DNA from: Halomarina pelagica
GTDB lineage: Archaea > Halobacteriota > Halobacteria > Halobacteriales > Haloarculaceae
Length of the DNA stretch: 64,000 nucleotides
Assembly (NCBI RefSeq): GCF_024228315.1
Contig: NZ_CP100454.1
Span: 2,108,001-2,172,000 of the forward strand
Direction: 5' to 3'
A program made the position numbers and the translations under genes. Below, in pieces: positions 1-64,000 of this stretch (position 1 is its first letter; the number at the start of each line of letters is the position of its first letter). The notes beneath the pieces are model-generated. The model did not search any database and was not told where the DNA came from. It worked only from the letters and a program-made list of their open reading frames with translations.

Positions 1-1
1 G

Positions 2-289
2 GAGCGCGCGAACTGCCGCCCGCACCTCCTGCGCGAGATCGAACTGATCGACCCGGCGTGCGTCGTCGCCACCGGCAAGCACGCCGCGCGGTCGCTGCTC
101 GCGGTCGAGGGACGCGAGGTCGACCGCTTTCTCGACCTCGTGCTCGAACCGCAGGCGTGTCCGACGCTCGGCGTTCCGGTCCTCCCCGTACTCCACCCCT
201 CCTATCAGGAGGTCTGGATCGCGCGGCTGGGACACACCTACGAGTCCTACCGCGACGCGATCGGAGAGGCGCTGGCGGCGTACGTCTGA
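2..289 (+). CDS. Uracil-DNA glycosylase superfamily protein, C-terminal part
   Basis: The frame is open from the window edge to a TGA at 287-289, giving 95 residues with no start in view. The visible part has a beta-alpha pattern ending in LHPSY, which resembles the HPS/HPA-type DNA-contacting loop near the C terminus of family 4/5-like uracil-DNA glycosylases. ATGKHAARSLL upstream fits the conserved strand and helix before that loop. These enzymes remove uracil from DNA in base-excision repair. The N-terminal catalytic motif lies outside the window, so the subfamily cannot be decided. Confidence 0.7.
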   Translation, partial: ERANCRPHLLREIELIDPACVVATGKHAARSLLAVEGREVDRFLDLVLEPQACPTLGVPVLPVLHPSYQEVWIARLGHTYESYRDAIGEALAAYV

Positions 290-314
290 CGCCAGCGCGT
301 CCGTCCGCGGGTCG

Positions 315-662
315 TCAGAGCCAGTCGTCCGGCAGTTCGTCTCGGTTGTCGTGCAGGAGGCGGATCGCCGGTTCGATCTCGCGGAAGTGCGGACCGGGAC
401 CGATCGTCCCCCGCTCGCGATCCCAGGCGACGAAGCCCGCCGCCGCCAGCTTCGGCAGGTGGACGTGGCGGAGGCGCCCCCGACACTCTTCCGATAGCTC
501 TCCCCGCGCCGTGAACGCGTCGACGCCGAACGCCTCCCCCTCCGATCGGCGTCTCCGACGGTACACTTCGAGGAGGAGTCGGCGGCGATAGCGGTCGCTG
601 AGGACGTCGAACATCGCGTCGAGCGACGAAGCGACGTCGGATTCGTGGTGGTCTGTCGTCAT
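315..662 (-). CDS. Winged-helix DNA-binding regulator, haloarchaeal type
   Basis: A 115-residue protein read from the ATG that gives MTTDHHES; a longer in-frame start 15 codons upstream is less likely because it adds only a basic, non-conserved stretch. The core (DAMFDVLSDRYRRRLLLEV, then LRHVHLPKLAAAGFVAWD) matches the small winged-helix domain found in many haloarchaeal transcription regulators: a helix, a recognition helix around HVHLPKL and a wing ending in a Gly-rich turn. No ligand domain or membrane segment is present. The target is unknown. Confidence 0.75.
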   Translation of the reverse strand: MTTDHHESDVASSLDAMFDVLSDRYRRRLLLEVYRRRRRSEGEAFGVDAFTARGELSEECRGRLRHVHLPKLAAAGFVAWDRERGTIGPGPHFREIEPAIRLLHDNRDELPDDWL

Positions 663-872
663 TTCGTGGGCGATAGGACACGCTCGTCGCCGTCGTGGGA
701 ACTGCACGGATCGGAGCGACCCAACCAGTGTGATCTGACGCGCCGCGTGAGGAGATCCGGGCGACCGCGTGACCGCAGAACGTCGTGTCTGTCTCCCGGT
801 ACTGGCCGAACGGTATTAATGCGTTCCGCGAACCGTGGTAGCGTTTACCCGTTCTCGTGCTAACGGAAAGCC

Positions 873-1334
873 ATGACCGTCGACCTCTCCGACCTCGCCC
901 GGCGCGAGGTGACCGGACGCCGCGAGTTCACCGTCCAGCCCCGTCACGCGACGAACGTCTTCGGCGAGCAGGACGACCCGCCCGCGCTCCCCGCGGCGGC
1001 GGACGCGACGCCCGAGGAGGCCGTGCGCGTGCTCGGCTCGCCGTCCCTCCTCGCCTTCTGCGAGTTCGTCGGCCGGGAGTCGCTGCACGGACTCCTCCCG
1101 GACGGCACGGGCACGGTGGGCGAGCGCGCCGACCTCCGCCACCGGCGGGCCGCGCCCGTCGGGACGACCGTGGCCGTCGAGACGGACCTGGTCGGCGTCG
1201 AGGGCCGCCGCCTCGAACTGGCGGCGACCGCCTCGCGCGCGGGCGACGGCGCGGTCGTCGGGACGGCGGATCTCGTCTTCCGGGTCGTCGAGCGCGCGCG
1301 GTTCCGGGCGGCGCTGGAGGGACTGGAGGGGTGA
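873..1334 (+). CDS. Hotdog-fold thioesterase, fluoroacetyl-CoA thioesterase (FlK)-like
   Basis: 153 residues. The central LGSPSLLAFCEFVGRESLHGLL and the following strands (VGERADLRHRRAAPVGTTVAVETDL, then VVGTADLVFRVV) follow the FlK-like hotdog layout: a helix packed by a sheet that holds an acyl-CoA. The family hydrolyses small acyl-CoA thioesters; the substrate here is unknown. A TATA-like GTTTAC at about 841-846 lies about 28 nt before the ATG, consistent with a leaderless mRNA. The next gene starts 62 nt downstream on the same strand and may be co-transcribed. Confidence 0.75.
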   Translation: MTVDLSDLARREVTGRREFTVQPRHATNVFGEQDDPPALPAAADATPEEAVRVLGSPSLLAFCEFVGRESLHGLLPDGTGTVGERADLRHRRAAPVGTTVAVETDLVGVEGRRLELAATASRAGDGAVVGTADLVFRVVERARFRAALEGLEG

Positions 1335-1396
1335 GAGCGACGGTCGGGGAGCCGGCCAGCCCCAACGCCTACCCTCCCGGCGTGCGTCCCCCTCCC

Positions 1397-2272
1397 ATGG
1401 ACACGAGCGAGCAACTGTACGACCGCGAGGCGACCGGGTGGCGGCGGGGCCTCTACGACGACGTCAAACGCACCTTCCGCGCGCCGGTGGTCAACTGGAT
1501 CTTCCGGACGGCGATGGCGAACGAACCCGCGTTCACCCGCTACGCGTGGGGGCAGGTCAAGCCGCTGTTCGAGACGCGCGCGTTCGCCCGGCTCACGGTC
1601 GAGTACCGCGACGCCGTGCTCTCGGAACTGGACGACCTCCCGGCCTACGACCCGGCGGCGCTCGGCGTCTCGCCGGCCGAGTTCGCCGAGTTGCGGGGGC
1701 AACTCGCCACCTTCGACGTCGTCGCGCCCCGCCTCGCCGTGCTCTTCGAGGCGATGGACCGGGCGCTCCACGGCGAGGCGGTGGGGACCGAACCGGCGGA
1801 CGACCCCGCGACGACCGCGCCGTTCCCCGACTGGCTCGACCGCGACCGGGGCGCGCCCCCGTCGATGACCCCGCCCGACGCGGTGCCGGGCGAGCTGTCG
1901 GGGACGGTCGAGTCGATCCGGGAGTTCCACGGTTTCGAGTCGAACCTGCCGAGCATCTACCGCTGTCTCGCGCAGTGGCCCGCCGCGCTCGACCGGCTGT
2001 GGGGGGACGTCGAATCGGCCTTCGAGAGCGCGGCGTTCGACCGCGCGTGCGATCGCGTGGACGATCTCACGAGCGGGTTCGTGACGGGCGCGCCCTACCG
2101 ACCCCGCCTCGCGCCCGACGACCTGCGCGGGATCGGGATGGACGAGGATTCGATCGAGGACGTGCAGGACCTCTTCCGGGAGTTCAACTCGGGGCCGGTC
2201 GAGACGGTCCTGCCCGCGCTCCCGGTCTTCGCGGCGACGGTGGGCGCGGGCGGCGAACGCTCGTTGTCGTGA
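1397..2272 (+). CDS. DehI-family (2-haloacid dehalogenase-like) protein
   Basis: 291 residues from the ATG giving MDTSEQLYD; the open frame extends upstream but only as a shadow of the thioesterase gene. The N-terminal stretch (LYDDVKRTFRAPVVNWIFR, then AFTRYAWGQVKPLFETRAF) and the second-half segment FHGFESNLPSIYRCLAQWP resemble the two pseudo-repeats of DehI-type all-helical halocarboxylic acid dehydrogenases. Such enzymes hydrolyse carbon-halogen bonds in D- and L-haloacids. Many haloarchaeal members have never been tested, so dehalogenase activity is only an inference. The stop codon abuts the stop of the convergent MFS gene with no spacer. Confidence 0.7.
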   Translation: MDTSEQLYDREATGWRRGLYDDVKRTFRAPVVNWIFRTAMANEPAFTRYAWGQVKPLFETRAFARLTVEYRDAVLSELDDLPAYDPAALGVSPAEFAELRGQLATFDVVAPRLAVLFEAMDRALHGEAVGTEPADDPATTAPFPDWLDRDRGAPPSMTPPDAVPGELSGTVESIREFHGFESNLPSIYRCLAQWPAALDRLWGDVESAFESAAFDRACDRVDDLTSGFVTGAPYRPRLAPDDLRGIGMDEDSIEDVQDLFREFNSGPVETVLPALPVFAATVGAGGERSLS

Positions 2273-3583
2273 TCAGTCGTCGGCCGCCGCCACCCCGCCG
2301 CGGGCGGGTCGGCCCATCCGCAGGTGGATCCACGCCGCGCAGCCGACGGCGAGCACGCCCGCGAGCGCGGCGAGGCCGAACGCGACGCGGTAGCCGGTGA
2401 CCGAGTAGACGCGCGCGCCGTTGATCGTCTCGCCCGTCCAGTAGGCGTCGAGCGCGACGCCCATCAGCGCGGGGAAGGTCGCCGCCCCGAAGTAGCCGAG
2501 GCTGTTCACCGTGCCGGTCACCGTCCCGCTCGCGGTCGCGCCGTGGCGCTCCTTGGCGACGGTGTAGGCGAGCGCCGTCCCGCCGTTGACGAACGTCCCG
2601 AGGAAGAGCAGCGCCCCGAGCACCGGCAGCGGCGGCGCGACCGCGAGGAAGATGGCCCCGTAGGCGAGCGTGAACCCGACGCTCGACGCGAGGATGACCT
2701 CCGTCCGGCGGCCGAGGCGATCGGAGAGCGCGCCGAAGACGGGCGGGCCGAGTAGCAGGCCGACGTTCCCGAGCAGGACGTACGTCGAGGCGCGGGCGAC
2801 CGACACGTCGTAGACGTGGACGACGTACGGCACGCCCCACAGCCCGAGGACGGTGAAGTTGACTCCGAAGAGGAAGAAGAGCATGCCGCCGAGCAGCCAC
2901 GTCTCCCGCTCGCGCAGGACGCGTTTCGTGTTCGCGAGGACCGTCGCGGCGCTCACCGCCTCCGTCCCGGGGGTCACGCCGTCGGGCGCGTCGAAGCCGG
3001 CCCGCGCGGGGCGGTCGCGGACGAGCGCGTAGACGACGACCGAGATGCAGAGGCCGACCGCCCCCGCGATCAGCAGCGCCGTCCGCCAGCCGAGGGCCCC
3101 CGCCGCGAGCGCCAGCGGGGTGGTGGCGAACACGCCGCCGAGGCCCGCGGCGGCGATCGTCCACCCGGTCATCGTGGCGAACTCGTCCGCGCGGAACCAG
3201 TTCGCGCAGAACCGGAGCGTGGCGATGTAGAGGACGCTCCCGCCGAGGCCGATACTCGCGCGGGCGAGGAAGCCCCCGACGAGCGTCCCCCGGGTGGCGA
3301 ACGCGAACACGCCGGCGCTCATCACCACCAGCCCGAGGGCGGCCACGCGACGCACCCCCGCGCGATCGACGAGCACGCCCGCCGGTAGCTGGAGGGCGGC
3401 GTAGACGTAGAAGAACGAGGCGTGGAGCAGGCCGAGTTCGGCCGCGCTGGTGTCGAACGCGCGGGTCAGCTGATCCGCGAGCACCGACGAGGAGACGCGG
3501 TGGAAGTTCACCAGCAGAAAACCGCCAGCCAGGATCGTCCACAGCACCCAGCGCCACCGTCGCGGATCCGACCGGAGCGTCAT
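2273..3583 (-). CDS. MFS transporter
   Basis: 436 residues with about 12 hydrophobic helices in two halves separated by a charged loop near residue 200. NFHRVSSSVLADQL after helix 1 and GVLVDRAGVRRVAALG between helices 2 and 3 (the GxxxDRxGxRR motif A) are diagnostic of the major facilitator superfamily. A second, weaker motif (GALSDRLGRRTEV) starts the C-terminal half. The protein should sit in the cytoplasmic membrane. Substrate cannot be read; the fold resembles organic-anion/sugar-acid MFS members. Confidence 0.85.
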   Translation of the reverse strand: MTLRSDPRRWRWVLWTILAGGFLLVNFHRVSSSVLADQLTRAFDTSAAELGLLHASFFYVYAALQLPAGVLVDRAGVRRVAALGLVVMSAGVFAFATRGTLVGGFLARASIGLGGSVLYIATLRFCANWFRADEFATMTGWTIAAAGLGGVFATTPLALAAGALGWRTALLIAGAVGLCISVVVYALVRDRPARAGFDAPDGVTPGTEAVSAATVLANTKRVLRERETWLLGGMLFFLFGVNFTVLGLWGVPYVVHVYDVSVARASTYVLLGNVGLLLGPPVFGALSDRLGRRTEVILASSVGFTLAYGAIFLAVAPPLPVLGALLFLGTFVNGGTALAYTVAKERHGATASGTVTGTVNSLGYFGAATFPALMGVALDAYWTGETINGARVYSVTGYRVAFGLAALAGVLAVGCAAWIHLRMGRPARGGVAAADD

Positions 3584-3743
3584 TCCCTGTTCCGTTCGGC
3601 TCGAGCGACAAATAGCTAGGTACGGTCAGCAGTTCGCGAAGCCGGTTTCGGCGTACCGGTCGAACGCCGCCCCCTCTCGTCACTGCGGGATCCTGTGGTT
3701 GCGGTGAAAACTTATGCCGGTACCCTCGAATCGTTCGCTCACG

Positions 3744-4150
3744 ATGACGAAATCGACCGGTGAGACGATCGGACGTGTCTCGGGAGCGTCACCGTACTGC
3801 TGATCGTCGCGCTGGTGATACGACAGACGTTCCTCGGCGTCGCACATCCCGTCACTGGCGAGTTCGTCAGGGGGATCGACGTCCTCACCGACGAACCGGG
3901 AGGGGCCTACCGAGTCGTCATCACCGGCGTCTCCAGCCTCGTGATCGCGGGCGTCGTCGCGTACGCCGCGTACGCGAAGCGACTGACCGTCCTCTGGTTA
4001 CTCGCGCTCGCGCTCGCCGCCGCGCTCGTCGTCGGTGCAGACCTGGTCGTGGCGCTCCCGGCCGTCCTCGCGCTCCTGCTTCTCACCGCGGTCGCGTACT
4101 CCGTCGGCGAGTACATGCACGTCCTCCGGTCGAGGGGGGACGCCACCTGA
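3744..4150 (+). pseudogene. Small membrane protein gene with an apparent frameshift near its start
   Basis: An ATG at 3744 preceded by a TATA-like box (aaacttatg, about 3708-3716) opens MTKSTGETIGRVSG and then stops at 3801-3803. A different frame, open from 3764, carries the hydrophobic continuation VTVLLIVALVIRQTF and runs to 4150 with three further hydrophobic segments and SVGEYMHVLRS at the end. The two parts join naturally if one base is missing near the GGG at 3782-3784. The only conventional start inside the second frame is GTG at 3815, which would cut the first membrane helix in half. Either a true frameshift, programmed slippage or a sequencing error; the function is not recognised. 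Confidence 0.55.
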
Positions 4151-4207
4151 TCCGATCCCGTCCTCGAATCGCGGATCGGCCGGGGGGCATACAGGTCGTC
4201 GGAGGAG

Positions 4208-5131
4208 CTACCGCTCCCCGAGAAAGCGCGCCGCCGCGCCCCGGAGGAGCGCGTCGAAGGCCCCGTCGGACAGGTCCCGGGACAGCAGGTGCTCGCGTTC
4301 GCGCTCGTAAGCGTAGGGGACGTTCGGGTAGTCGGAGCCGTACATGATCCGGCCGGCGAGGTCCTCGAAAGCGGCGTCCGGGATCGAGGCGGGGTCGAAG
4401 TCCAGCAGGTCGGGCGCGGTGGACGCCATCGCCACGCAGGTGTCGAGGAACACGGACTCGCGCTCGCGGGCCAGGTCGAGAAAGCCCTCGTGCTCGTAGG
4501 TGCCCATGTGGGCGCAGCAGGCCCGTACCTCGGGGTAGGAGTCGACGAACGCCCGGAAGCGGTCGAGGCCGACGTGGGGGCTGTCCTCGAACATCGGCGC
4601 GGTGCCCGCGTGGAAGACGATCGGGCGGTCGTACTCGGCGGCGAGTTCGTAGGCGGGGTCCAGCCGCGGGTCGTCCGGCGCGCAGCCCTGGACGGGACAC
4701 TGGAACTTCAGGCCCCGCGCGCCCCCTTCGAAGGCGTCGCGGACGACCGCCCGCACCTCGTCGTCGGCGTGGACCGTCGCGAACGGGATCGCCATCTCCG
4801 ACGCGCCAGCCCGCTCGAGCAGCCACGCGTTCAGCTCCCGCGCGATGCCCGGCTTGTGGGCGTAGGGGAGCGCCACGTAGCGCGCGACGCCCTGCGCCCG
4901 CAGCGCGCGCTCCACGTCCGCCTGGGCGGCCGAGTCCGGGAACGACCAGCCCGCCTCGTCGTGCAGGGCGCTCCGGATGGCCGCCATGAGGCGCTCGGGC
5001 ATCAGGTGGACGTGGGCGTCCGTGACGTCGCTGAAGCGGTCGTCACGGTCAGCGTCGCCGGGATCGTCCCGGGTCGCGTCGTCGGGGACGTCGTCCCCCG
5101 CCGCGCCGCCGGATCGACCCCCTCCCGTCAT
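4208..5131 (-). CDS. Amidohydrolase (TatD/ACMSD-like metal-dependent hydrolase)
   Basis: 307 residues from ATG at 5131. After an Asp/Gly-rich N-terminal tail come TDAHVHLMPERL (metal-binding HxH of the first strand), GLKFQCPVQG, FHAGTAPMFEDS, CCAHMGTYEHEGF and MYGSDYPNVPY, the usual order of metal ligands and catalytic Asp in amidohydrolase_2-type TIM barrels. The substrate is unknown. The start overlaps the stop of the alkyltransferase-like gene in an ATGA, indicating translational coupling in a three-gene operon. Confidence 0.8.
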   Translation of the reverse strand: MTGGGRSGGAAGDDVPDDATRDDPGDADRDDRFSDVTDAHVHLMPERLMAAIRSALHDEAGWSFPDSAAQADVERALRAQGVARYVALPYAHKPGIARELNAWLLERAGASEMAIPFATVHADDEVRAVVRDAFEGGARGLKFQCPVQGCAPDDPRLDPAYELAAEYDRPIVFHAGTAPMFEDSPHVGLDRFRAFVDSYPEVRACCAHMGTYEHEGFLDLARERESVFLDTCVAMASTAPDLLDFDPASIPDAAFEDLAGRIMYGSDYPNVPYAYEREREHLLSRDLSDGAFDALLRGAAARFLGER

Positions 5132-5520
5132 GCGCGCTCGGCCTCGAAGTCGAGCAGGCGGCGCTTGCACGCGACCCCGTCGGCGGCCGAGAACCCGCGC
5201 AGGTCGCCGTCGCTGCCGACCACCCGGTGGCAGGGGACGACCAGCGGGACGGGGTTGCGCCCGCACGCCCCGCCGACGGCGACGGGGGCGGTGTCGAGGT
5301 CGGCGGCGAGGTCGCCGTAGGTGCGCGTCTCGCCGTAGGGGATCGCCGCCATGGCGCGCATGACCCGCCCGGTGAACGTGTCGGGGAACCGGATAGGGAG
5401 GTCGAACGACCGGCGCTCGCCGCGCTCGTACTCCCTGACCTGCTCGCGGACCTCGTCGGGGTCGGCGTCGAGGGACCGCTCGTCGAGGACGAGGTCGGAC
5501 CCGAGGACGGAGACGCGCAT
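5128..5520 (-). CDS. Methylated-DNA--[protein]-cysteine S-methyltransferase-like protein
   Basis: 130 residues containing the alkyltransferase core: IPYGETRTYGDLA (winged helix), RNPVPLVVPCHRVV with the alkyl-acceptor cysteine at about residue 97, and DLRGFSAADGVACKRRLLDFE. The family removes O6-alkylguanine adducts by transfer to this cysteine. The N-terminal domain of Ogt/Ada proteins is reduced to about 45 residues, a compact archaeal form. It overlaps the upstream GalT-like gene by one base (TGATG) and the downstream amidohydrolase by four. Confidence 0.88.
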   Translation of the reverse strand: MRVSVLGSDLVLDERSLDADPDEVREQVREYERGERRSFDLPIRFPDTFTGRVMRAMAAIPYGETRTYGDLAADLDTAPVAVGGACGRNPVPLVVPCHRVVGSDGDLRGFSAADGVACKRRLLDFEAERA

Positions 5521-6515
5521 CAGAAGTGCCCCCGCGCCTCCGCCGCGTACGTCTCGGGGGCGACGTCCACCACGCCCTCGTCGTGCAGCACCGTGAAGAA
5601 CGGCGAGTCGCTCCAGTAGTACCGGTCGAACACCGACCGCGCGACGACGTCGAACACGGGCGTCGCTCCCTCGTCGAGGAAGAGCGCGAAGTTGAAGCTG
5701 TTCAGCCCGGCGTCGCCGTAGTACGAGAGGACGCTCGCGATCCCCGACGCGAGGTCGGCGAGGAGGTCGCTCTCGGGGGCCGGGACGCCCTCCGCCCCGG
5801 TCGCGACGCCGACCAGGTGGCGGTGGTGGCGCGGGGCGAACGGCGCGAGCCACGAGACGCCGCTCGTCTCGGCGACGAACCGCTCGCCGTCGCGCTCCTC
5901 GTCGGTGAGGTCCGCCCAGTAGTCCGCGCCGTGCTCCTCGCGGTAGGCGCGGTCGGCCTCGCGCAGCTCGCGCTGGACGTTCGTCCCCCGGTCGTCGACG
6001 AGCGTCTGGAGGTGCGGGTGGATGATGCTGCTGCCCGCCGGTCGGAGGAAGTTCATGTTCACGCTCGCGTGCGGGGCGTCCTCGTGGTCGCGGACGGCCG
6101 TCACGTACCGGAGCGCGGCGCGGAGTCCGTCCTCGAACACCTCGGGCGTGAACCCGTCGATCGGCCGGTAGTGGTCCTCCGTGAGGGCGACGACGTTCGA
6201 GTGCGCGCCGTAGGGGTTGAGGTTCGGGAAGGAGGTCGCCTCGCCCTCCGTCACCCGCTCCTCGCCCACCCAGTCGGGGTACTTCGGGGTGACCTCCTCG
6301 ACCGTCCCCGGGCAGAAGAAGCAGTTCTCGTCGTCGCGCACGACCTCCTCGATGTCGAACTCCCCGGGGTGGACGAAGCTCTCGGGGACGATCCGCGCCT
6401 GTCGCCCGGTCAGCGGGTCCTCTCGCACCTCGACCTCGACCTCGACCGGGGCGAAGTCCTCGAGCGGACTGTAGAAGGACGCCCGCTGTACGTCCCTGAC
6501 GAACTCGATTGGCAT
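5520..6515 (-). CDS. Galactose-1-phosphate uridylyltransferase-like protein (HIT superfamily)
   Basis: 331 residues. NCFFCPGTVEEVTP carries a CxxC, FPNLNPYGAHSNVV resembles the GalT uridine-binding region, and AGSSIIHPHLQ supplies the HPH catalytic motif in which the second histidine is uridylylated in GalT. The family transfers nucleotidyl groups between sugar phosphates and UDP-sugars. The real substrate here is uncertain. First gene of a three-gene operon, with a TATA-like aacctttttg about 30 nt before its ATG; divergent from the HIT gene at 6627. Confidence 0.75.
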   Translation of the reverse strand: MPIEFVRDVQRASFYSPLEDFAPVEVEVEVREDPLTGRQARIVPESFVHPGEFDIEEVVRDDENCFFCPGTVEEVTPKYPDWVGEERVTEGEATSFPNLNPYGAHSNVVALTEDHYRPIDGFTPEVFEDGLRAALRYVTAVRDHEDAPHASVNMNFLRPAGSSIIHPHLQTLVDDRGTNVQRELREADRAYREEHGADYWADLTDEERDGERFVAETSGVSWLAPFAPRHHRHLVGVATGAEGVPAPESDLLADLASGIASVLSYYGDAGLNSFNFALFLDEGATPVFDVVARSVFDRYYWSDSPFFTVLHDEGVVDVAPETYAAEARGHF

Positions 6516-6626
6516 GATGTCTCACGGTTTCGCGGGTCGAGACAAAAAGGTTCACCGCCCCGGCGCGCCGGCCCCCCGGTCGGAGTCACCGGGAGGCTTT
6601 TCCCGCCGCCGGACGACCGCCCGCCC

Positions 6627-7049
6627 ATGACCGACTGCATCTTCTGTCGCATCGTCGACGGCGACCTCCCGAGCCGCACGGTGTACGAGGACGACTCGAT
6701 CCTCGCCTTCCTCGACGCGAACCCACTCGCGCCGGGGCACACGCTCGTCGTCCCGAAGGCCCACCACGAGCGGCTCGACGACCTCCCCGGCGACCTCGCG
6801 GCGGACCTCTTCGCGGTCCTCTACGACCTCGTGTCGGCCGTCGAGGACGCGGTCGACGCCGACGCCACCACCGTCGGGTTCAACGACGGCGCGGCGGCCG
6901 GCCAGGAGGTGCCCCACGTCCACGGCCACGTCGTCCCCCGGTTCGAGGGCGACGGCGGCGGCCCCATCCACGCCGTCGCGGGGAGCAGCCCCGACCTGAG
7001 CGACGGGGAACTGGACGACATCGCCGCGGCGATCGGGGAACGGGCGTAG
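6627..7049 (+). CDS. HIT family nucleotide hydrolase
   Basis: 140 residues with the complete HIT signature: CIFCRIVDGDLPS at the start, FLDANPLAPGHTLVVPK, and HVHGHVVPR with the catalytic histidine triad at residues 97, 99 and 101. Such proteins hydrolyse nucleoside phosphoramidates, AMP-lysine adducts or dinucleoside polyphosphates in the cytoplasm. The ATG at 6627 is preceded by a TATA-like cttttccc about 27 nt upstream. Confidence 0.93.
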   Translation: MTDCIFCRIVDGDLPSRTVYEDDSILAFLDANPLAPGHTLVVPKAHHERLDDLPGDLAADLFAVLYDLVSAVEDAVDADATTVGFNDGAAAGQEVPHVHGHVVPRFEGDGGGPIHAVAGSSPDLSDGELDDIAAAIGERA

Positions 7050-7103
7050 CCGCCGTCGCTCGCCTACCTGATATTTTTATACGAGACTGTCCCGATATAC
7101 TGT

Positions 7104-7847
7104 ATGAACAGTTACAGCCTCGTCGGTGCCACCGGCGGCGCGGGGACGACCCGTCTCGCGCTGGAGTTCGGTGCGCTGCTCGCCCGCGGCGGCCACGACG
7201 TCGCCGTCATCGACGCGGCGTACGCCACGCAGGGGCTCGCCGATCACTGCCCGGTCCGTCCCGAGGCGGACGTGACCGAACTGACGCTCGACCCCGACGC
7301 GCCGCTGGAGGCCGGCCTGGTCGACCTCGCGCCCGACGCCGCGGGCCGTCTCGCGGCCTGTCCCGCCCGCGCGCCGTTCGAACGGCTGGCCCGCGCGAAG
7401 ACGCCCGAGGCCGCCCGGCGGTTCGAGGCGCGTATCGAGGAGGCGGGCGACCGCTTCGACCACGTCCTCGTCGACACGCCGCCGGTCGCGGCGAACCAGG
7501 CGGTCGCGGCGGTCTCGGCCTGCGAGTCGACGGTACTCGTCGCCCCGTCCGGACAGCGCGGTCGCGACTCGCTGGTGCGGGCGCGCGACCGCCTCGCGGA
7601 CCTCGCGGTCGAGGCCGACGCGGTCGTCGTGAATCGGACCGAGCGGCTCGACGCCGCGCCCGACGCCGACGCCGTCGTTCCGGAGTCGTCCGTCGTCGAT
7701 CCGGCGGCCGTGCCGGTCTGTGATACCGAGGACGGTCCGTTCGCCGCCGGCGTCGCCGCGGCGGTCTCGACGCTCTTCGGCGTGCGCGTCGAGGTGGCGG
7801 TCGAGCGGGGCGGGGTGCGCGAACGGTTGCGGTCGCTCCGACGCTAG
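7104..7847 (+). CDS. ParA/MinD-like P-loop protein with degenerate Walker A
   Basis: 247 residues with the ParA/MinD fold pattern: VGATGGAGTTRLALEFGALLA at the start, AVIDAAYATQGLADHC, then FDHVLVDTPPVAANQ and STVLVAPSGQRGRDSLVRA. The Walker A consensus GGxGKT reads GGAGTT, so the ATP-binding lysine is absent and so is the signature lysine; ATP hydrolysis is doubtful. A strong TATA-like tttttatac lies about 26 nt before the ATG. It overlaps the convergent neighbour by 4 nt. It faces a block with TFB and a canonical MinD-like ATPase, so it may be a regulatory relative of that ATPase. Confidence 0.75.
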   Translation: MNSYSLVGATGGAGTTRLALEFGALLARGGHDVAVIDAAYATQGLADHCPVRPEADVTELTLDPDAPLEAGLVDLAPDAAGRLAACPARAPFERLARAKTPEAARRFEARIEEAGDRFDHVLVDTPPVAANQAVAAVSACESTVLVAPSGQRGRDSLVRARDRLADLAVEADAVVVNRTERLDAAPDADAVVPESSVVDPAAVPVCDTEDGPFAAGVAAAVSTLFGVRVEVAVERGGVRERLRSLRR

Positions 7848-8356
7848 CGGCAGTCGAACCCGTCGTCCATCGTCTCGGCGAGGAGGTCTCGCTTGGCGAC
7901 CGCCGCGTCCCCGTCGGGGGCGAGCACGCCCTCCAGCGCCTCGCTCGCGCCGGAGATCGGATCGTGCGTCTCGACGTAGACGGCGAGCGCGAACGCGGAC
8001 TCGCTCGCCCCCGAGAGCGCGAGGGCGTCGGCGCGCGAGAGTCGCGCGTCCAGCCAGTCGCGCACCAGGTCGCGGCCCGTCGGTCCGAGCGGCGAGACGT
8101 GCTCGCCGAGCAGGTGCAACACCTTCGCGCCGGTCATCGCCGGCAGGTCGGCCGTGGCGGCGCTCGCGCCGACGCTCGCCCCCTCCGCGTAGGTCTCGAC
8201 TACCGCCGCCGCGGCTTCGGGGGAACACGGTAGCTCCGCCGAGAACGCGGCGAGTCGCTCGTCGAGGGCCGTCTCGGTCGCGTCGACGGTCGCGATCCCG
8301 CGCTCGCGCTGCTCGGTCGTCACCTCCAACCCGGCGGCGATGTCGGATAATCCCAT
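7844..8356 (-). CDS. Conserved-looking haloarchaeal protein of unknown function
   Basis: 170 residues, acidic and Ala-rich, predicted all-helical, with no membrane segment or recognised motif. Two cysteines are near the ends (ELPCSPEA and the C-terminal FDCR). The ATG at 8356 is preferred over a GTG nine bases upstream because a TATA-like box (tttaag, 8383-8388) lies 29 nt before it. Divergent from TFB across a 21-bp palindrome at 8433-8453 and convergent with the ParA-like gene. Confidence 0.6.
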   Translation of the reverse strand: MGLSDIAAGLEVTTEQRERGIATVDATETALDERLAAFSAELPCSPEAAAAVVETYAEGASVGASAATADLPAMTGAKVLHLLGEHVSPLGPTGRDLVRDWLDARLSRADALALSGASESAFALAVYVETHDPISGASEALEGVLAPDGDAAVAKRDLLAETMDDGFDCR

Positions 8357-8432
8357 ATCAGACACTATCTCGTAATCTGACTTAAATGTGAGGTAGTAGT
8401 TTCATAATGGTTTGAGGACTGCCGACCGCCAG

Positions 8433-8453
8433 AGGTACCGGTAACCGGTACCT
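8433..8453. promoter_or_regulatory. 21-bp perfect palindrome between divergent promoters
   Basis: Two 10-base arms (AGGTACCGGT and its complement) flank one central base. The element lies roughly midway between the TATA-like boxes of the divergent genes at 8356 and 8530, a typical position for a dimeric regulator. No protein is known to bind it. Confidence 0.5.
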
Positions 8454-8529
8454 GGGCCCCTCGATCACGATCTCGTTTTCCGACCTGTCGCTCTTCTTTA
8501 AAGGTGGTGTCGGGACAAGTTCCACCTGT

Positions 8530-9396
8530 ATGAGTTCGGCATCAGCACGGTGTTGCCCCGAGTGCGACGGTCGCCTGCACCGCGAGCGGACCGAGACGAT
8601 CTGCGGCAGTTGTGGCCTCGTCGTGAGCGAGGACGCGATCGACCGCGGCCCCGAGTGGCGTTCGTTCGCCGCGGACGAGGCGGATCCCAGGCGCACGGGC
8701 GCGCCGCTGACCCGTTCGCGTCACGATCGCGGTCTCTCGACGGAGATCGGCTACGCGACGCGACTCAAGGGCCGGAAGCGCCGTCGCGTCGCCCGGATGC
8801 GTCGCCACCACAACCGCGCGAAGATCGGCTCGAAGACGGAACGAAACCGCGTCTACGCCTTCACCGAGATCCGCCGGCTCATCGGCGCGCTCCAGCTTCC
8901 CGACCACGTCCGCGACCGCGCGTGCGTCCTCTTCGAGTCCGCGCAGAACGAGGACCTCCTCCGGGGACGCTCCATCGAGGGGTTCGCCGCGGCGGCGGTG
9001 TACGCGACCTGTCGCGCCGACGCCATCTCGCGCACCGTGGCGGAGGTCGTCGCGCACGCCAAGGCGACTCGGGCGGAACTGAAGGCGGCCTACGACGCGC
9101 TGAACCGCGAACTCGGGCTCCCCACCGGTCCGATCGACCCTCGCGAGTACCTCGCGCGCTTCGCGACGGAACTCGACCTCCCCGCCGCCGTCGAGCGCCG
9201 CGCTCGCGACCTCGCCGGGGAGGCGGCGGAGCGCGGGCTCGTCTCGGGGCGTAACCCGGCGGGCGTCGCCGCGGCGTGCCTCTACACGGCGGCCGACGAG
9301 GTCGACCACGCGATCACCCAGCGCCGCGTCGCGGCCGTCGCCGACGTCACCCCCGTCACGCTCCGATCGACGTACTACGACCTGACCGACGACTGA
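8530..9396 (+). CDS. tfb: Transcription initiation factor IIB (TFB)
   Basis: 288 residues. An N-terminal zinc ribbon (CPEC, then CGSCGLVVSE within the first 40 residues) is followed by the B-finger segment GPEWRSFAADEADPRRTGAP and two cyclin repeats (about 100-190 and 195-288). TFB joins TBP at the promoter and recruits RNA polymerase. It is preceded by TATA-like ctttaaagg about 30 nt upstream. Haloarchaea usually hold several tfb paralogues; which one this is cannot be told. Its 3' end overlaps the convergent MinD-like gene by 22 nt. Confidence 0.95.
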   Translation: MSSASARCCPECDGRLHRERTETICGSCGLVVSEDAIDRGPEWRSFAADEADPRRTGAPLTRSRHDRGLSTEIGYATRLKGRKRRRVARMRRHHNRAKIGSKTERNRVYAFTEIRRLIGALQLPDHVRDRACVLFESAQNEDLLRGRSIEGFAAAAVYATCRADAISRTVAEVVAHAKATRAELKAAYDALNRELGLPTGPIDPREYLARFATELDLPAAVERRARDLAGEAAERGLVSGRNPAGVAAACLYTAADEVDHAITQRRVAAVADVTPVTLRSTYYDLTDD

Positions 9397-10034
9397 ACGA
9401 CCGCGCCCAGTTCCTCGAACGGCTCCGCCGCCCGTCCGTCGAGCGACGTGACCGGCACGCCGTGGGCCGTCGCTCGCGCGACGGCGGCGGACTCGGGGAT
9501 CGTCGTCACCGGCGCGCCGAAGAGCTGCTCGACCCGATCCGCGGCCGGGTGCTCGCCCGCCCGATTGAGCGCGACGGCGGCGAGCCCCGCGTCGAGTTCC
9601 CGCGCGAGGACGCGCACCCGGACGGCGTCGGCCAGCGCGACCGCCGACGGCGTCGTCACGATCACGGACGCCTCCGCCGCGAGCAACGCCATCCCCACGT
9701 CGCTCCCCAGCCCCGCGGGGCAGTCGACGACGCACCGACCGTACGCCTCGGCGACCGCCGCGAGCGCAGTCGAGAGGGCGCGCGGGTCCGCCGCCCGCGC
9801 GCCGGCGAGCGTCCGACCGCAGGGGAGGATCGACACCGGCCCGTCCTCGCGCACGGCCTCGACGGGATCCGCCCGCCCCGCCAGCACGTCGTGGAGGTCC
9901 GGCCCGCGGGCGGCGGGGAGGTCTGCCATCCCGAGATCGGCGTCCACGACGACCGCGTCGAGCGCCCGCCCGAGGTTGTACGCGACGGTCGTCTTCCCGA
10001 CGCCGCCCTTTCCGCCGGTGACGGCGAGGATCAC
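9375..10034 (-). CDS. MinD/ParA-like P-loop ATPase
   Basis: 219 residues from a GTG at 10034, chosen because it places the canonical deviant Walker A (TGGKGGVGKTT) at residues 5-15 and overlaps the upstream stop in GTGA. VVVDADLGMADLP, CVVDCPAGLGSDV and SVIVTTPSAVALADAV follow in the order of the MinD family. MinD-like ATPases dimerise on ATP and position partners in the cell. Unlike the ParA-like protein at 7104, both lysines are kept. Translationally coupled to the gene before it. Confidence 0.85.
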   Translation of the reverse strand: MILAVTGGKGGVGKTTVAYNLGRALDAVVVDADLGMADLPAARGPDLHDVLAGRADPVEAVREDGPVSILPCGRTLAGARAADPRALSTALAAVAEAYGRCVVDCPAGLGSDVGMALLAAEASVIVTTPSAVALADAVRVRVLARELDAGLAAVALNRAGEHPAADRVEQLFGAPVTTIPESAAVARATAHGVPVTSLDGRAAEPFEELGAVVQSSVRS

Positions 10035-10759
10035 GCGACGCGCTCCAGCGTCTCGATCGGGAGGTCGAGCGCCGCCCGCCCGCGCAGGTCGGCGACGCGC
10101 GCCTCCAGCCGCGCCAGCGCCTCCCGGTCGTCTTCGAGCGCGGACCGAAGCGCACGCGCGCCGGCCAGTCCGCCGACGCGCTCCAGCGCCGCCGTCGCGT
10201 CGTCCAGCGTCTCCACGGCGGCGAGTTCCTCGGCCGCCTCGATCCGCGCCTCGACGGTGGGGAGCGCCGCCGTCGCCGCGCGCACCGAGCCGTCGTCTCC
10301 CTCGCGCTCGTCGGTCGCCTCTCGCTCGCTCCCCGCGCTCCGCTCGCGTTCGTCCACTCGCCCGCCCTCGCTCCTTCGTTCGGGAACCGGCACGGCCGCT
10401 CGCGGCGGCCGGGGATCGCCGAGCGCCCGGACGACGCCGTCGGGGGTCGCCTCGACCGCCGGTGCCCATCCGGGGCGGTCGAACGTCGGTGGCTCCTCGA
10501 CGATCGGTAACGGTTCGACGTCCACCGGCGCGCCGTCCGTCGGCGGGGCGGGTGTAGCGAAGCCGAGCGACAGGATCCCGTCCACGACCCCCTCGTATCC
10601 ATCGTCCGTCCACCCCGCTTCGGGCACGCCACGGCGGCGGGGCGGCCAGATCGGCGCGAGCGCGCTCGTCAGTCGAACCCGCCGTCGGCGGTCGCTCCGG
10701 AGGACGACCGAGACGAACGTCACCCCGTTTCGGCGACACTGTGACCACTCGCTGTCCAT
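10031..10759 (-). CDS. Unrecognised haloarchaeal protein, coupled to MinD-like gene
   Basis: 242 residues. The first about 60 are an ordered-looking segment (VTFVSVVLRSDRRRRVRLTSAL, then a Trp-rich turn); the middle is a Pro/Asp/Glu-rich linker; the last 80 (AATAALPTVEARIEAAEEL onward) are a predicted helical bundle or coiled coil. No known domain is recognised. Its stop overlaps the start of the MinD-like ATPase, so it is probably a partner of that ATPase; this is inference from position. Confidence 0.6.
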   Translation of the reverse strand: MDSEWSQCRRNGVTFVSVVLRSDRRRRVRLTSALAPIWPPRRRGVPEAGWTDDGYEGVVDGILSLGFATPAPPTDGAPVDVEPLPIVEEPPTFDRPGWAPAVEATPDGVVRALGDPRPPRAAVPVPERRSEGGRVDERERSAGSEREATDEREGDDGSVRAATAALPTVEARIEAAEELAAVETLDDATAALERVGGLAGARALRSALEDDREALARLEARVADLRGRAALDLPIETLERVA

Positions 10760-10789
10760 GCGGACGCTTGCCGCGTCTTCCGGGATAAA

Positions 10790-11620
10790 CTACAGGCGGA
10801 GGACGGGCGCGTCGAGCCACTCGGCGGCCGCCGTCGCGCTCTCGAAGCGGTCGCACGCGAGCACGACCGGTGCCCGGACGGTCCCCACGCGGAGCACCGC
10901 GAGGGTCGCCGTGACGCCGTCCGCGGCGAACGGATCGGACGCGGCCGCCGTCGCTCCGGGCGCGTCGGCGACCGCCGCGCGGTACTCGTCGGTCACGCGC
11001 TCGACCAGGTGCCGCCGCGCCGCCCGGTCGAGGTTCGCGACGCGGTCGGCGAGTCGCCGACGCTCGTCGCGGGCGTCGCGGACGGCGCGCTGGCGCTCCG
11101 CGAGCGCGTCGAGTTCCTGCGCGGCCGCCTCGCGCGCCGTCTCCCGCTCGGAGAGCGCCCGCGCGGCCTCGGCGAGATCGGCCCGCGCCGCCTCCGCCCC
11201 CGCCTCGTCGTCCGCCTCTCGGAGCGCCTGTATCCGACCCTGGAGGGTCGCACACCGCTCGCGCAACCGGGCCACGTCGGCGTCGGCCGCCGCGACTCGA
11301 CGCCGTGCGTCGCTGGCGTCAACCCGCTCGACCCGTGCGGCGTCGAGTTCGGCCAGTCGCCGTCGGGCGCGGTCGCGCTCCTCGTCCTGCGGGGCGAGGA
11401 ACCCCCGCGACCGGGCGGCAAGCGCCAGCGCCGTTCGCACCCTGAGCGTCGCGTCCCGGCGGACGACGCCCGCCCGTTCGTGGAGCGCCCCCGGCGGCGG
11501 ACACTCGACGAAGCCGTCGGCCTCCCGGACCGCTCGCGCGACGCGCCCGACGGCGAGTCCGCTCCCCCGGAGGTCGATCGCGTCCCCGGTCAGCGTCGCG
11601 GACGGCAGGTGGACCCTCAT
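10790..11620 (-). CDS. Coiled-coil protein of unknown function
   Basis: 276 residues. An N-terminal globular part of about 90 residues (HLPSATLTGDAIDLRGSGLA and a Cys in FVECPPPGAL) is followed by a long Ala/Arg/Glu heptad region from about 90 to 205 that should form a coiled coil, then a C-terminal globular part (LRVGTVRAPVVLACDRF) with alternating hydrophobic strands. Same direction and close to the genes on both sides, suggesting one transcription unit ending in the MinD-like ATPase. Function unknown. Confidence 0.6.
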   Translation of the reverse strand: MRVHLPSATLTGDAIDLRGSGLAVGRVARAVREADGFVECPPPGALHERAGVVRRDATLRVRTALALAARSRGFLAPQDEERDRARRRLAELDAARVERVDASDARRRVAAADADVARLRERCATLQGRIQALREADDEAGAEAARADLAEAARALSERETAREAAAQELDALAERQRAVRDARDERRRLADRVANLDRAARRHLVERVTDEYRAAVADAPGATAAASDPFAADGVTATLAVLRVGTVRAPVVLACDRFESATAAAEWLDAPVLRL

Positions 11621-11630
11621 CGTCGCGTCG

Positions 11631-11984
11631 TCACAGCTCCCGGTCGGCCAGCTCCCGGTCGGCTAGCTCCTCGGGCGCAGGGTGGTCGGTCCCCGCCGCG
11701 AACGTCGCGTAGGGGACGTTGGGGTTCTCCCGGCGCTCGTAGGCGCGGGCGGCCTCGCGAACGCGCTCGGGGACGGCGCTGAACTCGTTGAACGGCTCGA
11801 CGCGCGAGATCTGCACCTCGCCGGGGTGCTTCTCGCGCAGGCGGAGCGCGAGGAACGCGCCGAGTTCCGTCGCCTCGAACAGCGCGACCCGACCGAACCG
11901 CCTGACGACGCTCCCCTCGTGGGTCCGATGGACGTTCCTGAGGCTCCCGCGGGCGGCCCGCGAGTAGGCGATGACCAGTAGCAC
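11631..11984 (-). CDS. Small unrecognised protein with a repeated C terminus
   Basis: 117 residues from a GTG at 11984, supported by a TATA-like gtttatcgtata (12005-12016) about 26 nt upstream. Alternating strands and helices (VVRRFGRVALFEATELGAFLALRLRE) suggest a small alpha/beta protein. The C terminus ends in a tandem repeat ELADRELADREL, matched by a 12-base direct repeat in the DNA, so this end may vary between strains. Ten bases separate it from the coiled-coil gene. Confidence 0.55.
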   Translation of the reverse strand: MLLVIAYSRAARGSLRNVHRTHEGSVVRRFGRVALFEATELGAFLALRLREKHPGEVQISRVEPFNEFSAVPERVREAARAYERRENPNVPYATFAAGTDHPAPEELADRELADREL

Positions 11985-12039
11985 TGGGTGAACTGGAACA
12001 CCTCTATACGATAAACAGTACGATTTTCGTGACTGTCGG

Positions 12040-12309
12040 TCACTCGACGCGCTCGACGTCGAACGGGCCGGGGTCGTCGACGAGCGCGCGCAGGCGCTCG
12101 CGCGCCTCCTTCGGCGAGGTCGCCACGACGACGAGGCCGTCGATCGGCGGATCGCCGCTGGCGCGGTAGGCGTCCTGTTCCGCGAACGACGTGGCGTAGG
12201 TGCGCAGGACGCCGCGGACGCGCCGCTCGGCCGTGGCGAGGTCGCACTCGCCCGCCTCGAAGTCGCTCAGCGCGTCCTCGATGTTGCGCAGCGCGGAGAT
12301 CCGATCCAT
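12040..12309 (-). CDS. Small helical protein of unknown function
   Basis: 89 residues starting MDRISALRNIEDALSDFEAG; mostly helix with a terminal strand (DGLVVVATSPKEARERL). The ATG is about 26 nt downstream of a TATA-like acttatgcc box. No motif is recognised. It opens the group of same-strand genes that runs down to the MinD-like ATPase. Confidence 0.55.
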   Translation of the reverse strand: MDRISALRNIEDALSDFEAGECDLATAERRVRGVLRTYATSFAEQDAYRASGDPPIDGLVVVATSPKEARERLRALVDDPGPFDVERVE

Positions 12310-12367
12310 TCGACTGGTCGTGATCGAGCGCGGGGCATAAGTCTCCCGCTCGGGCGTACCGGTCGAC

Positions 12368-12682
12368 TCAGTCCGTCCCCGGCTCCGGTCCCGCCCGGCT
12401 CTGCGCGCGCCAGCCGCCCGACAGGTCGCACTCCGGGCGCTCGACGTACGCGATCTCCGTCTCCCGCGTCACCTCGCCCTCCCCCTCGACCGCCTCGACG
12501 ACGAACGCGATGTCGTGGGAACTCCCGCAGCAGCCGACGTCACAGAACTCCTCGAAGCGCTCGCCCTCCTCGAACGTCCCGTGGGTGCGCCTGAGCCACG
12601 CCCGGAAGGGCTTCGTCTCGATCTGCATGCGCCCCCACGCGCTCAGGTCCTCCGGGTGCGAGAGCACGACGCGCGTGATCAT
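12368..12682 (-). CDS. Cysteine-containing protein of unknown function
   Basis: 104 residues from the ATG giving MITRVVLSHPEDL; an alternative ATG nine codons earlier would overlap the TATA-like cctatgcg placed 29 nt before the chosen start. FCDVGCCGSSHD in the middle holds three cysteines and a histidine that could bind metal. The C-terminal 15 residues are Gly/Pro-rich and probably disordered. Not recognised. Confidence 0.55.
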   Translation of the reverse strand: MITRVVLSHPEDLSAWGRMQIETKPFRAWLRRTHGTFEEGERFEEFCDVGCCGSSHDIAFVVEAVEGEGEVTRETEIAYVERPECDLSGGWRAQSRAGPEPGTD

Positions 12683-12765
12683 GCCCGCGGGTAGGGGCCG
12701 AACGCGCATAGGCCTTCGGCGCGCACCGCGTCACGTCTTCGGTACGAGACGCACGAGACGGGCGG

Positions 12766-15700
12766 TCAGACCGTCCGGAGGTAGTCGGTCTGTGGCTCGT
12801 AGACGTCGCCCTGGCGGCGTAGCTTCTCGATCTCGTGTTCGGCCTTGGAGCGCTCGATGCCGACCGCCTCGGCGCGGTCGAGCACCTCCTCGACGGGCGC
12901 GCCCTCGTCGTACTCGCCCTCGACCTCGCCGATGATGCCCTTGATGTCGCGGATGCGATCGCGCTGGGTCTTCGAGGTGCCCGTCTCGACGATGTCCGCG
13001 TCGAACTCGCCCGTCTCGGGGTCCATGCCGATGTCCTCCAGCGAGGAGCGCACGATGTCGATGACGCGCTGGGCGTCCTCCCGGTCGACGCTGTCGGAGA
13101 GGCGGACGCGCGCGGAGGCCTCCGCGAGGCGGACCAGCCCCTCCAGCTTGCGCGCGGTGACGGGGACGGGCGCGTCGCCGTCGGCCCCCTGCGAGCGGAG
13201 GTCGACGTAGAACTCCTCGATCTCCTCGCGCGCCTCCTCGGTCATCACCGGGAAGCAGGTGCGCTTCGCGTAGGCGATGTACTTCCGCAGCAGGTCGGCG
13301 TCGATGGCCGGCTCGACCCCCTCGGTGACGGTGTCGACCTCGTCCTGCGTGACGTTCGAGGCGTTCGCCTCCGTGCGGTGGGTGTGGAGTTCGCCCGCGT
13401 AGTTCGTCGTGAGGATGTGCTTTGCGAGGTCGCGGTCCCGATCCGGGTCGGGCTTGTCGGTGATGGTGAAGATGAGGTCGAACCGCGAGATGAGCGCGGG
13501 TTCGAGTTCGATCTGCTCGCCGATGGACTCGTACTCGTCGAAGCGCCCGTACTTCGGGTTGGCCGCGCCGAGGAGCGCACACCGGGACTTGAGCGTCGCG
13601 TTAATTCCGGCCTTGCTTATGCTAATACTTTGTTGTTCAAGCGCTTCGTGCATGGCCGAGCGATCCTCCGAGTTGTGGACGACCATCCCGTTCGCCACGA
13701 AGTTGTGCGTCCCCTCGACCGTGAGGTCGTACACCTTCGGCCGGCCGCGAGCCTCCAGTTCGTCGAGGAGCGCGCGGGCTCGCGTCCTGACTGCCTCGAA
13801 CTCGGCGCGCGCGGTCGCTCTGACCTCCGGGAAGCGATCGGTCTCGACGACCCCGTCGAACCAGCGCGAGACCGTCGAACCGGCGACGCCGAGGTCGTCG
13901 GCGAGATCCTCGAACGAGACGCCGTGCCGGTCGAGTTCAGCTCGAAGCTCGTCCCAGGACGACGCCGTCGGCTCCTCCGCGAGCAGGCGTTCGGCGGACG
14001 ATACCGCGTCCGCCGGCGTACAGCCGAGGAGGTCGGCCAACTCGCCGCGTAGCAGTCGGGTACGGTCGTCGGTCGTCCCCGGCGCGACGGGTTCGACGCT
14101 CGCGACCCGCCGCCACTTCACGTCGCCGCGGACCAGATCGCGAAACGGCGCGAGGTCGGTGTCGGCGACGGCCGCGACGACCTCGCGGAGCTGTCGTCGA
14201 ACAGTCTCGCGGAGGTCGTCGTCGTCACCCCACCGTTGAGACACCTGCGACTGGCTGTACGACGTCCCGCTCGCGAGTTCGAGCTGTGAGACGTGGTACC
14301 TCTCCTTCACCTGCGAGAGCGTCTCCCAGCGATCGTCCTCGGACAGCGCCTCCGCGTCGGCCGCGGCGTCCCGCCGCCGCGCCTCGAACGCGTCGAGGAC
14401 CGTTCGACCCAGCCGGAGCGAGACGTTCGCGTCCCCGTTCTCGAAGTTGCAGTACGTCGCGTCGTTCAATCCGCACTCGGACTGGTAGAGCCGGAGGGAG
14501 TCGCGGAGGTCCGAGAGCAGGTCGCCGCACGCTGGGACGACGTCGAGGATCGTCCGGTCCCCGCCCACCCGCTCGCACGCGGCGTCGAGGGCCTTCGTGT
14601 CGGCTTCGACGGTACCCGCGTCGGCGACCGTACCGCCGTCGGTGGCCGGATGCGGGAGCCGCCGCGGTACGTACACCCAGTCGTCGTGACCGAGTTCGGC
14701 CGCGGCCTTCTCGACGCGCTCGCCGCCGTCGAACACGAAGAACGGGTGGTCGGACGTCGCCGTGACGGCCTCGCCGGATTCGAGCGTCACCTCGACGAGG
14801 TCGTCGGGTGCGTCGTATGCGTGGACCGCGGTGACCGGTCGCCTGACGAGCCGCCCGTCGTCGGTCATCGTCCACGCCTCCGCGTCCACGTCGCGGATCG
14901 TTCGCCCGTTCGGGAGTTCCTCGATCGTCCCGGAGCGGGCGGCCTCGCGCGCCACTTCGCGGATGCGCGTCACGCGTCCGTCCCCGAGGTGGACGAGCGT
15001 GTCGCCCGTCACGCACCGCATCTTGTCGAGTTCGTCGATCGCGGCGATTCCCTGATCGGCCAGCACGAGCGCGCCGGCCTCGAGCGACCACTGCTGCCCC
15101 TCGCCGAAGTCGTCGCGCACGGCGGCGGCGGTCAGCCCGGCCGCGGAACTCCCCTTCCCCGAGGTGTACACCGATCGCGGCGCGATGTTTCGGACGTACT
15201 GCAGCAGCGCCGACTTCCCGGTCCCGGGGTCCCCGATCAGGAGCATGTGGAAGTCGCCGCGGATCCGGGAGCCGTCGGGGAGGTGCTTCGTCACCCCCGA
15301 GAAGAGCTGGAGGACGATCGCGAGCTTCTCCTCCTCGTAACCCCAGATGGAGGGGGCGAGCGAGCCGACCATCTGCTCGTAGATGCTCGACTCGTTGGAG
15401 AGGTTGACGATCTCGCGTTTCTCCTCGTCGGTGATGTCCATCTCCTCGAACTGCTCGTCCTCGATCTCGATCGAGATGCCGTCCATGAAGATGTCGAACA
15501 TCGCGGACTTCTTCTGGCCGGACTCCTGCTGGTCGAGCCGGAGGATGCCGGTGACCTTCACGTGGTCGCCGGCGGTCACCCGGCCGGTGACGTCGTCCTC
15601 GACGTGGACGTCGATGTTCTGCGGGGTCTCGCCGCCGCGCAGTCCCTCGGGGGACTCCTGGACGCGGAGCTTCTGTGCGTCGACGAACTCCGACTGGTCG

Positions 15701-16206
15701 AAGTTGATGCGGAACGGTCCCTGTCGCTCACAGCCCTGACACTCGTGGGGCTCCTGGAAGTCGCCGCCCGTCTGGGGGATGCGGGTGAGCGTCCCGCAGC
15801 GCTGGCACTCGAAGGCGGCCTGCTGGATCTTCGGGCGAACGTCGGTGGCCTTGCGGACGATCCCCTGCACGCTGATGAGCTGGCCGCGGTGGCGCGCGCG
15901 GATCGCCCGGATGTCCGTCGTCCGATCGAGGTCGCGGATGCGGACGTGCGCCTGCCCGAGGCTCACGTCGACCGGCAGGTCGTAGAGCCGGAGGGCCTCC
16001 TCCGCGTACTCCTGGAGCTGCCCCGGCTGATTGCGGTACTGTTCGGCGAGTTCCGGGTCGAACCGGTAGAGGTCGGTCCAGGAGATGTAGAGCGAGCGCT
16101 GATCGTTGGGATACTTACGCGCGAGTTCACCGATCTCGTTGCGGTAGTACGTCCGATAGAACTCCTCGAACGAGTCGATGATGTCGGTATCCTCCGCGAG
16201 CGCCAT
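12766..16206 (-). CDS. mcm: Minichromosome maintenance helicase MCM (intein-containing)
   Basis: 1146 residues; 698 remain when the 448-residue intein is removed, the normal size for haloarchaeal MCM. The extein has the N-terminal domain with a zinc site (CQRCG, CQGC), the OB-fold, Walker A GDPGTGKS at 325-332, Walker B IDEL at 389-392, sensor region (ALLGAANPKYGRF), arginine finger (LISRFDLIF) and a C-terminal winged helix. MCM is the replicative 3'-5' DNA helicase. TATA-like ggttttaat lies about 29 nt before the ATG. The intein sits just after Walker B, so splicing is needed for activity. Confidence 0.96.
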   Translation of the reverse strand: MALAEDTDIIDSFEEFYRTYYRNEIGELARKYPNDQRSLYISWTDLYRFDPELAEQYRNQPGQLQEYAEEALRLYDLPVDVSLGQAHVRIRDLDRTTDIRAIRARHRGQLISVQGIVRKATDVRPKIQQAAFECQRCGTLTRIPQTGGDFQEPHECQGCERQGPFRINFDQSEFVDAQKLRVQESPEGLRGGETPQNIDVHVEDDVTGRVTAGDHVKVTGILRLDQQESGQKKSAMFDIFMDGISIEIEDEQFEEMDITDEEKREIVNLSNESSIYEQMVGSLAPSIWGYEEEKLAIVLQLFSGVTKHLPDGSRIRGDFHMLLIGDPGTGKSALLQYVRNIAPRSVYTSGKGSSAAGLTAAAVRDDFGEGQQWSLEAGALVLADQGIAAIDELDKMRCVTGDTLVHLGDGRVTRIREVAREAARSGTIEELPNGRTIRDVDAEAWTMTDDGRLVRRPVTAVHAYDAPDDLVEVTLESGEAVTATSDHPFFVFDGGERVEKAAAELGHDDWVYVPRRLPHPATDGGTVADAGTVEADTKALDAACERVGGDRTILDVVPACGDLLSDLRDSLRLYQSECGLNDATYCNFENGDANVSLRLGRTVLDAFEARRRDAAADAEALSEDDRWETLSQVKERYHVSQLELASGTSYSQSQVSQRWGDDDDLRETVRRQLREVVAAVADTDLAPFRDLVRGDVKWRRVASVEPVAPGTTDDRTRLLRGELADLLGCTPADAVSSAERLLAEEPTASSWDELRAELDRHGVSFEDLADDLGVAGSTVSRWFDGVVETDRFPEVRATARAEFEAVRTRARALLDELEARGRPKVYDLTVEGTHNFVANGMVVHNSEDRSAMHEALEQQSISISKAGINATLKSRCALLGAANPKYGRFDEYESIGEQIELEPALISRFDLIFTITDKPDPDRDRDLAKHILTTNYAGELHTHRTEANASNVTQDEVDTVTEGVEPAIDADLLRKYIAYAKRTCFPVMTEEAREEIEEFYVDLRSQGADGDAPVPVTARKLEGLVRLAEASARVRLSDSVDREDAQRVIDIVRSSLEDIGMDPETGEFDADIVETGTSKTQRDRIRDIKGIIGEVEGEYDEGAPVEEVLDRAEAVGIERSKAEHEIEKLRRQGDVYEPQTDYLRTV
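13672..15015 (-). mobile_element. Intein in MCM, no recognisable homing endonuclease motif
   Basis: Residues 398-845 of the MCM precursor. Block A is CVTGDTLVHL with the nucleophilic Cys1, block B is ATSDHPFFVF, and the C-terminal splicing blocks are VYDLTVEGTHNF and VVHN, followed by Ser+1 of the extein (SEDRSAMHE). The join restores DKMR-SEDRSAMHE, the conserved MCM sequence. Between the splicing blocks there is no LAGLIDADG pair; instead two segments look like helix-turn-helix units (LASGTSYSQSQVSQRWG and FEDLADDLGVAGSTVSRWF). It should be a splicing-competent, probably endonuclease-deficient intein. Confidence 0.93.
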
Positions 16207-16423
16207 TTGCCGACGATTGCGCCCGTTCGGATTAAAACCTTCCCACGAAGCGGAGCGAAAGTGAACGTGATCGATCGACGGCCGCTGCGTCCCGTATCGC
16301 CCGCTCGTCCTCTCCTCCCTTCGAGACGTACGCGGAGCGGCCGCTCCTCGCGTTCGTCACGAGATCGGGACCACGAGCGCGAGCGATACGCCCCGCGTAC
16401 TCCCCCGGAAAAACGGTGAAGGT

Positions 16424-16711
16424 CTAGAACGACACCTGCTCCGGCCCGAACTCGCCGACCGCGTACGGGTCGCGGTCGGAGTAGAACTTCCGCCCGATCG
16501 CCTTGCTGGAGACGCCGCTGTAGAGCGCGTAGCGCGCGTCGTCGGCGTCCGAGAAGACCTCGCCGGGCACGCTCCGGAGCGCCTCGCCGACCGTCTCCGA
16601 GCCGTTCGGCAGGTCGAGTTCGAGGTCGCCGTAGGCCTCGACGAGGTCCTCCGTGGTCGCCGGATAGCTGTGCGCGTCGAGCTTCTCGTCCGCGTCGTTG
16701 AACAGACGCAT
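16424..16711 (-). CDS. DUF5789-type small haloarchaeal protein
   Basis: 95 residues from the ATG giving MRLFNDADEKLDAHSYP, placed 26 nt after a TATA-like cgtttatgat. TTEDLVEAYGDLELDLPNG followed by GEVFSDADDARYALYSGVSSKAIGRKFYSDRDP matches the pattern of the DUF5789 family seen widely in haloarchaea. Function unknown. It is separated from mcm by about 220 nt and divergent from the PHP gene. Confidence 0.75.
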   Translation of the reverse strand: MRLFNDADEKLDAHSYPATTEDLVEAYGDLELDLPNGSETVGEALRSVPGEVFSDADDARYALYSGVSSKAIGRKFYSDRDPYAVGEFGPEQVSF

Positions 16712-16806
16712 ACCCCAACGCAGCCGCGAATCCATCATAAACGTTCACTATAGATCCCTAACCCAAATATAAGGAACTTACATGCCCCGGTCGCCTACGG
16801 TCGTCG

Positions 16807-17592
16807 ATGGTCGTCGCCGACCTGCACGTGCACACGACGAACTCCGACGGGACGCTGACGCTGGCGGAGGTCCCGCCCGCGGCGCGCGAGGCGGGCGTCC
16901 GCGTCGTCGGGATCACCGACCACGACCGGCTCCACCCCGACCTGCGGACGCCGGTGGCGCACGTCGGGGGCGTCACGCTCGTCCACGGCGTCGAACTGCG
17001 CGTCGAGAGCGACGCCGGGAGGGTGGACCTCCTCGGCTACGGCGCGCGCCGCACCGACGCGCTCGCGGACGAACTGGAGCGACTCCAGCGCGATCGGATC
17101 GAGCGCGCCCGGCGGATCGTAGAGCGCGTCGAGGCCGAGACGGGCGTCTCGCTCGACGTGTCGTTCGAACCGGGCGTGGGGCGGCCGCACGTCGCGCGCG
17201 CCATCGCCGAGAGCGACGCGCCGTACGACGCCCAGGGCGCGTTCGACCACCTGATCGGCGACGGCGGGCCGTGCTACGTCCCGCGGGACGTCCCGTCGTT
17301 CGAGCGCGGGGCGGCGCTGCTCGACGACGCCTGCGGGCTGGTGAGCCTCGCGCACCCGCTGCGGTACGACGACCCCGGGTCGGCGCTCGCGCTGACCGCG
17401 GAACTCGACGGCGTCGAGTACCGCTACCCGTACGGCCGCGAGGTCGACCTGCGGCCCGTCGAGCGGGCGATCGACGAACACGGTCTCGTCGTCACCGGGG
17501 GGAGCGACGCCCACGACCGGACGCTGGGGCGGGCGGGGCTGGACCGCGAGGAGTACCGACTGTTTCGCGACCGCGTCCGATTGAGCCGGTAG
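16807..17592 (+). CDS. PHP-domain metal-dependent phosphoesterase
   Basis: 261 residues. DLHVHTTNSDGTLT (H7, H9), GITDHDRLHPDL, HGVELRVESDAGRVDLLGY, GRPHVARAIAE, SLAHPLRYDDPG and GGSDAHDRTLG give the PHP metal ligands in order. The nearest characterised relatives are 5'-3' exoribonuclease/oligoribonuclease and nucleoside 3',5'-bisphosphate phosphatases of the TrpH/RnaA type. The ATG at 16807 follows a TATA-like aaatataagg by about 38 nt, allowing a short 5' leader. Confidence 0.85.
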   Translation: MVVADLHVHTTNSDGTLTLAEVPPAAREAGVRVVGITDHDRLHPDLRTPVAHVGGVTLVHGVELRVESDAGRVDLLGYGARRTDALADELERLQRDRIERARRIVERVEAETGVSLDVSFEPGVGRPHVARAIAESDAPYDAQGAFDHLIGDGGPCYVPRDVPSFERGAALLDDACGLVSLAHPLRYDDPGSALALTAELDGVEYRYPYGREVDLRPVERAIDEHGLVVTGGSDAHDRTLGRAGLDREEYRLFRDRVRLSR

Positions 17593-17628
17593 CGCAGGGT
17601 TCAGTAGCCTCGGGCACGGAGCGGACGT

Positions 17629-17793
17629 ATGCAGTGTCACTACTGCAGCGACGAGGCGGACATCGCCGTCGAGCGCGGCGGCGTGACGGTCGGACTCTGT
17701 CAGATACACTTCCGCGAGCGCCTCGACGAACTGCAGGAGGAGGGGTGGCTCGACGACCTCAGGAGCGAACTCGAGATGGATCGATTCGACTGA
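17629..17793 (+). CDS. 54-residue zinc-finger-like protein (DUF6757-like)
   Basis: Read from the ATG giving MQCHYCSDEADIAVERGG to a TGA at 17791-17793. MQCHYC and LCQIHFRERL form a CxxC...CxxH metal site of the treble-clef/B-box kind, followed by an acidic helix (LDELQEEGWLDDL). The sequence fits a short protein family common in haloarchaea that I recall as DUF6757. It lies 36 nt after the PHP gene on the same strand. Confidence 0.7.
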   Translation: MQCHYCSDEADIAVERGGVTVGLCQIHFRERLDELQEEGWLDDLRSELEMDRFD

Positions 17794-17806
17794 TCGCGCC
17801 CGGCGC

Positions 17807-18157
<351 letters not shown>

Positions 18158-18233
18158 TCACGGCTCTCGCGTAAACCACACGCGGTCCGAGTCGATGAGC
18201 AGAGCTATCAGGACCCACTCCGACGGAGCGCGC

Positions 18234-18701
18234 ATGGAGAAGGTGCGCATCGACGACGTGGACGGGTGGATGGGTCCGGCGGACGTGAAGCGACCGCTCG
18301 GGCGCGAACTCGGGACGGAGGACGTGGCGATCAACTACTTCGAACTCGCCCCCGGCGAGAGCTTCGCGTTCGGCTACCACCGCCACGCCGACCAGGAGGA
18401 GGTGTTCTACGTCCAGCGGGGAACGGTCGCGTTCGAGACGGCGGACGGCGAACTGCCCGTCGAGGCGGGCGAGGCGGTCCGCTTCGCGCCGGGCGAGTAC
18501 CAGCAGGGGTGGAACCGGGGCGACGAGCGCGTCGTCGCGCTGGCGATCGGCGCGCCCGCGGAGTCCGGCGAGACGGAGATCCTCAGAGAGTGCGCCGACT
18601 GCGGCGACCGCACCCCCCAGCGCATCGAACCGACCGACGACCGCTCCGCGCTCGTGACGCTGTGTGAGGGCTGCGGGGCCGAGACGGGCCGGTTCACCTG
18701 A
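18234..18701 (+). CDS. Cupin-domain protein with C-terminal zinc ribbon
   Basis: 155 residues from ATG 18234 (MEKVRIDDVD). GYHRHADQEEVFYVQRGTVAFE is the first cupin motif with HxH and Glu metal ligands; FAPGEYQQGWNRGDERVVALA is the second. The last 40 residues add a CADCG...CEGCG zinc ribbon. Cupins bind small metabolites or act as metal-dependent isomerases and oxygenases; here the added zinc ribbon is common in haloarchaeal members. No substrate can be assigned. Confidence 0.8.
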   Translation: MEKVRIDDVDGWMGPADVKRPLGRELGTEDVAINYFELAPGESFAFGYHRHADQEEVFYVQRGTVAFETADGELPVEAGEAVRFAPGEYQQGWNRGDERVVALAIGAPAESGETEILRECADCGDRTPQRIEPTDDRSALVTLCEGCGAETGRFT

Positions 18702-18777
18702 GGACGGGGAAGTAGCCCCCGGCGCGAGGGAACGCCGGGGCGAACGGCTTTGCGCATCGCCCGCCGAGTAGTCGGCG

Positions 18778-20169
18778 ATGGCCGAGGCCGAGACCGCGAC
18801 GGCGACCGGATCCGAGGACGGAGGGACGCCCTCGCCCGACCGCCTGCTCGAGGTCGCCCTGTTCTTCCTGAAGATCGGGCTCGTCGGCTTCGGCGGCCCA
18901 CTCGTCCACATCGCGATGATGGAGGACGAACTCGTCGGCCAGGGATCGCGCGAGTGGACCGACGAGCGGACGTTCGTGGAGGGGCTCGCCATCTGCAACA
19001 CGCTTCCGGGACCGGCTTCCACCCAGCTCGGGATCTTCATGGGCTGGGTGCGGGCGGGCACGCCCGGCGCGCTCGTCGCGGGGACGGCGTTCATGCTCCC
19101 CACGTTCCTCGTCGTCCTCGCGCTCTCGTACCTCTACTTCGCCTACGGGGGCCTCCCGGCGGTCGGGGCGCTGTTCTACGGCATCAACCCCGTCGTCATC
19201 GGGTTGATCGTCGGCGCGACGTACTCGATGGCACACACGGCGCTCGCGGAGGGCGACGACGACCTCCGGTTCGCCTTCGGCGGACGCGACTGGGCGGTCG
19301 ACCTGAAGCTCCTCGCCCTCCTCGTCGCCGCGCTGGTCGCCACCGCCGCGCTGAACCCCAACCCGCTCCTGCTGTTCGTCGTCGCGGGCCTCGTCGGCGT
19401 CGGGATCTACCGCCCCGACTGGGTGCGCGCGAACGCCGGACGGCTCGCCGTCGGTTTCGCGACCGTAGGCGTCCTCGCCATCGCGTACGACCGGCGGGAC
19501 GCCGTGGCCGCCGCGCTCGCCGGACTGGGCCGCACGCTCGGCGTGACCGGCGCGCTCGGCGGTCTGGCGGGTGCGCTCTGGGCGAACACGTGGGTGAAGC
19601 TCTTCCTGTTCATGGTCTACACCGGGTCGTTCATCTACGGCGGCGGGCTGGTGCTCGTCCCGTTCATCGAGAAGTACGTCGTGAGCGAGTTCGGCTGGAT
19701 GACCGGCGCGACGTTCGTCGACGGGATCGCCATCGGCCAGCTCACCCCCGGCCCGGTGGTCATGACGACCGCCTTCGTCGGGTACGAACTCATGTACGAG
19801 ACCTACGGCGGGAGCGTCGCGTGGGGCGCGCTGGGCGCGCTCGTCGCCGCCGTCGGCGCGTTCCTCCCCTCGTTCGTCTTCGTCGTGGGGCTGTTCCCCT
19901 ACGTCGCCCGGATCCGGGAGGACGACCGTATCCGGGTCGCCCTCACGGGCGTCAACGCCGCCGTCGTGGGGGCCATCCTCGGCGCGACCGTCCCCCTCGC
20001 GGCGGAGGCGCTGTTCGCCCCGGAGGGGACGCCCTTCCCCGACCTCGCGGTCGATCCCGTCGCCGCCGCCCTCGTCGCGCTGTCGACGGTGCTGTTCGCT
20101 CGCGGGGTGAGCGCCGTGCGGCTCATCGCGCTGGGCGGGGCGGTGGGCCTCGCGACGCTCCTCGCCTGA
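18778..20169 (+). CDS. chrA: CHR-family chromate transporter (ChrA-like)
   Basis: 463 residues with about 12 membrane helices in two homologous halves. FFLKIGLVGFGGPLVHIAMMEDE followed by NTLPGPASTQLGIFMGW, and again YTGSFIYGGGLVLVPFIEKY followed by IGQLTPGPVVMTTAFVGY, are the paired CHR motifs of long-chain ChrA proteins. The family exports chromate, probably in place of sulfate. A soluble loop near residue 160-175 links helices. The thiol-reductase-like gene 32 nt downstream may be co-transcribed. Confidence 0.88.
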   Translation: MAEAETATATGSEDGGTPSPDRLLEVALFFLKIGLVGFGGPLVHIAMMEDELVGQGSREWTDERTFVEGLAICNTLPGPASTQLGIFMGWVRAGTPGALVAGTAFMLPTFLVVLALSYLYFAYGGLPAVGALFYGINPVVIGLIVGATYSMAHTALAEGDDDLRFAFGGRDWAVDLKLLALLVAALVATAALNPNPLLLFVVAGLVGVGIYRPDWVRANAGRLAVGFATVGVLAIAYDRRDAVAAALAGLGRTLGVTGALGGLAGALWANTWVKLFLFMVYTGSFIYGGGLVLVPFIEKYVVSEFGWMTGATFVDGIAIGQLTPGPVVMTTAFVGYELMYETYGGSVAWGALGALVAAVGAFLPSFVFVVGLFPYVARIREDDRIRVALTGVNAAVVGAILGATVPLAAEALFAPEGTPFPDLAVDPVAAALVALSTVLFARGVSAVRLIALGGAVGLATLLA

Positions 20170-20201
20170 GGCTTCTTTGCCTCCGACGCCGTAGGAGCGC
20201 C

Positions 20202-20573
20202 ATGGACGACCCGCCCCTGCTCGTCTACGACGACGACTGCGGCTTCTGCACGTGGTCCGCTCGCTGGGCGGCCCGTCACAGCGACGTGCGACCGATCGGG
20301 TTCTCCGAACTGTCCGACGACCTGCGGGCGCGCCTGCCCGCCGACTACAAGCGGTGCGCCCACCTCCTCGCGGACGGGGAGACCTACTCCTGCGGCGCGT
20401 CCGTCGAGCGAACCCTCGGCAGGGTCCACCCTGCACTCGGGAGAGCGTTCGCCGTCCTCCGGCGCGTCCCGGGGTACGCCCGTCTCCGGGAACGCCTCTA
20501 CCGCTGGGCCGCCGATCACCGGGCGTGGTGGGGAAGGGTCGTGAGCGCGGAGGCCGCCCGCGACGGAGCGTAA
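20202..20573 (+). CDS. DCC-family thiol-disulfide oxidoreductase-like protein (DUF393)
   Basis: 123 residues beginning with LLVYDDDCGFCTWSARWAAR, the DxxCxxC signature that names the DCC family, followed by a helical C-terminal half (VHPALGRAFAVLRRVPGYARL, WAADHRAWWGR). These small proteins have a thioredoxin-like fold and are presumed redox-active; targets are unknown. Same strand as chrA with a 32-nt gap. Confidence 0.85.
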   Translation: MDDPPLLVYDDDCGFCTWSARWAARHSDVRPIGFSELSDDLRARLPADYKRCAHLLADGETYSCGASVERTLGRVHPALGRAFAVLRRVPGYARLRERLYRWAADHRAWWGRVVSAEAARDGA

Positions 20574-20788
20574 CGCTCGCTACGCGCGTTGCCCTCCAGT
20601 AAGGGACTCCCACCGATCACTGATACCCAGCGGGGAACGACCGGTCGGGGAGCGACGCACATCGCTCGCCCACGTATCCCTGTAAGTTATCTAAACCCAC
20701 TACGAAGCCACGAAAGCATTGTTTTGGATTGTACAAAAATCCTACCACCCGAACTTTTTTGTTCTGAGCTGAGGGACACGCTAGCGTT

Positions 20789-20833
20789 ATGACAGTGTTC
20801 GCCAGCGACTTCGAGGAGGTGCACCGCCGATGA
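20789..20833 (+). CDS. 14-codon upstream ORF overlapping the PiT gene start
   Basis: ATG at 20789 encodes MTVFASDFEEVHRR and its TGA overlaps the PiT start codon as ATGA. A purine-rich gaggaggtg lies inside it, 9-17 nt before the PiT ATG, a possible ribosome-binding site. This arrangement would couple PiT translation to that of the leader. An A/T-rich stretch (aactttttt, 20753-20761) is about 30 nt upstream and could be the TATA box. Expression is not proven. Confidence 0.5.
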   Translation: MTVFASDFEEVHRR

Positions 20834-21891
20834 TCGGTCCCCTGCTCGGCGTCGGCCTGCTCGTCGCCGTGTTCGCGGGGATCAACACCGGCGGGTCGTC
20901 GATCGGGGAGTCGTTCGGGCCGTCGGTGGGGAGCGGCGTGCTCTCCACCCGGGCGGCGGCCGCGCTCATGTCGGTCTCCGTCCTGGCGGGCGGCCTGCTC
21001 GTCGGTCGTCACGTCGTCCAGACGCTCGGCCACGGCTTCGTTCCGGAGGCGTACTTCACGCTCCCGGCGGCGATCGGCGTCCTCCTGTTCACGGGGCTCG
21101 GCATCCTCCTCGGGAACCTCCGCGAGGTGTCGGTCAGCACGAGCGAGACGGCCGTGGGCGCGGTCGCCGGGATGGGCGCGGCGTTCGGCGTGCTCAACTG
21201 GGAGACGGTCGGCGTCGTCGTCACCTGGTGGCTCGTCTCGCCCGTCGTCGCGTTCTGGCTCTCGGCCGTCGTCGGCCGCTACCTCTATCACCGCATCGAG
21301 GGTCGGCTCGACCTCGCCGACGGCTCGCGATCGCGCGCCGGAAAGGCGCTCGTGATCGCGATCGCCTGTTACATGGGCTTCTCCGCCGGGGCCTCGAACG
21401 TCGCGAACGCGATCGCCCCGCTCGTCGGCGCGGGCGTCCTGCCGATGGGCCCCGGGATACTGCTCGGGGCCGGCGCGATGGCGATCGGCGCGTTCCTCAT
21501 CGGCCCCCGGACGATGGAGACCGTCGGCAACGAGATCACCGTCCTCTCGCTGGAGGGGGCGCTCGTCGTCGAGGTCGTCGCGGCGACGATCATCACGCTC
21601 CTCAGCTGGGCCGGGATCCCGGCGAGCCTGGCGATCACGGCGATCACGTGCGTCATCGGGCTGGGCTGGGGCCGCGCGACGCGTCACACCGAACTGGCCG
21701 AGGGCCTCGGGCTGGTCGAACGCCCGCACGCCGACGGCGGCTCGACCTCTGCCGACGAGGTGAGCGACCTCTTCAGCGAGGAGACGACGCGCCACGTCGT
21801 CGCGACGTGGATGCTCTCGCCGGCGGTCGCGGCGGGGCTCTCGTTCCTCTGTTTCACGGCCGCACAGACGCTCGGCCTCGTCTCCGTCTAG
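20830..21891 (+). CDS. Inorganic phosphate transporter, PiT family
   Basis: 353 residues with about 10 hydrophobic helices. FAGINTGGSSIGESFGPSVGSGVLS and GFSAGASNVANAIAPLVGAG are the duplicated GANDxANxxGT-like motifs of PiT/PHO4 permeases, with the first copy altered (NTGGSSIGESF). PiT proteins bring in phosphate with a cation. The large loop usual in the middle of PHO4 proteins is short here (about residue 150-180). A hairpin repeat begins five bases after the stop. Confidence 0.85.
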   Translation: MIGPLLGVGLLVAVFAGINTGGSSIGESFGPSVGSGVLSTRAAAALMSVSVLAGGLLVGRHVVQTLGHGFVPEAYFTLPAAIGVLLFTGLGILLGNLREVSVSTSETAVGAVAGMGAAFGVLNWETVGVVVTWWLVSPVVAFWLSAVVGRYLYHRIEGRLDLADGSRSRAGKALVIAIACYMGFSAGASNVANAIAPLVGAGVLPMGPGILLGAGAMAIGAFLIGPRTMETVGNEITVLSLEGALVVEVVAATIITLLSWAGIPASLAITAITCVIGLGWGRATRHTELAEGLGLVERPHADGGSTSADEVSDLFSEETTRHVVATWMLSPAVAAGLSFLCFTAAQTLGLVSV

Positions 21892-21896
21892 ACCAC

Positions 21897-21952
21897 CACC
21901 TTTTGCTGCGGTCGCTCGCTTCGCTCGCTCCCTGGCAAAAGCTGGATCAAAA
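21897..21952 (+). repeat. Hairpin module of the composite intergenic repeat, copy 1
   Basis: CCTTTTGC and GGCAAAAG bracket a CG-rich inner stem-loop, followed by CTGGATCAAAA. The same layout is found at 37304-37360 and, inverted, at 43951-44008, while the inner stem sequence differs. Here it follows the PiT stop codon directly, so it could serve as a 3'-UTR hairpin or terminator. Confidence 0.75.
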
Positions 21953-22068
21953 CCGCGCCTCACCCCCTCGCTTCGCTCGGGGGATTCGTCGCGTCCGCTC
22001 GTTCGCGCCTCTCGGCGCTCACTCGCGGGTGCTGCGCTGGTGCCGGCGGTGGTCAGGTCGTCCGTACC

Positions 22069-22187
22069 TTTATACCCGAGAGCGGGACCAGCGTCCGTGT
22101 GACCTGACGTCGGTCGCGGGGCGCTCGCGGGTGCGCGACGCCACGCCCCGCGAATCCATCCCTGCCGCGGCGTCGCCTGTCCGCCAC
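22069..22187 (+). ncRNA. Candidate small structured RNA with its own TATA box, copy 1
   Basis: TTTATA at 22069-22074 is followed by GAGCGGGACCAGCGTCCGTG, then a 10-bp perfect stem (22114-22123 with 22144-22153) enclosing 20 nt, then GCCGCGGCGTCGCCTGTCC near 22164-22182. Copy 2 (minus strand, 43644-43757) has the identical 40-nt stem-loop and flanks; copy 3 (37492-37600) keeps the TATA box, the GGGACCAG and the GTCGCCTGTCC but has a different stem. Transcription would start near 22096 and run antisense into the 3' end of the amidohydrolase gene. No coding potential is conserved between copies. Confidence 0.55.
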
Positions 22188-23389
22188 TACCTCACCGCCT
22201 CCCCGCCCTTGTACACCGCCTCGACGTCCCGGAGGGCCGCGACGTCGTCGAGTGGATCGGAGCCGAGCGCCACGAGGTCGCCGTAGCGCCCCGCTTCGAT
22301 CGCGCCGACCTCGTCGCCGGGGACGGTGCGCGCGGCGACGCTCGTGGCCGCTCGTATCGCCTCCATCTCCGAGAGGCCGACCGCAGAGACGAGCAGTTCG
22401 GCTTCGAGGGCGTTCTCGCCGTGCGGGACGAGGTCGGGACCGATGAAGTCCGTCCCGAGGGCGACGGGGACGCCCGCCTCGTGAACCCGTCGGGTCGAGT
22501 CCAGGTGTGCGCGCTGGGCCTCCCTGGCCTTCCGCAGTCCCCACTCCGGCATGCCGTGGTCCGCGCCCTCCGCGACGATCCGGTGCATGATGGCGAGCGT
22601 GGGGACGAAGGTGGCGTCGGTCTCGAGGAGGAGATCGATCGCCTCGTCGTCGACGTAGAAGCCGTGTTCGATAGTGTCGACGCCGTTTCGGAGGGCGTTC
22701 TTCATCCCCGGCGCGCCCTGCGCGTGGGCGGCGACCGGGATCCCGACGCGATGGGCCTCCTCGGCGAACGCGCGGATCTCGGCCGCCGTGTACTGGCTCT
22801 GGTCGGGGGCGTCCTTCTCGGAGAGGACGCCGCCGGTGGCCATGATCTTGATGCAGTCGACGCCGTCGCGGATGCGTCGCCTGGCCCCCTTGCGACACTC
22901 GTCGGGGCCGTCGACGATCTCTGAGAGTCCCGCGCGCGAGCGCGACCACTCGTAGGGGAGGAAGTGCGAGTCGCCGTGTCCGCCGGTCTGGGAGAACGCC
23001 CGCCCGCTCGTGTAGATCCGCGGCCCCGGGATGACGCCCTCCGAAACGGCCGTCCGGAGACCGAGGCCCGTGGCGCTCCCCACGTCCCGGACGCTCGTGA
23101 AGCCCGCCGCCAGGAGCCTCCGGAGGTCGGCGGTCGCGCGGGCGGTCATCGTCGCCACGTCCTCGCGCGCCCAGTCCATCGGGTCCATCGACCGCACCCC
23201 GGCGAGGTGGACGTGCGCGTCCACGAGCCCGGGGATCACCACGTCGTGTTCTACTTGCTCGCCGACCGCTTCGACCTCGTCGCGCGGCCCGACCGCCGCG
23301 ATGCGCCCGTCCTCGATCACCACGCGGGCGTCGTAGCGCGGTTCGTCGGTGATGCCGTCGATCAGCGTCCCGCAGTCCACGGTGAGCAT
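22187..23389 (-). CDS. Amidohydrolase family protein (imidazolonepropionase/prolidase-like)
   Basis: 400 residues from the ATG giving MLTVDCGTLIDG. VIPGLVDAHVHLAG supplies the HxH pair, CIKIMATGGVLSEKD the bridging-lysine region, VAAHAQGAPGMKNALRNGVDTIEHGF two further histidines and ALGTDFIGPD the catalytic Asp. This order is that of subtype-I binuclear amidohydrolases close to carboxypeptidase Sgx9260/Xaa-Pro dipeptidase-like enzymes. The substrate is unknown. Divergent from the FNR-like gene. Confidence 0.85.
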   Translation of the reverse strand: MLTVDCGTLIDGITDEPRYDARVVIEDGRIAAVGPRDEVEAVGEQVEHDVVIPGLVDAHVHLAGVRSMDPMDWAREDVATMTARATADLRRLLAAGFTSVRDVGSATGLGLRTAVSEGVIPGPRIYTSGRAFSQTGGHGDSHFLPYEWSRSRAGLSEIVDGPDECRKGARRRIRDGVDCIKIMATGGVLSEKDAPDQSQYTAAEIRAFAEEAHRVGIPVAAHAQGAPGMKNALRNGVDTIEHGFYVDDEAIDLLLETDATFVPTLAIMHRIVAEGADHGMPEWGLRKAREAQRAHLDSTRRVHEAGVPVALGTDFIGPDLVPHGENALEAELLVSAVGLSEMEAIRAATSVAARTVPGDEVGAIEAGRYGDLVALGSDPLDDVAALRDVEAVYKGGEAVR

Positions 23390-23462
23390 ACCCGGTGTGC
23401 GGGTACCGGCGACAAAGCCCTGCTGGGTGGGCTTTTCCTTGCCGGGGCGCGTAGGGGAGTCC

Positions 23463-24185
23463 ATGACCGTCACGGCCGAGGTCGTCTCCGTCCATCAGAT
23501 GACGCCGCGGGTCAAGCAGTTCCGTCTGCGAGTCGAGGGTCACGAGTTCGACTACGAGCCGGGACAGCACACGACCGTTCAGTTCGAGCGGGACGGCGAG
23601 GAGGTCGTCCGGCCGTACACGCCGACGAGCCTCCCCGGAACGGACTCGATCACGCTCGCCATCAAGGTCTACGACGACGGGACCGCCTCGGCGTACATGC
23701 ACACGCGCCGCGTCGGCGACGAGGTCACCCTGGGTGCGCTGGAGGGGAACCTCACGCTCGAGAACCCCGAGGCGGACGTCGCGTTCGTCGCCACGGGGAC
23801 GGGCATCACGCCGATGATGGCGCTGCTGAAGCAGTACCTCCGGGAGGGCGAGGGCGACGTCCACTTCTTCTTCGGCGAGAAGGACCGGGAGAGCGTCCTC
23901 TACCGCGAGACCCTGGACCAGCTCGAGGCGGAGCACGAGAACCTCACCGTCGTCTACTCGCTGTCGGAGAGCGGCTACGAGTGGACCGGTCCCACCGGGC
24001 ACGTCCAGGAGCACCTGGAGGAGTACCTCGACGACTTCGAGGAGCGAGATTTCTACGTCTGCGGCGTCCCGGGGATGGTCGTCGAGACGACGGAGCGCCT
24101 CGCGGACCTCGGCGCGCCCGACGACCGGGTGTTCACGGAGGGCTGGGAGGAGGGTGCCGTCGCGGACGAGGGCGACGGCGGGTGA
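23463..24185 (+). CDS. FAD/NAD(P)-binding oxidoreductase, ferredoxin reductase-like
   Basis: 240 residues. RPYTPTSLPGT is the flavin-binding RxYT/S motif, ALEGNLTLEN ends the FAD domain, VAFVATGTGITPMMALLKQ binds the nicotinamide pyrophosphate, FFFGEKDRESVLYRE and FYVCGVPGMVVETTERL complete the NAD(P) domain with the conserved CGxP. No iron-sulfur domain is fused. It would transfer electrons between NAD(P)H and a ferredoxin or similar carrier. Confidence 0.88.
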   Translation: MTVTAEVVSVHQMTPRVKQFRLRVEGHEFDYEPGQHTTVQFERDGEEVVRPYTPTSLPGTDSITLAIKVYDDGTASAYMHTRRVGDEVTLGALEGNLTLENPEADVAFVATGTGITPMMALLKQYLREGEGDVHFFFGEKDRESVLYRETLDQLEAEHENLTVVYSLSESGYEWTGPTGHVQEHLEEYLDDFEERDFYVCGVPGMVVETTERLADLGAPDDRVFTEGWEEGAVADEGDGG

Positions 24186-24248
24186 TCGATCGGCGCTCCG
24201 TGGGACGCGGAGCGACCCGGAGCGACCCGGGGTGCCCACCGCGAGTGT

Positions 24249-25007
24249 CTACCACGGCGTGACGCCGCCCCGGTAGTCGCGGATCCGTTCGCCCGCACAC
24301 TGGCTGTAGCGAAGCATCAGGCGCGGTTCGCGGCCCGCCGGCTCGACGTATCGACACCCGCAGACGCTCCCCTCGTAGTCGAAGTGCTCGGCCCGGACCG
24401 CCGCCGTCTCCCACGGGTAGCCGCTGACCATCGGGCTCACCACCAGCGCGCCGTCGTCCGGTCGCATCGAGCCGACGTCGTGTTCGAGGCCGAGGGCGTG
24501 GCCGCACTCGTGGAGCGCCACCTGCATCGCGTAGGTCCCCCAGGTCCGGCCGACGACCGTCGACGCGCTCCCGGCCGGCGGGAGGCTCGCCATCGCCGCA
24601 CCGCCCCCGACCGCCGCGACGTGCGGGACGCCCGCGCCGGTCGGCCACTCGGTCAGGGGCTCGTCGGTGACGAGGAGGTTGACGTCGTCGCACGGCGTCG
24701 CCGGTCCCATTCCGGCGCTCCCCTGGACGAGCCGTCGGGGCCACTCGCCGCCGACGACGAGGTCGTATGCACGCTCGGTCGAGACGCGGACGGTGCCGCC
24801 GAACTCGACGGTCGCCCCCCGATGCACCCGACGGAACGCCCGTCCGAGGTAGCCGCTCACCCGTCGCCACAGCCCCGCGTACGCGGCCGCCTGTTCGCTG
24901 AACCATACCTTCACGTTGAGGGTCGCCTCCGGGCGGGAGAGCCGTCGACCGGTGACTCCCATCGAGCCGATCGCTCCCGCCGAGAGGAGGAACTTTCGCC
25001 GTTTCAT
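24249..25007 (-). CDS. Exported metzincin-type zinc metalloprotease
   Basis: 252 residues from ATG 25007. The N terminus MKRRKFLLSAGAIGSMG has a twin-arginine RRxFL motif before a hydrophobic stretch, so export by the Tat system is likely. ALHECGHALGLEHD (H166, E167, H170, H176) is the complete metzincin zinc site HExxHxxGxxH, with MRPDDGALVVSPM downstream as the possible Met-turn. The C-terminal 60 residues contain several Cys (VCGCRYVE, SQCAGE) that may form disulfides. A small extracellular protease, unlike the usual large halolysins. Confidence 0.8.
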   Translation of the reverse strand: MKRRKFLLSAGAIGSMGVTGRRLSRPEATLNVKVWFSEQAAAYAGLWRRVSGYLGRAFRRVHRGATVEFGGTVRVSTERAYDLVVGGEWPRRLVQGSAGMGPATPCDDVNLLVTDEPLTEWPTGAGVPHVAAVGGGAAMASLPPAGSASTVVGRTWGTYAMQVALHECGHALGLEHDVGSMRPDDGALVVSPMVSGYPWETAAVRAEHFDYEGSVCGCRYVEPAGREPRLMLRYSQCAGERIRDYRGGVTPW

Positions 25008-25348
25008 TCGTGCCAGCCACGCGACATCGAGCGCCGTACCCGGTTCCCACGTGCTCGTATCGGTCGCCCGATGTGTCGCGCTGAGTGGCACTGACGACCG
25101 GCCCCGCATCATCCCCCCGTAAATACATGTAGCCGTCGCTCCGGCGGAGGGCTACGTGTATGGCAAGTGAGCAGGTGTGCGAGCGACCGCGGCGGGCTTC
25201 GGCCGGCGATCGGGCGGCTTCGAACCGTCGATCCGAGATCGTCCGGTCGGCGGTCGGTCGGCGGTCGGTCGGTTCCGCCCCCGATCGACGCGGGCGGAGG
25301 CGTGCCGGCGGAACCGGCGCGTCAGAGGACCGCACCGGGCGTCGCGGG
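25008..25348. other. 341-bp intergenic stretch with a short tandem repeat
   Basis: No convincing gene is seen. The first 130 bases hold the promoter of the metzincin gene, with an A/T-rich gtaaatacatgtag near 25120. From about 25240 to 25270 the unit GGTCGGC/GGTCGGT is repeated in tandem, a slippage-prone GC tract. The rest is the 3' flank of the metal ATPase gene. Confidence 0.5.
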
Positions 25349-27931
25349 CTACGGTTCCGGGGTCTCCTCGGGAGCCGGTTCCGGTCGGACGTGCGCGAGG
25401 CGCATCGCGTTGCCGGTCACCCCGAGGCTCATCCCCATGTCGCCGACGACGACGGCGAGGGCGACGCTGACGTACCCGAGCGGGACGCCGAGTGCGAGGG
25501 CGGCCTTCGCGCCGAGGCTGAGCCAGACGTTCTGACGGATGACGCGGGTGGCGGTGTGCGAGAGGCGGTAGAGATAGGGAAGTTTGGCGAGGTCGTCGCC
25601 CATGAGGGCAATGTCGGCAGTGTCGAGGGCGGTGTCGGTGCCGGCCGCACCCATGGCGATGCCGACGGTGGCGGTGGCGAGCGCCGGCGCGTCGTTGATG
25701 CCGTCGCCTACCATCGCCACGCCGTCGAACCGCTCGGTCAGCTCTTCGATCGCTTCGACCTTCTGGTCGGGGAGGAGGCCGGCGCGGACGTCGTCGACGC
25801 CGACGCGGTCGGCGATCGCGCGGGCGGTTCGCTCGTTGTCGCCCGTCAGCATCACCGTTCGCGAGACGCCCAGCTCTTTCAGGCGCGCGACGGTCCGGCG
25901 CGCCTCCGGCCGGAGTTCGTCCGCCACCGCGATCACCCCGAGGATGGCCGACTCACTGCCGACGAGGACGACGGTCTTGCCCTCGGCCTGGAGCGACGGG
26001 ATCGTCCGTTCGGCGAGGTCGACGCAGTTCTCGCGCCCGCAGTCACGCGCCGTCGGCTCGACGATCCCGCCGTCGGTGGTGGCGTGGACGTGCGAGAGGT
26101 CGAAACCCAGCTCCTCGAACAGGTCAGGTTTGCCGGCGTAGTGGGTGGTCCCGTCGAGGTCGGCGCGGACGCCCCGGCCCGTCAGACTCTCGAACTCGCT
26201 CACGTCGCGCGATCCGACGCCCTCGGCGCGCGCGACGATGGCCTGACCGATAGGGTGTTCGCTGCGCGCTTCGAGCGCCTCGGCGTACGCGAGGACCTCC
26301 GATTCGGAGCGACCGTCGAGCGGGACGACGTCGGTGACGGCGAGGTCGCCGGTGGTGAGGGTGCCGGTCTTGTCGAAGGCGACCGCGTCGATCGCCCCCA
26401 TCGCCTCCAGGTACGATCCCCCCTTGATGAGCACGCCGTTTTTCGCCGCGCTCGTGATCCCCGACACCACCGACACCGGCGTCGAGATGACGAACGCGCA
26501 CGGACAGGCGATGACGAGGAACGTCAGTCCGCGCACGAACCACGTCCCCCACGGCGCGCCGAACGCGAGCGGCGGCACCGCGGCGGTGAGGATCGCGAGG
26601 GCGACGACCGCCGGCGTGTAATAGTCCGCGAAGCGCTCGACGAACCGCTCGCGCTCGGTCCGCCGCTCCCGCGCGCCCTGCACCATCTCGATGATGTGCG
26701 CGAGGGTGGTGTCGTCGGCCGTCGCGGTGGTCCGCACCTCCAGGTACCCTTCCTGGGTGATGGTGCCGGCGTAGACCTCGTCGCCGACCGCCTTGTCCAC
26801 GGGCACCGACTCGCCCGTGATCGGTGCCTGGTTCACCGCGCTCGACCCCTCGATCACTTCGCCGTCGAGGGGGATCTGCTCGCCGGGGCGGACGACGAGC
26901 ACGTCGCCGACGGCGACGTCCTCGACGGGAACGGTGACTTCTTCGACGGGGGCGGCTTCGCCGGCTGCTCGGGGCGTCTCCGACGCGCCGGTGTCGCGCC
27001 GGACGGTCGCCTCCGCCGGCGACAGGTCCATCAGCTCGCGCAGCGAGTCCCGCGCGCGGTCCATCGCGTACTGCTCGAGCAGTTCGGCGACGCTGAACAG
27101 TACGGCGAGCGTGGCCGCCTCCTCGAAGTAGCCGATGCCAGTCGCGGCGACGATGGCGGTCCCCATCAGGAGGTCGATGTCGAGGCTCCGGGTGCGCGCC
27201 GAGTAGTAGCCGCTGCGGACCACCGGCAGGCCGCTGCTGAGGGCGGCGGCGAACAGGAGGACGTCCGCGAGCGAGAGGTCGTACCAGAGAAACGTCCCGA
27301 CGGGGACGTTCCGCCCCACGAGGACGAACTCGAACAGGAGTCCCAGCGCGAGAAAGCCCGCGCCGAGCCACGTCTTGCGCGCGCGCGGACTCGTCCAGAC
27401 CTCGGCGGAGTCCGCGACCGTCCCGGCTCCCGTCCCCGCCTCGTCGCTCCCCGCCGCGACGCGCTCGGTCACCTCGTAGCCCGCGCCCTCGATCGCGGCG
27501 ACGAGGCGCTCCTCGGAGACGCGGTCGGGATCGTAGGTCACCCGCGCGGTTCCGGCCGTCGGGCGGAGGTCCGCGTCGACGAGTCCGTCCACCTTCCCGA
27601 GGGCGTTGTCCACCTTTCCCGCGCAGGAGGGACAGTCCATCTCGGGAACCGCGAACTCGGTCGTCCGCTCCCGCGTCGGTCGTATCGATCGTTCGACCTC
27701 GTATCCGGCCCGTCGAACGCGCTCCTCGATGGCCTCCTCGTCCGTCCGCGTCGGGTCGAACGTGACGGCGAGCGTGCCCGCGGTCGGGCGGGGGTCGAGG
27801 TCGCGGATCCCGTCGAGTCGTTCGACGCTCTTGGTCACCTTCCCGGCGCAGGAGGGACAGTCCATCTCCGGGACGGAGAGTCGGACCGTCCGAAGCGCGT
27901 CCGCGGGCGGCGACCCCGATGGTTGACTCAT
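25349..27931 (-). CDS. Heavy-metal P1B-type ATPase (CPC type, two HMA domains)
   Basis: 860 residues from ATG 27931, with TATA-like gcgatatgc about 26 nt upstream. Two HMA domains hold MDCPSC at C25/C28 and C100/C103. The core has LDIDLLMG, TGES, ACPCAFVIS in the sixth helix, DKTGTLTTGD with the phosphorylated Asp, SEHPIGQAI and GDGINDAPAL. CPC with this context fits Cu+ or Zn/Cd/Pb exporters; the KGGSYLE and the absence of the Cu-type NxxYN motif lean to Zn/Cd/Pb. An insert with DCGRENCVDL in the nucleotide-binding domain may be a further metal site. Confidence 0.92.
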   Translation of the reverse strand: MSQPSGSPPADALRTVRLSVPEMDCPSCAGKVTKSVERLDGIRDLDPRPTAGTLAVTFDPTRTDEEAIEERVRRAGYEVERSIRPTRERTTEFAVPEMDCPSCAGKVDNALGKVDGLVDADLRPTAGTARVTYDPDRVSEERLVAAIEGAGYEVTERVAAGSDEAGTGAGTVADSAEVWTSPRARKTWLGAGFLALGLLFEFVLVGRNVPVGTFLWYDLSLADVLLFAAALSSGLPVVRSGYYSARTRSLDIDLLMGTAIVAATGIGYFEEAATLAVLFSVAELLEQYAMDRARDSLRELMDLSPAEATVRRDTGASETPRAAGEAAPVEEVTVPVEDVAVGDVLVVRPGEQIPLDGEVIEGSSAVNQAPITGESVPVDKAVGDEVYAGTITQEGYLEVRTTATADDTTLAHIIEMVQGARERRTERERFVERFADYYTPAVVALAILTAAVPPLAFGAPWGTWFVRGLTFLVIACPCAFVISTPVSVVSGITSAAKNGVLIKGGSYLEAMGAIDAVAFDKTGTLTTGDLAVTDVVPLDGRSESEVLAYAEALEARSEHPIGQAIVARAEGVGSRDVSEFESLTGRGVRADLDGTTHYAGKPDLFEELGFDLSHVHATTDGGIVEPTARDCGRENCVDLAERTIPSLQAEGKTVVLVGSESAILGVIAVADELRPEARRTVARLKELGVSRTVMLTGDNERTARAIADRVGVDDVRAGLLPDQKVEAIEELTERFDGVAMVGDGINDAPALATATVGIAMGAAGTDTALDTADIALMGDDLAKLPYLYRLSHTATRVIRQNVWLSLGAKAALALGVPLGYVSVALAVVVGDMGMSLGVTGNAMRLAHVRPEPAPEETPEP

Positions 27932-27965
27932 CGCCCTCGCTACGAACGGACGACGCATATCGCTT

Positions 27966-27983
27966 GATTGGCGCACGCCAATC
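27966..27983. promoter_or_regulatory. 18-bp inverted repeat upstream of the metal ATPase promoter
   Basis: GATTGGCG, two bases, then CGCCAATC. It lies just upstream of the ATPase TATA-like box (about 27954-27960), where a haloarchaeal activator or repressor would bind. A half-site-like GGTTGGCG follows at about 27987. The adjacent HTH protein is a candidate binder. Confidence 0.5.
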
Positions 27984-28013
27984 GAAGGTTGGCGAACGAC
28001 GATCCACCTCGGA

Positions 28014-28763
28014 TCAGGTGGGCGACGACAGCGACCCGAGCGGGCGGTCGGCGGCGACGAACCGCTCCGCGAGTTGCGCCTCCGCGCGACGGAGGCGGTA
28101 CGACAGCGTGGACCTCGGGAGGTCGAGTCGAGTCGCGAGTTCCGAGAGGTCGACGGCGCGGGGGGTCTCGTAGTAGCCGTGTTCGACGGCGGCCCGGAGC
28201 GCCTCGCGCTGCTCGGCCGGCAGGACGTCGGCCTCCCGCTCCGTCGGCGGCCGCCGCGGGGAGAGTTCGGTCAGCCGGAGCAGCTCCATCCCTGCGCAGT
28301 CGCCGACTTCGACGCGGAGGGCGTCGAAGAAGCCGTGGATGTCCGCCTCGTTCGAGAGGATGATGCGCCAGGTGTAGCGCCGACCGTCGCGCCGGGTCTC
28401 GAAGAGCAGGCCGTCGCCGAGGTAGTCGAGCGCGACGTGCGGGACGGAGGTGCAGACGGGCGTCCGCTCCCAGTAGGTGTAGATGACGAGCGTCCCGTCG
28501 GTCCGATCCAGGGGCTGGGTGTCGCACTCCGCCCCGCAGTCGTCGGTGACGAGACAGTCGGAGCAGTACTCGGCGGTCCGGTAGGCGTCCTCGAGCGCGT
28601 CGAGCGCCGGGGCCGGTCCCGTGGCGTGATCGACGCGCCAGAGGCTCTCCGCGGTCACGTGACAGGAGAGCGACCGCACCGTCGCCTCGGAGTGCGACGC
28701 GAGGACGTCGGCCACCGGGTTGCACCCGGGTTCGTAGTCGAGTGCGAAGACGAGTTCGCGCAT
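28014..28763 (-). CDS. HTH_10 (Bat-type) transcription regulator with Cys cluster
   Basis: 249 residues. The C-terminal 55 residues (YYETPRAVDLSELATRLDLPRSTLSYRLRRAEAQL) are the HTH_10/Bat DNA-binding domain. The N-terminal part resembles a ligand-sensing domain and includes YCSDCLVTDDCGAEC with four cysteines at residues 67, 70, 76 and 80. It ends 82 bp before the metal ATPase on the same strand. Position and cysteines suggest a metal-responsive regulator of that ATPase. TATA-like tattatac lies about 26 nt before its ATG. Confidence 0.82.
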   Translation of the reverse strand: MRELVFALDYEPGCNPVADVLASHSEATVRSLSCHVTAESLWRVDHATGPAPALDALEDAYRTAEYCSDCLVTDDCGAECDTQPLDRTDGTLVIYTYWERTPVCTSVPHVALDYLGDGLLFETRRDGRRYTWRIILSNEADIHGFFDALRVEVGDCAGMELLRLTELSPRRPPTEREADVLPAEQREALRAAVEHGYYETPRAVDLSELATRLDLPRSTLSYRLRRAEAQLAERFVAADRPLGSLSSPT

Positions 28764-28869
28764 ACCCCCAGTACGGGCGCGAGGGTATTATACGGGGATC
28801 GATGCGGCGGATCGTCGCGCGCGTCGCTCGCCCGACCGATCTCGACTCCCCGCGCTCTGCGCTCCGCCC

Positions 28870-29685
28870 TCACAGCCCGAGGCGGTCGCGTAGCCTGTCG
28901 ATCGGACCGCCCGTCTCCCCGAAGATCGTCCGCATCTCGTCGTCCGCGAGCGCGAAGTCGAACACGTCGAAGTTCTCCCGCAGGTGGTCGCGTCCGGCCG
29001 CCTTCGGGATCGCCGCGACCGTCTCCTGCTGGAGGAGCCAGCGGAGCGCGACCTGGGCCGCGGTCTTCCCGTACCGGTCGCCGATCTCCGCGAGCGTCGC
29101 GTTCGACGTCACCTTCCCGACGGCGAGCGGGCTGTACGCCGTCAGCACGATCCCTTCGTCGATGCAGGTCTCGAGGAGCGCCGACTGGTCGCGGTAGGGG
29201 TGGTACTCGACCTGGTTCGTGAGGATCGGCGCGTCGGAGACCGCCATCGCCCGGCGCAACTGGTCGACCGAGAAGTTACTCACGCCGACGTGTCGGACGA
29301 CCCCCTCCTCCCGTAGGTCGTTCATCGCGCCGATCGTCTCCTCGAGGGGCACAGTGCTGTTCGGCGAGTGCATCAACAGCAGGTCGACGTAGTCGGTCCG
29401 GAGCGCCGCGAGGGACTGCCGCGTCGATTCGAGGACCCGGTCGCGGCCGCGATTCGACTCGCTCAGCTTCGTCGTGACGAACACGTGGTCGCGGTCGACG
29501 TCGGCGGTCGAGACGGCGGCTCCCACGGCCCCCTCGGTGCCGTAGCTCTGGGCCGTGTCGACGTGGCGGTAGCCGACGTCGAGGGCCGCCTCGACCGCTC
29601 GCCGACAGGCGTCGGGCGAGTCGAACCGCGCGGTTCCCAGCCCGAGGGCGGGGACTTCGACGCCCTGCGTGGTTACGTACTCCAT
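28870..29685 (-). CDS. Aldo/keto reductase
   Basis: 271 residues of the AKR (alpha/beta)8 family. VDTAQSYGTE provides the catalytic Asp and Tyr, FVTTKLSESN the Lys, and DLLLMHSPNS the His. SNFSVDQLRRAM, TNQVEYHPY, TAYSPLAVGKV and AIPKAAGRDHLRENF complete the NADPH-binding barrel. It reduces aldehydes or keto compounds with NADPH; the substrate is not determined. Confidence 0.92.
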   Translation of the reverse strand: MEYVTTQGVEVPALGLGTARFDSPDACRRAVEAALDVGYRHVDTAQSYGTEGAVGAAVSTADVDRDHVFVTTKLSESNRGRDRVLESTRQSLAALRTDYVDLLLMHSPNSTVPLEETIGAMNDLREEGVVRHVGVSNFSVDQLRRAMAVSDAPILTNQVEYHPYRDQSALLETCIDEGIVLTAYSPLAVGKVTSNATLAEIGDRYGKTAAQVALRWLLQQETVAAIPKAAGRDHLRENFDVFDFALADDEMRTIFGETGGPIDRLRDRLGL

Positions 29686-29769
29686 GGGTCGAACGCCTCC
29701 GTTTCCCCTTCGCGCGCCGGCGACGAAAAGGAACGGCCGGCAACGTCCCGACTCGGGCGGGGGGACTCC

Positions 29770-30261
29770 TCAGTCGGCGTGACGCGAACCGGACGCGTCG
29801 TGCCGGGTCTCCAGCCGTTCGGCGACGCCGTGGACGATCGTGGAGCGGACGATCGCCCGCCAGACCTCGCGGGGTAGCGATCGGAGGACGGACCGCAGGA
29901 AGGTTCGGACCGCGCTCGTCATCGAACCCGCCGAGAGGGCGCTCACCGCCTCCCGATACGCTCCGGCGAGCGCGTCGTAGTCCTCGGCGTACAGCGCGAA
30001 CGTGTCCGGGTTGGTCGTGGGCGGGTACGGGGGAGACTCCCACCCCGCGGGGAGGTCGGGAAGGAGCGCTTCCCAGCGCATCGCGGCGAGGTCGAGGACC
30101 CGCCGCCGTCGAGCGACCGAGGCGCAGCTATCCAGGAGGAGTGCGACCTGCCGGTAGGCCGACGCGGTCCGTGCGGCCGTCTCGGCGGCGGTGCGACACT
30201 GGGCGACGAGGATGTCCCGTGGCGACTCCTCGAGCGACGGAGTCGCGCTCGTGGCGGACAT
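29770..30261 (-). CDS. Unrecognised helical protein
   Basis: 163 residues from the ATG giving MSATSATPSLEESPRD; longer in-frame starts add 41 basic residues that look non-coding. Mainly helical with two cysteines in the first half (AQCRTAAET, DSCASVARRRR), a Pro-rich turn (ESPPYPPTTNPD) and a basic C-terminal helix. No family is recognised. Confidence 0.5.
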   Translation of the reverse strand: MSATSATPSLEESPRDILVAQCRTAAETAARTASAYRQVALLLDSCASVARRRRVLDLAAMRWEALLPDLPAGWESPPYPPTTNPDTFALYAEDYDALAGAYREAVSALSAGSMTSAVRTFLRSVLRSLPREVWRAIVRSTIVHGVAERLETRHDASGSRHAD

Positions 30262-30420
30262 GAGTGGCCGTCGGGTGACTCTCCGGATAACTGTTCCGTC
30301 ACCGATCGTATCGTCATCGCGTGCGACGGGAATACACATAGCCCCGCTACGCGCTCGCATTCGGCACGGAGCGGCGATCCGCACCGCCGCGCCCGACGGC
30401 CGAAGCGACGGCGGTGCGGG

Positions 30421-30684
30421 TCAGAACCCGGTGTAGTACATGAGGAAGCCGACGACGAGCCAGCCTCCGACGAGTAGACCGACCGCGAGGGCGAGCACTA
30501 CGTCGCGGGGAGTGATCCCCTGCGCGACGTACTCGCCGTCGGCTCCTCGCATCGCTCCACAGCGGAGACACTCCTGTGCGTCGAGGAACGGGTGATCGGT
30601 CCACTCGTGACCGGCCCGCCAGCAGACCACGGGGCCGAACAGCGACGGCTCCGGCGGCGGCGGTGGCGACGCGGAGTCGTTCAT
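30421..30684 (-). CDS. Small membrane protein with CxxC zinc-ribbon-like segment
   Basis: 87 residues. VCWRAGHEWTDHPFLDAQECLRCGAMRG contains C/H pairs able to bind a metal, and VLALAVGLLVGGWLVVGFLMYYTGF is a C-terminal membrane anchor. The Pro-rich first 15 residues are probably disordered. Unknown function; a tail-anchored layout. Confidence 0.6.
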   Translation of the reverse strand: MNDSASPPPPPEPSLFGPVVCWRAGHEWTDHPFLDAQECLRCGAMRGADGEYVAQGITPRDVVLALAVGLLVGGWLVVGFLMYYTGF

Positions 30685-30687
30685 CAC

Positions 30688-31059
30688 GTGCGACTCCCTC
30701 CGTCAACGAGGCGTGCGAGCAACATACCTCGACAGAGGGGCTACATCTCATAAAACGCTGACGAGCGATTCGCCATACGTGAGTACGTTCACGTGCTTTC
30801 ATATCTATTTATTTTCACTCGTTGAGGGACGGTTACGGAAGTACCCTTCGCGTCACGCAGAACAGGCCCGACGGACTGAGCCAGACGTGCTCGTTCGCTT
30901 CGCTCGTTGCGCGCGCCTTGCAGGGTTCAAATCCGTCGGTACGCTCACCACGCCTCGCTAGCGCTCGGCGGGTTCACGAGCCCGACGGGACCGAGCGAAG
31001 CCGAAGGCTTCGCGAGGGTCGTCGGGCGAGTCGACCGAGGAGCGAAGCGACGAGGGAGA
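30688..31059. repeat. Intergenic region carrying tRNA-end repeat fragments
   Basis: No gene is seen. 30881-30934 matches, inverted, 60243-60296 near tRNA-Asp with about seven mismatches and ends in a T-arm-like GGGTTCAAATCC. 30978-30990 (gagcccgacggga) is an exact copy of the tRNA-Arg 3' end at 31061-31073. 31020-31080, running into the tRNA, matches inverted 60457-60517. The left part is A/T-rich (ctatttattttcac at about 30804) and could hold a promoter or terminator. Confidence 0.65.
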
Positions 31060-31132
31060 CGAGCCCGACGGGATTTGAACCCGCGACATCTTGGTCCGGA
31101 ACCAAGCACTCTGTCCACTGAGCTACAGGCTC
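31060..31132 (-). tRNA. tRNA-Arg (anticodon CCG)
   Basis: Cloverleaf on the minus strand: acceptor GAGCCTG pairs with CGGGCTC, D-arm GCTC/GAGT, anticodon stem CTTGG/CCAAG with loop TTCCGGA, T-arm GCGGG/CCCGT around TTCAAAT. The anticodon CCG reads CGG arginine codons. The discriminator is G and CCA is not encoded. No intron is seen. A TATA-like gttatacc lies about 28 nt upstream (31157-31164). Confidence 0.95.
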
Positions 31133-31179
31133 TCGTTCAATCGTACCCGACACTCCGGTATAACGGTTGTGTGTTCGCT

Positions 31180-32679
31180 TCAGTCCTCGCCGTCCGGGTC
31201 GGTCGCCTCGACCCGCGGCGTCGGGGTCGACCGCACGTCCACGACGGACTGTTTCCACGTGCCGCGGAGGAACCACAGCCCGGCGGCGATCGCGCCCACG
31301 ACGTTCCCGAGGGCCATCCCGATCCAGATGCCCGTCGCGCCCATGTCGGCGACGAACGCGAGGCCGTAGACCGTCGGGACGCGCCCGATCCAGAGTGCGA
31401 CCATCGAGAAGGCGAGGGCGGTTCGGGTGTTGCCCGCGCCGCGGTACGCCCCGAGGAGCACCTGGAGGACGCCGATGAACGCGAACTCGACGGTGCGGAT
31501 GCGAAGGTACTCCGCGCCGAGGGCGATGGTCCGGAGCGCCTCGGCGGTGCGCTCGCCGATGAACACCGCGACGATGGGTTCGGCGAACAGCAGCGCAACG
31601 AGCGCGACGACGAGCATGATCCCGGCACCGGCCCCCGCCGCGAGGTGGACGGCGCGCTCGGCGCGTCCCGGCTTCTCGGCCCCGAGGTTCTGCCCGACCA
31701 TGGTGTCGGTCGCCCGGCCGAGACCCATCGCGGGGAGGAACACGAGCGAGACGAGGCGGTTGCCCAGCCCGTAGGCCGCGACCGTCGCGGTGGGGAAGGT
31801 GGCGACCATCGCGGTGAGGGTGATCATCGCCAGCGCGCTGGTGGACTGTTCGAGCGCGCTCGGGACGCCGATGCGGACGATCTTCGCGATCGCCGAGAGG
31901 TCCGGCCAGAGGTCCGTCGGGCGGACGGTCGGGCCGACGTCCGTCCGGAGGATGAGGTAGAAGCCGACGATCATCGCCACGAGCCGCGAGAGCAACGTGG
32001 CGAGCGCCGCGCCCGCGACGCCCATCCCGGCGAAGCCGGTCGCCCCGAACAGCGCCGCTTCGAGCCCGCCCAGCCCGAGCGCGCCGAACAGGGGGTTCGC
32101 CCGGAAGCCGAAGATGAAGATCGGATCGAGCGCGATGTTGAGCGCGACCGAGAGGAACATCACGCGCATGGGCGTGCGGGTGTCGCCGTGGCCGCGCAGG
32201 AGCGCCGAGAAGACGAAGAAGCCGAACATGAACGGCGTCCCGAGGAAGAACACGCGCATGTACTCCTCGGCGAGGGGGATCACCTCGACGGCGGTCTCGG
32301 GGTCCGTCGGCAGCAGCGAGAGCGCCGGCCCGGTCGAGAGGTAGCCGACGACGGCGAGCGCCACCGCGAGGAACGTGATGAACGAGAGCGTCTGGCCCGC
32401 GATCTTCCCGGCGGACTCGCCGCTGTCGGCCCCCGTGTACTGCGCGACGAGGATGCTCCCCGCCACGGTGAACCCGCCGCCGATCGAGAGAAAGAGGAAG
32501 ATGAGCGGGAAGGCGATGCTCATCGCGGCCACCGCGGCCGCCGAGAGTTGGCCGAGCCAAAGCGTGTCGGCGATGTTGTACGCCACCTGCAGCAACTCGG
32601 TGACGACGATGGGCCACGCGAGCGTGAACAGCGGGCGCGCCAGGCCCCCCTCGGTGATCGTATCTCGTGTGGAACTCAC
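31180..32679 (-). CDS. MATE-family efflux transporter
   Basis: 499 residues from a GTG, with 12 hydrophobic helices in two halves. LFTLAWPIVVTELLQVAYNIADTLWLGQLS at the start and RIGVPSALEQSTSALAMITLTAM after the midpoint are the two pseudo-symmetric MATE start motifs; FSALLRGHGDTRTPM and LGAYRGAGNTRTAL are the paired cytoplasmic loop motifs. It should export drugs or cationic metabolites using Na+ or H+. Lies next to tRNA-Arg. Confidence 0.9.
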   Translation of the reverse strand: MSSTRDTITEGGLARPLFTLAWPIVVTELLQVAYNIADTLWLGQLSAAAVAAMSIAFPLIFLFLSIGGGFTVAGSILVAQYTGADSGESAGKIAGQTLSFITFLAVALAVVGYLSTGPALSLLPTDPETAVEVIPLAEEYMRVFFLGTPFMFGFFVFSALLRGHGDTRTPMRVMFLSVALNIALDPIFIFGFRANPLFGALGLGGLEAALFGATGFAGMGVAGAALATLLSRLVAMIVGFYLILRTDVGPTVRPTDLWPDLSAIAKIVRIGVPSALEQSTSALAMITLTAMVATFPTATVAAYGLGNRLVSLVFLPAMGLGRATDTMVGQNLGAEKPGRAERAVHLAAGAGAGIMLVVALVALLFAEPIVAVFIGERTAEALRTIALGAEYLRIRTVEFAFIGVLQVLLGAYRGAGNTRTALAFSMVALWIGRVPTVYGLAFVADMGATGIWIGMALGNVVGAIAAGLWFLRGTWKQSVVDVRSTPTPRVEATDPDGED

Positions 32680-32951
32680 TCCCCCTCATCCATCGCGTGA
32701 GGACATTTGAGTGCGTTGGTTTCTCACCCACCGTGACAGAAGAGTAGCACACCGGCGACCGCGAGTGTCGGACGCGTCGAGCGGTCCCACCGAATCGAGA
32801 GAGAGCGGTATCGGGGTGGAGCGTGAATCAGGGAAGGAAACCGGCAGATCGGGAGTGAACTACTCAGGGGAGGAGCGAATCTGGGGTGAGTCGACCGGGA
32901 GGGGGCGCGGTGCGGTGTGAGGGTCGGATCGGGCGCGTCGTTCGAGCGCGG

Positions 32952-33542
32952 TCAGGGGCTCTCGCCGGTTTCGAGGCTGAAGTCGGCGGTGGGGTAGGCG
33001 ACGCAGGTGAGCGTGTAGCCCTCGGACATCTCCTCGTCGCCGAGCATCTCGTTGGTGTGGTGCACGACGTAGTCCTCGCTGTGGCCGCCGTCGGCGATGT
33101 GGCCCGAACAGGAGATGCACTGGCCCTGACGGCAGGCGTACGGCAGGTCCCAGCCCTGCTCCTCGCCCGCCTCGAGGAGCGTCTCGTTCTCCTTGACCTC
33201 GATGGTCGTGCCCTCCTTCACGTACTCGATCTCGTACACCTCCGCCTCGTCGTCGGGGATGGCCGAGGGATCGTCCCCGGCCGCCTCCTCGGCTTCGCCC
33301 TCCTCGAGTTCGCCGCCCGCCTCGCCCGCGGCGACGGCACCCGCCCCCCCGCCTCCGGCACCGATGGCGCGGTTCATCGGCTCGGGGAAGTCCGTCTCGG
33401 CGACGGTCGCCGCGCGCCGTTCGAGGACCTGCTCCGAGATGTCCTCCGTCGGCGTCCACGCGGTGCCCCTCGTGAAGTGCAACGTGACGGCGATGAGCGT
33501 GAAGAGCGCTCCCAGCCCGATACCCAGCAGTGGGTCAACCAT
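32952..33542 (-). CDS. Membrane-anchored plant-type 2Fe-2S ferredoxin
   Basis: 196 residues from ATG 33542 (MVDPLLGIGLGALFTLIAVT). An N-terminal membrane helix is followed by a Gly/Glu-rich linker (about 65-100) and a 2Fe-2S domain with CRQGQCISCSG and LTCVAYP, giving the four cluster cysteines. Soluble haloarchaeal ferredoxin is not membrane-anchored, so this one probably serves a membrane electron chain. Its 3' flank (32711-32951) is purine-rich on the plus strand, thus pyrimidine-rich in the mRNA. Confidence 0.87.
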   Translation of the reverse strand: MVDPLLGIGLGALFTLIAVTLHFTRGTAWTPTEDISEQVLERRAATVAETDFPEPMNRAIGAGGGGAGAVAAGEAGGELEEGEAEEAAGDDPSAIPDDEAEVYEIEYVKEGTTIEVKENETLLEAGEEQGWDLPYACRQGQCISCSGHIADGGHSEDYVVHHTNEMLGDEEMSEGYTLTCVAYPTADFSLETGESP

Positions 33543-33643
33543 GCTGATCGGTTGGGAACAGGTGCTTAATTGCGTTGTGATTATCCGCCCCCTCCCGGTC
33601 CGATCGGTCGCACACCCGCCCCGCGACTCGAACGTGTCTCTCC

Positions 33644-33677
33644 TCCATGAAATTTGTTTAATAAAAAATTTCATGGA
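33644..33677. promoter_or_regulatory. AT-rich 34-bp palindrome in a divergent promoter region
   Basis: Perfect 12-base arms TCCATGAAATTT and AAATTTCATGGA flank a 10-base loop. It lies between the divergent ferredoxin and M14 carboxypeptidase genes, directly upstream of the carboxypeptidase TATA-like ttaaacttat (33678-33687). Very A/T-rich against the genome background. A candidate operator controlling one or both genes. Confidence 0.6.
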
Positions 33678-33712
33678 TTAAACTTATCCCGGTCCCACGA
33701 TAGCTTCGGCCG

Positions 33713-34894
33713 ATGGAACTGACCCGACGGACCGCGCTCAAGGCCCTCGGCGGCGTCGTCGCCGCCAGTGCGTCCGGCGGTATCGCCGGGGGCGCGTGCG
33801 CCCCTCGCGAGCGCGTCGCGCTCGATTACCTCGCGAACGACGACCTCCTGGGTAACGACGAACTCGAACTGGCGCTGCGCTCGCTGCGCCGGGCCTACCC
33901 GCACCGCGTCCGGCTCCGCCGCGCCGGTCGGTCCAATCAGGGGCGGCCGATCTGGTCCGTCAGCGTCGGCACCCGTCGGACGGACGCCGTCGACGTCGTG
34001 GCGCTCGGACAGCAGCACGGCGACGAGATGATCTCGTCGGCCGAGGGGCTCCTCTCCGCGGTCGAGTACCTCGCCCGTGCTCCGGAGGCGGCCGCGATCC
34101 TCGACCGCGTCACGCTCCACGTCCTCCCGCGCGTGAACCCGGACGGCTTCGTCGCCCGCCAGCGCTACAACGTCGACACGGACGCCCCCGCTCGGGGCGA
34201 GGGCGACGACGTCTTCGGCGGCGACGCCGGGTTCTACACCTCCGGGCTGGAGGGGATCGGCTGGGACGTCAACCGCTACCATTGGCCCGACTGGACCGAA
34301 AGCGACCTCTACCGGGCGCTCCCGGATCGGTACCCCGAGAACCCGGTCACGGAGGCGCGGGTCGTCCTCGACGCCGTCGAGCGCGTCGATCCCGACTGGG
34401 TCGTCGACTACCACCGGCAGGGGACCTACTGCGTCGACCCGGACGCCGCCTTCGATCCGGCGAACCCCGGGGCGGCCTACGAACGCGGCCGGTATCCGCC
34501 GGCCCCCGACGACGACGGCGGCGGCGAACTCGTCACCGCGTCGCTGTTCTGGCCGATCGCCGAGGGGGTCCCGACGGCCGCCCGGACCCTCTCGAAGCGC
34601 CTCGTCTGGACGATGTTCGAGTCGCTCGACGCGCTCGATCGCTCGACGGTCACGCGCTATCCCGGCGGCACCCACCGGGGCGTCGCCCGCAACGCCTACG
34701 GCCTGCAGGGACGCGGGAGCGTCCTCTTCGAACTGAGTACCGGCACGCTCGGCGACCGCGAGTTCCGCGTCAGGCAGGTGTTCGAGTCGCTGCTCGCCGC
34801 CCTCGAAGCGACCGCCGACGGCTCGCTGCGGCGCGTCGATCCGAACCGGGTGACGGAACTCCCCGAACGCGAGACGAACAACTTCGTCGTCTGA
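33713..34894 (+). CDS. Exported M14 zinc carboxypeptidase-family protein
   Basis: 393 residues. MELTRRTALKALGGVVAASA is a Tat-type signal (RRTALK) and the following GGACAP could be a lipobox-like cleavage site. GQQHGDEMISS gives zinc ligands H102 and E105, VLPRVNPDGFVARQR the NPDG substrate loop, and VVDYHRQGTY the third ligand His. SVLFELSTGTLG has the Glu expected as general base. It would trim C-terminal residues from peptides outside the cell. A TATA box lies about 29 nt upstream. Confidence 0.85.
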   Translation: MELTRRTALKALGGVVAASASGGIAGGACAPRERVALDYLANDDLLGNDELELALRSLRRAYPHRVRLRRAGRSNQGRPIWSVSVGTRRTDAVDVVALGQQHGDEMISSAEGLLSAVEYLARAPEAAAILDRVTLHVLPRVNPDGFVARQRYNVDTDAPARGEGDDVFGGDAGFYTSGLEGIGWDVNRYHWPDWTESDLYRALPDRYPENPVTEARVVLDAVERVDPDWVVDYHRQGTYCVDPDAAFDPANPGAAYERGRYPPAPDDDGGGELVTASLFWPIAEGVPTAARTLSKRLVWTMFESLDALDRSTVTRYPGGTHRGVARNAYGLQGRGSVLFELSTGTLGDREFRVRQVFESLLAALEATADGSLRRVDPNRVTELPERETNNFVV

Positions 34895-34936
34895 GACGAT
34901 GGGCCACCGTTCGAACGCCCCGACCGAGGCCGCGGA

Positions 34937-35197
34937 TCACCCGGGCGCGACGTACCCCAGCGGATCGCCGCGGGCGAAGGTCTCGTTCTCGCCGACGAGC
35001 ACCTCGACGGTCCCCGTCGCGGGCGCGGGCACGTCGACGCTCACCTTCTCGATCTGGATCTCGCAGACCGCCGCGCCCGCCTCGACGCGGCCGCCCTCGC
35101 GGACGAACCAGTTCGCCACGACTCCCTCCGCCACGTCGTCGGCGTCGTCCGGCCAGACCGCCGCGGGGTCGATCGCGGTCCGATCGCCGCCGCTCAT
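34937..35197 (-). CDS. Stand-alone lipoyl/biotinyl-attachment domain protein
   Basis: 86 residues. After about 20 residues, VVANWFVREGGRVEAGAAVCEIQIEKVSVDVPAPATG forms a lipoyl domain with the modified lysine in IEKVSVDVPAP, then VEVLVGENETFARGD. There is no E2 catalytic domain or E3-binding domain. It is translationally coupled (ATGA) to the E1 beta gene, so it is probably the acyl carrier of that dehydrogenase or a partner of a separate E2. Confidence 0.85.
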   Translation of the reverse strand: MSGGDRTAIDPAAVWPDDADDVAEGVVANWFVREGGRVEAGAAVCEIQIEKVSVDVPAPATGTVEVLVGENETFARGDPLGYVAPG

Positions 35198-36210
35198 GCC
35201 CCCGTCGCGCGCACCGCCTCGGCGATGTCCTCGACACCGGGGTTGACCTCCCGCTCCAGCGGCCGCGCGTAGGGGATCGGCACGTCGGGGATCGCGAGCC
35301 GCCGGACCGCCTCCAGGTCCGAGAGCGCCTCCTCGGCGACGCGCGCGACGATCTCGCCCGTCACGCCGAACGAGCGGTAGTCCTCGTCGACGACGACGAG
35401 GCGGCCGGTCTTCCGGACGGACTCGACCACGGTCTCCGTGTCCAGCGGGACGAGCGTCCGCAGGTCGATCACCTCGGCCTCGACGCCCTCGTCGGCGAGC
35501 GCCTCGGCCGCCTCGAGCGCCCGGTGGACGTGCAGGCCGAGGGTGACGACGGTGGCGTCGTCGCCCTCGCGCTTGACGTCGGCCTCGCCGAAGGGGATCT
35601 CGTAATCCTCCTCGGGGACGGGGGTCTTCGGGCCCTCCGGCGCGGGCATCCAGCCGAGCCCCATCAGCCGCTTGTGGAACATGTAGACGACGGGGTTGTC
35701 GTCCCGGATCGCGGCGTGCATCAACCCCTTCGCGTCGTAGGCCGTCGAGGGGACGACCACCTTCATCCCCGGGAGGTGGGCGAAGGTGCCGTAGAGCGTC
35801 TGGGAGTGCTGGGCGGCGTCGTTGTAGGTGCCGCCGACGGCCGTCATGAGCACCATCGGGACGTTCACCGCCCCGCCGCTCATGTAGGTGTTCTTCGCCA
35901 TCTGGTTGTAGATCTGGTCCATGCAGACGCCGAAGAAGTCGACGAACATCAGCTCGGCAATCGGGCGCATCCCCCGCTGGGCCGCCCCGACCGCCGCCCC
36001 GATGAACGCCGTCTCGCTGATCGGGACGTCCATCACGCGGTCGCGGCCGAACTCCTCCAGCAGGCCCTGCGTCGAGTCGAAGATGCCGCCGTAGTCGGCG
36101 ACGTCCTCGCCCATGACGAACACCTCCTCGTTCCCGCGCATCTCGGTCGCGATCGCCTCGACCATCGCGCGGCTCATCGTCAGCTCCCGCTCCGCGGCGG
36201 CCTGCGCCAT
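35194..36210 (-). CDS. Thiamine-dependent 2-oxoacid/acetoin dehydrogenase E1 beta
   Basis: 338 residues with the transketolase-like pyrimidine domain (MSRAMVEAIATEMRGNEEVFVMGEDVADYGG, DVPISETAFIGAAVGAA) and C-terminal domain (VTLGLHVHRALEAAEAL, VIDLRTLVPLDTETV). FDSTQGLLEEFG and GTYNDAAQHSQTL match E1 beta subunits. With E1 alpha it decarboxylates a 2-oxoacid or cleaves acetoin and passes the acyl group to a lipoyl carrier. Overlaps its neighbours by 1 and 4 bases. Confidence 0.92.
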   Translation of the reverse strand: MAQAAAERELTMSRAMVEAIATEMRGNEEVFVMGEDVADYGGIFDSTQGLLEEFGRDRVMDVPISETAFIGAAVGAAQRGMRPIAELMFVDFFGVCMDQIYNQMAKNTYMSGGAVNVPMVLMTAVGGTYNDAAQHSQTLYGTFAHLPGMKVVVPSTAYDAKGLMHAAIRDDNPVVYMFHKRLMGLGWMPAPEGPKTPVPEEDYEIPFGEADVKREGDDATVVTLGLHVHRALEAAEALADEGVEAEVIDLRTLVPLDTETVVESVRKTGRLVVVDEDYRSFGVTGEIVARVAEEALSDLEAVRRLAIPDVPIPYARPLEREVNPGVEDIAEAVRATGA

Positions 36211-37241
36211 CAGTCCTCACCTCCGGCGGTCGCGGCCGGCTCCTGGCGCCGCTCTCCCCTCTCGACGAATACGTCCTCGTAGGCCTCCTCCGGGTCGGGT
36301 TCGGGTTGGTCCTTCGCCCACGCGATGGCCTCCTCGACGCGCTCGCGGGCGCGCTCCTCGATCTCCTTTACCTCGTCGTCGGTCGCACCGGCCGAGCGAA
36401 GGTCGTCGGCGAGTCGCGCTACCGAGTCGAGTCGCCGGTGGCGTTCGACGTCCTCCTCCGGTCGATACGACTCCGGGTCGCCCATGAAGTGGCCCATCCG
36501 GCGGTGGACCTGCACCTCCAGAAGCGACGGCCCGTTGCCCGCCCGGGCACGCATGATCGCCTCCTCGGCCGCCTCGTGTACCGCCACGGCGTCGTCGTAG
36601 TCGATGCGGACGCCGGGCATGTCGAAGCCCGCGGCGCGCTGTGAGCCGTCGGCCACGTCCGTCACGCGTTCCTTGGGCATGCTGATCGCCCAGTCGTTGT
36701 CCTCGATGACGAACACGACCGGGAGGTCGTGGACCGCCGCGAGGTTCAGCGACTCCAGGAAACCGCCCTGGTCGATGGCCCCCTCGCCGACGAACGAGAC
36801 CGCCACGCCGTCGGTGTTGCGCTTCTTCGCGGCGAGCGCCGCCCCCACCGCGGGCGGGCTACCCTCCGCGATGATGCCGCTGCACGCGAAGTTCACATCG
36901 GGGTCGAACAGGTGCATGTGTCCGCCCTTCCCCTTGCAGAGCCCGGTCCGCCGACCGAATATCTCCGCGGTCATCCGCTTCAGAGCCACCCCCTTCGCGA
37001 TGGCGACGTGGTGCGGTCGGTGGGTCGCCGTCACCGCGTCGTCGTCGCGCAGGTGCGCGCACACCCCGGCGGCGACCGCCTCGTGGCCCGCCGCGAGGTG
37101 CAACTCGCCGGGGATCGGCCCCGCCGAGATGTCGAACGCCGGCTGTTTCCCCTCCAGGTACTCCTCCTGCAGGCGCTCCTCGTAGTGGCGAGCGGTGACC
37201 ATCCACTCGTACATCTCTTGCAATTCGGTAACGCTTGGCAT
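36210..37241 (-). CDS. Thiamine-dependent 2-oxoacid/acetoin dehydrogenase E1 alpha
   Basis: 343 residues. The thiamine-diphosphate motif is VGEGAIDQGGFLESLNLAAVHDLPVVFVIEDN (GDG variant GEG...N). RPHHVAIAKG, CKGKGGHMHLF and GIIAEGSPPAVGAALA are the E1 alpha substrate-channel motifs; the last two resemble acetoin dehydrogenase AcoA. First gene of the E1 alpha-E1 beta-lipoyl operon. A TATA-like attttatta is about 40 nt upstream. Confidence 0.92.
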   Translation of the reverse strand: MPSVTELQEMYEWMVTARHYEERLQEEYLEGKQPAFDISAGPIPGELHLAAGHEAVAAGVCAHLRDDDAVTATHRPHHVAIAKGVALKRMTAEIFGRRTGLCKGKGGHMHLFDPDVNFACSGIIAEGSPPAVGAALAAKKRNTDGVAVSFVGEGAIDQGGFLESLNLAAVHDLPVVFVIEDNDWAISMPKERVTDVADGSQRAAGFDMPGVRIDYDDAVAVHEAAEEAIMRARAGNGPSLLEVQVHRRMGHFMGDPESYRPEEDVERHRRLDSVARLADDLRSAGATDDEVKEIEERARERVEEAIAWAKDQPEPDPEEAYEDVFVERGERRQEPAATAGGED

Positions 37242-37303
37242 GGTCTCTCCCCGGGTGTCCCCTTACCGACCGCCGTAATAAAATCTCGGTAACACGTTCT
37301 CTC

Positions 37304-37360
37304 CCACCTTTTGCCGCGCTCGGCGGCGAAGCCGCCTCGCTGGCAAAAGCTGGACCAAAA
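37304..37360 (+). repeat. Hairpin module of the composite intergenic repeat, copy 3
   Basis: CCTTTTGC and GGCAAAAG flank a GGCGGCGAAGCCGCC stem, followed by CTGGACCAAAAG. Same frame of A/T-rich ends as copies at 21897 and 43951, with a different inner stem. Here there is no gene end upstream on the same strand: the nearest gene starts at 37241 on the other strand, so a terminator role alone does not explain it. Confidence 0.75.
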
Positions 37361-37491
37361 GCGCGGCGCGCTCCCTGCGGTCGCGCTTGCGGCCGCTCGC
37401 TCACTTCGTTCGTTCGCGGTCCGATTGCTCGGGTTAGCGGTGGAAGGGCGAGCCTCGCCGACGCCGAACTCGCCGTCTCCCTGACTGAATA

Positions 37492-37600
37492 TTTATATAC
37501 CGAAACGGGACCAGACCCCCCGTGCGCTGACCACCGCCCGCGGGCGGCCCGCGGTCGTGCGACACGACCGCTCGCGGACCGTAATCCGTGTCGCCTGTCC
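37492..37600 (+). ncRNA. Candidate small structured RNA with its own TATA box, copy 3
   Basis: TTTATATA (37492-37499) is followed by ACGGGACCAG, a CCGCGGGCGGCCCGCGG segment, an 8-bp perfect stem (37552-37559 with 37563-37570, loop CGA) and GTGTCGCCTGTCC ending at 37600. The stem differs in sequence from copies 1 and 2 but occupies the same place between the conserved blocks. It points antisense toward the 3' end of the 6-phosphogluconate dehydrogenase gene (stop at 37647). Confidence 0.5.
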
Positions 37601-37646
37601 ATCCACCGCGTGCCGCGGTCAGTAGCGGTAGCACTCCTCCGCGGGG

Positions 37647-38546
37647 CTACTCCTCCCGGACGACCTCGTGCCGGCCGAAGCCGTAGCGCAGGCGGTTCGC
37701 CAGCCGCCGCGAGAACCGCCCCTCGTCGGCGCGCGAGCCGAAGCGCTCGGCGAGCGCCGCGTAGATGAGTGGGACCGCCACCTCCCGCTCCAGCGCCTCC
37801 TGCACCGTCCAGGTGCCCGTCGAACCCCCCTCGATCCGGTCGGCCACGTCGCCGAGGTCCGTCCCCTCCTCGCGGAACGCCTCCTCGCAGAGTTCCAGCA
37901 GCCAGGAGCGGATCACCGCGCCGTTGTTCCACGTGCGCGCGACGGCCTCCAGATCGAGGTCGTAGCGCCCGTTCGCGAGCAGGTCGAACCCCTCGCCGTA
38001 GGTCTGCATCAGCGCGTACTCGACGCCGTTGTGGACCATCTTCACGTAGTGGCCCGACCCCGACGGCCCCATGCGCTCGTGGCCGTCGGGGCCGGTAGCG
38101 ACCGCGTCGAACGCCGGCGTCATCGCCTCGTAGGCCCACTCGGGCCCGCCGACCATCAGCGAGAAGCCGAGGTCCGCCCCGGCGGGGCCGCCGCTGGTGC
38201 CGCAGTCGAGGTAGGCGGCGGTCGTGCGATCGGCCCGCGCGACGGAGTCCTCGAAGTGGGAGTTGCCGCCGTCGACGACGACGTCGCCCTCGTCGAGGTG
38301 CGGTTCGAGTTCCGAGAGCGTCGCGTCCACGACCTCGCCGGCGGGCACCATCAGCCAGATCCGCCTGTCTTCGCCGAGCGCCTCGGCGAGTTCCACGAGC
38401 GAACCGGCGGGCGTCGCGCCCGCCTCGGCCGCCGCCGCGACGGCCGTCTCGTCCACGTCGAACGCCACCACCTCGTGACCGGCGTCCATCACCCGTTCGG
38501 CGACGATGCGTCCCATGCGCCCGAGACCGACGACTCCGAGTTGCAT
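37647..38546 (-). CDS. gnd: 6-phosphogluconate dehydrogenase (decarboxylating), short type
   Basis: 299 residues from ATG 38546. MQLGVVGLGRMGRIVAERVM is the dinucleotide-binding motif; DCGTSGGPAGADLGFSLMVGG and SGSGHYVKMVHNGVEYALMQ hold the substrate and catalytic Lys/Asn residues; the protein ends in the family's helical domain. At 299 residues it belongs to the short Gnd type found in haloarchaea and some bacteria. It converts 6-phosphogluconate to ribulose 5-phosphate and CO2 in the oxidative pentose phosphate pathway. Confidence 0.92.
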   Translation of the reverse strand: MQLGVVGLGRMGRIVAERVMDAGHEVVAFDVDETAVAAAAEAGATPAGSLVELAEALGEDRRIWLMVPAGEVVDATLSELEPHLDEGDVVVDGGNSHFEDSVARADRTTAAYLDCGTSGGPAGADLGFSLMVGGPEWAYEAMTPAFDAVATGPDGHERMGPSGSGHYVKMVHNGVEYALMQTYGEGFDLLANGRYDLDLEAVARTWNNGAVIRSWLLELCEEAFREEGTDLGDVADRIEGGSTGTWTVQEALEREVAVPLIYAALAERFGSRADEGRFSRRLANRLRYGFGRHEVVREE

Positions 38547-38611
38547 GCGCGAGAGTCCGCGGGCGCGCGCTAAGGGGTTGTGGTTCCGCGATCGAACCGT
38601 CTCGGTCGCGA

Positions 38612-39523
38612 TCAGCGATAGCCCAGCTGCCGCAGTTGCGCCTCGGGATCGTACTCCCGACGGGGCTGGGCGGTCGCGTTCGGATCGGGGTCGTACTCCT
38701 CCGTGTCGCGGGCGCTCGTGACGTACCACGGGACCCGTCGGATCGCGTCGATGCCCGCGAACGCCGGGTGGCCGTAGACGCCCCACTCGCCGAGCGCGTT
38801 GCCGTGATCCGACGTGATGACGACGCGCTCGGCGTCGAGGTTCGACAGCAACAGCGACACCTCCTCCAGCGCGTACCGGAGGTTCGACCGGTAGGAGTCG
38901 AGCACGTCGTCGAGGTCACGCTCTCCCCTGCGCACCTGATCCCACGGGTCGGCCGTGCGGGGGTTCGGGTAGGTCCCCGGCTCGAACCCCGCCGTGTCGT
39001 CGTCGAGAAACGGGTGATGCGGCTGCATGTAGTGGACGATCATCCGCTCGGGACGATGCGCGCGGTGCTGCGCGATGGCTCGGTCCGTGACGCTCCGGGG
39101 GAGCACGGTCCCCTCCTCCTCGTCCCAGGCGTAGCGCCAGACCTCGTCGAGCAGGGCGAACGACGACGCGTCGAGCACCTCCCCGGAGAAGGGGTTGGCC
39201 GTCACGTACGCCGTCTCCCGAATCTGTCGCGCGTGCTCCGGCGCGAAGTTCCGGCGCATCCACGACTTCGAGTAGCTCGCGACCGAGCGGATCTCCTCGC
39301 CGGCGGTCAGGTAGGGGTACTCCCCCTCGAACGCCGCGAGCAGGTCGGCTCGACACGCATCGAGGACGATCAGCGCGTCCCAGTCGCGGTCGTATATCGG
39401 CGTCCCGTTTCGCGGACCCGACGCGAACAACCCGATAGTCCCGACTCGGGCGTAGTACAACCCCTCGCGGCCGATGCGGCTGACCGACTGTACTCCACGT
39501 TCGATGAACCCCCCTCCCGCCAT
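38612..39523 (-). CDS. Sulfatase/alkaline phosphatase-superfamily protein
   Basis: 303 residues. WDALIVLDACRADLLAAF matches the first metal-binding strand of the superfamily with Asp and a Cys-Arg near the nucleophile position; IVHYMQPHHPFLDDD and VVITSDHGNALGEWGVYGHP give the remaining metal ligands (DHG, GHP). The truncated N-terminal strand (YYARVGTIGLFASGPRNGT) has no clear signal peptide. Related haloarchaeal proteins sit in surface glycan clusters; a role in sulfate or phosphate ester handling is inferred. Confidence 0.78.
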   Translation of the reverse strand: MAGGGFIERGVQSVSRIGREGLYYARVGTIGLFASGPRNGTPIYDRDWDALIVLDACRADLLAAFEGEYPYLTAGEEIRSVASYSKSWMRRNFAPEHARQIRETAYVTANPFSGEVLDASSFALLDEVWRYAWDEEEGTVLPRSVTDRAIAQHRAHRPERMIVHYMQPHHPFLDDDTAGFEPGTYPNPRTADPWDQVRRGERDLDDVLDSYRSNLRYALEEVSLLLSNLDAERVVITSDHGNALGEWGVYGHPAFAGIDAIRRVPWYVTSARDTEEYDPDPNATAQPRREYDPEAQLRQLGYR

Positions 39524-39670
39524 TCCCGATGTACTTCGACGGTGGTTAGTCTAATTCTTTTGACTATATTACGTTACTTCACGTAGTCGTGTTTTACCTA
39601 CTCCTGGCTCATTCTCACGCTAGAACGGTTCCGCCGTGATCGAACCGCGCCGTCGGGCGCGACGCGAAGA

Positions 39671-39676
39671 TTTATC
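39671..39676 (+). promoter_or_regulatory. TATA-like box of the valS leader transcript
   Basis: TTTATC is centred about 28 nt before the ATG of the 9-codon leader ORF (39701), the usual spacing for leaderless haloarchaeal mRNAs. Transcription is thus expected to start at or next to that ATG, about 75 nt before valS. Confidence 0.6.
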
Positions 39677-39700
39677 CTGCCCACCCCTCTAGACGCGAGC

Positions 39701-39730
39701 ATGTACCGGTCGTCCGTAGTACGTGCGTAG
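39701..39730 (+). CDS. Nine-codon leader ORF upstream of valS
   Basis: ATG TAC CGG TCG TCC GTA GTA CGT GCG TAG encodes MYRSSVVRA. The two consecutive valine codons are GTA, which is rare in this GC-rich genome where GTC and GTG dominate. The ORF starts where a leaderless mRNA should start and ends 45 nt before the valyl-tRNA synthetase ATG. The layout is that of a regulatory leader peptide sensing valyl-tRNA supply. Translation is not proven. Confidence 0.5.
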   Translation: MYRSSVVRA

Positions 39731-39775
39731 GCTCCTTCTCCTCCAGCACCGTCCGACGACCGTCCCACAGCGACC

Positions 39776-42454
39776 ATGACCGAGCTACCAGACGAGTACG
39801 ATCCGAACCGAATCGAGCAGAAGTGGCGCGACGCGTGGCGCGAGAGCGACGTCTACGCCTACGACGGCGACGGCGAGCGCCCCGAGTACGTCATCGACAC
39901 GCCGCCGCCGTACCCCACCGGAAACCTCCACATCGGCCACGGACTCGGGTGGACGTACATCGACTTCGCCGCCCGCTATCACCGCCTGAAGGGCGAGGAC
40001 GTCCTCTTCCCGCAGGGGTGGGACTGCCACGGCCTCCCGACCGAAGTCAAGGTCGAGGAGATCCACGACATCCACCGCACCGACGTTCCCCGCGAGGAGT
40101 TCCGCGATCTCTGCATCGAGTACACCGAGGAGCAGATCGACGCGATGCACGAGACGATGGACCTGCTCGGCTTCTCCATCGACTGGGATCACGAGTTCCG
40201 GACGATGGACCCCGAGTACTGGGGCGAGACCCAGCGCTCGTTCGTCCGCATGGCGGCCGACGACTACCTCTACCGCGACGAGCACCCCGTCAACTGGTGC
40301 CCGCGCTGCGAGACCGCCATCGCGGACGCGGAAGTCGAGAAGGAAGACCGGACGGGGACGCTCTACTACGTCACCTTCGAGGGGGTCGACAACGACGACA
40401 GTGAGGGGCGAAGCTCCTCTGGCTCCTCTGGCTCCGCGGCGGAGCCGCGGAACATCGAGATCGCCACCACCCGCCCCGAACTGCTCGCCGCCTGCGTCGG
40501 GATGGCCGTCGATCCCGACGACGAGCGCTACGCCGACCGCGTCGGCGACACCTTCGAGGTCCCGCTGTTCGGCCAGGAGGTCGAACTCATCGCCGACGAG
40601 GACGTCGACGGCGACTTCGGGACCGGCGCGGTCATGATCTGCACCTTCGGGGACAAGCAGGACGTGACCTGGTGGGCCGAGCACGACCTCGATCTCCGCC
40701 CCGTCGTCACCGAGGACGGCCACCTGAACGAGCTGGCGGGCGAGTTCGAGGGCCTCGCGATCGCCGAGGCGAAGGAGGAGATCGCCGCGGCGCTCGACGA
40801 GCGCGGTCACCTCGTCGACAGCGAGCCGACCGAGCAGTCCGTCGGCGTCTGCTGGCGCTGTGACACGCCCATCGAGATCCTCTCGAAGGAGCAGTGGTTC
40901 GTCCGCGTCGATCAGGAGACGATCCTCGAGAAGGCCCGCGAGGTCGAGTGGGTCCCCGAGCACATGTACACCCGCCTCGAGGAGTGGACCGAGGGGATGG
41001 ACTGGGACTGGGTCATCTCCCGCCAGCGCGTCTTCGCGACGCCCATCCCCGCCTGGTTCTGCGAGGACTGCGGGCACGTCCACGTCGCGAGCGAGGACGA
41101 ACTCCCGCTCGATCCCACCGAGACGGCCCCCGAGACCGACGCCTGTCCCGAGTGCGGGGGCGAGTCGTGGCGCGGCGAACCCGACGTGATGGACACCTGG
41201 ATGGACTCCTCCATCTCGCCGCTCTACGTCAGCGGCTGGCCCGAGGAGGAGTTCTCGCCCGTCGCGCTCCGCCCGCAGGGCCACGACATCATCCGCACGT
41301 GGGCGTTCTACACCATCCTTCGAACCGCGGCGCTGGAGGGCGTCCGCCCGTGGGACGAGATCCTGATCAACGGGATGGTCTTCGGCGAGGACGGCCGCAA
41401 GATGTCGAAGTCCCGCGGGAACGTCGTCTCGCCGGACGAGGCGGTCTCCGAGTACTCCGCCGACGCCTTCCGGCAGGCGCTCGCGCTCGGCGGTCAGCCG
41501 GGCACGGACGTCCAGTTCCAGTGGAAGGAGGTGAAGTCCTCCTCGCGGTTCCTCACGAAGGTCTGGAACATCACGAAGTTCGCGTCGGGCCACTTCGACG
41601 AGCGCACGCCCACGATCGAGGATCCCGCCTACCGAGACGCCGACAAGTGGATCCTCTCCCGAGCATCGCGGGTCGCCGACGCTGTCGGCGCGCACATGGA
41701 CGCCTACCGCTACGACGCGGCGCTGCGCGAACTCCGCGAGTTCGTCTGGCACGACCTCGCCGACGACTACCTCGAACTCATCAAGGGGCGGCTCTACGAG
41801 GGACGCCCGGGCGAGCGCAACGCCGCCCGTCACGCGCTGTACGCGGTGCTCTCGGCATCCCTGCGGATGCTCTCGCCGTTCGCGCCGTTCCTCGCGGAGG
41901 AGGCCTACCGCGCGCTCCCGGGCACGGAGGGGAGCGTCCACAACGCGCGCTGGCCCGATCTCGACCGCGTCGACGGGGACGCCGAGGCGCGCGGACGACT
42001 CGTCGCCGACGTCGCCAGCGCGGTCCGGAGCTGGAAGTCCGACCGCGGGATGGCGCTCAACGCCGACCTCGACCGCGTCGAACTCTACCTCGACGACGAC
42101 CGCGCGCTCGACACTTACGACCTGAGCAGCGCGGTCAACGGCCCCGTCTACATCGAGTCCGGCCGTCCGAACGTCGAGATGGTCCCGGTGGGGGTCGATC
42201 CCGACCACGCGACCATCGGGCCGGAGTTCCGCGACCGGGCGGGGGCGGTCATCGGCGCGCTCGAATCCGCCGATCCCGCGGAGATCAAGGCGCAGATGGA
42301 GACCGACGGCGAGATCGAACTCGACGCGGGCGGCGAGGTGGTCGTCCTCGCGCCCGACGCCGTCGAGGTCGTCGAGGAGCAGCGCGCCGCCAGCGGTGAG
42401 GAGGTTCAGGTGCTCGAACTGGACGACGCGACCGTCCTCATCTACGAGGGCTGA
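39776..42454 (+). CDS. valS: Valyl-tRNA synthetase
   Basis: 892 residues, class [14 protein letters not shown] holds the HIGH motif at about 52-55, the editing domain spans about 180-340 with [16 protein letters not shown], and [10 protein letters not shown] is at about 542-546. WCPRC and [31 protein letters not shown] and the size point to ValRS rather than IleRS (about 1050 residues). An anticodon-binding helical domain follows. A Ser/Gly-rich insertion (about 208-225) in the editing domain looks recent. ValRS charges tRNA-Val and edits mischarged threonine. Confidence 0.88.
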
Positions 42455-42513
42455 GCGACTCGCGTCGGTTCCACATCGGTTCGGCTTTTATCCACGCCCG
42501 GCCAGTCGTGGGC

Positions 42514-43608
42514 ATGGACGAACGAATCCGCGAGCACGCCCGCGTGCTCGTCGAGTGGAGCGCCCGCGTCGAGCGCGGCGACGACGTCGTCGTGAGCGTC
42601 GGCCCCGACGCCCACGAACTCGCCGTGGCGGTCTGCGAACTGCTCGGCGAGCGTGGTGCGAACGTCGCGACGACCTACGACTCCGGCGAACTCACGCGTG
42701 CGTACCTCCGCGCGCACGACGGTGACTTCGAGACGCCGGACCACCGGCTCGCGCTGTACGAGCGCGCGGACGTCGTGCTCTCACTCGGCGGGGGACGCAA
42801 CACAAGCGCCACCGCCGACGTTCCGGGGGAGGCGCGACAGGCGTACGCGAGGGCGCAGACGCCCGTCCGCGAGGCGCGCATGGACACCCGGTGGGTCTCG
42901 ACGGTCCACCCGACGCGGTCGCTCGCCCAGCAGGCCGGGATGGCCGTGGAGGAGTACCGGGAGTTCGCCTACGGCGCGATCCTCCGGGACTGGGCGGCGC
43001 TCGCCGACGAGATGGGCCGGATGAAGGACCTCCTCGACGAGGGGAGCGAGGTCCGGCTCGTAAAGGAGGACACCGACCTCACGATGTCGATCGAGGGACG
43101 CACCGCGGTCAACAGCGCCGCGAGCGTCGCCTACGACAGCCACAACCTCCCCTCCGGCGAGGTGTTCACCGCGCCGTACGCGGCCGAGGGCGAGGTGTTC
43201 TTCGACGTGCCGATGACGCTGCACGGCAAGCGCGTCCGGAACGTCCGCCTGGCGTTCGAGGGCGGCGAGGTCGTCGACTACTCCGCAGAGGCGAACGAGG
43301 GGGTCCTCGAGGAGATCCTCACGACCGACGAGGGGGCGCGGCGGCTCGGCGAACTCGGCGTCGGCATGAACCGCGGGATCGACCGCTTCACGGACAACAT
43401 CCTCTTCGACGAGAAGATGGGCGACACCGTACACATGGCGGTCGGCCGCGCCTACGACTCGAACCTCCCCGAGAGCGAGGAGGGGAATCAGAGCGCCGTC
43501 CACGTGGATATGATCACCGACGTGAGCGAGGACTCGCGCCTGGAGATCGACGGCGAGGTGGTCCAGCGCGACGGGCGCTTCCGCTGGGAGGAGGGGTTCG
43601 AGGGGTAG
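42514..43608 (+). CDS. M29-family (thermophilic-type) aminopeptidase
   Basis: 364 residues from ATG 42514; TATA-like cttttatcc is about 26 nt upstream. Metal ligands appear in order: SGEVFTAPYAAEGEVFFD, VVDYSAEANEGVLEEIL, LGELGVGMNRGIDRF, LFDEKMGDTVHMAVGRAYD and SAVHVDMITD, the HxD at the end. This matches AmpS/AmpT-type M29 exopeptidases, which remove N-terminal residues in the cytoplasm with two metal ions. Confidence 0.9.
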   Translation: MDERIREHARVLVEWSARVERGDDVVVSVGPDAHELAVAVCELLGERGANVATTYDSGELTRAYLRAHDGDFETPDHRLALYERADVVLSLGGGRNTSATADVPGEARQAYARAQTPVREARMDTRWVSTVHPTRSLAQQAGMAVEEYREFAYGAILRDWAALADEMGRMKDLLDEGSEVRLVKEDTDLTMSIEGRTAVNSAASVAYDSHNLPSGEVFTAPYAAEGEVFFDVPMTLHGKRVRNVRLAFEGGEVVDYSAEANEGVLEEILTTDEGARRLGELGVGMNRGIDRFTDNILFDEKMGDTVHMAVGRAYDSNLPESEEGNQSAVHVDMITDVSEDSRLEIDGEVVQRDGRFRWEEGFEG

Positions 43609-43643
43609 CCCTACCGCGAGTAGCGCGATACCCGACAATGGCA

Positions 43644-43757
43644 AACAGGCGACGCCGCGGCGGGGGCTGTTCGCGGGGCGTGGCGTCGCGCACCCGCGAG
43701 CGCCCCGCGACGACTCTCACGTCACACGGACGCTGGTCCCGCTCCCGGATATAAAGA
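43644..43757 (-). ncRNA. Candidate small structured RNA with its own TATA box, copy 2
   Basis: On the minus strand a TATA-like ATCTTTATATCC (43748-43759) leads to GGGAGCGGGACCAGCGTCCG, then the 10-bp stem 43701-43710/43671-43680 with a 20-nt loop, then GCCGCGGCGTCGCCTGTT. The stem and loop are identical to copy 1 (22114-22153) and the flanks nearly so. It points antisense toward the 3' end of the M29 aminopeptidase gene (stop at 43608). Confidence 0.55.
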
Positions 43758-43950
43758 TACGGACGGGGCGACTGTTGAGCGCCCCGCCTCGAATTGCACC
43801 AGCGCGGTAGCCGCGAGTGAGCGCCCCAGGCGCGAACGAGCGGGCCGACGACCGAGCGGAGTTTCCGCGAGCCAACGGCGAGCGGGAGCACGCTGGACGA
43901 GCGCAGCGAGTCCAGCGGAGCGCTCGGAGAGCGCGAAGCGAGGGAGGAGT

Positions 43951-44008
43951 GCTTTTGATCGAGCTTTTACAGAGGGGCCGCCGGAGGCGGCCCCTCGTAG
44001 TAAAAGGT
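43951..44008 (-). repeat. Hairpin module of the composite intergenic repeat, copy 2
   Basis: Read on the minus strand: ACCTTTTACT, a strong GAGGGGCCGCC stem with its complement, GTAAAAGCTCGATCAAAAG. It starts seven bases after the EF-2 stop codon, in the same direction, and so could end or protect the EF-2 mRNA. Between this module and the TATA box of the RNA candidate lies a CG-rich segment (43816-43843) shared with copy 1. Confidence 0.75.
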
Positions 44009-44014
44009 CGTTGT

Positions 44015-46201
44015 CTAGAAGTAATCGACGCTCGGGGGCAGTTCCGTCTTCATGCCCTTGCGCTCTCGGATCTCCGTGATCGTCTCGCCCTGGAGGTTGT
44101 CGGCCATGACCTGGAAGCCGGCGTTCTCGGTGTTCCAGGAGGCACGCCCCTCGGTGGCGCTCCGAATGTCGCTGGAGAAGCCGAGCATCTCGGAGACGGG
44201 CGCGACGCCCTCGACGACCATGAGGTCGCCCTCCTGGTACATGTCGTCGACGCGGCCGCGGCGGCCCTGGATCTCGCCGCTCGCGGGCCCCATGTGCTCG
44301 TTGGGGACGTCGATGCGGACGTTCTGGATGGGTTCGAGGAGCCGCACCTCCGCGTCGATGAGCGCGCCGTGGACGGCCTGGCGGGTCGCCGGGATGACCT
44401 GCGCCGGGCCGCGGTGGATGGCGTCCTCGTGGAGCTTCGCGTCGTGGAGGCGGATGAGCGCGCCCTGCACCGGCTCGGCGGCGAGCGGCCCGTCGTCGAG
44501 GGCCTCCTCCAGGCCCTCGATGACGAGTTCCATCGTCTCGTTCAGGTGCTGGATACCCTTCGTGTCGTCGATGAGGATGTTCGTCCCGTAGATGTGCTCG
44601 ACGTTCTGGGAGGTGTCCTTGTCCATGCCGGCCTCCTGGAGGGCCTCGCGGCGCTCCAGTTCGGGCATGTCCATGGACGCCTCGCCGAGCTTCAGGATGT
44701 CGACGATGTCCTGACTGAGGGGTTCGACGCTGATGTAGAACCGGTTGTGGCGGTTCGGCGAGATGCCCTCGACGACGTCGCCGGCCCTGGTGGGCTGTTC
44801 GCGGAAGACGACGATCGGCTCGCCCGTGATGACCGGGATGCCCTGGTTGCGCTCGATGCGCTGGGTGATGACTTCGAGGTGGAGTTCGCCCTGGCCGCTG
44901 ATGAGGTGCTCGCCGGTGTCCTCGTTGATCTCGATGCGGATCGTCGGGTCCTCCTTCGACACCTGGCGGAGCGTCTCGATGAGCTTCGGCAGGTCGTCCA
45001 TGCTCTTGGCCTCGACGGACTTCGTGATGACGGGCTCGGAGATGTGTTCGATCGACTCGAAGGGCGTCATCTCGATGGAGGAGACGGTAGAGCCGGCGAT
45101 GGCGTCGCGCAGGCCGGTCACGGCGGCGATGTTCCCCGCGGGGACGCGCTCGACCTCCTCGCGCTCGCCGCCCATGAAGATGCCGACGGACTGGACGCGG
45201 TTCTTCCCGGCCGTCCCGGAGACGTAGAGTTCCTGGCCCTTCTCGATGGTGCCGGAGAAGACGCGGCCGGTGGCGATCTCGCCCGCGTGCGGGTCCATGG
45301 AGATGTCGGTGACCATGAGGACGACCTCGCCCTCGTCGTCGACGAGGCGCATCTGCTCTGCGAGTTCCGACTCCGAGTCGCCGCGCCAGATCCGCGGGAT
45401 GCGGCGGGGCTGGGCGTCGATGGGGTTGGGGAAGTGCTCACAGACCATGTCGAGCACGACGTCCGAGAGCGGCGTCCGCTCGTGGAGTTCCTCGCGCTCG
45501 CCGGCGCGCTCGAGGTCGATGATGTCGCCGAAGTCCATGCCCGTCTCCTGCATCGAGGGCATCGAGACGCCCCACTTGTACAGGGCCGACCCGAACGCGA
45601 CGGTGCCCTCCTCGACGGAGACGCGCCAGTCGCCGACGTCGTCCATCTCCTCGGTCATGCCGCGGATGAGTTCGTTCACGTCGCGGATGACCGCCATGAG
45701 CCGCTGCTGCATCTCCTGGGGTCCCTCCTGGAGTTCCGAGATGAGGCGGTCGACCTTGTTGATGAACAGCGCGGGCTTCACGCCCTCGCGGAGCGCCTGC
45801 CGGAGGACGGTCTCCGTCTGGGGCATCGCGCCCTCGACGGCGTCGACGACCACGAGCGCCCCGTCGACGGCTCGCATCGCGCGCGTCACGTCGCCGCCGA
45901 AGTCGACGTGGCCGGGCGTGTCGATGAGGTTGATGAGGTGGTTCTTCTCGTCGTACTCGTGGGTCATCGAGACGTTCGCGGCGTCGATCGTGATGCCGCG
46001 CTCCTGCTCGTCCTCCTCGGTGTCCATCGCCAGCTGGTGGCCGGCCGTCTCGTCGGAGATCATGCCCGCGCCCGCGAGCAGGTTGTCGGAGAGTGTCGTC
46101 TTCCCGTGGTCGACGTGAGCGGCGATCGCGATGTTCCGGATGTTCTCCGGCTTGTCCATCAGCCGCTCGCATTCCTGTACGATTTTCTTACGTCGGCCCA
46201 T
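44015..46201 (-). CDS. fusA: Elongation factor 2 (EF-2)
   Basis: 728 residues. [14 protein letters not shown] is G1 at about 28-41, [21 protein letters not shown] is G3, INKVDRL is G4; domains II-V follow to FRQ-type VDYF end. [18 protein letters not shown] holds the histidine that is converted to diphthamide. EF-2 moves tRNAs and mRNA on the ribosome after each peptide bond. TATA-like ccttttcac lies about 30 nt upstream. In many archaea this gene follows rps7 directly; here four genes intervene. Confidence 0.97.
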
Positions 46202-46383
46202 TACCGGGTCATACCGACAGCGTAGTGAAAAGGGTAGTGTTTCGCCCGCAGGATTTCGCTCGAATATTGTGAGAATACGCCTCATACCGCGCGGACGCGC
46301 CGATTCCGTCGCGACCGCGAGCGCGCGCCGTGCGGTCCCCGAGTCGCCTCTGCGCGGTCTCCGCGTCTCCTCTGCGCGCGGTC

Positions 46384-47118
46384 CTACCGTCGCTCTCGAA
46401 CGCGCTCGTAGGCCCACCGAACGCGCTTGAACGCCTCCCGATCCCCGCCGGCGTCGGGGTGCGTCTCCTTCGCCCGCTCGCGGTACGCCCGCCTGATCGC
46501 GTCCGCGTCGGCGTCCGCGTCCACGCCGAGCACGCGGTAGGCCGCCGCGAGTTCGGGATCGATCCCGACCGCCGCCCCGCCGGGTGCCCGTCCGTCGATT
46601 CCGCGTCCGTCGGACCCCCGTCGGTCGGTTCCGCGCCGGTTCGTCCCTCGCCCGCCGTTCGCGGCCCCCGCGCCGCCCGTCCGCGAGCGTCCGGTCGTCC
46701 GCCCGTCTGCGTCTCCCCGACCGTTACTCGCGGTTCCGTTCCGATCGTTTCTACTTCCCGCCCCCGTCCAGCCGTCGCGCGCGCCGTCCGCCCAGCGCCA
46801 GTCGTCGCCGGTCCACTCGCCGTCTCCCGCGTCGCGCCCGCCGACGGTCGCCCGCCAGCCCTCGCGGTGCCAGTCGTCGGCGGGCGTCCGTTCGCGCCGC
46901 CCGTCGGTCCACTCCCCCTCGACGCCGATTCGCTCGTAGATGTCGCCGACGACGCGCTCGTTGCCGTAGCGCCAGCAGCGGTGTCCCCCGACGGCGAGCG
47001 CGAGCGCGACGGGCAGGGCGAGCGGCGTCCCGGTGACGCCGACGATGCACGCGATCGCCGCCGTCGCTCCGAGGACCGCCGCGAGCGCGAGTGCGACCCA
47101 GCCGAGCACGGTCACCAT
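46384..47118 (-). CDS. Membrane protein with C-terminal J-domain
   Basis: 244 residues from the ATG giving [13 protein letters not shown]; starts 22-25 codons further up are possible. Two membrane helices are followed by a long Gly/Arg/Asp-rich low-complexity linker (about 90-180) and a J-domain ([39 protein letters not shown]) with the HPD tripeptide. J-domains stimulate Hsp70/DnaK. The membrane anchor suggests a chaperone recruiter at the membrane. Confidence 0.8.
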
Positions 47119-47221
47119 TCCGTCGCTTTCGTAGTAAATCTCCCGCCGCGATCGGTTCGCCGCACCCCTCGCACGCGCCGTCATAAGAGTCATACTCGCC
47201 CCGACCGTGGTACGCGTGAGC

Positions 47222-47971
47222 ATGGACGTTCGAGTGTTAGGCGGCGGACCGACGGGGCCGTTTCTCAGCGCGCAGGGGCTGTTCGAGACGGAGTACGACC
47301 TCTCGAAGCCGGTGCGCGTGCGCGTCCGGCGGGACCCCGACGAGCGGACGTGGACGGGTCACTACCCCGACCACCACGTCCTGAACATCTCCGCCCAGGC
47401 GGCCACCAGCGCGATGGCGCGCGAACTCGCCCTCCACGAGTACGCCCACATGCGGCGCAACGAGGAGGCCCACCCCTCCCACACCCAGTCGACGGCGGAG
47501 GCCATCTACATCGGACTGGCCGGGCGGCGCGTCGAGCAGCGTAAGCTCACCCACTGCTACCAGATCGCGAACCACATGAAGGACATCTACGCCGACGACA
47601 TCACGCTCTCGGTCGCCCCGGCGGACAAACTCGTCTCCTTCCTGGAGGCGAGCCTCGCGGCGGCGCTGGCGGACCGCCCGCACGACCCGCCGCGGGGCCA
47701 CCGGCTCACGCCCGCGTCCGATCCCGAGATCACCGTCGTCAACGCCGCGTTCGCCCTCGCGCTGGTCGAGCGCCACGACCTCGTCGGGACGGACCACCGC
47801 CTCTACGACCTCGCGCACGCCGCGGCCGACGACGCGCCGGGCGTCCCCCTCGAACGGTTCAAGCACCACTTCGAGACGCTGGCGGACGACCCTGATCCGA
47901 GCGAGTACCGCAAGGCGCTCGTGGACGTCACCAGACGGTACGCGGTCGAGACGGGGCAGGCGGCCGATTGA
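47222..47971 (+). CDS. DUF5781-like haloarchaeal protein with HExxH
   Basis: 249 residues from ATG 47222. ARELALHEYAHMRRNEEAHPSHTQST contains HEYAH, a gluzincin-like zinc motif, and HCYQIANHMKDIYADDITLSV is strongly conserved in related haloarchaeal proteins that I recall as DUF5781. No signal peptide. A soluble intracellular metalloprotease is possible but unproven. Confidence 0.75.
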   Translation: MDVRVLGGGPTGPFLSAQGLFETEYDLSKPVRVRVRRDPDERTWTGHYPDHHVLNISAQAATSAMARELALHEYAHMRRNEEAHPSHTQSTAEAIYIGLAGRRVEQRKLTHCYQIANHMKDIYADDITLSVAPADKLVSFLEASLAAALADRPHDPPRGHRLTPASDPEITVVNAAFALALVERHDLVGTDHRLYDLAHAAADDAPGVPLERFKHHFETLADDPDPSEYRKALVDVTRRYAVETGQAAD

Positions 47972-48244
47972 TCCACCCGACGGACGTAGCGGGACGTCCA
48001 CCGGGCGACCGCCACGTCGCGCGCCTCCACGGCGTACCGTTCGTCGATGCCGTGATCCCGGTGGCGTCCCGGTGCACGCGTCTCCCCGCCGATTCGAGCG
48101 CCCGTCACGGCGCACGACTACGTCGTCGGCGATACGGCCGCCGGTCGGATGCGGGTCCGCTACGGTTTCGGCCCGATCGCGCCCGGCACGACCGTCTCGC
48201 CCCGTCCGTGAACGCCAAGGGACGGGACCGCCTCGTATCGACCC
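47972..48244. other. 273-bp gap without recognised gene
   Basis: Open frames here are short, lack TATA-like boxes and show no family resemblance. The last 30 bases contain the promoter region of the NmrA-like gene. Nothing else is seen. Confidence 0.5.
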
Positions 48245-49105
48245 ATGAGCCGCCGAGTCCTCGTCACGGGCGCGACCGGTACTACCGGGTCGGCCGTGGT
48301 CGAGTCGCTGCTCGCCGCCGACTACGACGCGGTCGCCGCGGTCCGCGACGTCGCCGCCGCGCGCGAGCGGTTCGGTCGCGGCGTCGAGTACGCCCGCTTC
48401 GACTTCACCGACCCGGCGACCTACGACGCCCTCGGCGGTGCTGACGCACTCTACCTCGTTCGGCCGCCGGCGCTGAGCCGGGTCCACAGGGACGTGTTTC
48501 CCGTCGTCGACGCGGCCGAGCGCGCGGGCGTCGAGCGAGTCGTCTTCCTGTCCGTGCTGGGCGCGGAGAAGGCCCCGCCGATCCCGCACCGGCGGATCGA
48601 GCGGCGGCTCGAACGCTCGTCGCTCTCGCATACGTTCCTCCGAGCGGCGTACTTCATGCAGAACCTGAGCGGCGTCCACGCGGTCGACGTGCGCGAGCGC
48701 GACGAGGTGTACGTTCCCGCGGGAACCGGCCGGGTCGGCATGGTGGACGCCCGCGACGTGGCGGCCGTCGCCGCCCGCGCGCTCGTCGAACCGGATCGCG
48801 CGAATCAGGCCTACGACCTCACCGGCCCGGAGGCCCTCGGCTTCGACGCGGTGGCCCGGACGCTCTCGTCGGTGCTCGGTCGCGGGATACGCTACCCAGC
48901 GCCCTCCTACCCGGCGTTCGTCCGGCGGCTGCGCGCCCGCGGCTACCCGTGGGGGTACGTCGCGGTGCTGTGCGGCATTTACGCGCCGGTCCGCCTGCAC
49001 CGGGCGGACCGGGTCACCGACGCGGTGAGCCGGCTCCTCGGCCGTCCGCCCCGCTCGTTCGAGGCGTTCGCGGAGGGCGACCGCTCGCCGTGGTCGCCGA
49101 CCTGA
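48245..49105 (+). CDS. NAD(P)-binding NmrA/atypical SDR-family protein
   Basis: 286 residues. VLVTGATGTTGSAVVESLL is the GxxGxxG nucleotide-binding motif of atypical short-chain dehydrogenases; ALYLVRPPAL, RVVFLSVLGAEKAP and FLRAAYFMQNL match NmrA-like proteins. The catalytic YxxxK is absent, so it may be a redox sensor or a reductase of quinone type. Cofactor and substrate are unknown. Confidence 0.82.
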   Translation: MSRRVLVTGATGTTGSAVVESLLAADYDAVAAVRDVAAARERFGRGVEYARFDFTDPATYDALGGADALYLVRPPALSRVHRDVFPVVDAAERAGVERVVFLSVLGAEKAPPIPHRRIERRLERSSLSHTFLRAAYFMQNLSGVHAVDVRERDEVYVPAGTGRVGMVDARDVAAVAARALVEPDRANQAYDLTGPEALGFDAVARTLSSVLGRGIRYPAPSYPAFVRRLRARGYPWGYVAVLCGIYAPVRLHRADRVTDAVSRLLGRPPRSFEAFAEGDRSPWSPT

Positions 49106-49166
49106 GCCGTTTCATCCGCTCTCGACGACTCCTCGTCGGCCGGCTCGCTCCTCACTCCCCCGCCAG

Positions 49167-49751
49167 TCACCCCTTGTCGACCATGTCAGAGCGATCGTAG
49201 TCGACCTGTTCGGGCAGGTAGACGTTCGCGTCGGGGTGCTGGTCCGCGTCCTCGACGACCTCGCCCTCTTCGCGGAGGCGCTCGACGGCGGCCTTCGCCT
49301 CCCGACGGTCCACGTGACCGACGACGCTCATCGCATCGAGCAGACGTTCCTCGGGGATCCCCCGGCTACCGGTCGGGTTCTTCGGCTCGAACGCCGCCTC
49401 CCCCTGCATGAACCGCAGGTACGCCCGCGGGTCGTTCGACCCGGCCAGCCGCTCGTGCCAGTTCGCGGGATAGGTGCTGAGCCGCCCCGAGGGGAGTCCG
49501 TACACCGCATCGCCGTCGACCCACGTCTCGCTGTCTGTGCGTCGATCGTCGAGGGCGCTCGACAGCGCCTCGTCCTCCGCGGGAACGCCCCGCTCTGCGA
49601 GCGCCGTCGCGTACGCCTCGACGACCTCGGGTTCGACGCCGGGCGTCTCGTCGCCGTGGTGGCGCTCGACCAGCGACAGGAACTCCTTCGGCAGGAGGCT
49701 CTCTCCGTGGTGCTCCGCCTCGTCGAGGACGCGCTCGTTCAGGTCTACCAT
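49167..49751 (-). CDS. Unrecognised acidic protein with C-terminal helix-turn-helix-like segment
   Basis: 194 residues from the ATG giving MVDLNERVLDEAEHHG. The first 70 residues are helical and acidic; YGLPSGRLSTYPANWHERLAG and YLRFMQGEAAFEPKNPTGSRG form a conserved-looking middle; IPEERLLDAMSVVGHVDRREAKAAVERLREEG resembles a winged helix. No function is recognised. Lies just downstream of rps7 on the same strand. Confidence 0.6.
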   Translation of the reverse strand: MVDLNERVLDEAEHHGESLLPKEFLSLVERHHGDETPGVEPEVVEAYATALAERGVPAEDEALSSALDDRRTDSETWVDGDAVYGLPSGRLSTYPANWHERLAGSNDPRAYLRFMQGEAAFEPKNPTGSRGIPEERLLDAMSVVGHVDRREAKAAVERLREEGEVVEDADQHPDANVYLPEQVDYDRSDMVDKG

Positions 49752-49859
49752 CGTTTCCGACCTTCGCACGCCAACTGTAAAAACCCGGTGCGGGCGTGCA
49801 ATCGGAGCGTCGCGGGTGGCGGTCCGATCCCCGACGTATTCGACGCGACGCGATAGGAC

Positions 49860-49991
49860 TCGGGGGAGGGGAGATCGACGGAGGCGAGAGGGGTGGAGAG
49901 ATGGGAGGAGGTGAGGGACGGGAGGAGATGGAGAGATGGGAGGAGGTGAGGAGACGAGAGGAGACGAAACGATACGGAGAGACGAGAGGGG
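49860..49991. other. Polypurine/polypyrimidine tract after rps7
   Basis: About 130 bases almost all A or G on the plus strand, built of GAGG/GGAG units with an 18-base segment (gagatgggaggaggtgag) repeated at 49899-49916 and 49932-49949. In the rps12-rps7 mRNA it would be a pyrimidine-rich 3' end, which could act as a terminator. It can also form triplex DNA. Confidence 0.6.
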
Positions 49992-50612
49992 TTACCGTGC
50001 CGCGGCGGCGACGCGCTCTTTCTCTTCCTTCTGGTTGATCGCGTAGGTCTGGACGTCGTAGTTGGCCGCGCCGATGAGCTGCGAGGCGAGCGCCTCGGCG
50101 GCGGGCGTGGCGGTCTTGAACGACGCGTTGTACGCGCCCTCGGCGATGAACTTGAGCGACTGGTCGACCCGGCGCTGGGGTGCGACGTCGACGGCCTTCG
50201 GGACCGAGATGCCGCCGTACTTGAGCCGGACGGTCTCCTCGCGCGGGCCGGCGTTCTCGACGGCCTGGACGAGCACCTGCACGGGGTTCTCCTCCGTGCG
50301 GTCGTGGACGATGTCGAACGCCTCGCGGACGATCTTCATCGTCTTCTGCTTCTTGCCGGTGTTCTCCTCGGTCTGCATCAGGCGGTTGACGAGCCGCTCG
50401 ACGATGCTGATCTCGGACTTCTTGAACTGCTTCGAGGAGTGTCGACCCATCGTGTGGGCGATAGGGGTGAGCGTGATGTAGCGCTCCATCGAGGGGTCGG
50501 AGAAGGCGATGTCGGAGACGTCCCACTTCGTGAAGAGCAGCGCGTCGACGCTCGTTTCCTCCTCGTCGGTGCCGGCGGGCGGCTCGGGGTCAGGTGCTTC
50601 GCTCTCGCTCAC
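49992..50612 (-). CDS. rps7: Ribosomal protein uS7
   Basis: 206 residues from a GTG at 50612; another GTG three codons earlier is possible. The acidic N-terminal extension is followed by [77 protein letters not shown] and a C-terminal basic helix, all typical of archaeal uS7. It organises the head of the 30S subunit. Eighty-four nt separate it from rps12. Confidence 0.96.
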
Positions 50613-50696
50613 GCGAACCACCCTCGGTGGTGAGCGTGAGTAGATGAGTCACAGCCCGCACAGCGAAGCGAGCGGGAATGTCTTAGCGTACTCATG

Positions 50697-51125
50697 TTAG
50701 CGCACCGGTTTCTCCGCGTTGCCGCGCACCAGTTCGACGAGCGACACGCCGTTTACCTTCTCGACCTTGTAGTTCACGCCGGAGAGGTCGCCCATCGCGC
50801 GACCCTTCGCGCCACCGATCCCGGCGATGGTGACCTCGTCGTGCTCGTCGATGAACGAGATCGCGCCGTCGCCGGGGCAGAACGCCGTGACCTGCTTGCC
50901 GTTCTTGATGAGCTGGACCCGGACGCACTTCCGGATGGCGGAGTTGGGCTGCTTCGCCTCGATCCCCACCTTCTCCAGGACGATACCTCGACCCTGCGGT
51001 GCGCCCTCGAGCGGGTCGGACTTCTTGCCGAGCCCGCGGGCGCGTCGCGCGTACTCAGAGTCGGACCACCGGTGGCGCTGGCGGTCCTTGTTGAGCTTCC
51101 GCGCGGCGTACTTGCCGTTCGCCAT
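50697..51125 (-). CDS. rps12: Ribosomal protein uS12
   Basis: 142 residues, [20 protein letters not shown] at the start, then [33 protein letters not shown] and [21 protein letters not shown]. The KQPNSA loop lies at the decoding centre. A TATA-like cttaagtag is about 28 nt upstream, so it can be transcribed apart from the polymerase operon. Confidence 0.97.
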
Positions 51126-51288
51126 AGTACAATTCGGTATCTGTCCGAGCTACTTAAGGCTCCCCTTTCGAGACAGGGGACGCGCCGTGCGTGCGGATTT
51201 CACGCGGTCGGAGGATATCGTGGAACCCGCTCGCACACCTCGTCCGGTCTCCGAAGCCTCATGTACGTTCGTGGTATAACCGATCGAC

Positions 51289-51564
51289 ATGGCAAACACG
51301 TCGTCCTCGAAGGACGTGGGGGACGCGCCGGCCGCGACCGACGTGGGAACCGACTGGTTCTCCGGGGTCGCTCGCCGCGCCGCCGGCTTCGTCGTCCTGA
51401 TGATCGCCCTCGCCCTCGCCCTCGAATTCCTCATCGGGATCGGGGCGCTCAACGACACGGAGATGAACAACGTGTTCATCGGCATCGCGCTCAGCCTCGC
51501 GCTCCTGACGGTGCTGACCGGCGTCGTCCTGTTCGTCGTGTCGACGATCCGGCGCGCGCTCTGA
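51289..51564 (+). CDS. Small two-helix membrane protein
   Basis: 91 residues. A 25-residue hydrophilic N terminus is followed by AAGFVVLMIALALALEFLIGIGAL and FIGIALSLALLTVLTGVVLFVVSTI, two membrane helices. No motif. It is on the opposite strand inside the polymerase-ribosomal cluster, between the nusA-like gene and rps12, where most archaea have no gene. Unknown function. Confidence 0.6.
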   Translation: MANTSSSKDVGDAPAATDVGTDWFSGVARRAAGFVVLMIALALALEFLIGIGALNDTEMNNVFIGIALSLALLTVLTGVVLFVVSTIRRAL

Positions 51565-51648
51565 GCGGGTCGGGTCGGCGCTCACGGGTCGGGATTGCGG
51601 TCGAAGGACCGAACCGTCGAACGCGCCTCTCCTCTCCCACCGTCCGCG

Positions 51649-52074
51649 TCAGGTCAACTCGACGTCGGCGACGTCGAAGTGCCGTCGGGCGAGCGTCCGC
51701 GCCCGCTCGATGTTCCGCCCGTCGACCCCGATGGCGACGCCGCGATCCTCCTGGGCGACCTCGGCGTACGCCACCACGTCCCTGTTCCGGCTGATCGTGA
51801 CGTTGTACACCGCCGCCGGCGCGAGGGCGTTCGCGACGAACGCCTCGGGCGTGTCGGCGTCCTCGACGAGTTCGACCCGCCGACCCAACCGCTCTTCGAC
51901 CGCCTTGACGTGCCGACCGTTCGGGCCGATCGCCCGCGCCATGTCGCCGGGCGGGACGAGGTAGACGACCCGGTCGTACTCGTCGTCGACGAGGCAGTCG
52001 CGGGCGGCGACGTCCGTCACGTCCTCGAACAGCGCGATGTACCGACGGGCCGCGTCCGAGAGGGTGACGCCCAT
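51649..52074 (-). CDS. nusA: NusA-like transcription termination factor (archaeal, KH domains)
   Basis: 141 residues with two KH domains: VVYLVPPGDMARAIGPNGRHVKAVEERLGRRVELVE contains the GxxG loop (IGPNG), and VVAYAEVAQEDRGVAIGVDGRNIERARTLARRHF a second (IGVDG). Archaeal NusA lacks the S1 and N-terminal domains of bacterial NusA. It binds nascent RNA. Begins 4 nt after the end of rpoA''. Confidence 0.93.
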   Translation of the reverse strand: MGVTLSDAARRYIALFEDVTDVAARDCLVDDEYDRVVYLVPPGDMARAIGPNGRHVKAVEERLGRRVELVEDADTPEAFVANALAPAAVYNVTISRNRDVVAYAEVAQEDRGVAIGVDGRNIERARTLARRHFDVADVELT

Positions 52075-52078
52075 CGGC

Positions 52079-53293
52079 TCAGTCGGCGTCGGCGCGCTTC
52101 CCGTCGCGCTCTACCGTCCCCATCCGCAGGTTCACGTCGCCGGTGCCCAGCCGGATCGGCTTGCCGACGATGACGTTCTCCGTCACGCCGTCCAGGTCGT
52201 CCACCTCGCCGTGGATGGCCGCGTCGAGCAGGTGGTTGACGGTCACCTCGAACGCCGCGCGGGCGAGCACGGAGTCCTTGTTCCCGGAGATCCCGTGTCG
52301 GCCGATCGACTCGATCTCGCCGCGGTTCGTCATGATGTCCGCGACGAGCATCAGGTGGCGGATGTTCACGTCACCCAGCCCCTGCTCCTCCAGCGTGTTC
52401 ATCGTCTCCTCGATGATGGTCTCGCGGGCGGCCTCGATACCGAGCTGCCGGTGGACCTCGTGGATGTTGTTACACGTCGCGCGCGACGCGTCGACGCCCT
52501 CGATGTCGAGGACCTTCCCGAACGCCGATCCCTCGGTGTAGAGGACGAACTCCTCGTCGCCGTCGTCGGTCTCCTCCTTCCGGATGACGACGCGGTTGAC
52601 CTCGTCGATGCCTTTGAAGACGATGTCGCGCAGTTCCTCGACCAGCTGGAGGAGCCCGCGGTAGCTCGGCTCCTCGGGGCCGAACTCGATGACCGTCGGC
52701 TGCGGACGGGCGGTCTCGACGCCGAGGTCGCCCTCGATGGTCGCCGCGATCTCCCCGACGATCTCCTCGGTCGCGTCCACGGTCGGCCAGCGCTCGTGGA
52801 GCGTCTCCTCGTTGAGGTCGATCCGCACCAGCATGTCCGCCACGTTGGTCGAGACGTCCCCGAGCGCGAGGACGCGCGTCGCCTCCACCTTCCAGACGAC
52901 CTCGTGGGCGCGCTCGCGGTCGGTCGCGTACTCGTCCTCGAGGTAGACCGTCATCATCGGCGTGTCCGGCGTCTTCCGGGCGTCCACCAGCTCGATGAGC
53001 CGGGGGAGCCCCTGCGTGACGTCGATCTCCGCGACGCCCGCGTAGTGGAAGGTGTTCATCGTCATCTGTGTACCGGGTTCACCGATCGACTGCGCGCTCA
53101 CGGTCCCGACGGGGTCGAGCGGATCGACGCGCGTGTCGATATAGCGGTCCTCGACGCGCTCTGCGATCTCCGTCGCGGTGTCGAGATCGGAGACGCCCTT
53201 CTCCTCGATGACGCGGTACACCTCGTCCTTGAGCCGTCGCGGGAGGTCCGTCCCCTCGACGACCGTCTTCACGTCGTCTTGCGTTGCTGCCAT
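52079..53293 (-). CDS. rpoA2: DNA-directed RNA polymerase subunit A''
   Basis: 404 residues, the C-terminal part of the largest subunit (A). [24 protein letters not shown] is the bridge/trigger-loop region; [27 protein letters not shown] follows, and the C-terminal part contains [26 protein letters not shown]. Overlaps the rpoA' stop by one base (TGATG), ensuring matched synthesis of the split subunit. Confidence 0.97.
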
Positions 53294-56214
53294 CAGTCGT
53301 CACCCAGTGCGAAGTGGTCCATGTGTTCAGAGAGGTTGGTCTGCCTGTCCTGGGCGGCCAGGAACTCCTCTCCCTCGTCCTCGAACTCCGCGGCGAGGAC
53401 GCGATCCGCGATGTCGTCGACGTCGATGTCGTTGTCCGCCGACGAGGAGACGTGCACCGGGCTGGTGCCGTCCTCGCCGAACTCGAACTGCACGATGGTG
53501 TCGCTGGTGTCGCGCACCGTCCCGTCGTACTGCGTCTCCAGTTCGGACAGCGCGTTGATGAGCCGCCGCTGGAGGTACCCGGACTTCGACGTGCGAACCG
53601 CCGTGTCGACCAGCCCCTCGCGGCCGCCCATCGCGTGGAAGAAGAACTCCCGCGGGGTCAGCCCGGCGCGGTAGGACGACTCGACGAAGCCGTGAGCGTC
53701 CGCAGAGAGGTTGTTGCGCTGGTAGTGGCTGAGGGTGCGGTCCTCGTAGCCGCGGTTGATGCGCTCGCCTCGAACCGCCTGCTGGCCGACGCACCCGGCC
53801 ATCTGGGTCAGGTTGAGCAGCGACCCGCGCGCCCCCGACCGGGCCATGATGACCGCCGGGTTGTCCTCCTCCAGGTACTCCTCGGCGATGTCGCCCGCGC
53901 TGTCGCGGGCCTTCCCGAGCGTCTGCATGATCTTCATCTCGAGCGTCTCGTCGACCGTCCGCCCGGGCAGGGACTCGAGTTCGTCCGCCTCGTACGTCTG
54001 GATGAGTTCCTCGACGCGATCGTAGGCGTTGTCGATCGCCTCGGTGATCTGCTCTTCCGCCTCGGTGGGCACCGACTCGTCGTCGATGCCGACCGAGAAC
54101 CCGAAGTGCATGATGGCGCGCATCGCGAGCGACGCCACCTCGTTGATGAACATCCGGGCGCGGGTCGTCGAGTACTGCTTGCAGATGGTGTCCACGACCT
54201 CGCCGCCGAACGCCCCGACGGCGTCCTCGTCGATGGTACCGGCCGTGAGGACGCCGTCCTCGATCGTGACCGTATCGCCGGCCGAGGCGGTGAACTCCAG
54301 GTTCAGCCCCGCCGGGAGCAGTTCGGAGAAGATGGTCCGACCGTTCCAGTAGGGGACCCCGTCGTCGTCGCTGCCGTCAGGCTCGGGGAGTTCGTCGACG
54401 CGGGTCGCGCGCAGCAGGTCGAGCGCCTGCGTCTCGTTGAACTGCGGGTTCTCGTGGGTGAGGAGGTACGTGCCGGAGATGTGGTCCTGGATTGCACCGA
54501 TGATGTTCTCGCCGAAGCGCGGGCTGAGGATCTGCTCCTGGACGCGCATCAGCACGCGCGCCTCGGCGCGCGCCTCCTCGTTCTGCAGCGCGTGCATGTT
54601 CATCTCGTCGCCGTCGAAGTCGGCGTTGTACGGCGGGCAGACGACCGTGTTCAGCCGGAACGTCTTGTACGGCATCACCACGACCTCGTGGGCCATGATG
54701 GACATGCGGTGCAGCGACGGCTGCCGGTTGAAGATGACGATGTCGCCGTCGACGAGGTGGCGGTTCACCTCCCAGCCGGGTTCGACCTTCTCGGACAGCT
54801 CCTCGCAGTTCTTCTCGGTCACCTTCAGGCGGCGGTTGTCCGGGCGCTTGACGTAGTTCGCGCCGGGGTGGCTCTCCGGTCCGTTACGGACGTACCGGCG
54901 GGCGTCCTCCAGGTTCCGCTCGGTGACGTTCATCGTCTGGGTCATCTCGGTCGCCACGCGGTCGGGGACGCCGACCTCGTTCAGGCTGAGGGTGGGGTCG
55001 GGCGAGATGACGGTCCGCGCGGAGAAGTTCACGCGCTTGCCCGACAGCGAGCCGCGGAAGCGGCCCTCCTTCCCCTTGAGCCGCTGGCTGAGCGTCTTGA
55101 GCGGCCGCCCCGAGCGGTGGCGAGCGGGCGGCGTGCCCGAGATCTCGTTGTCCATGAACGTCGTCACGTGGTACTGGAGGAGTTCCCACAGGTCCTCGAT
55201 GATGAGCTGGGGCGCGCCGGCCTCGCGGTTCTCCATGAACCGCTGGTTGATGCGGATGATGTCCACCAGCTTGTGGGTGAGGTCGTCCTCGGAGCGCTGG
55301 CCGTTGTCGAGCGTGATGGAGGGACGGGCCGTCACCGGCGGCACCGGCAGGACCGTCAGGATCATCCACTCGGGGCGGGACTTCTCGGCGCTGATGCCGA
55401 GCACCCGGATGTCCTCGTCCGGGATGTCCTCGAACCAGTCGCGGATGTCGCTCGGCATCAGCTTGTTCATGTCCTCCTCGGTGAGGTCGATGTCGAGGGC
55501 CTTCTCGAGCGACTCGCGGTCGGCCGGTCGCGGGCGGAACTCGCCGGAGATGATCTCGTTGACGCGCGAGACATCGATCCCCGTCTCGTCCGCGAGTTCC
55601 GTGGGCGAGGTGGGCTCGCGCTCCGTCTCGTCGTCCTCGTCGACCGGGCGGCCCTCCATCGCGGCCGCGATGCGCTCGGCGTAGTCCGAGGAGAGCACGT
55701 CCTGCACCTCGTAGTAGGTGGTCGGCTTCTCGTGGTTGATGTCGTACTGCTTCGCGCCGCAGTACGGACAGCGCGACTTCTTGCGCGCCTGCCGGATGGC
55801 CGCCTTCGTCACGTTGTTCAGATCGTTGCCGAGCTGGCGGTCCCGCTCCAGGCGCTCGCGGAACTCGTCGCGCTCCTCCTCGGTCAGACAGAGGCGCGAG
55901 CACTCCCGGCAGGTGCCGCGCAGCAGCCGCCGGATGAGCTTCGAGAACCCGACGTGGATGACCGGCGCGGCGAGTTCGATGTGCCCGAAGTGGCCGTTGC
56001 ACGACCCGGAGTGCTTCCCGCAGGTCTTACACTCGAGCCCGGGATCGATGACGCCCAGGCGGGGGTCCATCAGCCCCATGTCGATGGGGAACCCGTCGTC
56101 GTCGTACGTGTCCGCCGTGATGACCTTCGTCGCGGACATGTCGCGGTACTCCTCCGGGTTCATCAGCCCGAAGCTGATGGCCCCGATTTCCTTGGGAGAC
56201 TGGTTTACACTCAT
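53293..56214 (-). CDS. rpoA1: DNA-directed RNA polymerase subunit A'
   Basis: 973 residues. [24 protein letters not shown] is the N-terminal zinc site; [46 protein letters not shown] is the lid and rudder area; [13 protein letters not shown] holds the three catalytic aspartates that bind Mg2+. [22 protein letters not shown] and [38 protein letters not shown] form the bridge-helix region. Insert-like acidic stretch around 190-240 is usual in haloarchaea. Confidence 0.98.
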
Positions 56215-56217
56215 GTA

Positions 56218-58044
56218 TTAGACTGCGTCCTTCAGTTCGATGCGCGGCGCGATCCCGAGCGCCTTCATCTCGTCCAGGAGGAGCTTGAACGCGTAGCTCA
56301 TCTCGATGCGGTGGATGTCCGTCTCCTCGCCGCAGTTCGGGCAGTACACCCGACGCTGCTCGACGTTCTCGACGGCGGCCATCCCGCAGTTGCCGCAGAT
56401 GTCGATGAACTCGCGGTCGGACTCGTCGAGCAACCGCTCCTTGAGGGCCATGGCCGCGCCGTGGCCGATCAGCACGTCGCGCTCCATCTCGCCCACGCGC
56501 AGGCCGCCCTCGCGGGCGCGCCCCTCGGTGGGCTGGCGGGTGAGCACCTGCACCGGCCCCCGCGAGCGCGCGTGGATCTTGTTCGAGACCATGTGGTAGA
56601 GCTTCTGGTAGAAGATGATCCCGACGAAGATCTCGGCCTCGATCTTCTCGCCGGTGACCCCCGAGTACATGACCTCCTTCCCGGAGGACTCGAACCCGTG
56701 GTCCCGGAGCGCGTCACGCAGTTCCTCCTCGCTCTCGCCCTGGAAGGCGGTCCCGTCGACGCGACGCCCCTCGAGCGCGCCGACCTTCCCGCCGAGCATC
56801 TCCAGCACGTGACCGACCGTCATGCGCGAGGGGAGCGCGTGCGGGTTGACGATGAGGTCCGGGACGACACCCTCCTGCGTGAAGGGCATGTCCTCCTGGG
56901 GCGCGATGTGGCCGATGACGCCCTTCTGGCCGTGGCGCGACGCGAACTTGTCCCCGAGTTCGGGGATGCGCTCGTCGCGCACCGACACCTTCGAGAGCTT
57001 CGAGCCGTCCTCGCCCTCCATCAGCGTCACCGTGTCCACGGTGCCGTTCTCGCCCGAGCGCATCGTGACGCTCGTCTCGCGGCGCTTCTGCGGGGAGAGA
57101 CCGCCCATGTCGTCGGGTTCCTCCAGGAACCGGGGCGGGCTGGTCTTGCCGAGCAGCACGTCGTTCTCGTCGACGGTCGTCTCGGGGTTGACGAGGCCGT
57201 CCTCGTCGAGGTGCGTGTACGCCTCCTCGCCGCGCGCGCCCCGAACGTCGTCGTCGGGGATCTCGAAGCGGTCCTCCTGGCCGCCGGGGTAGCGGCGCTC
57301 CTCGCCCTCGTAGGTGCGGAAGAAGTGCGAGCGACCGAGCGCGCGGTCGACGGAGCCGCCGTTGAGGACGAGCGCGTCCTCGATGTTGAACCCCTCGTAG
57401 CTCATGACCGCGACGACGAAGTTCTGGGCCGCCGGTCGGTCGTCGAACCCGATCTGCTCTGTGGTCTGGGTCTTGACCATCGAGAGCTGCGGGTAGTGGA
57501 GCAGGTGCTGGCGGGTGTCGGGGCGGATGCGGTAGTTCGCGGAGGGGAGCCCGAGCGACTGCTTGATCATCCCCGACCCCATCGTGATGCGCGGCGAGGC
57601 GTTGTGTTCGGGGTAGGGGATCATCCCGGCCCCGATGCCGAAGATGAGCTGCGGGTCGATCTCGAGGTGGGTGTGCTCGGTCGTGAGTTCGTCCTCGTCG
57701 ACCGCCACGTAGATGTCCTCCTCCTCCTCGGCGTCGATGAACTCGATCGCCCCCGTCTCGACGAGGTCGTGGAACTCGATCTGTCCGGCCTCGAGCGCCT
57801 CGGTGTCCTCGTCGGTGACGAGCGGTTCGCCGTTCTCGACGACGATGAGGGGGCGGCGTGCGCGCCCCGCGTCGGCGTTGATGATGACCTCGCCGGTGCG
57901 CTCCTTGACGGAGACGTTCACCATCGAGCTGACGTCGCCGCGGCGGCGCGCCTGCCTGATGTCGCTCGCGAGCTTGTGTGGATCGGGGTGCGTCCCGATC
58001 AGACTGCCGTTGACGTAGATCTTCGCGTCTCGTGCCTGACTCAT
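56218..58044 (-). CDS. rpoB1: DNA-directed RNA polymerase subunit B'
   Basis: 608 residues, C-terminal part of the split second-largest subunit. [59 protein letters not shown] and [27 protein letters not shown] are catalytic-core blocks; [31 protein letters not shown] and the zinc site CGNCG...CPNCG close it. One base separates it from rpoB''. Confidence 0.98.
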
Positions 58045-58045
58045 G

Positions 58046-59611
58046 TTAGTCGTCCGCTGGTTGCTGGTCGAACGTCTCGATACCCGGCATCCCCTCGACG
58101 CCCATCGTGGCGAGTTCGCGCTTGAGCCCGCGCTCGTCCTCGACGTTCTGTGAGAGTTCCATCGCCTGCGCGAAGTTCTTCACGAGGCCGCAGTTCGGAC
58201 CCTCCGGCGTCTCGGAGGGACAGATGCGCCCCCACTGGGTGGCGTGCAGGTCGCGCGCCTCGAAGTGCGGCTGCGACCGCGAGAGGGGCGAGCGGAGGCG
58301 ACGGAGGTGCGACAGCACGCCCATGTAGTCCGTGCGGTCCACGAGCTGGGAGACGCCCGAGCGCCCGCCCACCCAGTTGCCCGTCGCGATGGGGTGCTCG
58401 AGGCGCTCGGTGAGCACGTCGGAGCGGACGACGGTGCTCACGGTGAGCCGCCGGTTACGCATGTTCGCGCGTTCGAGCTGGTACTTCACGTCGCGCGCGA
58501 GCTTGTTCAGCGCCGTCCGGAAGAGGTCGCGCATGAGGTCGCCGCTGACCTTCAGGCGCTTGTTGGCGTAGTGGTCCTTGTCGTCGGCGTCGCGGCGCTT
58601 CAGCGCGAGTTCGAAGCAGGCCTCGGCCATCCGACAGAGGTAGTACGCCTTGTTCATCCGCACTTCCTCCTCCTCGATCCCCTCCTCGTGGAGGTGCGGC
58701 AGGAGGTAGCGGTCGATGACGTAGTTGGCGCGCTTGAGCTGGTAGTTCTTGCCCTGGCCGCTGGCGACGCGCTTGCCGAGCGCCTCGATCGCCTCGTAGG
58801 TCGTCTGGACCTCGGCGGCCTCCAGGTTCTCGAGCATGAACTTCACGATCTCGGGGTCGTCGCTCACGCGGTGGACGATCTCCTCGTCGGACTCGAGGCC
58901 GAGCGCCCGGACGAGCGTGACGAAGTTGATGCTCCCCGACACCGAGGGGAACGACACCTCGAGGATGCCGCTCCGGTTGCGCTCACAGAGCACCAGCGCG
59001 CGGTAGCCCCGGCGCTGGCTGAACGTCTTCGCGACCTGGATCTCGTCGCCGTAGCGCGTGTCGTACTCCGCGAGGATCTTGTTCGGCGCGAGGTCCTCGC
59101 TGGTCATGAGCACGCGCTCGGAGCCGTTGACGATGAAGTAGCCGCCGGGGTCGGCGGGGTCCTCGCCGATCTCGACCAGTTCGTCGCGCGAGAAGCCCGC
59201 GATGTTGCACTTGTTCGAGCCGACCATGATGGGCATGCGCCCGACCTTCGTCTCCGCCTGGTCGACGACGTGTTCCTCCTCTTCCTTCCCCCCGCGGACG
59301 ATCGTCATCTCCATGAACACCGGTGCGGCGTAGGTGATGTTCCGGAGGCGCGCCTCCTGCGGGTAGAGCAGTTCCTCGCTCCCGTCGGCCTCGCGCACCC
59401 GGGGCGTGGTCACCCGCACGTCGCCCAGCTCGACGTACACCGGTTCCTGGCCCTCCTTGTCGCCGATGTCGGTGTCGATGGTGCCCTTCTCCTCGACGAC
59501 CTCCTGCATCCCGCGCTCGAGGAACGCGTTGAACGAGCGGAAGTGGTGTTCGGCGAGGCGGTCGCGCGAGAAGTACTCCCGGGAGATGACGCGTCGGTCT
59601 TGCCTGTTCAT
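58046..59611 (-). CDS. rpoB2: DNA-directed RNA polymerase subunit B''
   Basis: 521 residues, N-terminal part of the split B subunit. [39 protein letters not shown] is the conserved start; [35 protein letters not shown] and [35 protein letters not shown] match the lobe, protrusion and fork. The split between B'' and B' falls where most euryarchaea have it. Confidence 0.98.
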
Positions 59612-59838
59612 TCTATCACGAGTCGGTATACTACGGCGACGTCTGCGGTTCGCGAGTTGCGCTCGATGCGGACGACGTCGCCCACGTCGGCGTCCATCGA
59701 GCGCAGCGCGGGGTCCCGTCGCTTGATCTTCGGTAAGTCGGTACGGTCGATGTCGTACTCGGCGAGCACGTCGTCGACCTCCGCGTCGTCGACGATAGTG
59801 TGCTCTGGCACGAGGTCGTGTTGGCTTGCGTCTACCAT
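59608..59838 (-). CDS. rpoH: DNA-directed RNA polymerase subunit H (Rpb5-like)
   Basis: 76 residues: [68 protein letters not shown], the C-terminal Rpb5 fold. It opens the polymerase operon and its stop overlaps the rpoB'' start (ATGA). Upstream, A/T-rich gttatgtgg and gattaacgc boxes at 59885-59910 can serve as promoter. Confidence 0.97.
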
Positions 59839-59941
59839 GTGTGGCTCTGGACGGTCGAGAAGGCTGTCACGAGATACTACAGCGCGTTAATCGTTCCGGC
59901 CACATAACGCTTACTAAGTAGGGCAGCGGCGCTCTCGCTAC

Positions 59942-59960
59942 GTCGGAACGAGGTTCCGAC
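59942..59960. promoter_or_regulatory. Perfect inverted repeat upstream of rpoH
   Basis: GTCGGAAC, loop GAG, GTTCCGAC. It is about 100 bp before the rpoH start codon, upstream of the likely promoter, and 140 bp before tRNA-Asp on the other side. It could be an operator or a hairpin in a divergent transcript. Nothing else is seen in 59839-60100 apart from promoters. Confidence 0.4.
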
Positions 59961-60100
59961 AGGCCGCTTCACGCCAACCGGTATGCCGGCGTCACTGATG
60001 TACTAATCGGTGCGCTCCGCGGTATCATACGTTTTGCGGCGCGTCGTTTGGAAAGGGTTAAATGAAGCCGCTAACAACGATTGAGTGCAGCACACCCGGT

Positions 60101-60173
60101 GCCCGGGTGGTGTAGTGGCCCATCATACGACCCTGTCACGGTCGTGACGCGGGTTCAAATCCCGCCTCGGGCG
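60101..60173 (+). tRNA. tRNA-Asp (anticodon GTC)
   Basis: Acceptor GCCCGGG pairs with CTCGGGC, anticodon stem around the CTGTCAC loop gives GTC, T-arm GCGGG/CCCGC around TTCAAAT, discriminator G at 60173. No encoded CCA, no intron. A TATA-like gggttaaatg is at 60055-60064. TTTTT follows at 60174, a likely terminator. Confidence 0.95.
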
Positions 60174-60300
60174 TTTTTCGGAACACAACGCGAACGAGGA
60201 GCGTAGCGACGAGTGAGCCGTGTTCCGAAATCGACTCACGAGGGATTTGAACCCTGCCAGTCGCGCGCAGCGACCGAAGGGAGCGAGCACGTCTGGTTCT

Positions 60301-60322
60301 GGTTCAAATCCCGCCTCGGGCG
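60301..60322 (+). repeat. 22-bp copy of the tRNA-Asp 3' end
   Basis: Identical to 60152-60173, the T-loop to discriminator part of tRNA-Asp, in the same orientation and 149 bp downstream. A shorter copy (14 bp) is at 60547-60560. This is what attachment-site duplication by a tRNA-targeting integrase leaves. No integrase gene is present between the copies. Confidence 0.8.
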
Positions 60323-60456
60323 CTTCTTCGATTTCTACTCCGTGAGCGACCGGCGTAGCCGTGTCGCGATTCGCTGAAATCGAAGAGCGGTCGGACGAAG
60401 GGATTTGAAGCAGGGAGCACGCAGTCCGAGCGTAAGTGAGGAACCGTGCGACCGTG

Positions 60457-60517
60457 GTTCAACTCCCGTCGGACTCGTCTCCCTCGTCGCTTCGCTCCTC
60501 GGTCACCTCGCCCGACG
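60457..60517 (+). repeat. Repeat shared with the 3' flank of tRNA-Arg
   Basis: Matches the reverse complement of 31020-31080 with about five differences over 61 bp, including the last 20 bases of tRNA-Arg (here TTCAACTCCCGTCGGACTC). Together with 60243-60296, inverted relative to 30881-30934, it shows that both tRNA loci carry the same set of fragments. Confidence 0.7.
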
Positions 60518-60546
60518 TCGTTCGCGACCGCGAAGCGGTCGCTCAC

Positions 60547-60560
60547 TCCCGCCTCGGGCG
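60547..60560 (+). repeat. 14-bp partial copy of the tRNA-Asp 3' end
   Basis: TCCCGCCTCGGGCG, the last 14 bases of tRNA-Asp, third copy in the array after 60152-60173 and 60301-60322. It ends 69 bp before the FAD-oxidase gene. Confidence 0.65.
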
Positions 60561-60629
60561 TTCCTTCGATTCTCACCTCGCGAGCGGACGGGGGCAGATA
60601 CTTGTCCGGCCTCGCACAGTTCGTCGGTG

Positions 60630-61769
60630 ATGAACGGAAGGGACCGTTACGACGTGATCGTGGTCGGCGTCGGCGGGGTCGGAAGCGCGACCGCGTATCG
60701 GCTCGCCCGACGAGGTGCCGACGTCCTCGGTCTCGAACGCTTCGACGTGCCGCACGGGCGAGGGTCGTCCTTCGGCACTCGTCTCATCTTGCCGGCCGGT
60801 CACCGACCGACGCCGGAGGCGCTCGACCGGCGGGCCTACGCGCTCTGGAGGGACCTCGAGACGGAGACGGGCCGTCGGCTGCTCTCCGTCACCGGCTCCC
60901 TCGGGATCAGTCCGGCGGGCGGGGAGCAGTTCGAGAACGAACTCCGAGCGTGCCGCCGACACGGCGTCGATCACGAGGTGTTGACCGGCTCCGAGGTCTC
61001 CGAACGGTTTCCGGCGTACGACCTCCCGGCCGACTACGAGGCGGTGTTTCAACCCGGGGGCGGGTTCCTCGACTGCGACCGGTGCATCGCCGCGCACGTG
61101 GAAGCCGCGCATCGACACGGCGCGGAGATCCGCGCGCGGGAACGCGTCACCGGGTGGCGATCCACGCCGACCGGCGTCGACGTGACGACGACCCGGGGCG
61201 AGTACGAGGCGGCGGCGCTCGTCGTCACGGCGGGCGCGTGGGCCGGCAAACTGGTCGACTCCCTGCGCGACCTGTTGACGCCGGAACTCCACCTGACCGC
61301 GCGGTTCCAGCCGACGGCTCCCGAACGATTCGCCCCGGAGAACTTCCCCGTCTTCTCGATGACGGCGGAGGAGGGGTTCTGCTACGGGACGCCGATCCAC
61401 CGGACGCCGGGGTTCAAGTTCGCGCACGGTCGACCGCTGGAGCGCCCGACCGATCCCGACGCCCCCGACCGCGAACCGACCGTGGAGGACGAATCGCGGC
61501 TCCGGAGGGTCGCGGAGCGATACTTCCCGGAGGGTGTCGGGGCGACGATGGGGTTGAAGACCGGGTTCATCACGTGGACGGCGGACCGGTCGTACTCGAG
61601 TCCCGTACTCGACACGCTCCCGGAGGCGGAGAACGTCGTCGTCGGCGCGGGGTTCTCCGGCGGCGGATTCAGCTCCGCCCCCGTGACGGGCGAGATCCTG
61701 GCTGACCTGGCGCTCGACGGGCGGACCGACTACGACACGGACCGGTTCTCGATGCGTCGGTTCGACTGA
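60630..61769 (+). CDS. FAD-dependent amine oxidase (sarcosine/N-methyltryptophan oxidase-like)
   Basis: 379 residues from ATG 60630. DVIVVGVGGVGSATAYRLARRGADVLGLER is the Rossmann FAD motif; GRGSSFGTRLI and AALVVTAGAWAGKL follow the MSOX/DadA fold; GFCYGTPIHRTPGFKFA places a Cys where MSOX attaches FAD covalently; GFSGGGFSSAPVTGEILADLAL closes the FAD site. It would oxidise an N-methyl amino acid or related amine with release of H2O2. Substrate unknown. Confidence 0.88.
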   Translation: MNGRDRYDVIVVGVGGVGSATAYRLARRGADVLGLERFDVPHGRGSSFGTRLILPAGHRPTPEALDRRAYALWRDLETETGRRLLSVTGSLGISPAGGEQFENELRACRRHGVDHEVLTGSEVSERFPAYDLPADYEAVFQPGGGFLDCDRCIAAHVEAAHRHGAEIRARERVTGWRSTPTGVDVTTTRGEYEAAALVVTAGAWAGKLVDSLRDLLTPELHLTARFQPTAPERFAPENFPVFSMTAEEGFCYGTPIHRTPGFKFAHGRPLERPTDPDAPDREPTVEDESRLRRVAERYFPEGVGATMGLKTGFITWTADRSYSSPVLDTLPEAENVVVGAGFSGGGFSSAPVTGEILADLALDGRTDYDTDRFSMRRFD

Positions 61770-61813
61770 TCGCGCGCCTCACTGGTCATAGAGGGGCTCG
61801 ACTCCGAGGCGGT

Positions 61814-63670
61814 TCACGTGATCCCCCAGATGAGGGCGATGCCGAGCACCGTCGCGATCGAGAGCAGCACCTGCAACGGCGCGCCGACGCGGAAGTAGTC
61901 GGTGAAGCGGTAGCCGCCGGGACCGTAGACGAGCAGGTTCGTCTGGTAGCCAATCGGCGTCATGAAGTCGGCGCTGGCGGCGAACGTGACGGCGAGGACG
62001 AACGCGAACGGGTCCGCGCCGATCTGGTTCGCGGTCGCCACGCCGACGGGGATGAGCAGCACGACGCTCCCGGCGTTGCTCACGAGCGCGGTCGTCAGCG
62101 CGGTCACGACGTAGAACAGCCAGAGGACGCCGATCGGCGGGAGGACGGTCGCGCTCTGGGCGACGAGCGAGCCGATGAGCGCGGCCGCGCCGGTCTCCTC
62201 GAACGCGATGCCGAGCGGGATCAGTCCGGCGAGCAGGAAGATGACGTTCCACTCGATGGCGTCGTACAGTTCGTCGGAGTGGAGCACGCCGCTGAAGAGC
62301 ATCAGGATGACGCCCCCCAGCGCCGCGATGAGGATGTCGACCACGCCGAGGGCGGCGAGCCCGACGACGCCCCCGATGATGGCCACCGCGATGGGGATCT
62401 TCCCCGTCCGGTAGTCGGGATCGGCGACCTGGTGGGCGACGATGACGTCCGGGTCGGTCGCGAGCTGGTTGAGGCTCTCCTCGGTCGCCTGGACGAGCAG
62501 CGTGTCACCCCCGCGCAGCAGCAGTTCGTCGAGGCGGTTGTGCAGGAGCGTCCGCTCGCGGCGGATGGCGAGGACGTTCGCGTCGTAGCGCTCGCGAAAG
62601 AGCGCCTCGGAGAGCGAAGTGCCGACCAGCCGCGACTGCGCCGGGACGACGAGTTCGACCAGCGTCTTGCGCCGGGCGACCGCCTCGAGTTCCTCCTCGG
62701 TCACGTCCGGCGAGGAGGCGAACGAGAGCCCCTCGGCGCGCATGAGCGCGCGGACGGTCGCGAGGTTGGCCCGGACGATGAAGACGTCCCCAGCCCGGAT
62801 CGTCGTCTCCGTGAACGGCTCGATGTAGCGCTCCCCGTCCCGGATCAGCTGGATGACCTCCACGTCGAGGTCCGTCTCCGCGAGTATCGCGTCGACGCTC
62901 TCGCCGACGAGCGGGGAGCCGTCGTCGACGACGACCTCGGTCAGGTAGCCCTCCATCTCGTACTCCTCGAGCAGTCCCTCGTCGGGGCTGACCCGCTCCG
63001 GGAGGAGGTGCTGGGCGACGAACACGACGTAGAGCGTGCCGGTCACGAACACGATCGCTCCGAGCGGGGTGAACTCGAACATCGAGAACGAGTTGCCGAT
63101 CAGCCGCTCCGAGACGTCGCTCGCGACGATGTTCGTCGAGGTGCCGATGAGCGTGAGCATGCCGCCGACCATCGCCGAGTACGAGAGCGGGATCAGGAGT
63201 TTCGACGGGGAGGTACCCCCACCGCGCGCGAGGTCGGACACTGCCGGGATGAGCATCGCGACGATGGGCGTGTTGTTGAGCACGGCCGACGGGAGGCCGC
63301 CGACGCCGACCACGGCGAGCAGTTGCTTGCGCTCGTCGGTCCCCGCGAACGACGACATCCAGGTGCTGAGCATCTGAACCGCGCCCGTACGGCTGATGCC
63401 CGCGCTCAGGATGAACATCGCGAGCACCGTGATGGTCGCCTCGTTCGAGAACCCCGAGATGCCCTCCTCGATGGAGATACGCGTCCACGGCTCCAGTATC
63501 ATCAACAGCGCCATCGTGATCAGCGCGGTGACGTCGACCGGCACCACCTCGCTCGCGAACAGGAGGAACGCGAGCAGGGTGATCCCGAACACCACGAGCA
63601 TCTCGATCGTTATCGGCGGCACATCCGTCGCTGCTTGCAACAACGCCGACGTGACCCCGACTACCCACAT
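61814..63670 (-). CDS. SLC13/DASS-type permease with two TrkA-C domains
   Basis: 618 residues. Membrane helices occupy about 20-220 and 420-618, each with an SNT-like hairpin (GTSTNIVASDV; NAGSVVLLIPVG, IGYQTNLLVYGPGG). Between them lie two TrkA_C (RCK-C) domains at about 235-325 and 335-415 (EVVVDDGSPLVGESVDAILAE; ELVVPAQSRLVGTSLSEALF). This is the layout of the 'SLC13 family permease' group, transporting sulfate, di- or tricarboxylates with Na+. Confidence 0.92.
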   Translation of the reverse strand: MWVVGVTSALLQAATDVPPITIEMLVVFGITLLAFLLFASEVVPVDVTALITMALLMILEPWTRISIEEGISGFSNEATITVLAMFILSAGISRTGAVQMLSTWMSSFAGTDERKQLLAVVGVGGLPSAVLNNTPIVAMLIPAVSDLARGGGTSPSKLLIPLSYSAMVGGMLTLIGTSTNIVASDVSERLIGNSFSMFEFTPLGAIVFVTGTLYVVFVAQHLLPERVSPDEGLLEEYEMEGYLTEVVVDDGSPLVGESVDAILAETDLDVEVIQLIRDGERYIEPFTETTIRAGDVFIVRANLATVRALMRAEGLSFASSPDVTEEELEAVARRKTLVELVVPAQSRLVGTSLSEALFRERYDANVLAIRRERTLLHNRLDELLLRGGDTLLVQATEESLNQLATDPDVIVAHQVADPDYRTGKIPIAVAIIGGVVGLAALGVVDILIAALGGVILMLFSGVLHSDELYDAIEWNVIFLLAGLIPLGIAFEETGAAALIGSLVAQSATVLPPIGVLWLFYVVTALTTALVSNAGSVVLLIPVGVATANQIGADPFAFVLAVTFAASADFMTPIGYQTNLLVYGPGGYRFTDYFRVGAPLQVLLSIATVLGIALIWGIT

Positions 63671-63945
63671 GGTATCTCATTCAACGGAGTTGCATTAAAG
63701 AGTCATCTCTACCCCGTGAGAACGTCTCCCCGTGCGTACGTCTAGGTCTCGGGATGAGTTCGCGACGCGCTGCGGTTCGTCGGACGCTCGGGGACGTCCG
63801 CCCCGAGCCGTCCCCCTCCGTTACACCGCCTCGTCCTGCCCCGTTCCCCGCTTCGTCCGACCGTGTGACCGCTCTCCCGCGTCTCTTCGCACCGCGTCGC
63901 GGAACGCATTTATTCCCGCCGTCGTGAGCCTCCCTTATCCGTGTG

Positions 63946-64000
63946 ATGGAGCCCGCCTCGACGCGGAGACGCCGGCCGGTGGCTCCTTCTCGGAGAGCCA
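63946..64000 (+). CDS. Possible start of a gene running off the window
   Basis: An ATG at 63946 opens a frame to the window end (MEPASTRRRRPVAPSRRA), with TATA-like gcatttattcc at about 63906-63916. The visible residues are low-complexity and basic. The call rests on the promoter-like box only. The rest of 63671-63945 shows no gene. Confidence 0.25.
   Translation, partial: MEPASTRRRRPVAPSRRA

Follow-up and report, generated by a model that had tools for sequence, protein, structure and literature searches.

In Haloferax volcanii, many small RNAs (sRNAs) are described as occupied by ribosomes without yielding a protein product, among them sRNA_61, which according to the accessible part of the report is 111 nt long, very abundant and without a product in Western blots or mass spectrometry (PMC12482152). 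An abundant intergenic sRNA of 111 nt also appears in the available text of earlier work (PMC5892119), and s194 and Hts4 are stated to be ribosome-bound in a third paper, likewise accessible in part, which describes s194 as conserved only in eight Haloferax species (PMC6104027). The RNA family presented here resembles these sRNAs (s194, Hts4 and IG1.7, PMC6104027; sRNA_60 and sRNA_61, PMC12482152), which, as far as the accessible text goes, are intergenic, possess a TATA box of their own, measure approximately 70-111 nt and in several cases were found with ribosomes while giving no protein. They differ in that they were described singly, without a family, a pseudoknot or a start-stop frame in those parts of the published text that are available. 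Any of s194, IG1.7, Hts4, sRNA_60 and sRNA_61 may be a member of the family, the available portions of these papers giving neither sequences nor flanking genes. The novelty therefore concerns the family and its architecture and not the existence of such transcripts; the family has apparently gone unrecognised, and a literature search for its tail sequence found none. It could provide a handle on the question why haloarchaea hold abundant ribosome-bound sRNAs that make no protein.

Separate parts of the architecture are familiar from other systems. The bar minigene of phage lambda reads AUG AUA stop and acts with this one fixed codon via peptidyl-tRNA drop-off. Like bar and other two-codon minigenes, the haloarchaeal RNA combines a start codon, one sense codon and a stop codon, and initiation and termination seem to matter rather than the product; unlike it, bar is not known to have a pseudoknot or to belong to a stand-alone multicopy RNA family, and it uses a single codon compared to the 22 found here. 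In start-stop elements and stalling upstream open reading frames (uORFs), a ribosome is held on a minimal 5' frame, as is proposed below, but the target of these elements is the main frame of the mRNA that carries them, whereas no coding frame follows in the haloarchaeal RNA. Readthrough and frameshift pseudoknots share the H-type fold 6-7 nt past a stop codon, within the spacing range that acts on the ribosome, but the haloarchaeal RNA has no continued frame and its loop lengths vary by non-multiples of three. The csRNAs of Streptococcus pneumoniae are likewise several paralogous sRNAs under one regulator-type promoter element, in a competence context, but they are bacterial base-pairing RNAs of unrelated sequence and structure, without a leaderless minigene. 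We know of no other case in which a leaderless start-stop frame is combined with a pseudoknot.

The window, i.e. the whole stretch of 64,000 nt of Halomarina pelagica DNA that was analysed, contains three segments that an earlier inspection of its letters (the sequence-only reading) had interpreted as copies of a promoter-driven structured RNA. All three exist, and R1, a covariance model of 27 copies from the own genus, sets their limits, promoter from the TATA box onward and RNA body included, at 22069-22185 on the + strand for copy 1 (117.9 bits, E 4e-24; also supported by BLAST within the own genome), at 43640-43755 on the - strand for copy 2, with its TATA box starting at 43755 (118.2 bits, E 3.5e-24), and at 37492-37603 on the + strand for the divergent copy 3 (87.5 bits, E 3e-17). 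The pattern TTYAW-N9-CGNGRCCA, with at most one mismatch, has 8 matches in the window compared to 0.6 expected, of which three are perfect and coincide with the three copies. In the absence of transcript data, we interpret the segments as three copies of a small RNA gene that stands alone and forms a family in haloarchaea, with a predicted RNA of approximately 80-90 nt.

In copy 1 (all features on the + strand), the TATA box TTTATA (22069-22074), an element conserved from index 28 in 141 copies outside the genus, is followed by the GRCCA box CGGGACCAG (22083-22091), a promoter element common to leaderless protein genes, and by the start-stop minigene GTG ACC TGA (22099-22107), recognised from the sequence and from family statistics and overlapped by a GTG TGA at 22097-22102. 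Covariation defines helix P1, formed by TCGCGGGGCG (22114-22123) and CGCCCCGCGA (22144-22153), and helix P2, whose 5' strand GCGACGCC (22135-22142) lies inside the P1 loop and whose 3' strand GGCGTCGC (22169-22176) directly precedes the conserved tail CTGTCCGCC (22177-22185), where conservation in a 3'-anchored profile stops. Copy 2 (- strand) has, on the same grounds, the minigene GTG ACG TGA (43717-43725) with an overlapping GTG TGA (43727-43722), P1 at 43710-43701 with 43680-43671, the P2 5' strand at 43689-43682 (P1 and its loop thus spanning 43671-43710), and the P2 3' strand at 43656-43649 followed by the tail (together 43640-43656). For copy 3 (+ strand) the corresponding features are GTG CGC TGA (37522-37530), P1 at 37537-37546 with 37568-37577 (overall 37537-37577), the P2 5' strand at 37559-37565, and the P2 3' strand at 37588-37594 followed by the tail (37588-37603). 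The common parts proposed in the sequence-only reading are real, copy 3 keeping the TATA box, CGGGACCAG and GTCGCCTGT around a different stem in the same position. The stem-loop of about 40 nt that copies 1 and 2 were said to share is indeed identical between them, but it is not a plain stem-loop: it is P1 of a pseudoknot, the loop of which pairs with the downstream GTCGCC. Neither this pseudoknot nor the start-stop minigene, the spread of the family across the Halobacteria or the presence of the GRCCA element before protein genes had been noticed in that reading.

The fold is an H-type pseudoknot in which the P1 loop pairs with a downstream block to form P2. P1 comprises 9-10 bp whose sequence varies freely between copies; its loop reads GCGGGWGYGC and then GCGACRC, which pairs with the downstream GYGTCGC. 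Loop L1 is mostly 12 nt long, and L2 measures 2 nt in 145 of 148 copies. In alignment A4, P1 and P2 together carry 107 double-sided changes compared to 27 after shuffling, a value that none of 500 shuffles reached, and versions of the helices slid along the alignment were paired in 30-49% of cells against 91% for the real ones. As A4 had helped to define the structure, the count was repeated on 106 copies from other genera that are not in A4. In these held-out copies, P1 was paired in 92.2% of cells (68.2% shuffled, maximum 71.0%) with 212 double changes (48 shuffled, maximum 65), and P2 in 93.9% (83.8% shuffled, maximum 85.3%) with 93 double changes (27 shuffled, maximum 39). Both pairing and the 305 double-sided changes in total exceed all 500 shuffles, in which relatedness between copies was not corrected for. 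Two interlocked helices with covariation, the definition of an H-type pseudoknot, are thus found in the held-out copies as well, and the alignments demonstrate that compensatory changes maintain the pseudoknot, as far as sequence comparison alone can do so. The sequence-only reading had inferred from three copies that structure is kept over sequence and had named random substitution without compensatory change as the outcome that would refute it; the held-out copies did not give that outcome. Among their cells, 87 G-U and 70 A-C combinations favour neither strand. The energies of single-sequence folds are unremarkable (z -0.6 to -1.4), the minimum free energy fold being computed without the pseudoknot. 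That this is a real structured RNA family we regard as practically certain.

Across aligned copies from other genera, conservation starts at the BRE (CGAA) and the TATA box (TTYAWAT), with nothing conserved upstream, and ends after CTGTTCGCC(A) or CTGTTCGCCA, with nothing conserved beyond in the 3'-anchored profile. The order of elements is BRE, TATA box, CGSGRCCA, start codon, stop codon, P1/P2 pseudoknot and tail, the CCA of the promoter element CGSGRCCA being 99-100% conserved in 141 copies. Promoter and RNA are kept together at unrelated loci while both flanks are unconserved, and we are highly confident that the family has its own promoter. A regular U-tract terminator was not seen, 15 of 141 copies being T-rich.

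Within the own genome, BLAST with copy 1 gave 41 matches and the covariance model R1 gave 55, every match of both searches falling on contig C1 (3.54 of the 4.6 Mb). C1 thus carries approximately one copy per 64 kb, and the other contigs (C2-C7, about 1.06 Mb together) hold none of the 55. Of 59 relatives, 37 were positive with R1. A second model, R2, built from 42 diverse copies, was positive in 259 of 391 genomes of the class, in 250 of 377 Halobacteria genomes of good quality and in 55 of the 86 genera sampled, with E-values down to 1e-22 in genera outside the training set. Although part of the R2 training set came from loci found through the promoter pattern, both the class-wide matches and the held-out counts are based on hits of the model and not on that pattern, and a per-genome copy number of nine in the class-wide R2 search stands for at least nine. 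A phylum-wide scan of 295 genomes gave 34 positives, all of the same order, and no match outside this order. Among the taxa whose members came from a promoter-pattern scan and were borne out by the model are Halegenticoccus, Haloferax marinum, Halobellus, Halorubrum vacuolatum, Haloprofundus and Natronomonas. In Rfam 15, only two tRNAs were found in the window at gathering level, and no match overlapped the element in four loci at E up to 5; the family would thus add a structured RNA class that occurs in most haloarchaeal genera and is absent from Rfam.

Such a copy number raises the possibility of a passive or mobile repeat (MITE, REP-like or SINE-like) whose palindromes are merely DNA hairpins. 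The approximately 40 closely related own-genome copies, which share flanking repeat sequence, do represent a real and recent expansion at the level of the genus. A passive repeat does not account for two interlocked helices with compensatory changes, nor for a promoter and a frame at fixed spacings, nor for loci that are kept: the tfb (TFIIB) neighbourhood is retained across species and genera (L037 in the own genus, L076, L084, L217), as is the hisF neighbourhood (L209, L212, L215, L226, L232), and two syntenic copies occur in 15 of 15 Haloferax genomes searched. The element's edges are the promoter and the RNA ends, which does not fit a MITE, REP or other transposon-derived repeat (target duplications were outside this test), and no link to a transposase was seen. 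Blastn against plasmids gave no match, viral contigs showed only partial 16-mer matches, and none of 51 tail-motif matches from a scan of IMG/VR had the remaining motif by regular expression; on these searches a viral or plasmid origin was rejected. We find a passive or mobile repeat scarcely credible, and the joint conservation of promoter and RNA at unrelated loci bears out, without transcript data, the preference of the sequence-only reading for a structured small-RNA family. In one genus (g6) there are almost always exactly five copies per genome, and this constancy suggests stable, non-mobile loci. Because of the two syntenic copies in Haloferax, a workable laboratory species is likely available.

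Adjoining many copies of the own genus are intergenic repeat units (TTTTGC...GCAAAA arms, CTGGAxCAAAACC) and a CGCGGGTGCCGCGCTGGCG block, located in the window at 21900-22060 and 37300-37430 and further at loci L001-L038. Units and block seem to have spread jointly with the RNA copies in the own genus.

Genes were called by a simple codon model with the window as its training set. All context-checked copies are intergenic, without overlap with a called gene, and the gap between two genes in other genera is often almost exactly the size of the element. The three window copies point in antisense orientation at the 3' end of the following gene, as had been pointed out, but in the family as a whole this is only a tendency, the downstream gene lying on the opposite strand in 81 copies, often ending 0-60 nt away, and on the same strand in 35. 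A start-stop frame followed by structure resembles a uORF leader, and the 35 same-strand cases would be compatible with a leader or attenuator that governs transcription or translation of the downstream gene through translation of the frame. The 81 opposite-strand cases and the lack of any relation between downstream genes or neighbours at different loci speak against it, and we hold such a role to be very improbable; a cis-acting leader or riboswitch is largely refuted by this orientation, there being no consistent co-directional gene. Conversely, the many copies located shortly beyond the 3' end of an opposite gene, together with helices that pair on both strands, could point to a function of the other strand as 3'-UTR structure or terminator of the converging gene. 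Against this, the oriented and conserved signals, from BRE, TATA box and GRCCA element to start and stop, all belong to the element's + strand, and 35 copies have no converging downstream gene, which makes an other-strand function highly unlikely in our view.

An ATG or GTG sits about 30 nt past the TATA box, at +30/31 from its first T in 183 of 198 copies, as is expected for a leaderless transcript (start approximately 30 nt after the TATA box), the transcription start sites being unmapped. This RTG is read as a start codon because the same promoter places the starts of leaderless protein genes at +29 to +31. A start codon, zero to two codons (usually one, rarely none or two) and a stop codon follow each other in 188 of 198 copies (186 read by script, plus L017 and L034 after correction of their coordinates), which satisfies the sequence criterion for a two-codon minigene if the zero- and two-codon variants are included, compared to 3 start-stop matches in total at shifted control positions in the same copies. 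The stop is TGA in 172, TAA in 12 and TAG in 2 of the script-read copies, TGG never taking its place. Conservation does not extend to the dipeptide, for 22 different second codons are in use. The length variants stay in frame; they read ATG TGA in three genera at the tfb locus (L076, L084, L217) and GTG CCG GAG TGA at L135. The claim that no reading frame is shared by the copies therefore holds for long frames and fails for this minimal one, which nearly all copies share at the predicted transcript start. The frame is absent in ten copies: L085 (TGC for the stop), L300 (ATC for the start) and L311-L318 (ATT CTG TGA), the last eight being a single locus in one Haloferax clade. This Haloferax locus B retains the in-frame stop behind its ATT and has an extra GC-rich insertion before the P2 3' strand; its function has possibly been lost or changed.

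The distance from stop to P1 is 6 nt in 105 of 133 copies and 7 nt in 25, and P1 begins 15-16 nt after the first base of the start codon. When initiation takes place on a start codon at the very 5' end, the ribosome extends approximately 15-16 nt downstream, the established toeprint distance, and since the P1 offset equals this reach, the pseudoknot would sit at the ribosome's leading edge. Judged from the aligned copies, the frame stands at a fixed distance both from the TATA box and from the pseudoknot, and it is very likely meaningful.

The explanation that we favour, with moderate confidence, is a small RNA family in which a leaderless start-stop minigene holds a ribosome against a pseudoknot, the RNA serving as a regulatory or trap RNA. 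By inference, the transcript would be leaderless with its 5' end at the start codon; a ribosome, for whose binding there are no data, would initiate at the RTG and meet the stop after one codon; it would be held with its leading edge against the pseudoknot, about 3 bp of P1 having to open before the stop codon could enter the A site; and the RNA would act as a ribosome-engaged regulator or trap. The held ribosome might serve as a decoy for leaderless initiation, as part of a ribosome-bound regulator or as protection of the RNA, with less translation of other leaderless mRNAs or carriage of the RNA to ribosomes as possible effects. That ribosome parking itself is the function we propose tentatively, at somewhat less than even credence.

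The conservation of L1 and the tail across the order can also be read as the mark of a base-pairing sRNA, in which the loop GCGGGWGYGC or the tail CTGTTCGCC pairs with mRNAs and the frame merely stabilises the RNA or stops ribosomes from unfolding it, a sensible safeguard on a leaderless transcript. Such an sRNA would not need the fixed spacing from stop to P1, and within the own genus the tail varies among CTGTCCGCC, CTGCACGCC and CTGTTCGCC, unlike a fixed seed. Pairing of tail or loop with 16S or 23S rRNA was tried and rejected, the longest matches of 10-12 nt including G-U being about at chance level by our own rough estimate. We consider a base-pairing sRNA unlikely, without dismissing it.

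The promoter of the family, consisting of a TATA box, 8-9 nt, CGSGRCCA, about 8 nt and RTG, also precedes protein genes. In the own genome it stands before a HerA-like ATPase gene and a divergent DUF7382-type gene (G000:C1:2174455-, 2174503+) and before a Cas4-like gene (G000:C1:867411-). A search of 99 genomes with a promoter pattern that excludes most RNA copies gave matches in 73, compared to only a handful for the reversed control, and 21 of 30 loci from this search have an open reading frame (ORF) of more than 60 aa starting at +29 to +31. The families behind the promoter comprise T2SSE ATPase, archaeal pilin, HerA/DUF87, Cas4-like and NucS_N with a topoisomerase zinc ribbon, and further DUF7283, DUF7310 and DUF7382. 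This gene set possibly resembles a DNA-uptake regulon, an inference for which the regulator is unidentified, and no paper describing the GRCCA promoter class or such a DNA-uptake-like set was found in the literature. From the common promoter we infer that the RNA family is co-regulated with these protein genes, and it could provide a handle on how the promoter class behind pilus-like, HerA, Cas4-like and NucS-like genes, plausibly a DNA-uptake set, is controlled. A wider proposal, that the RNAs are class-wide ribosome-parking decoys of up to 55 copies, sharing the GRCCA promoter with the pilus, HerA and nuclease set, with which cells entering that DNA-uptake-like state load their ribosomes, is speculative and in our judgement rather unlikely. 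Further GRCCA promoter sites lie at G000:C1:2530875+ and 527938- and at L132, L152, L165, L179, L187 and L404-L449, helicase-like genes being among those preceded. In three genomes of one genus (L407, L409, L411), a leaderless ORF of 48 aa with the end ...LSAGHxCxxIRLWAR stands behind the same promoter, possibly encoding a small protein or representing another leader.
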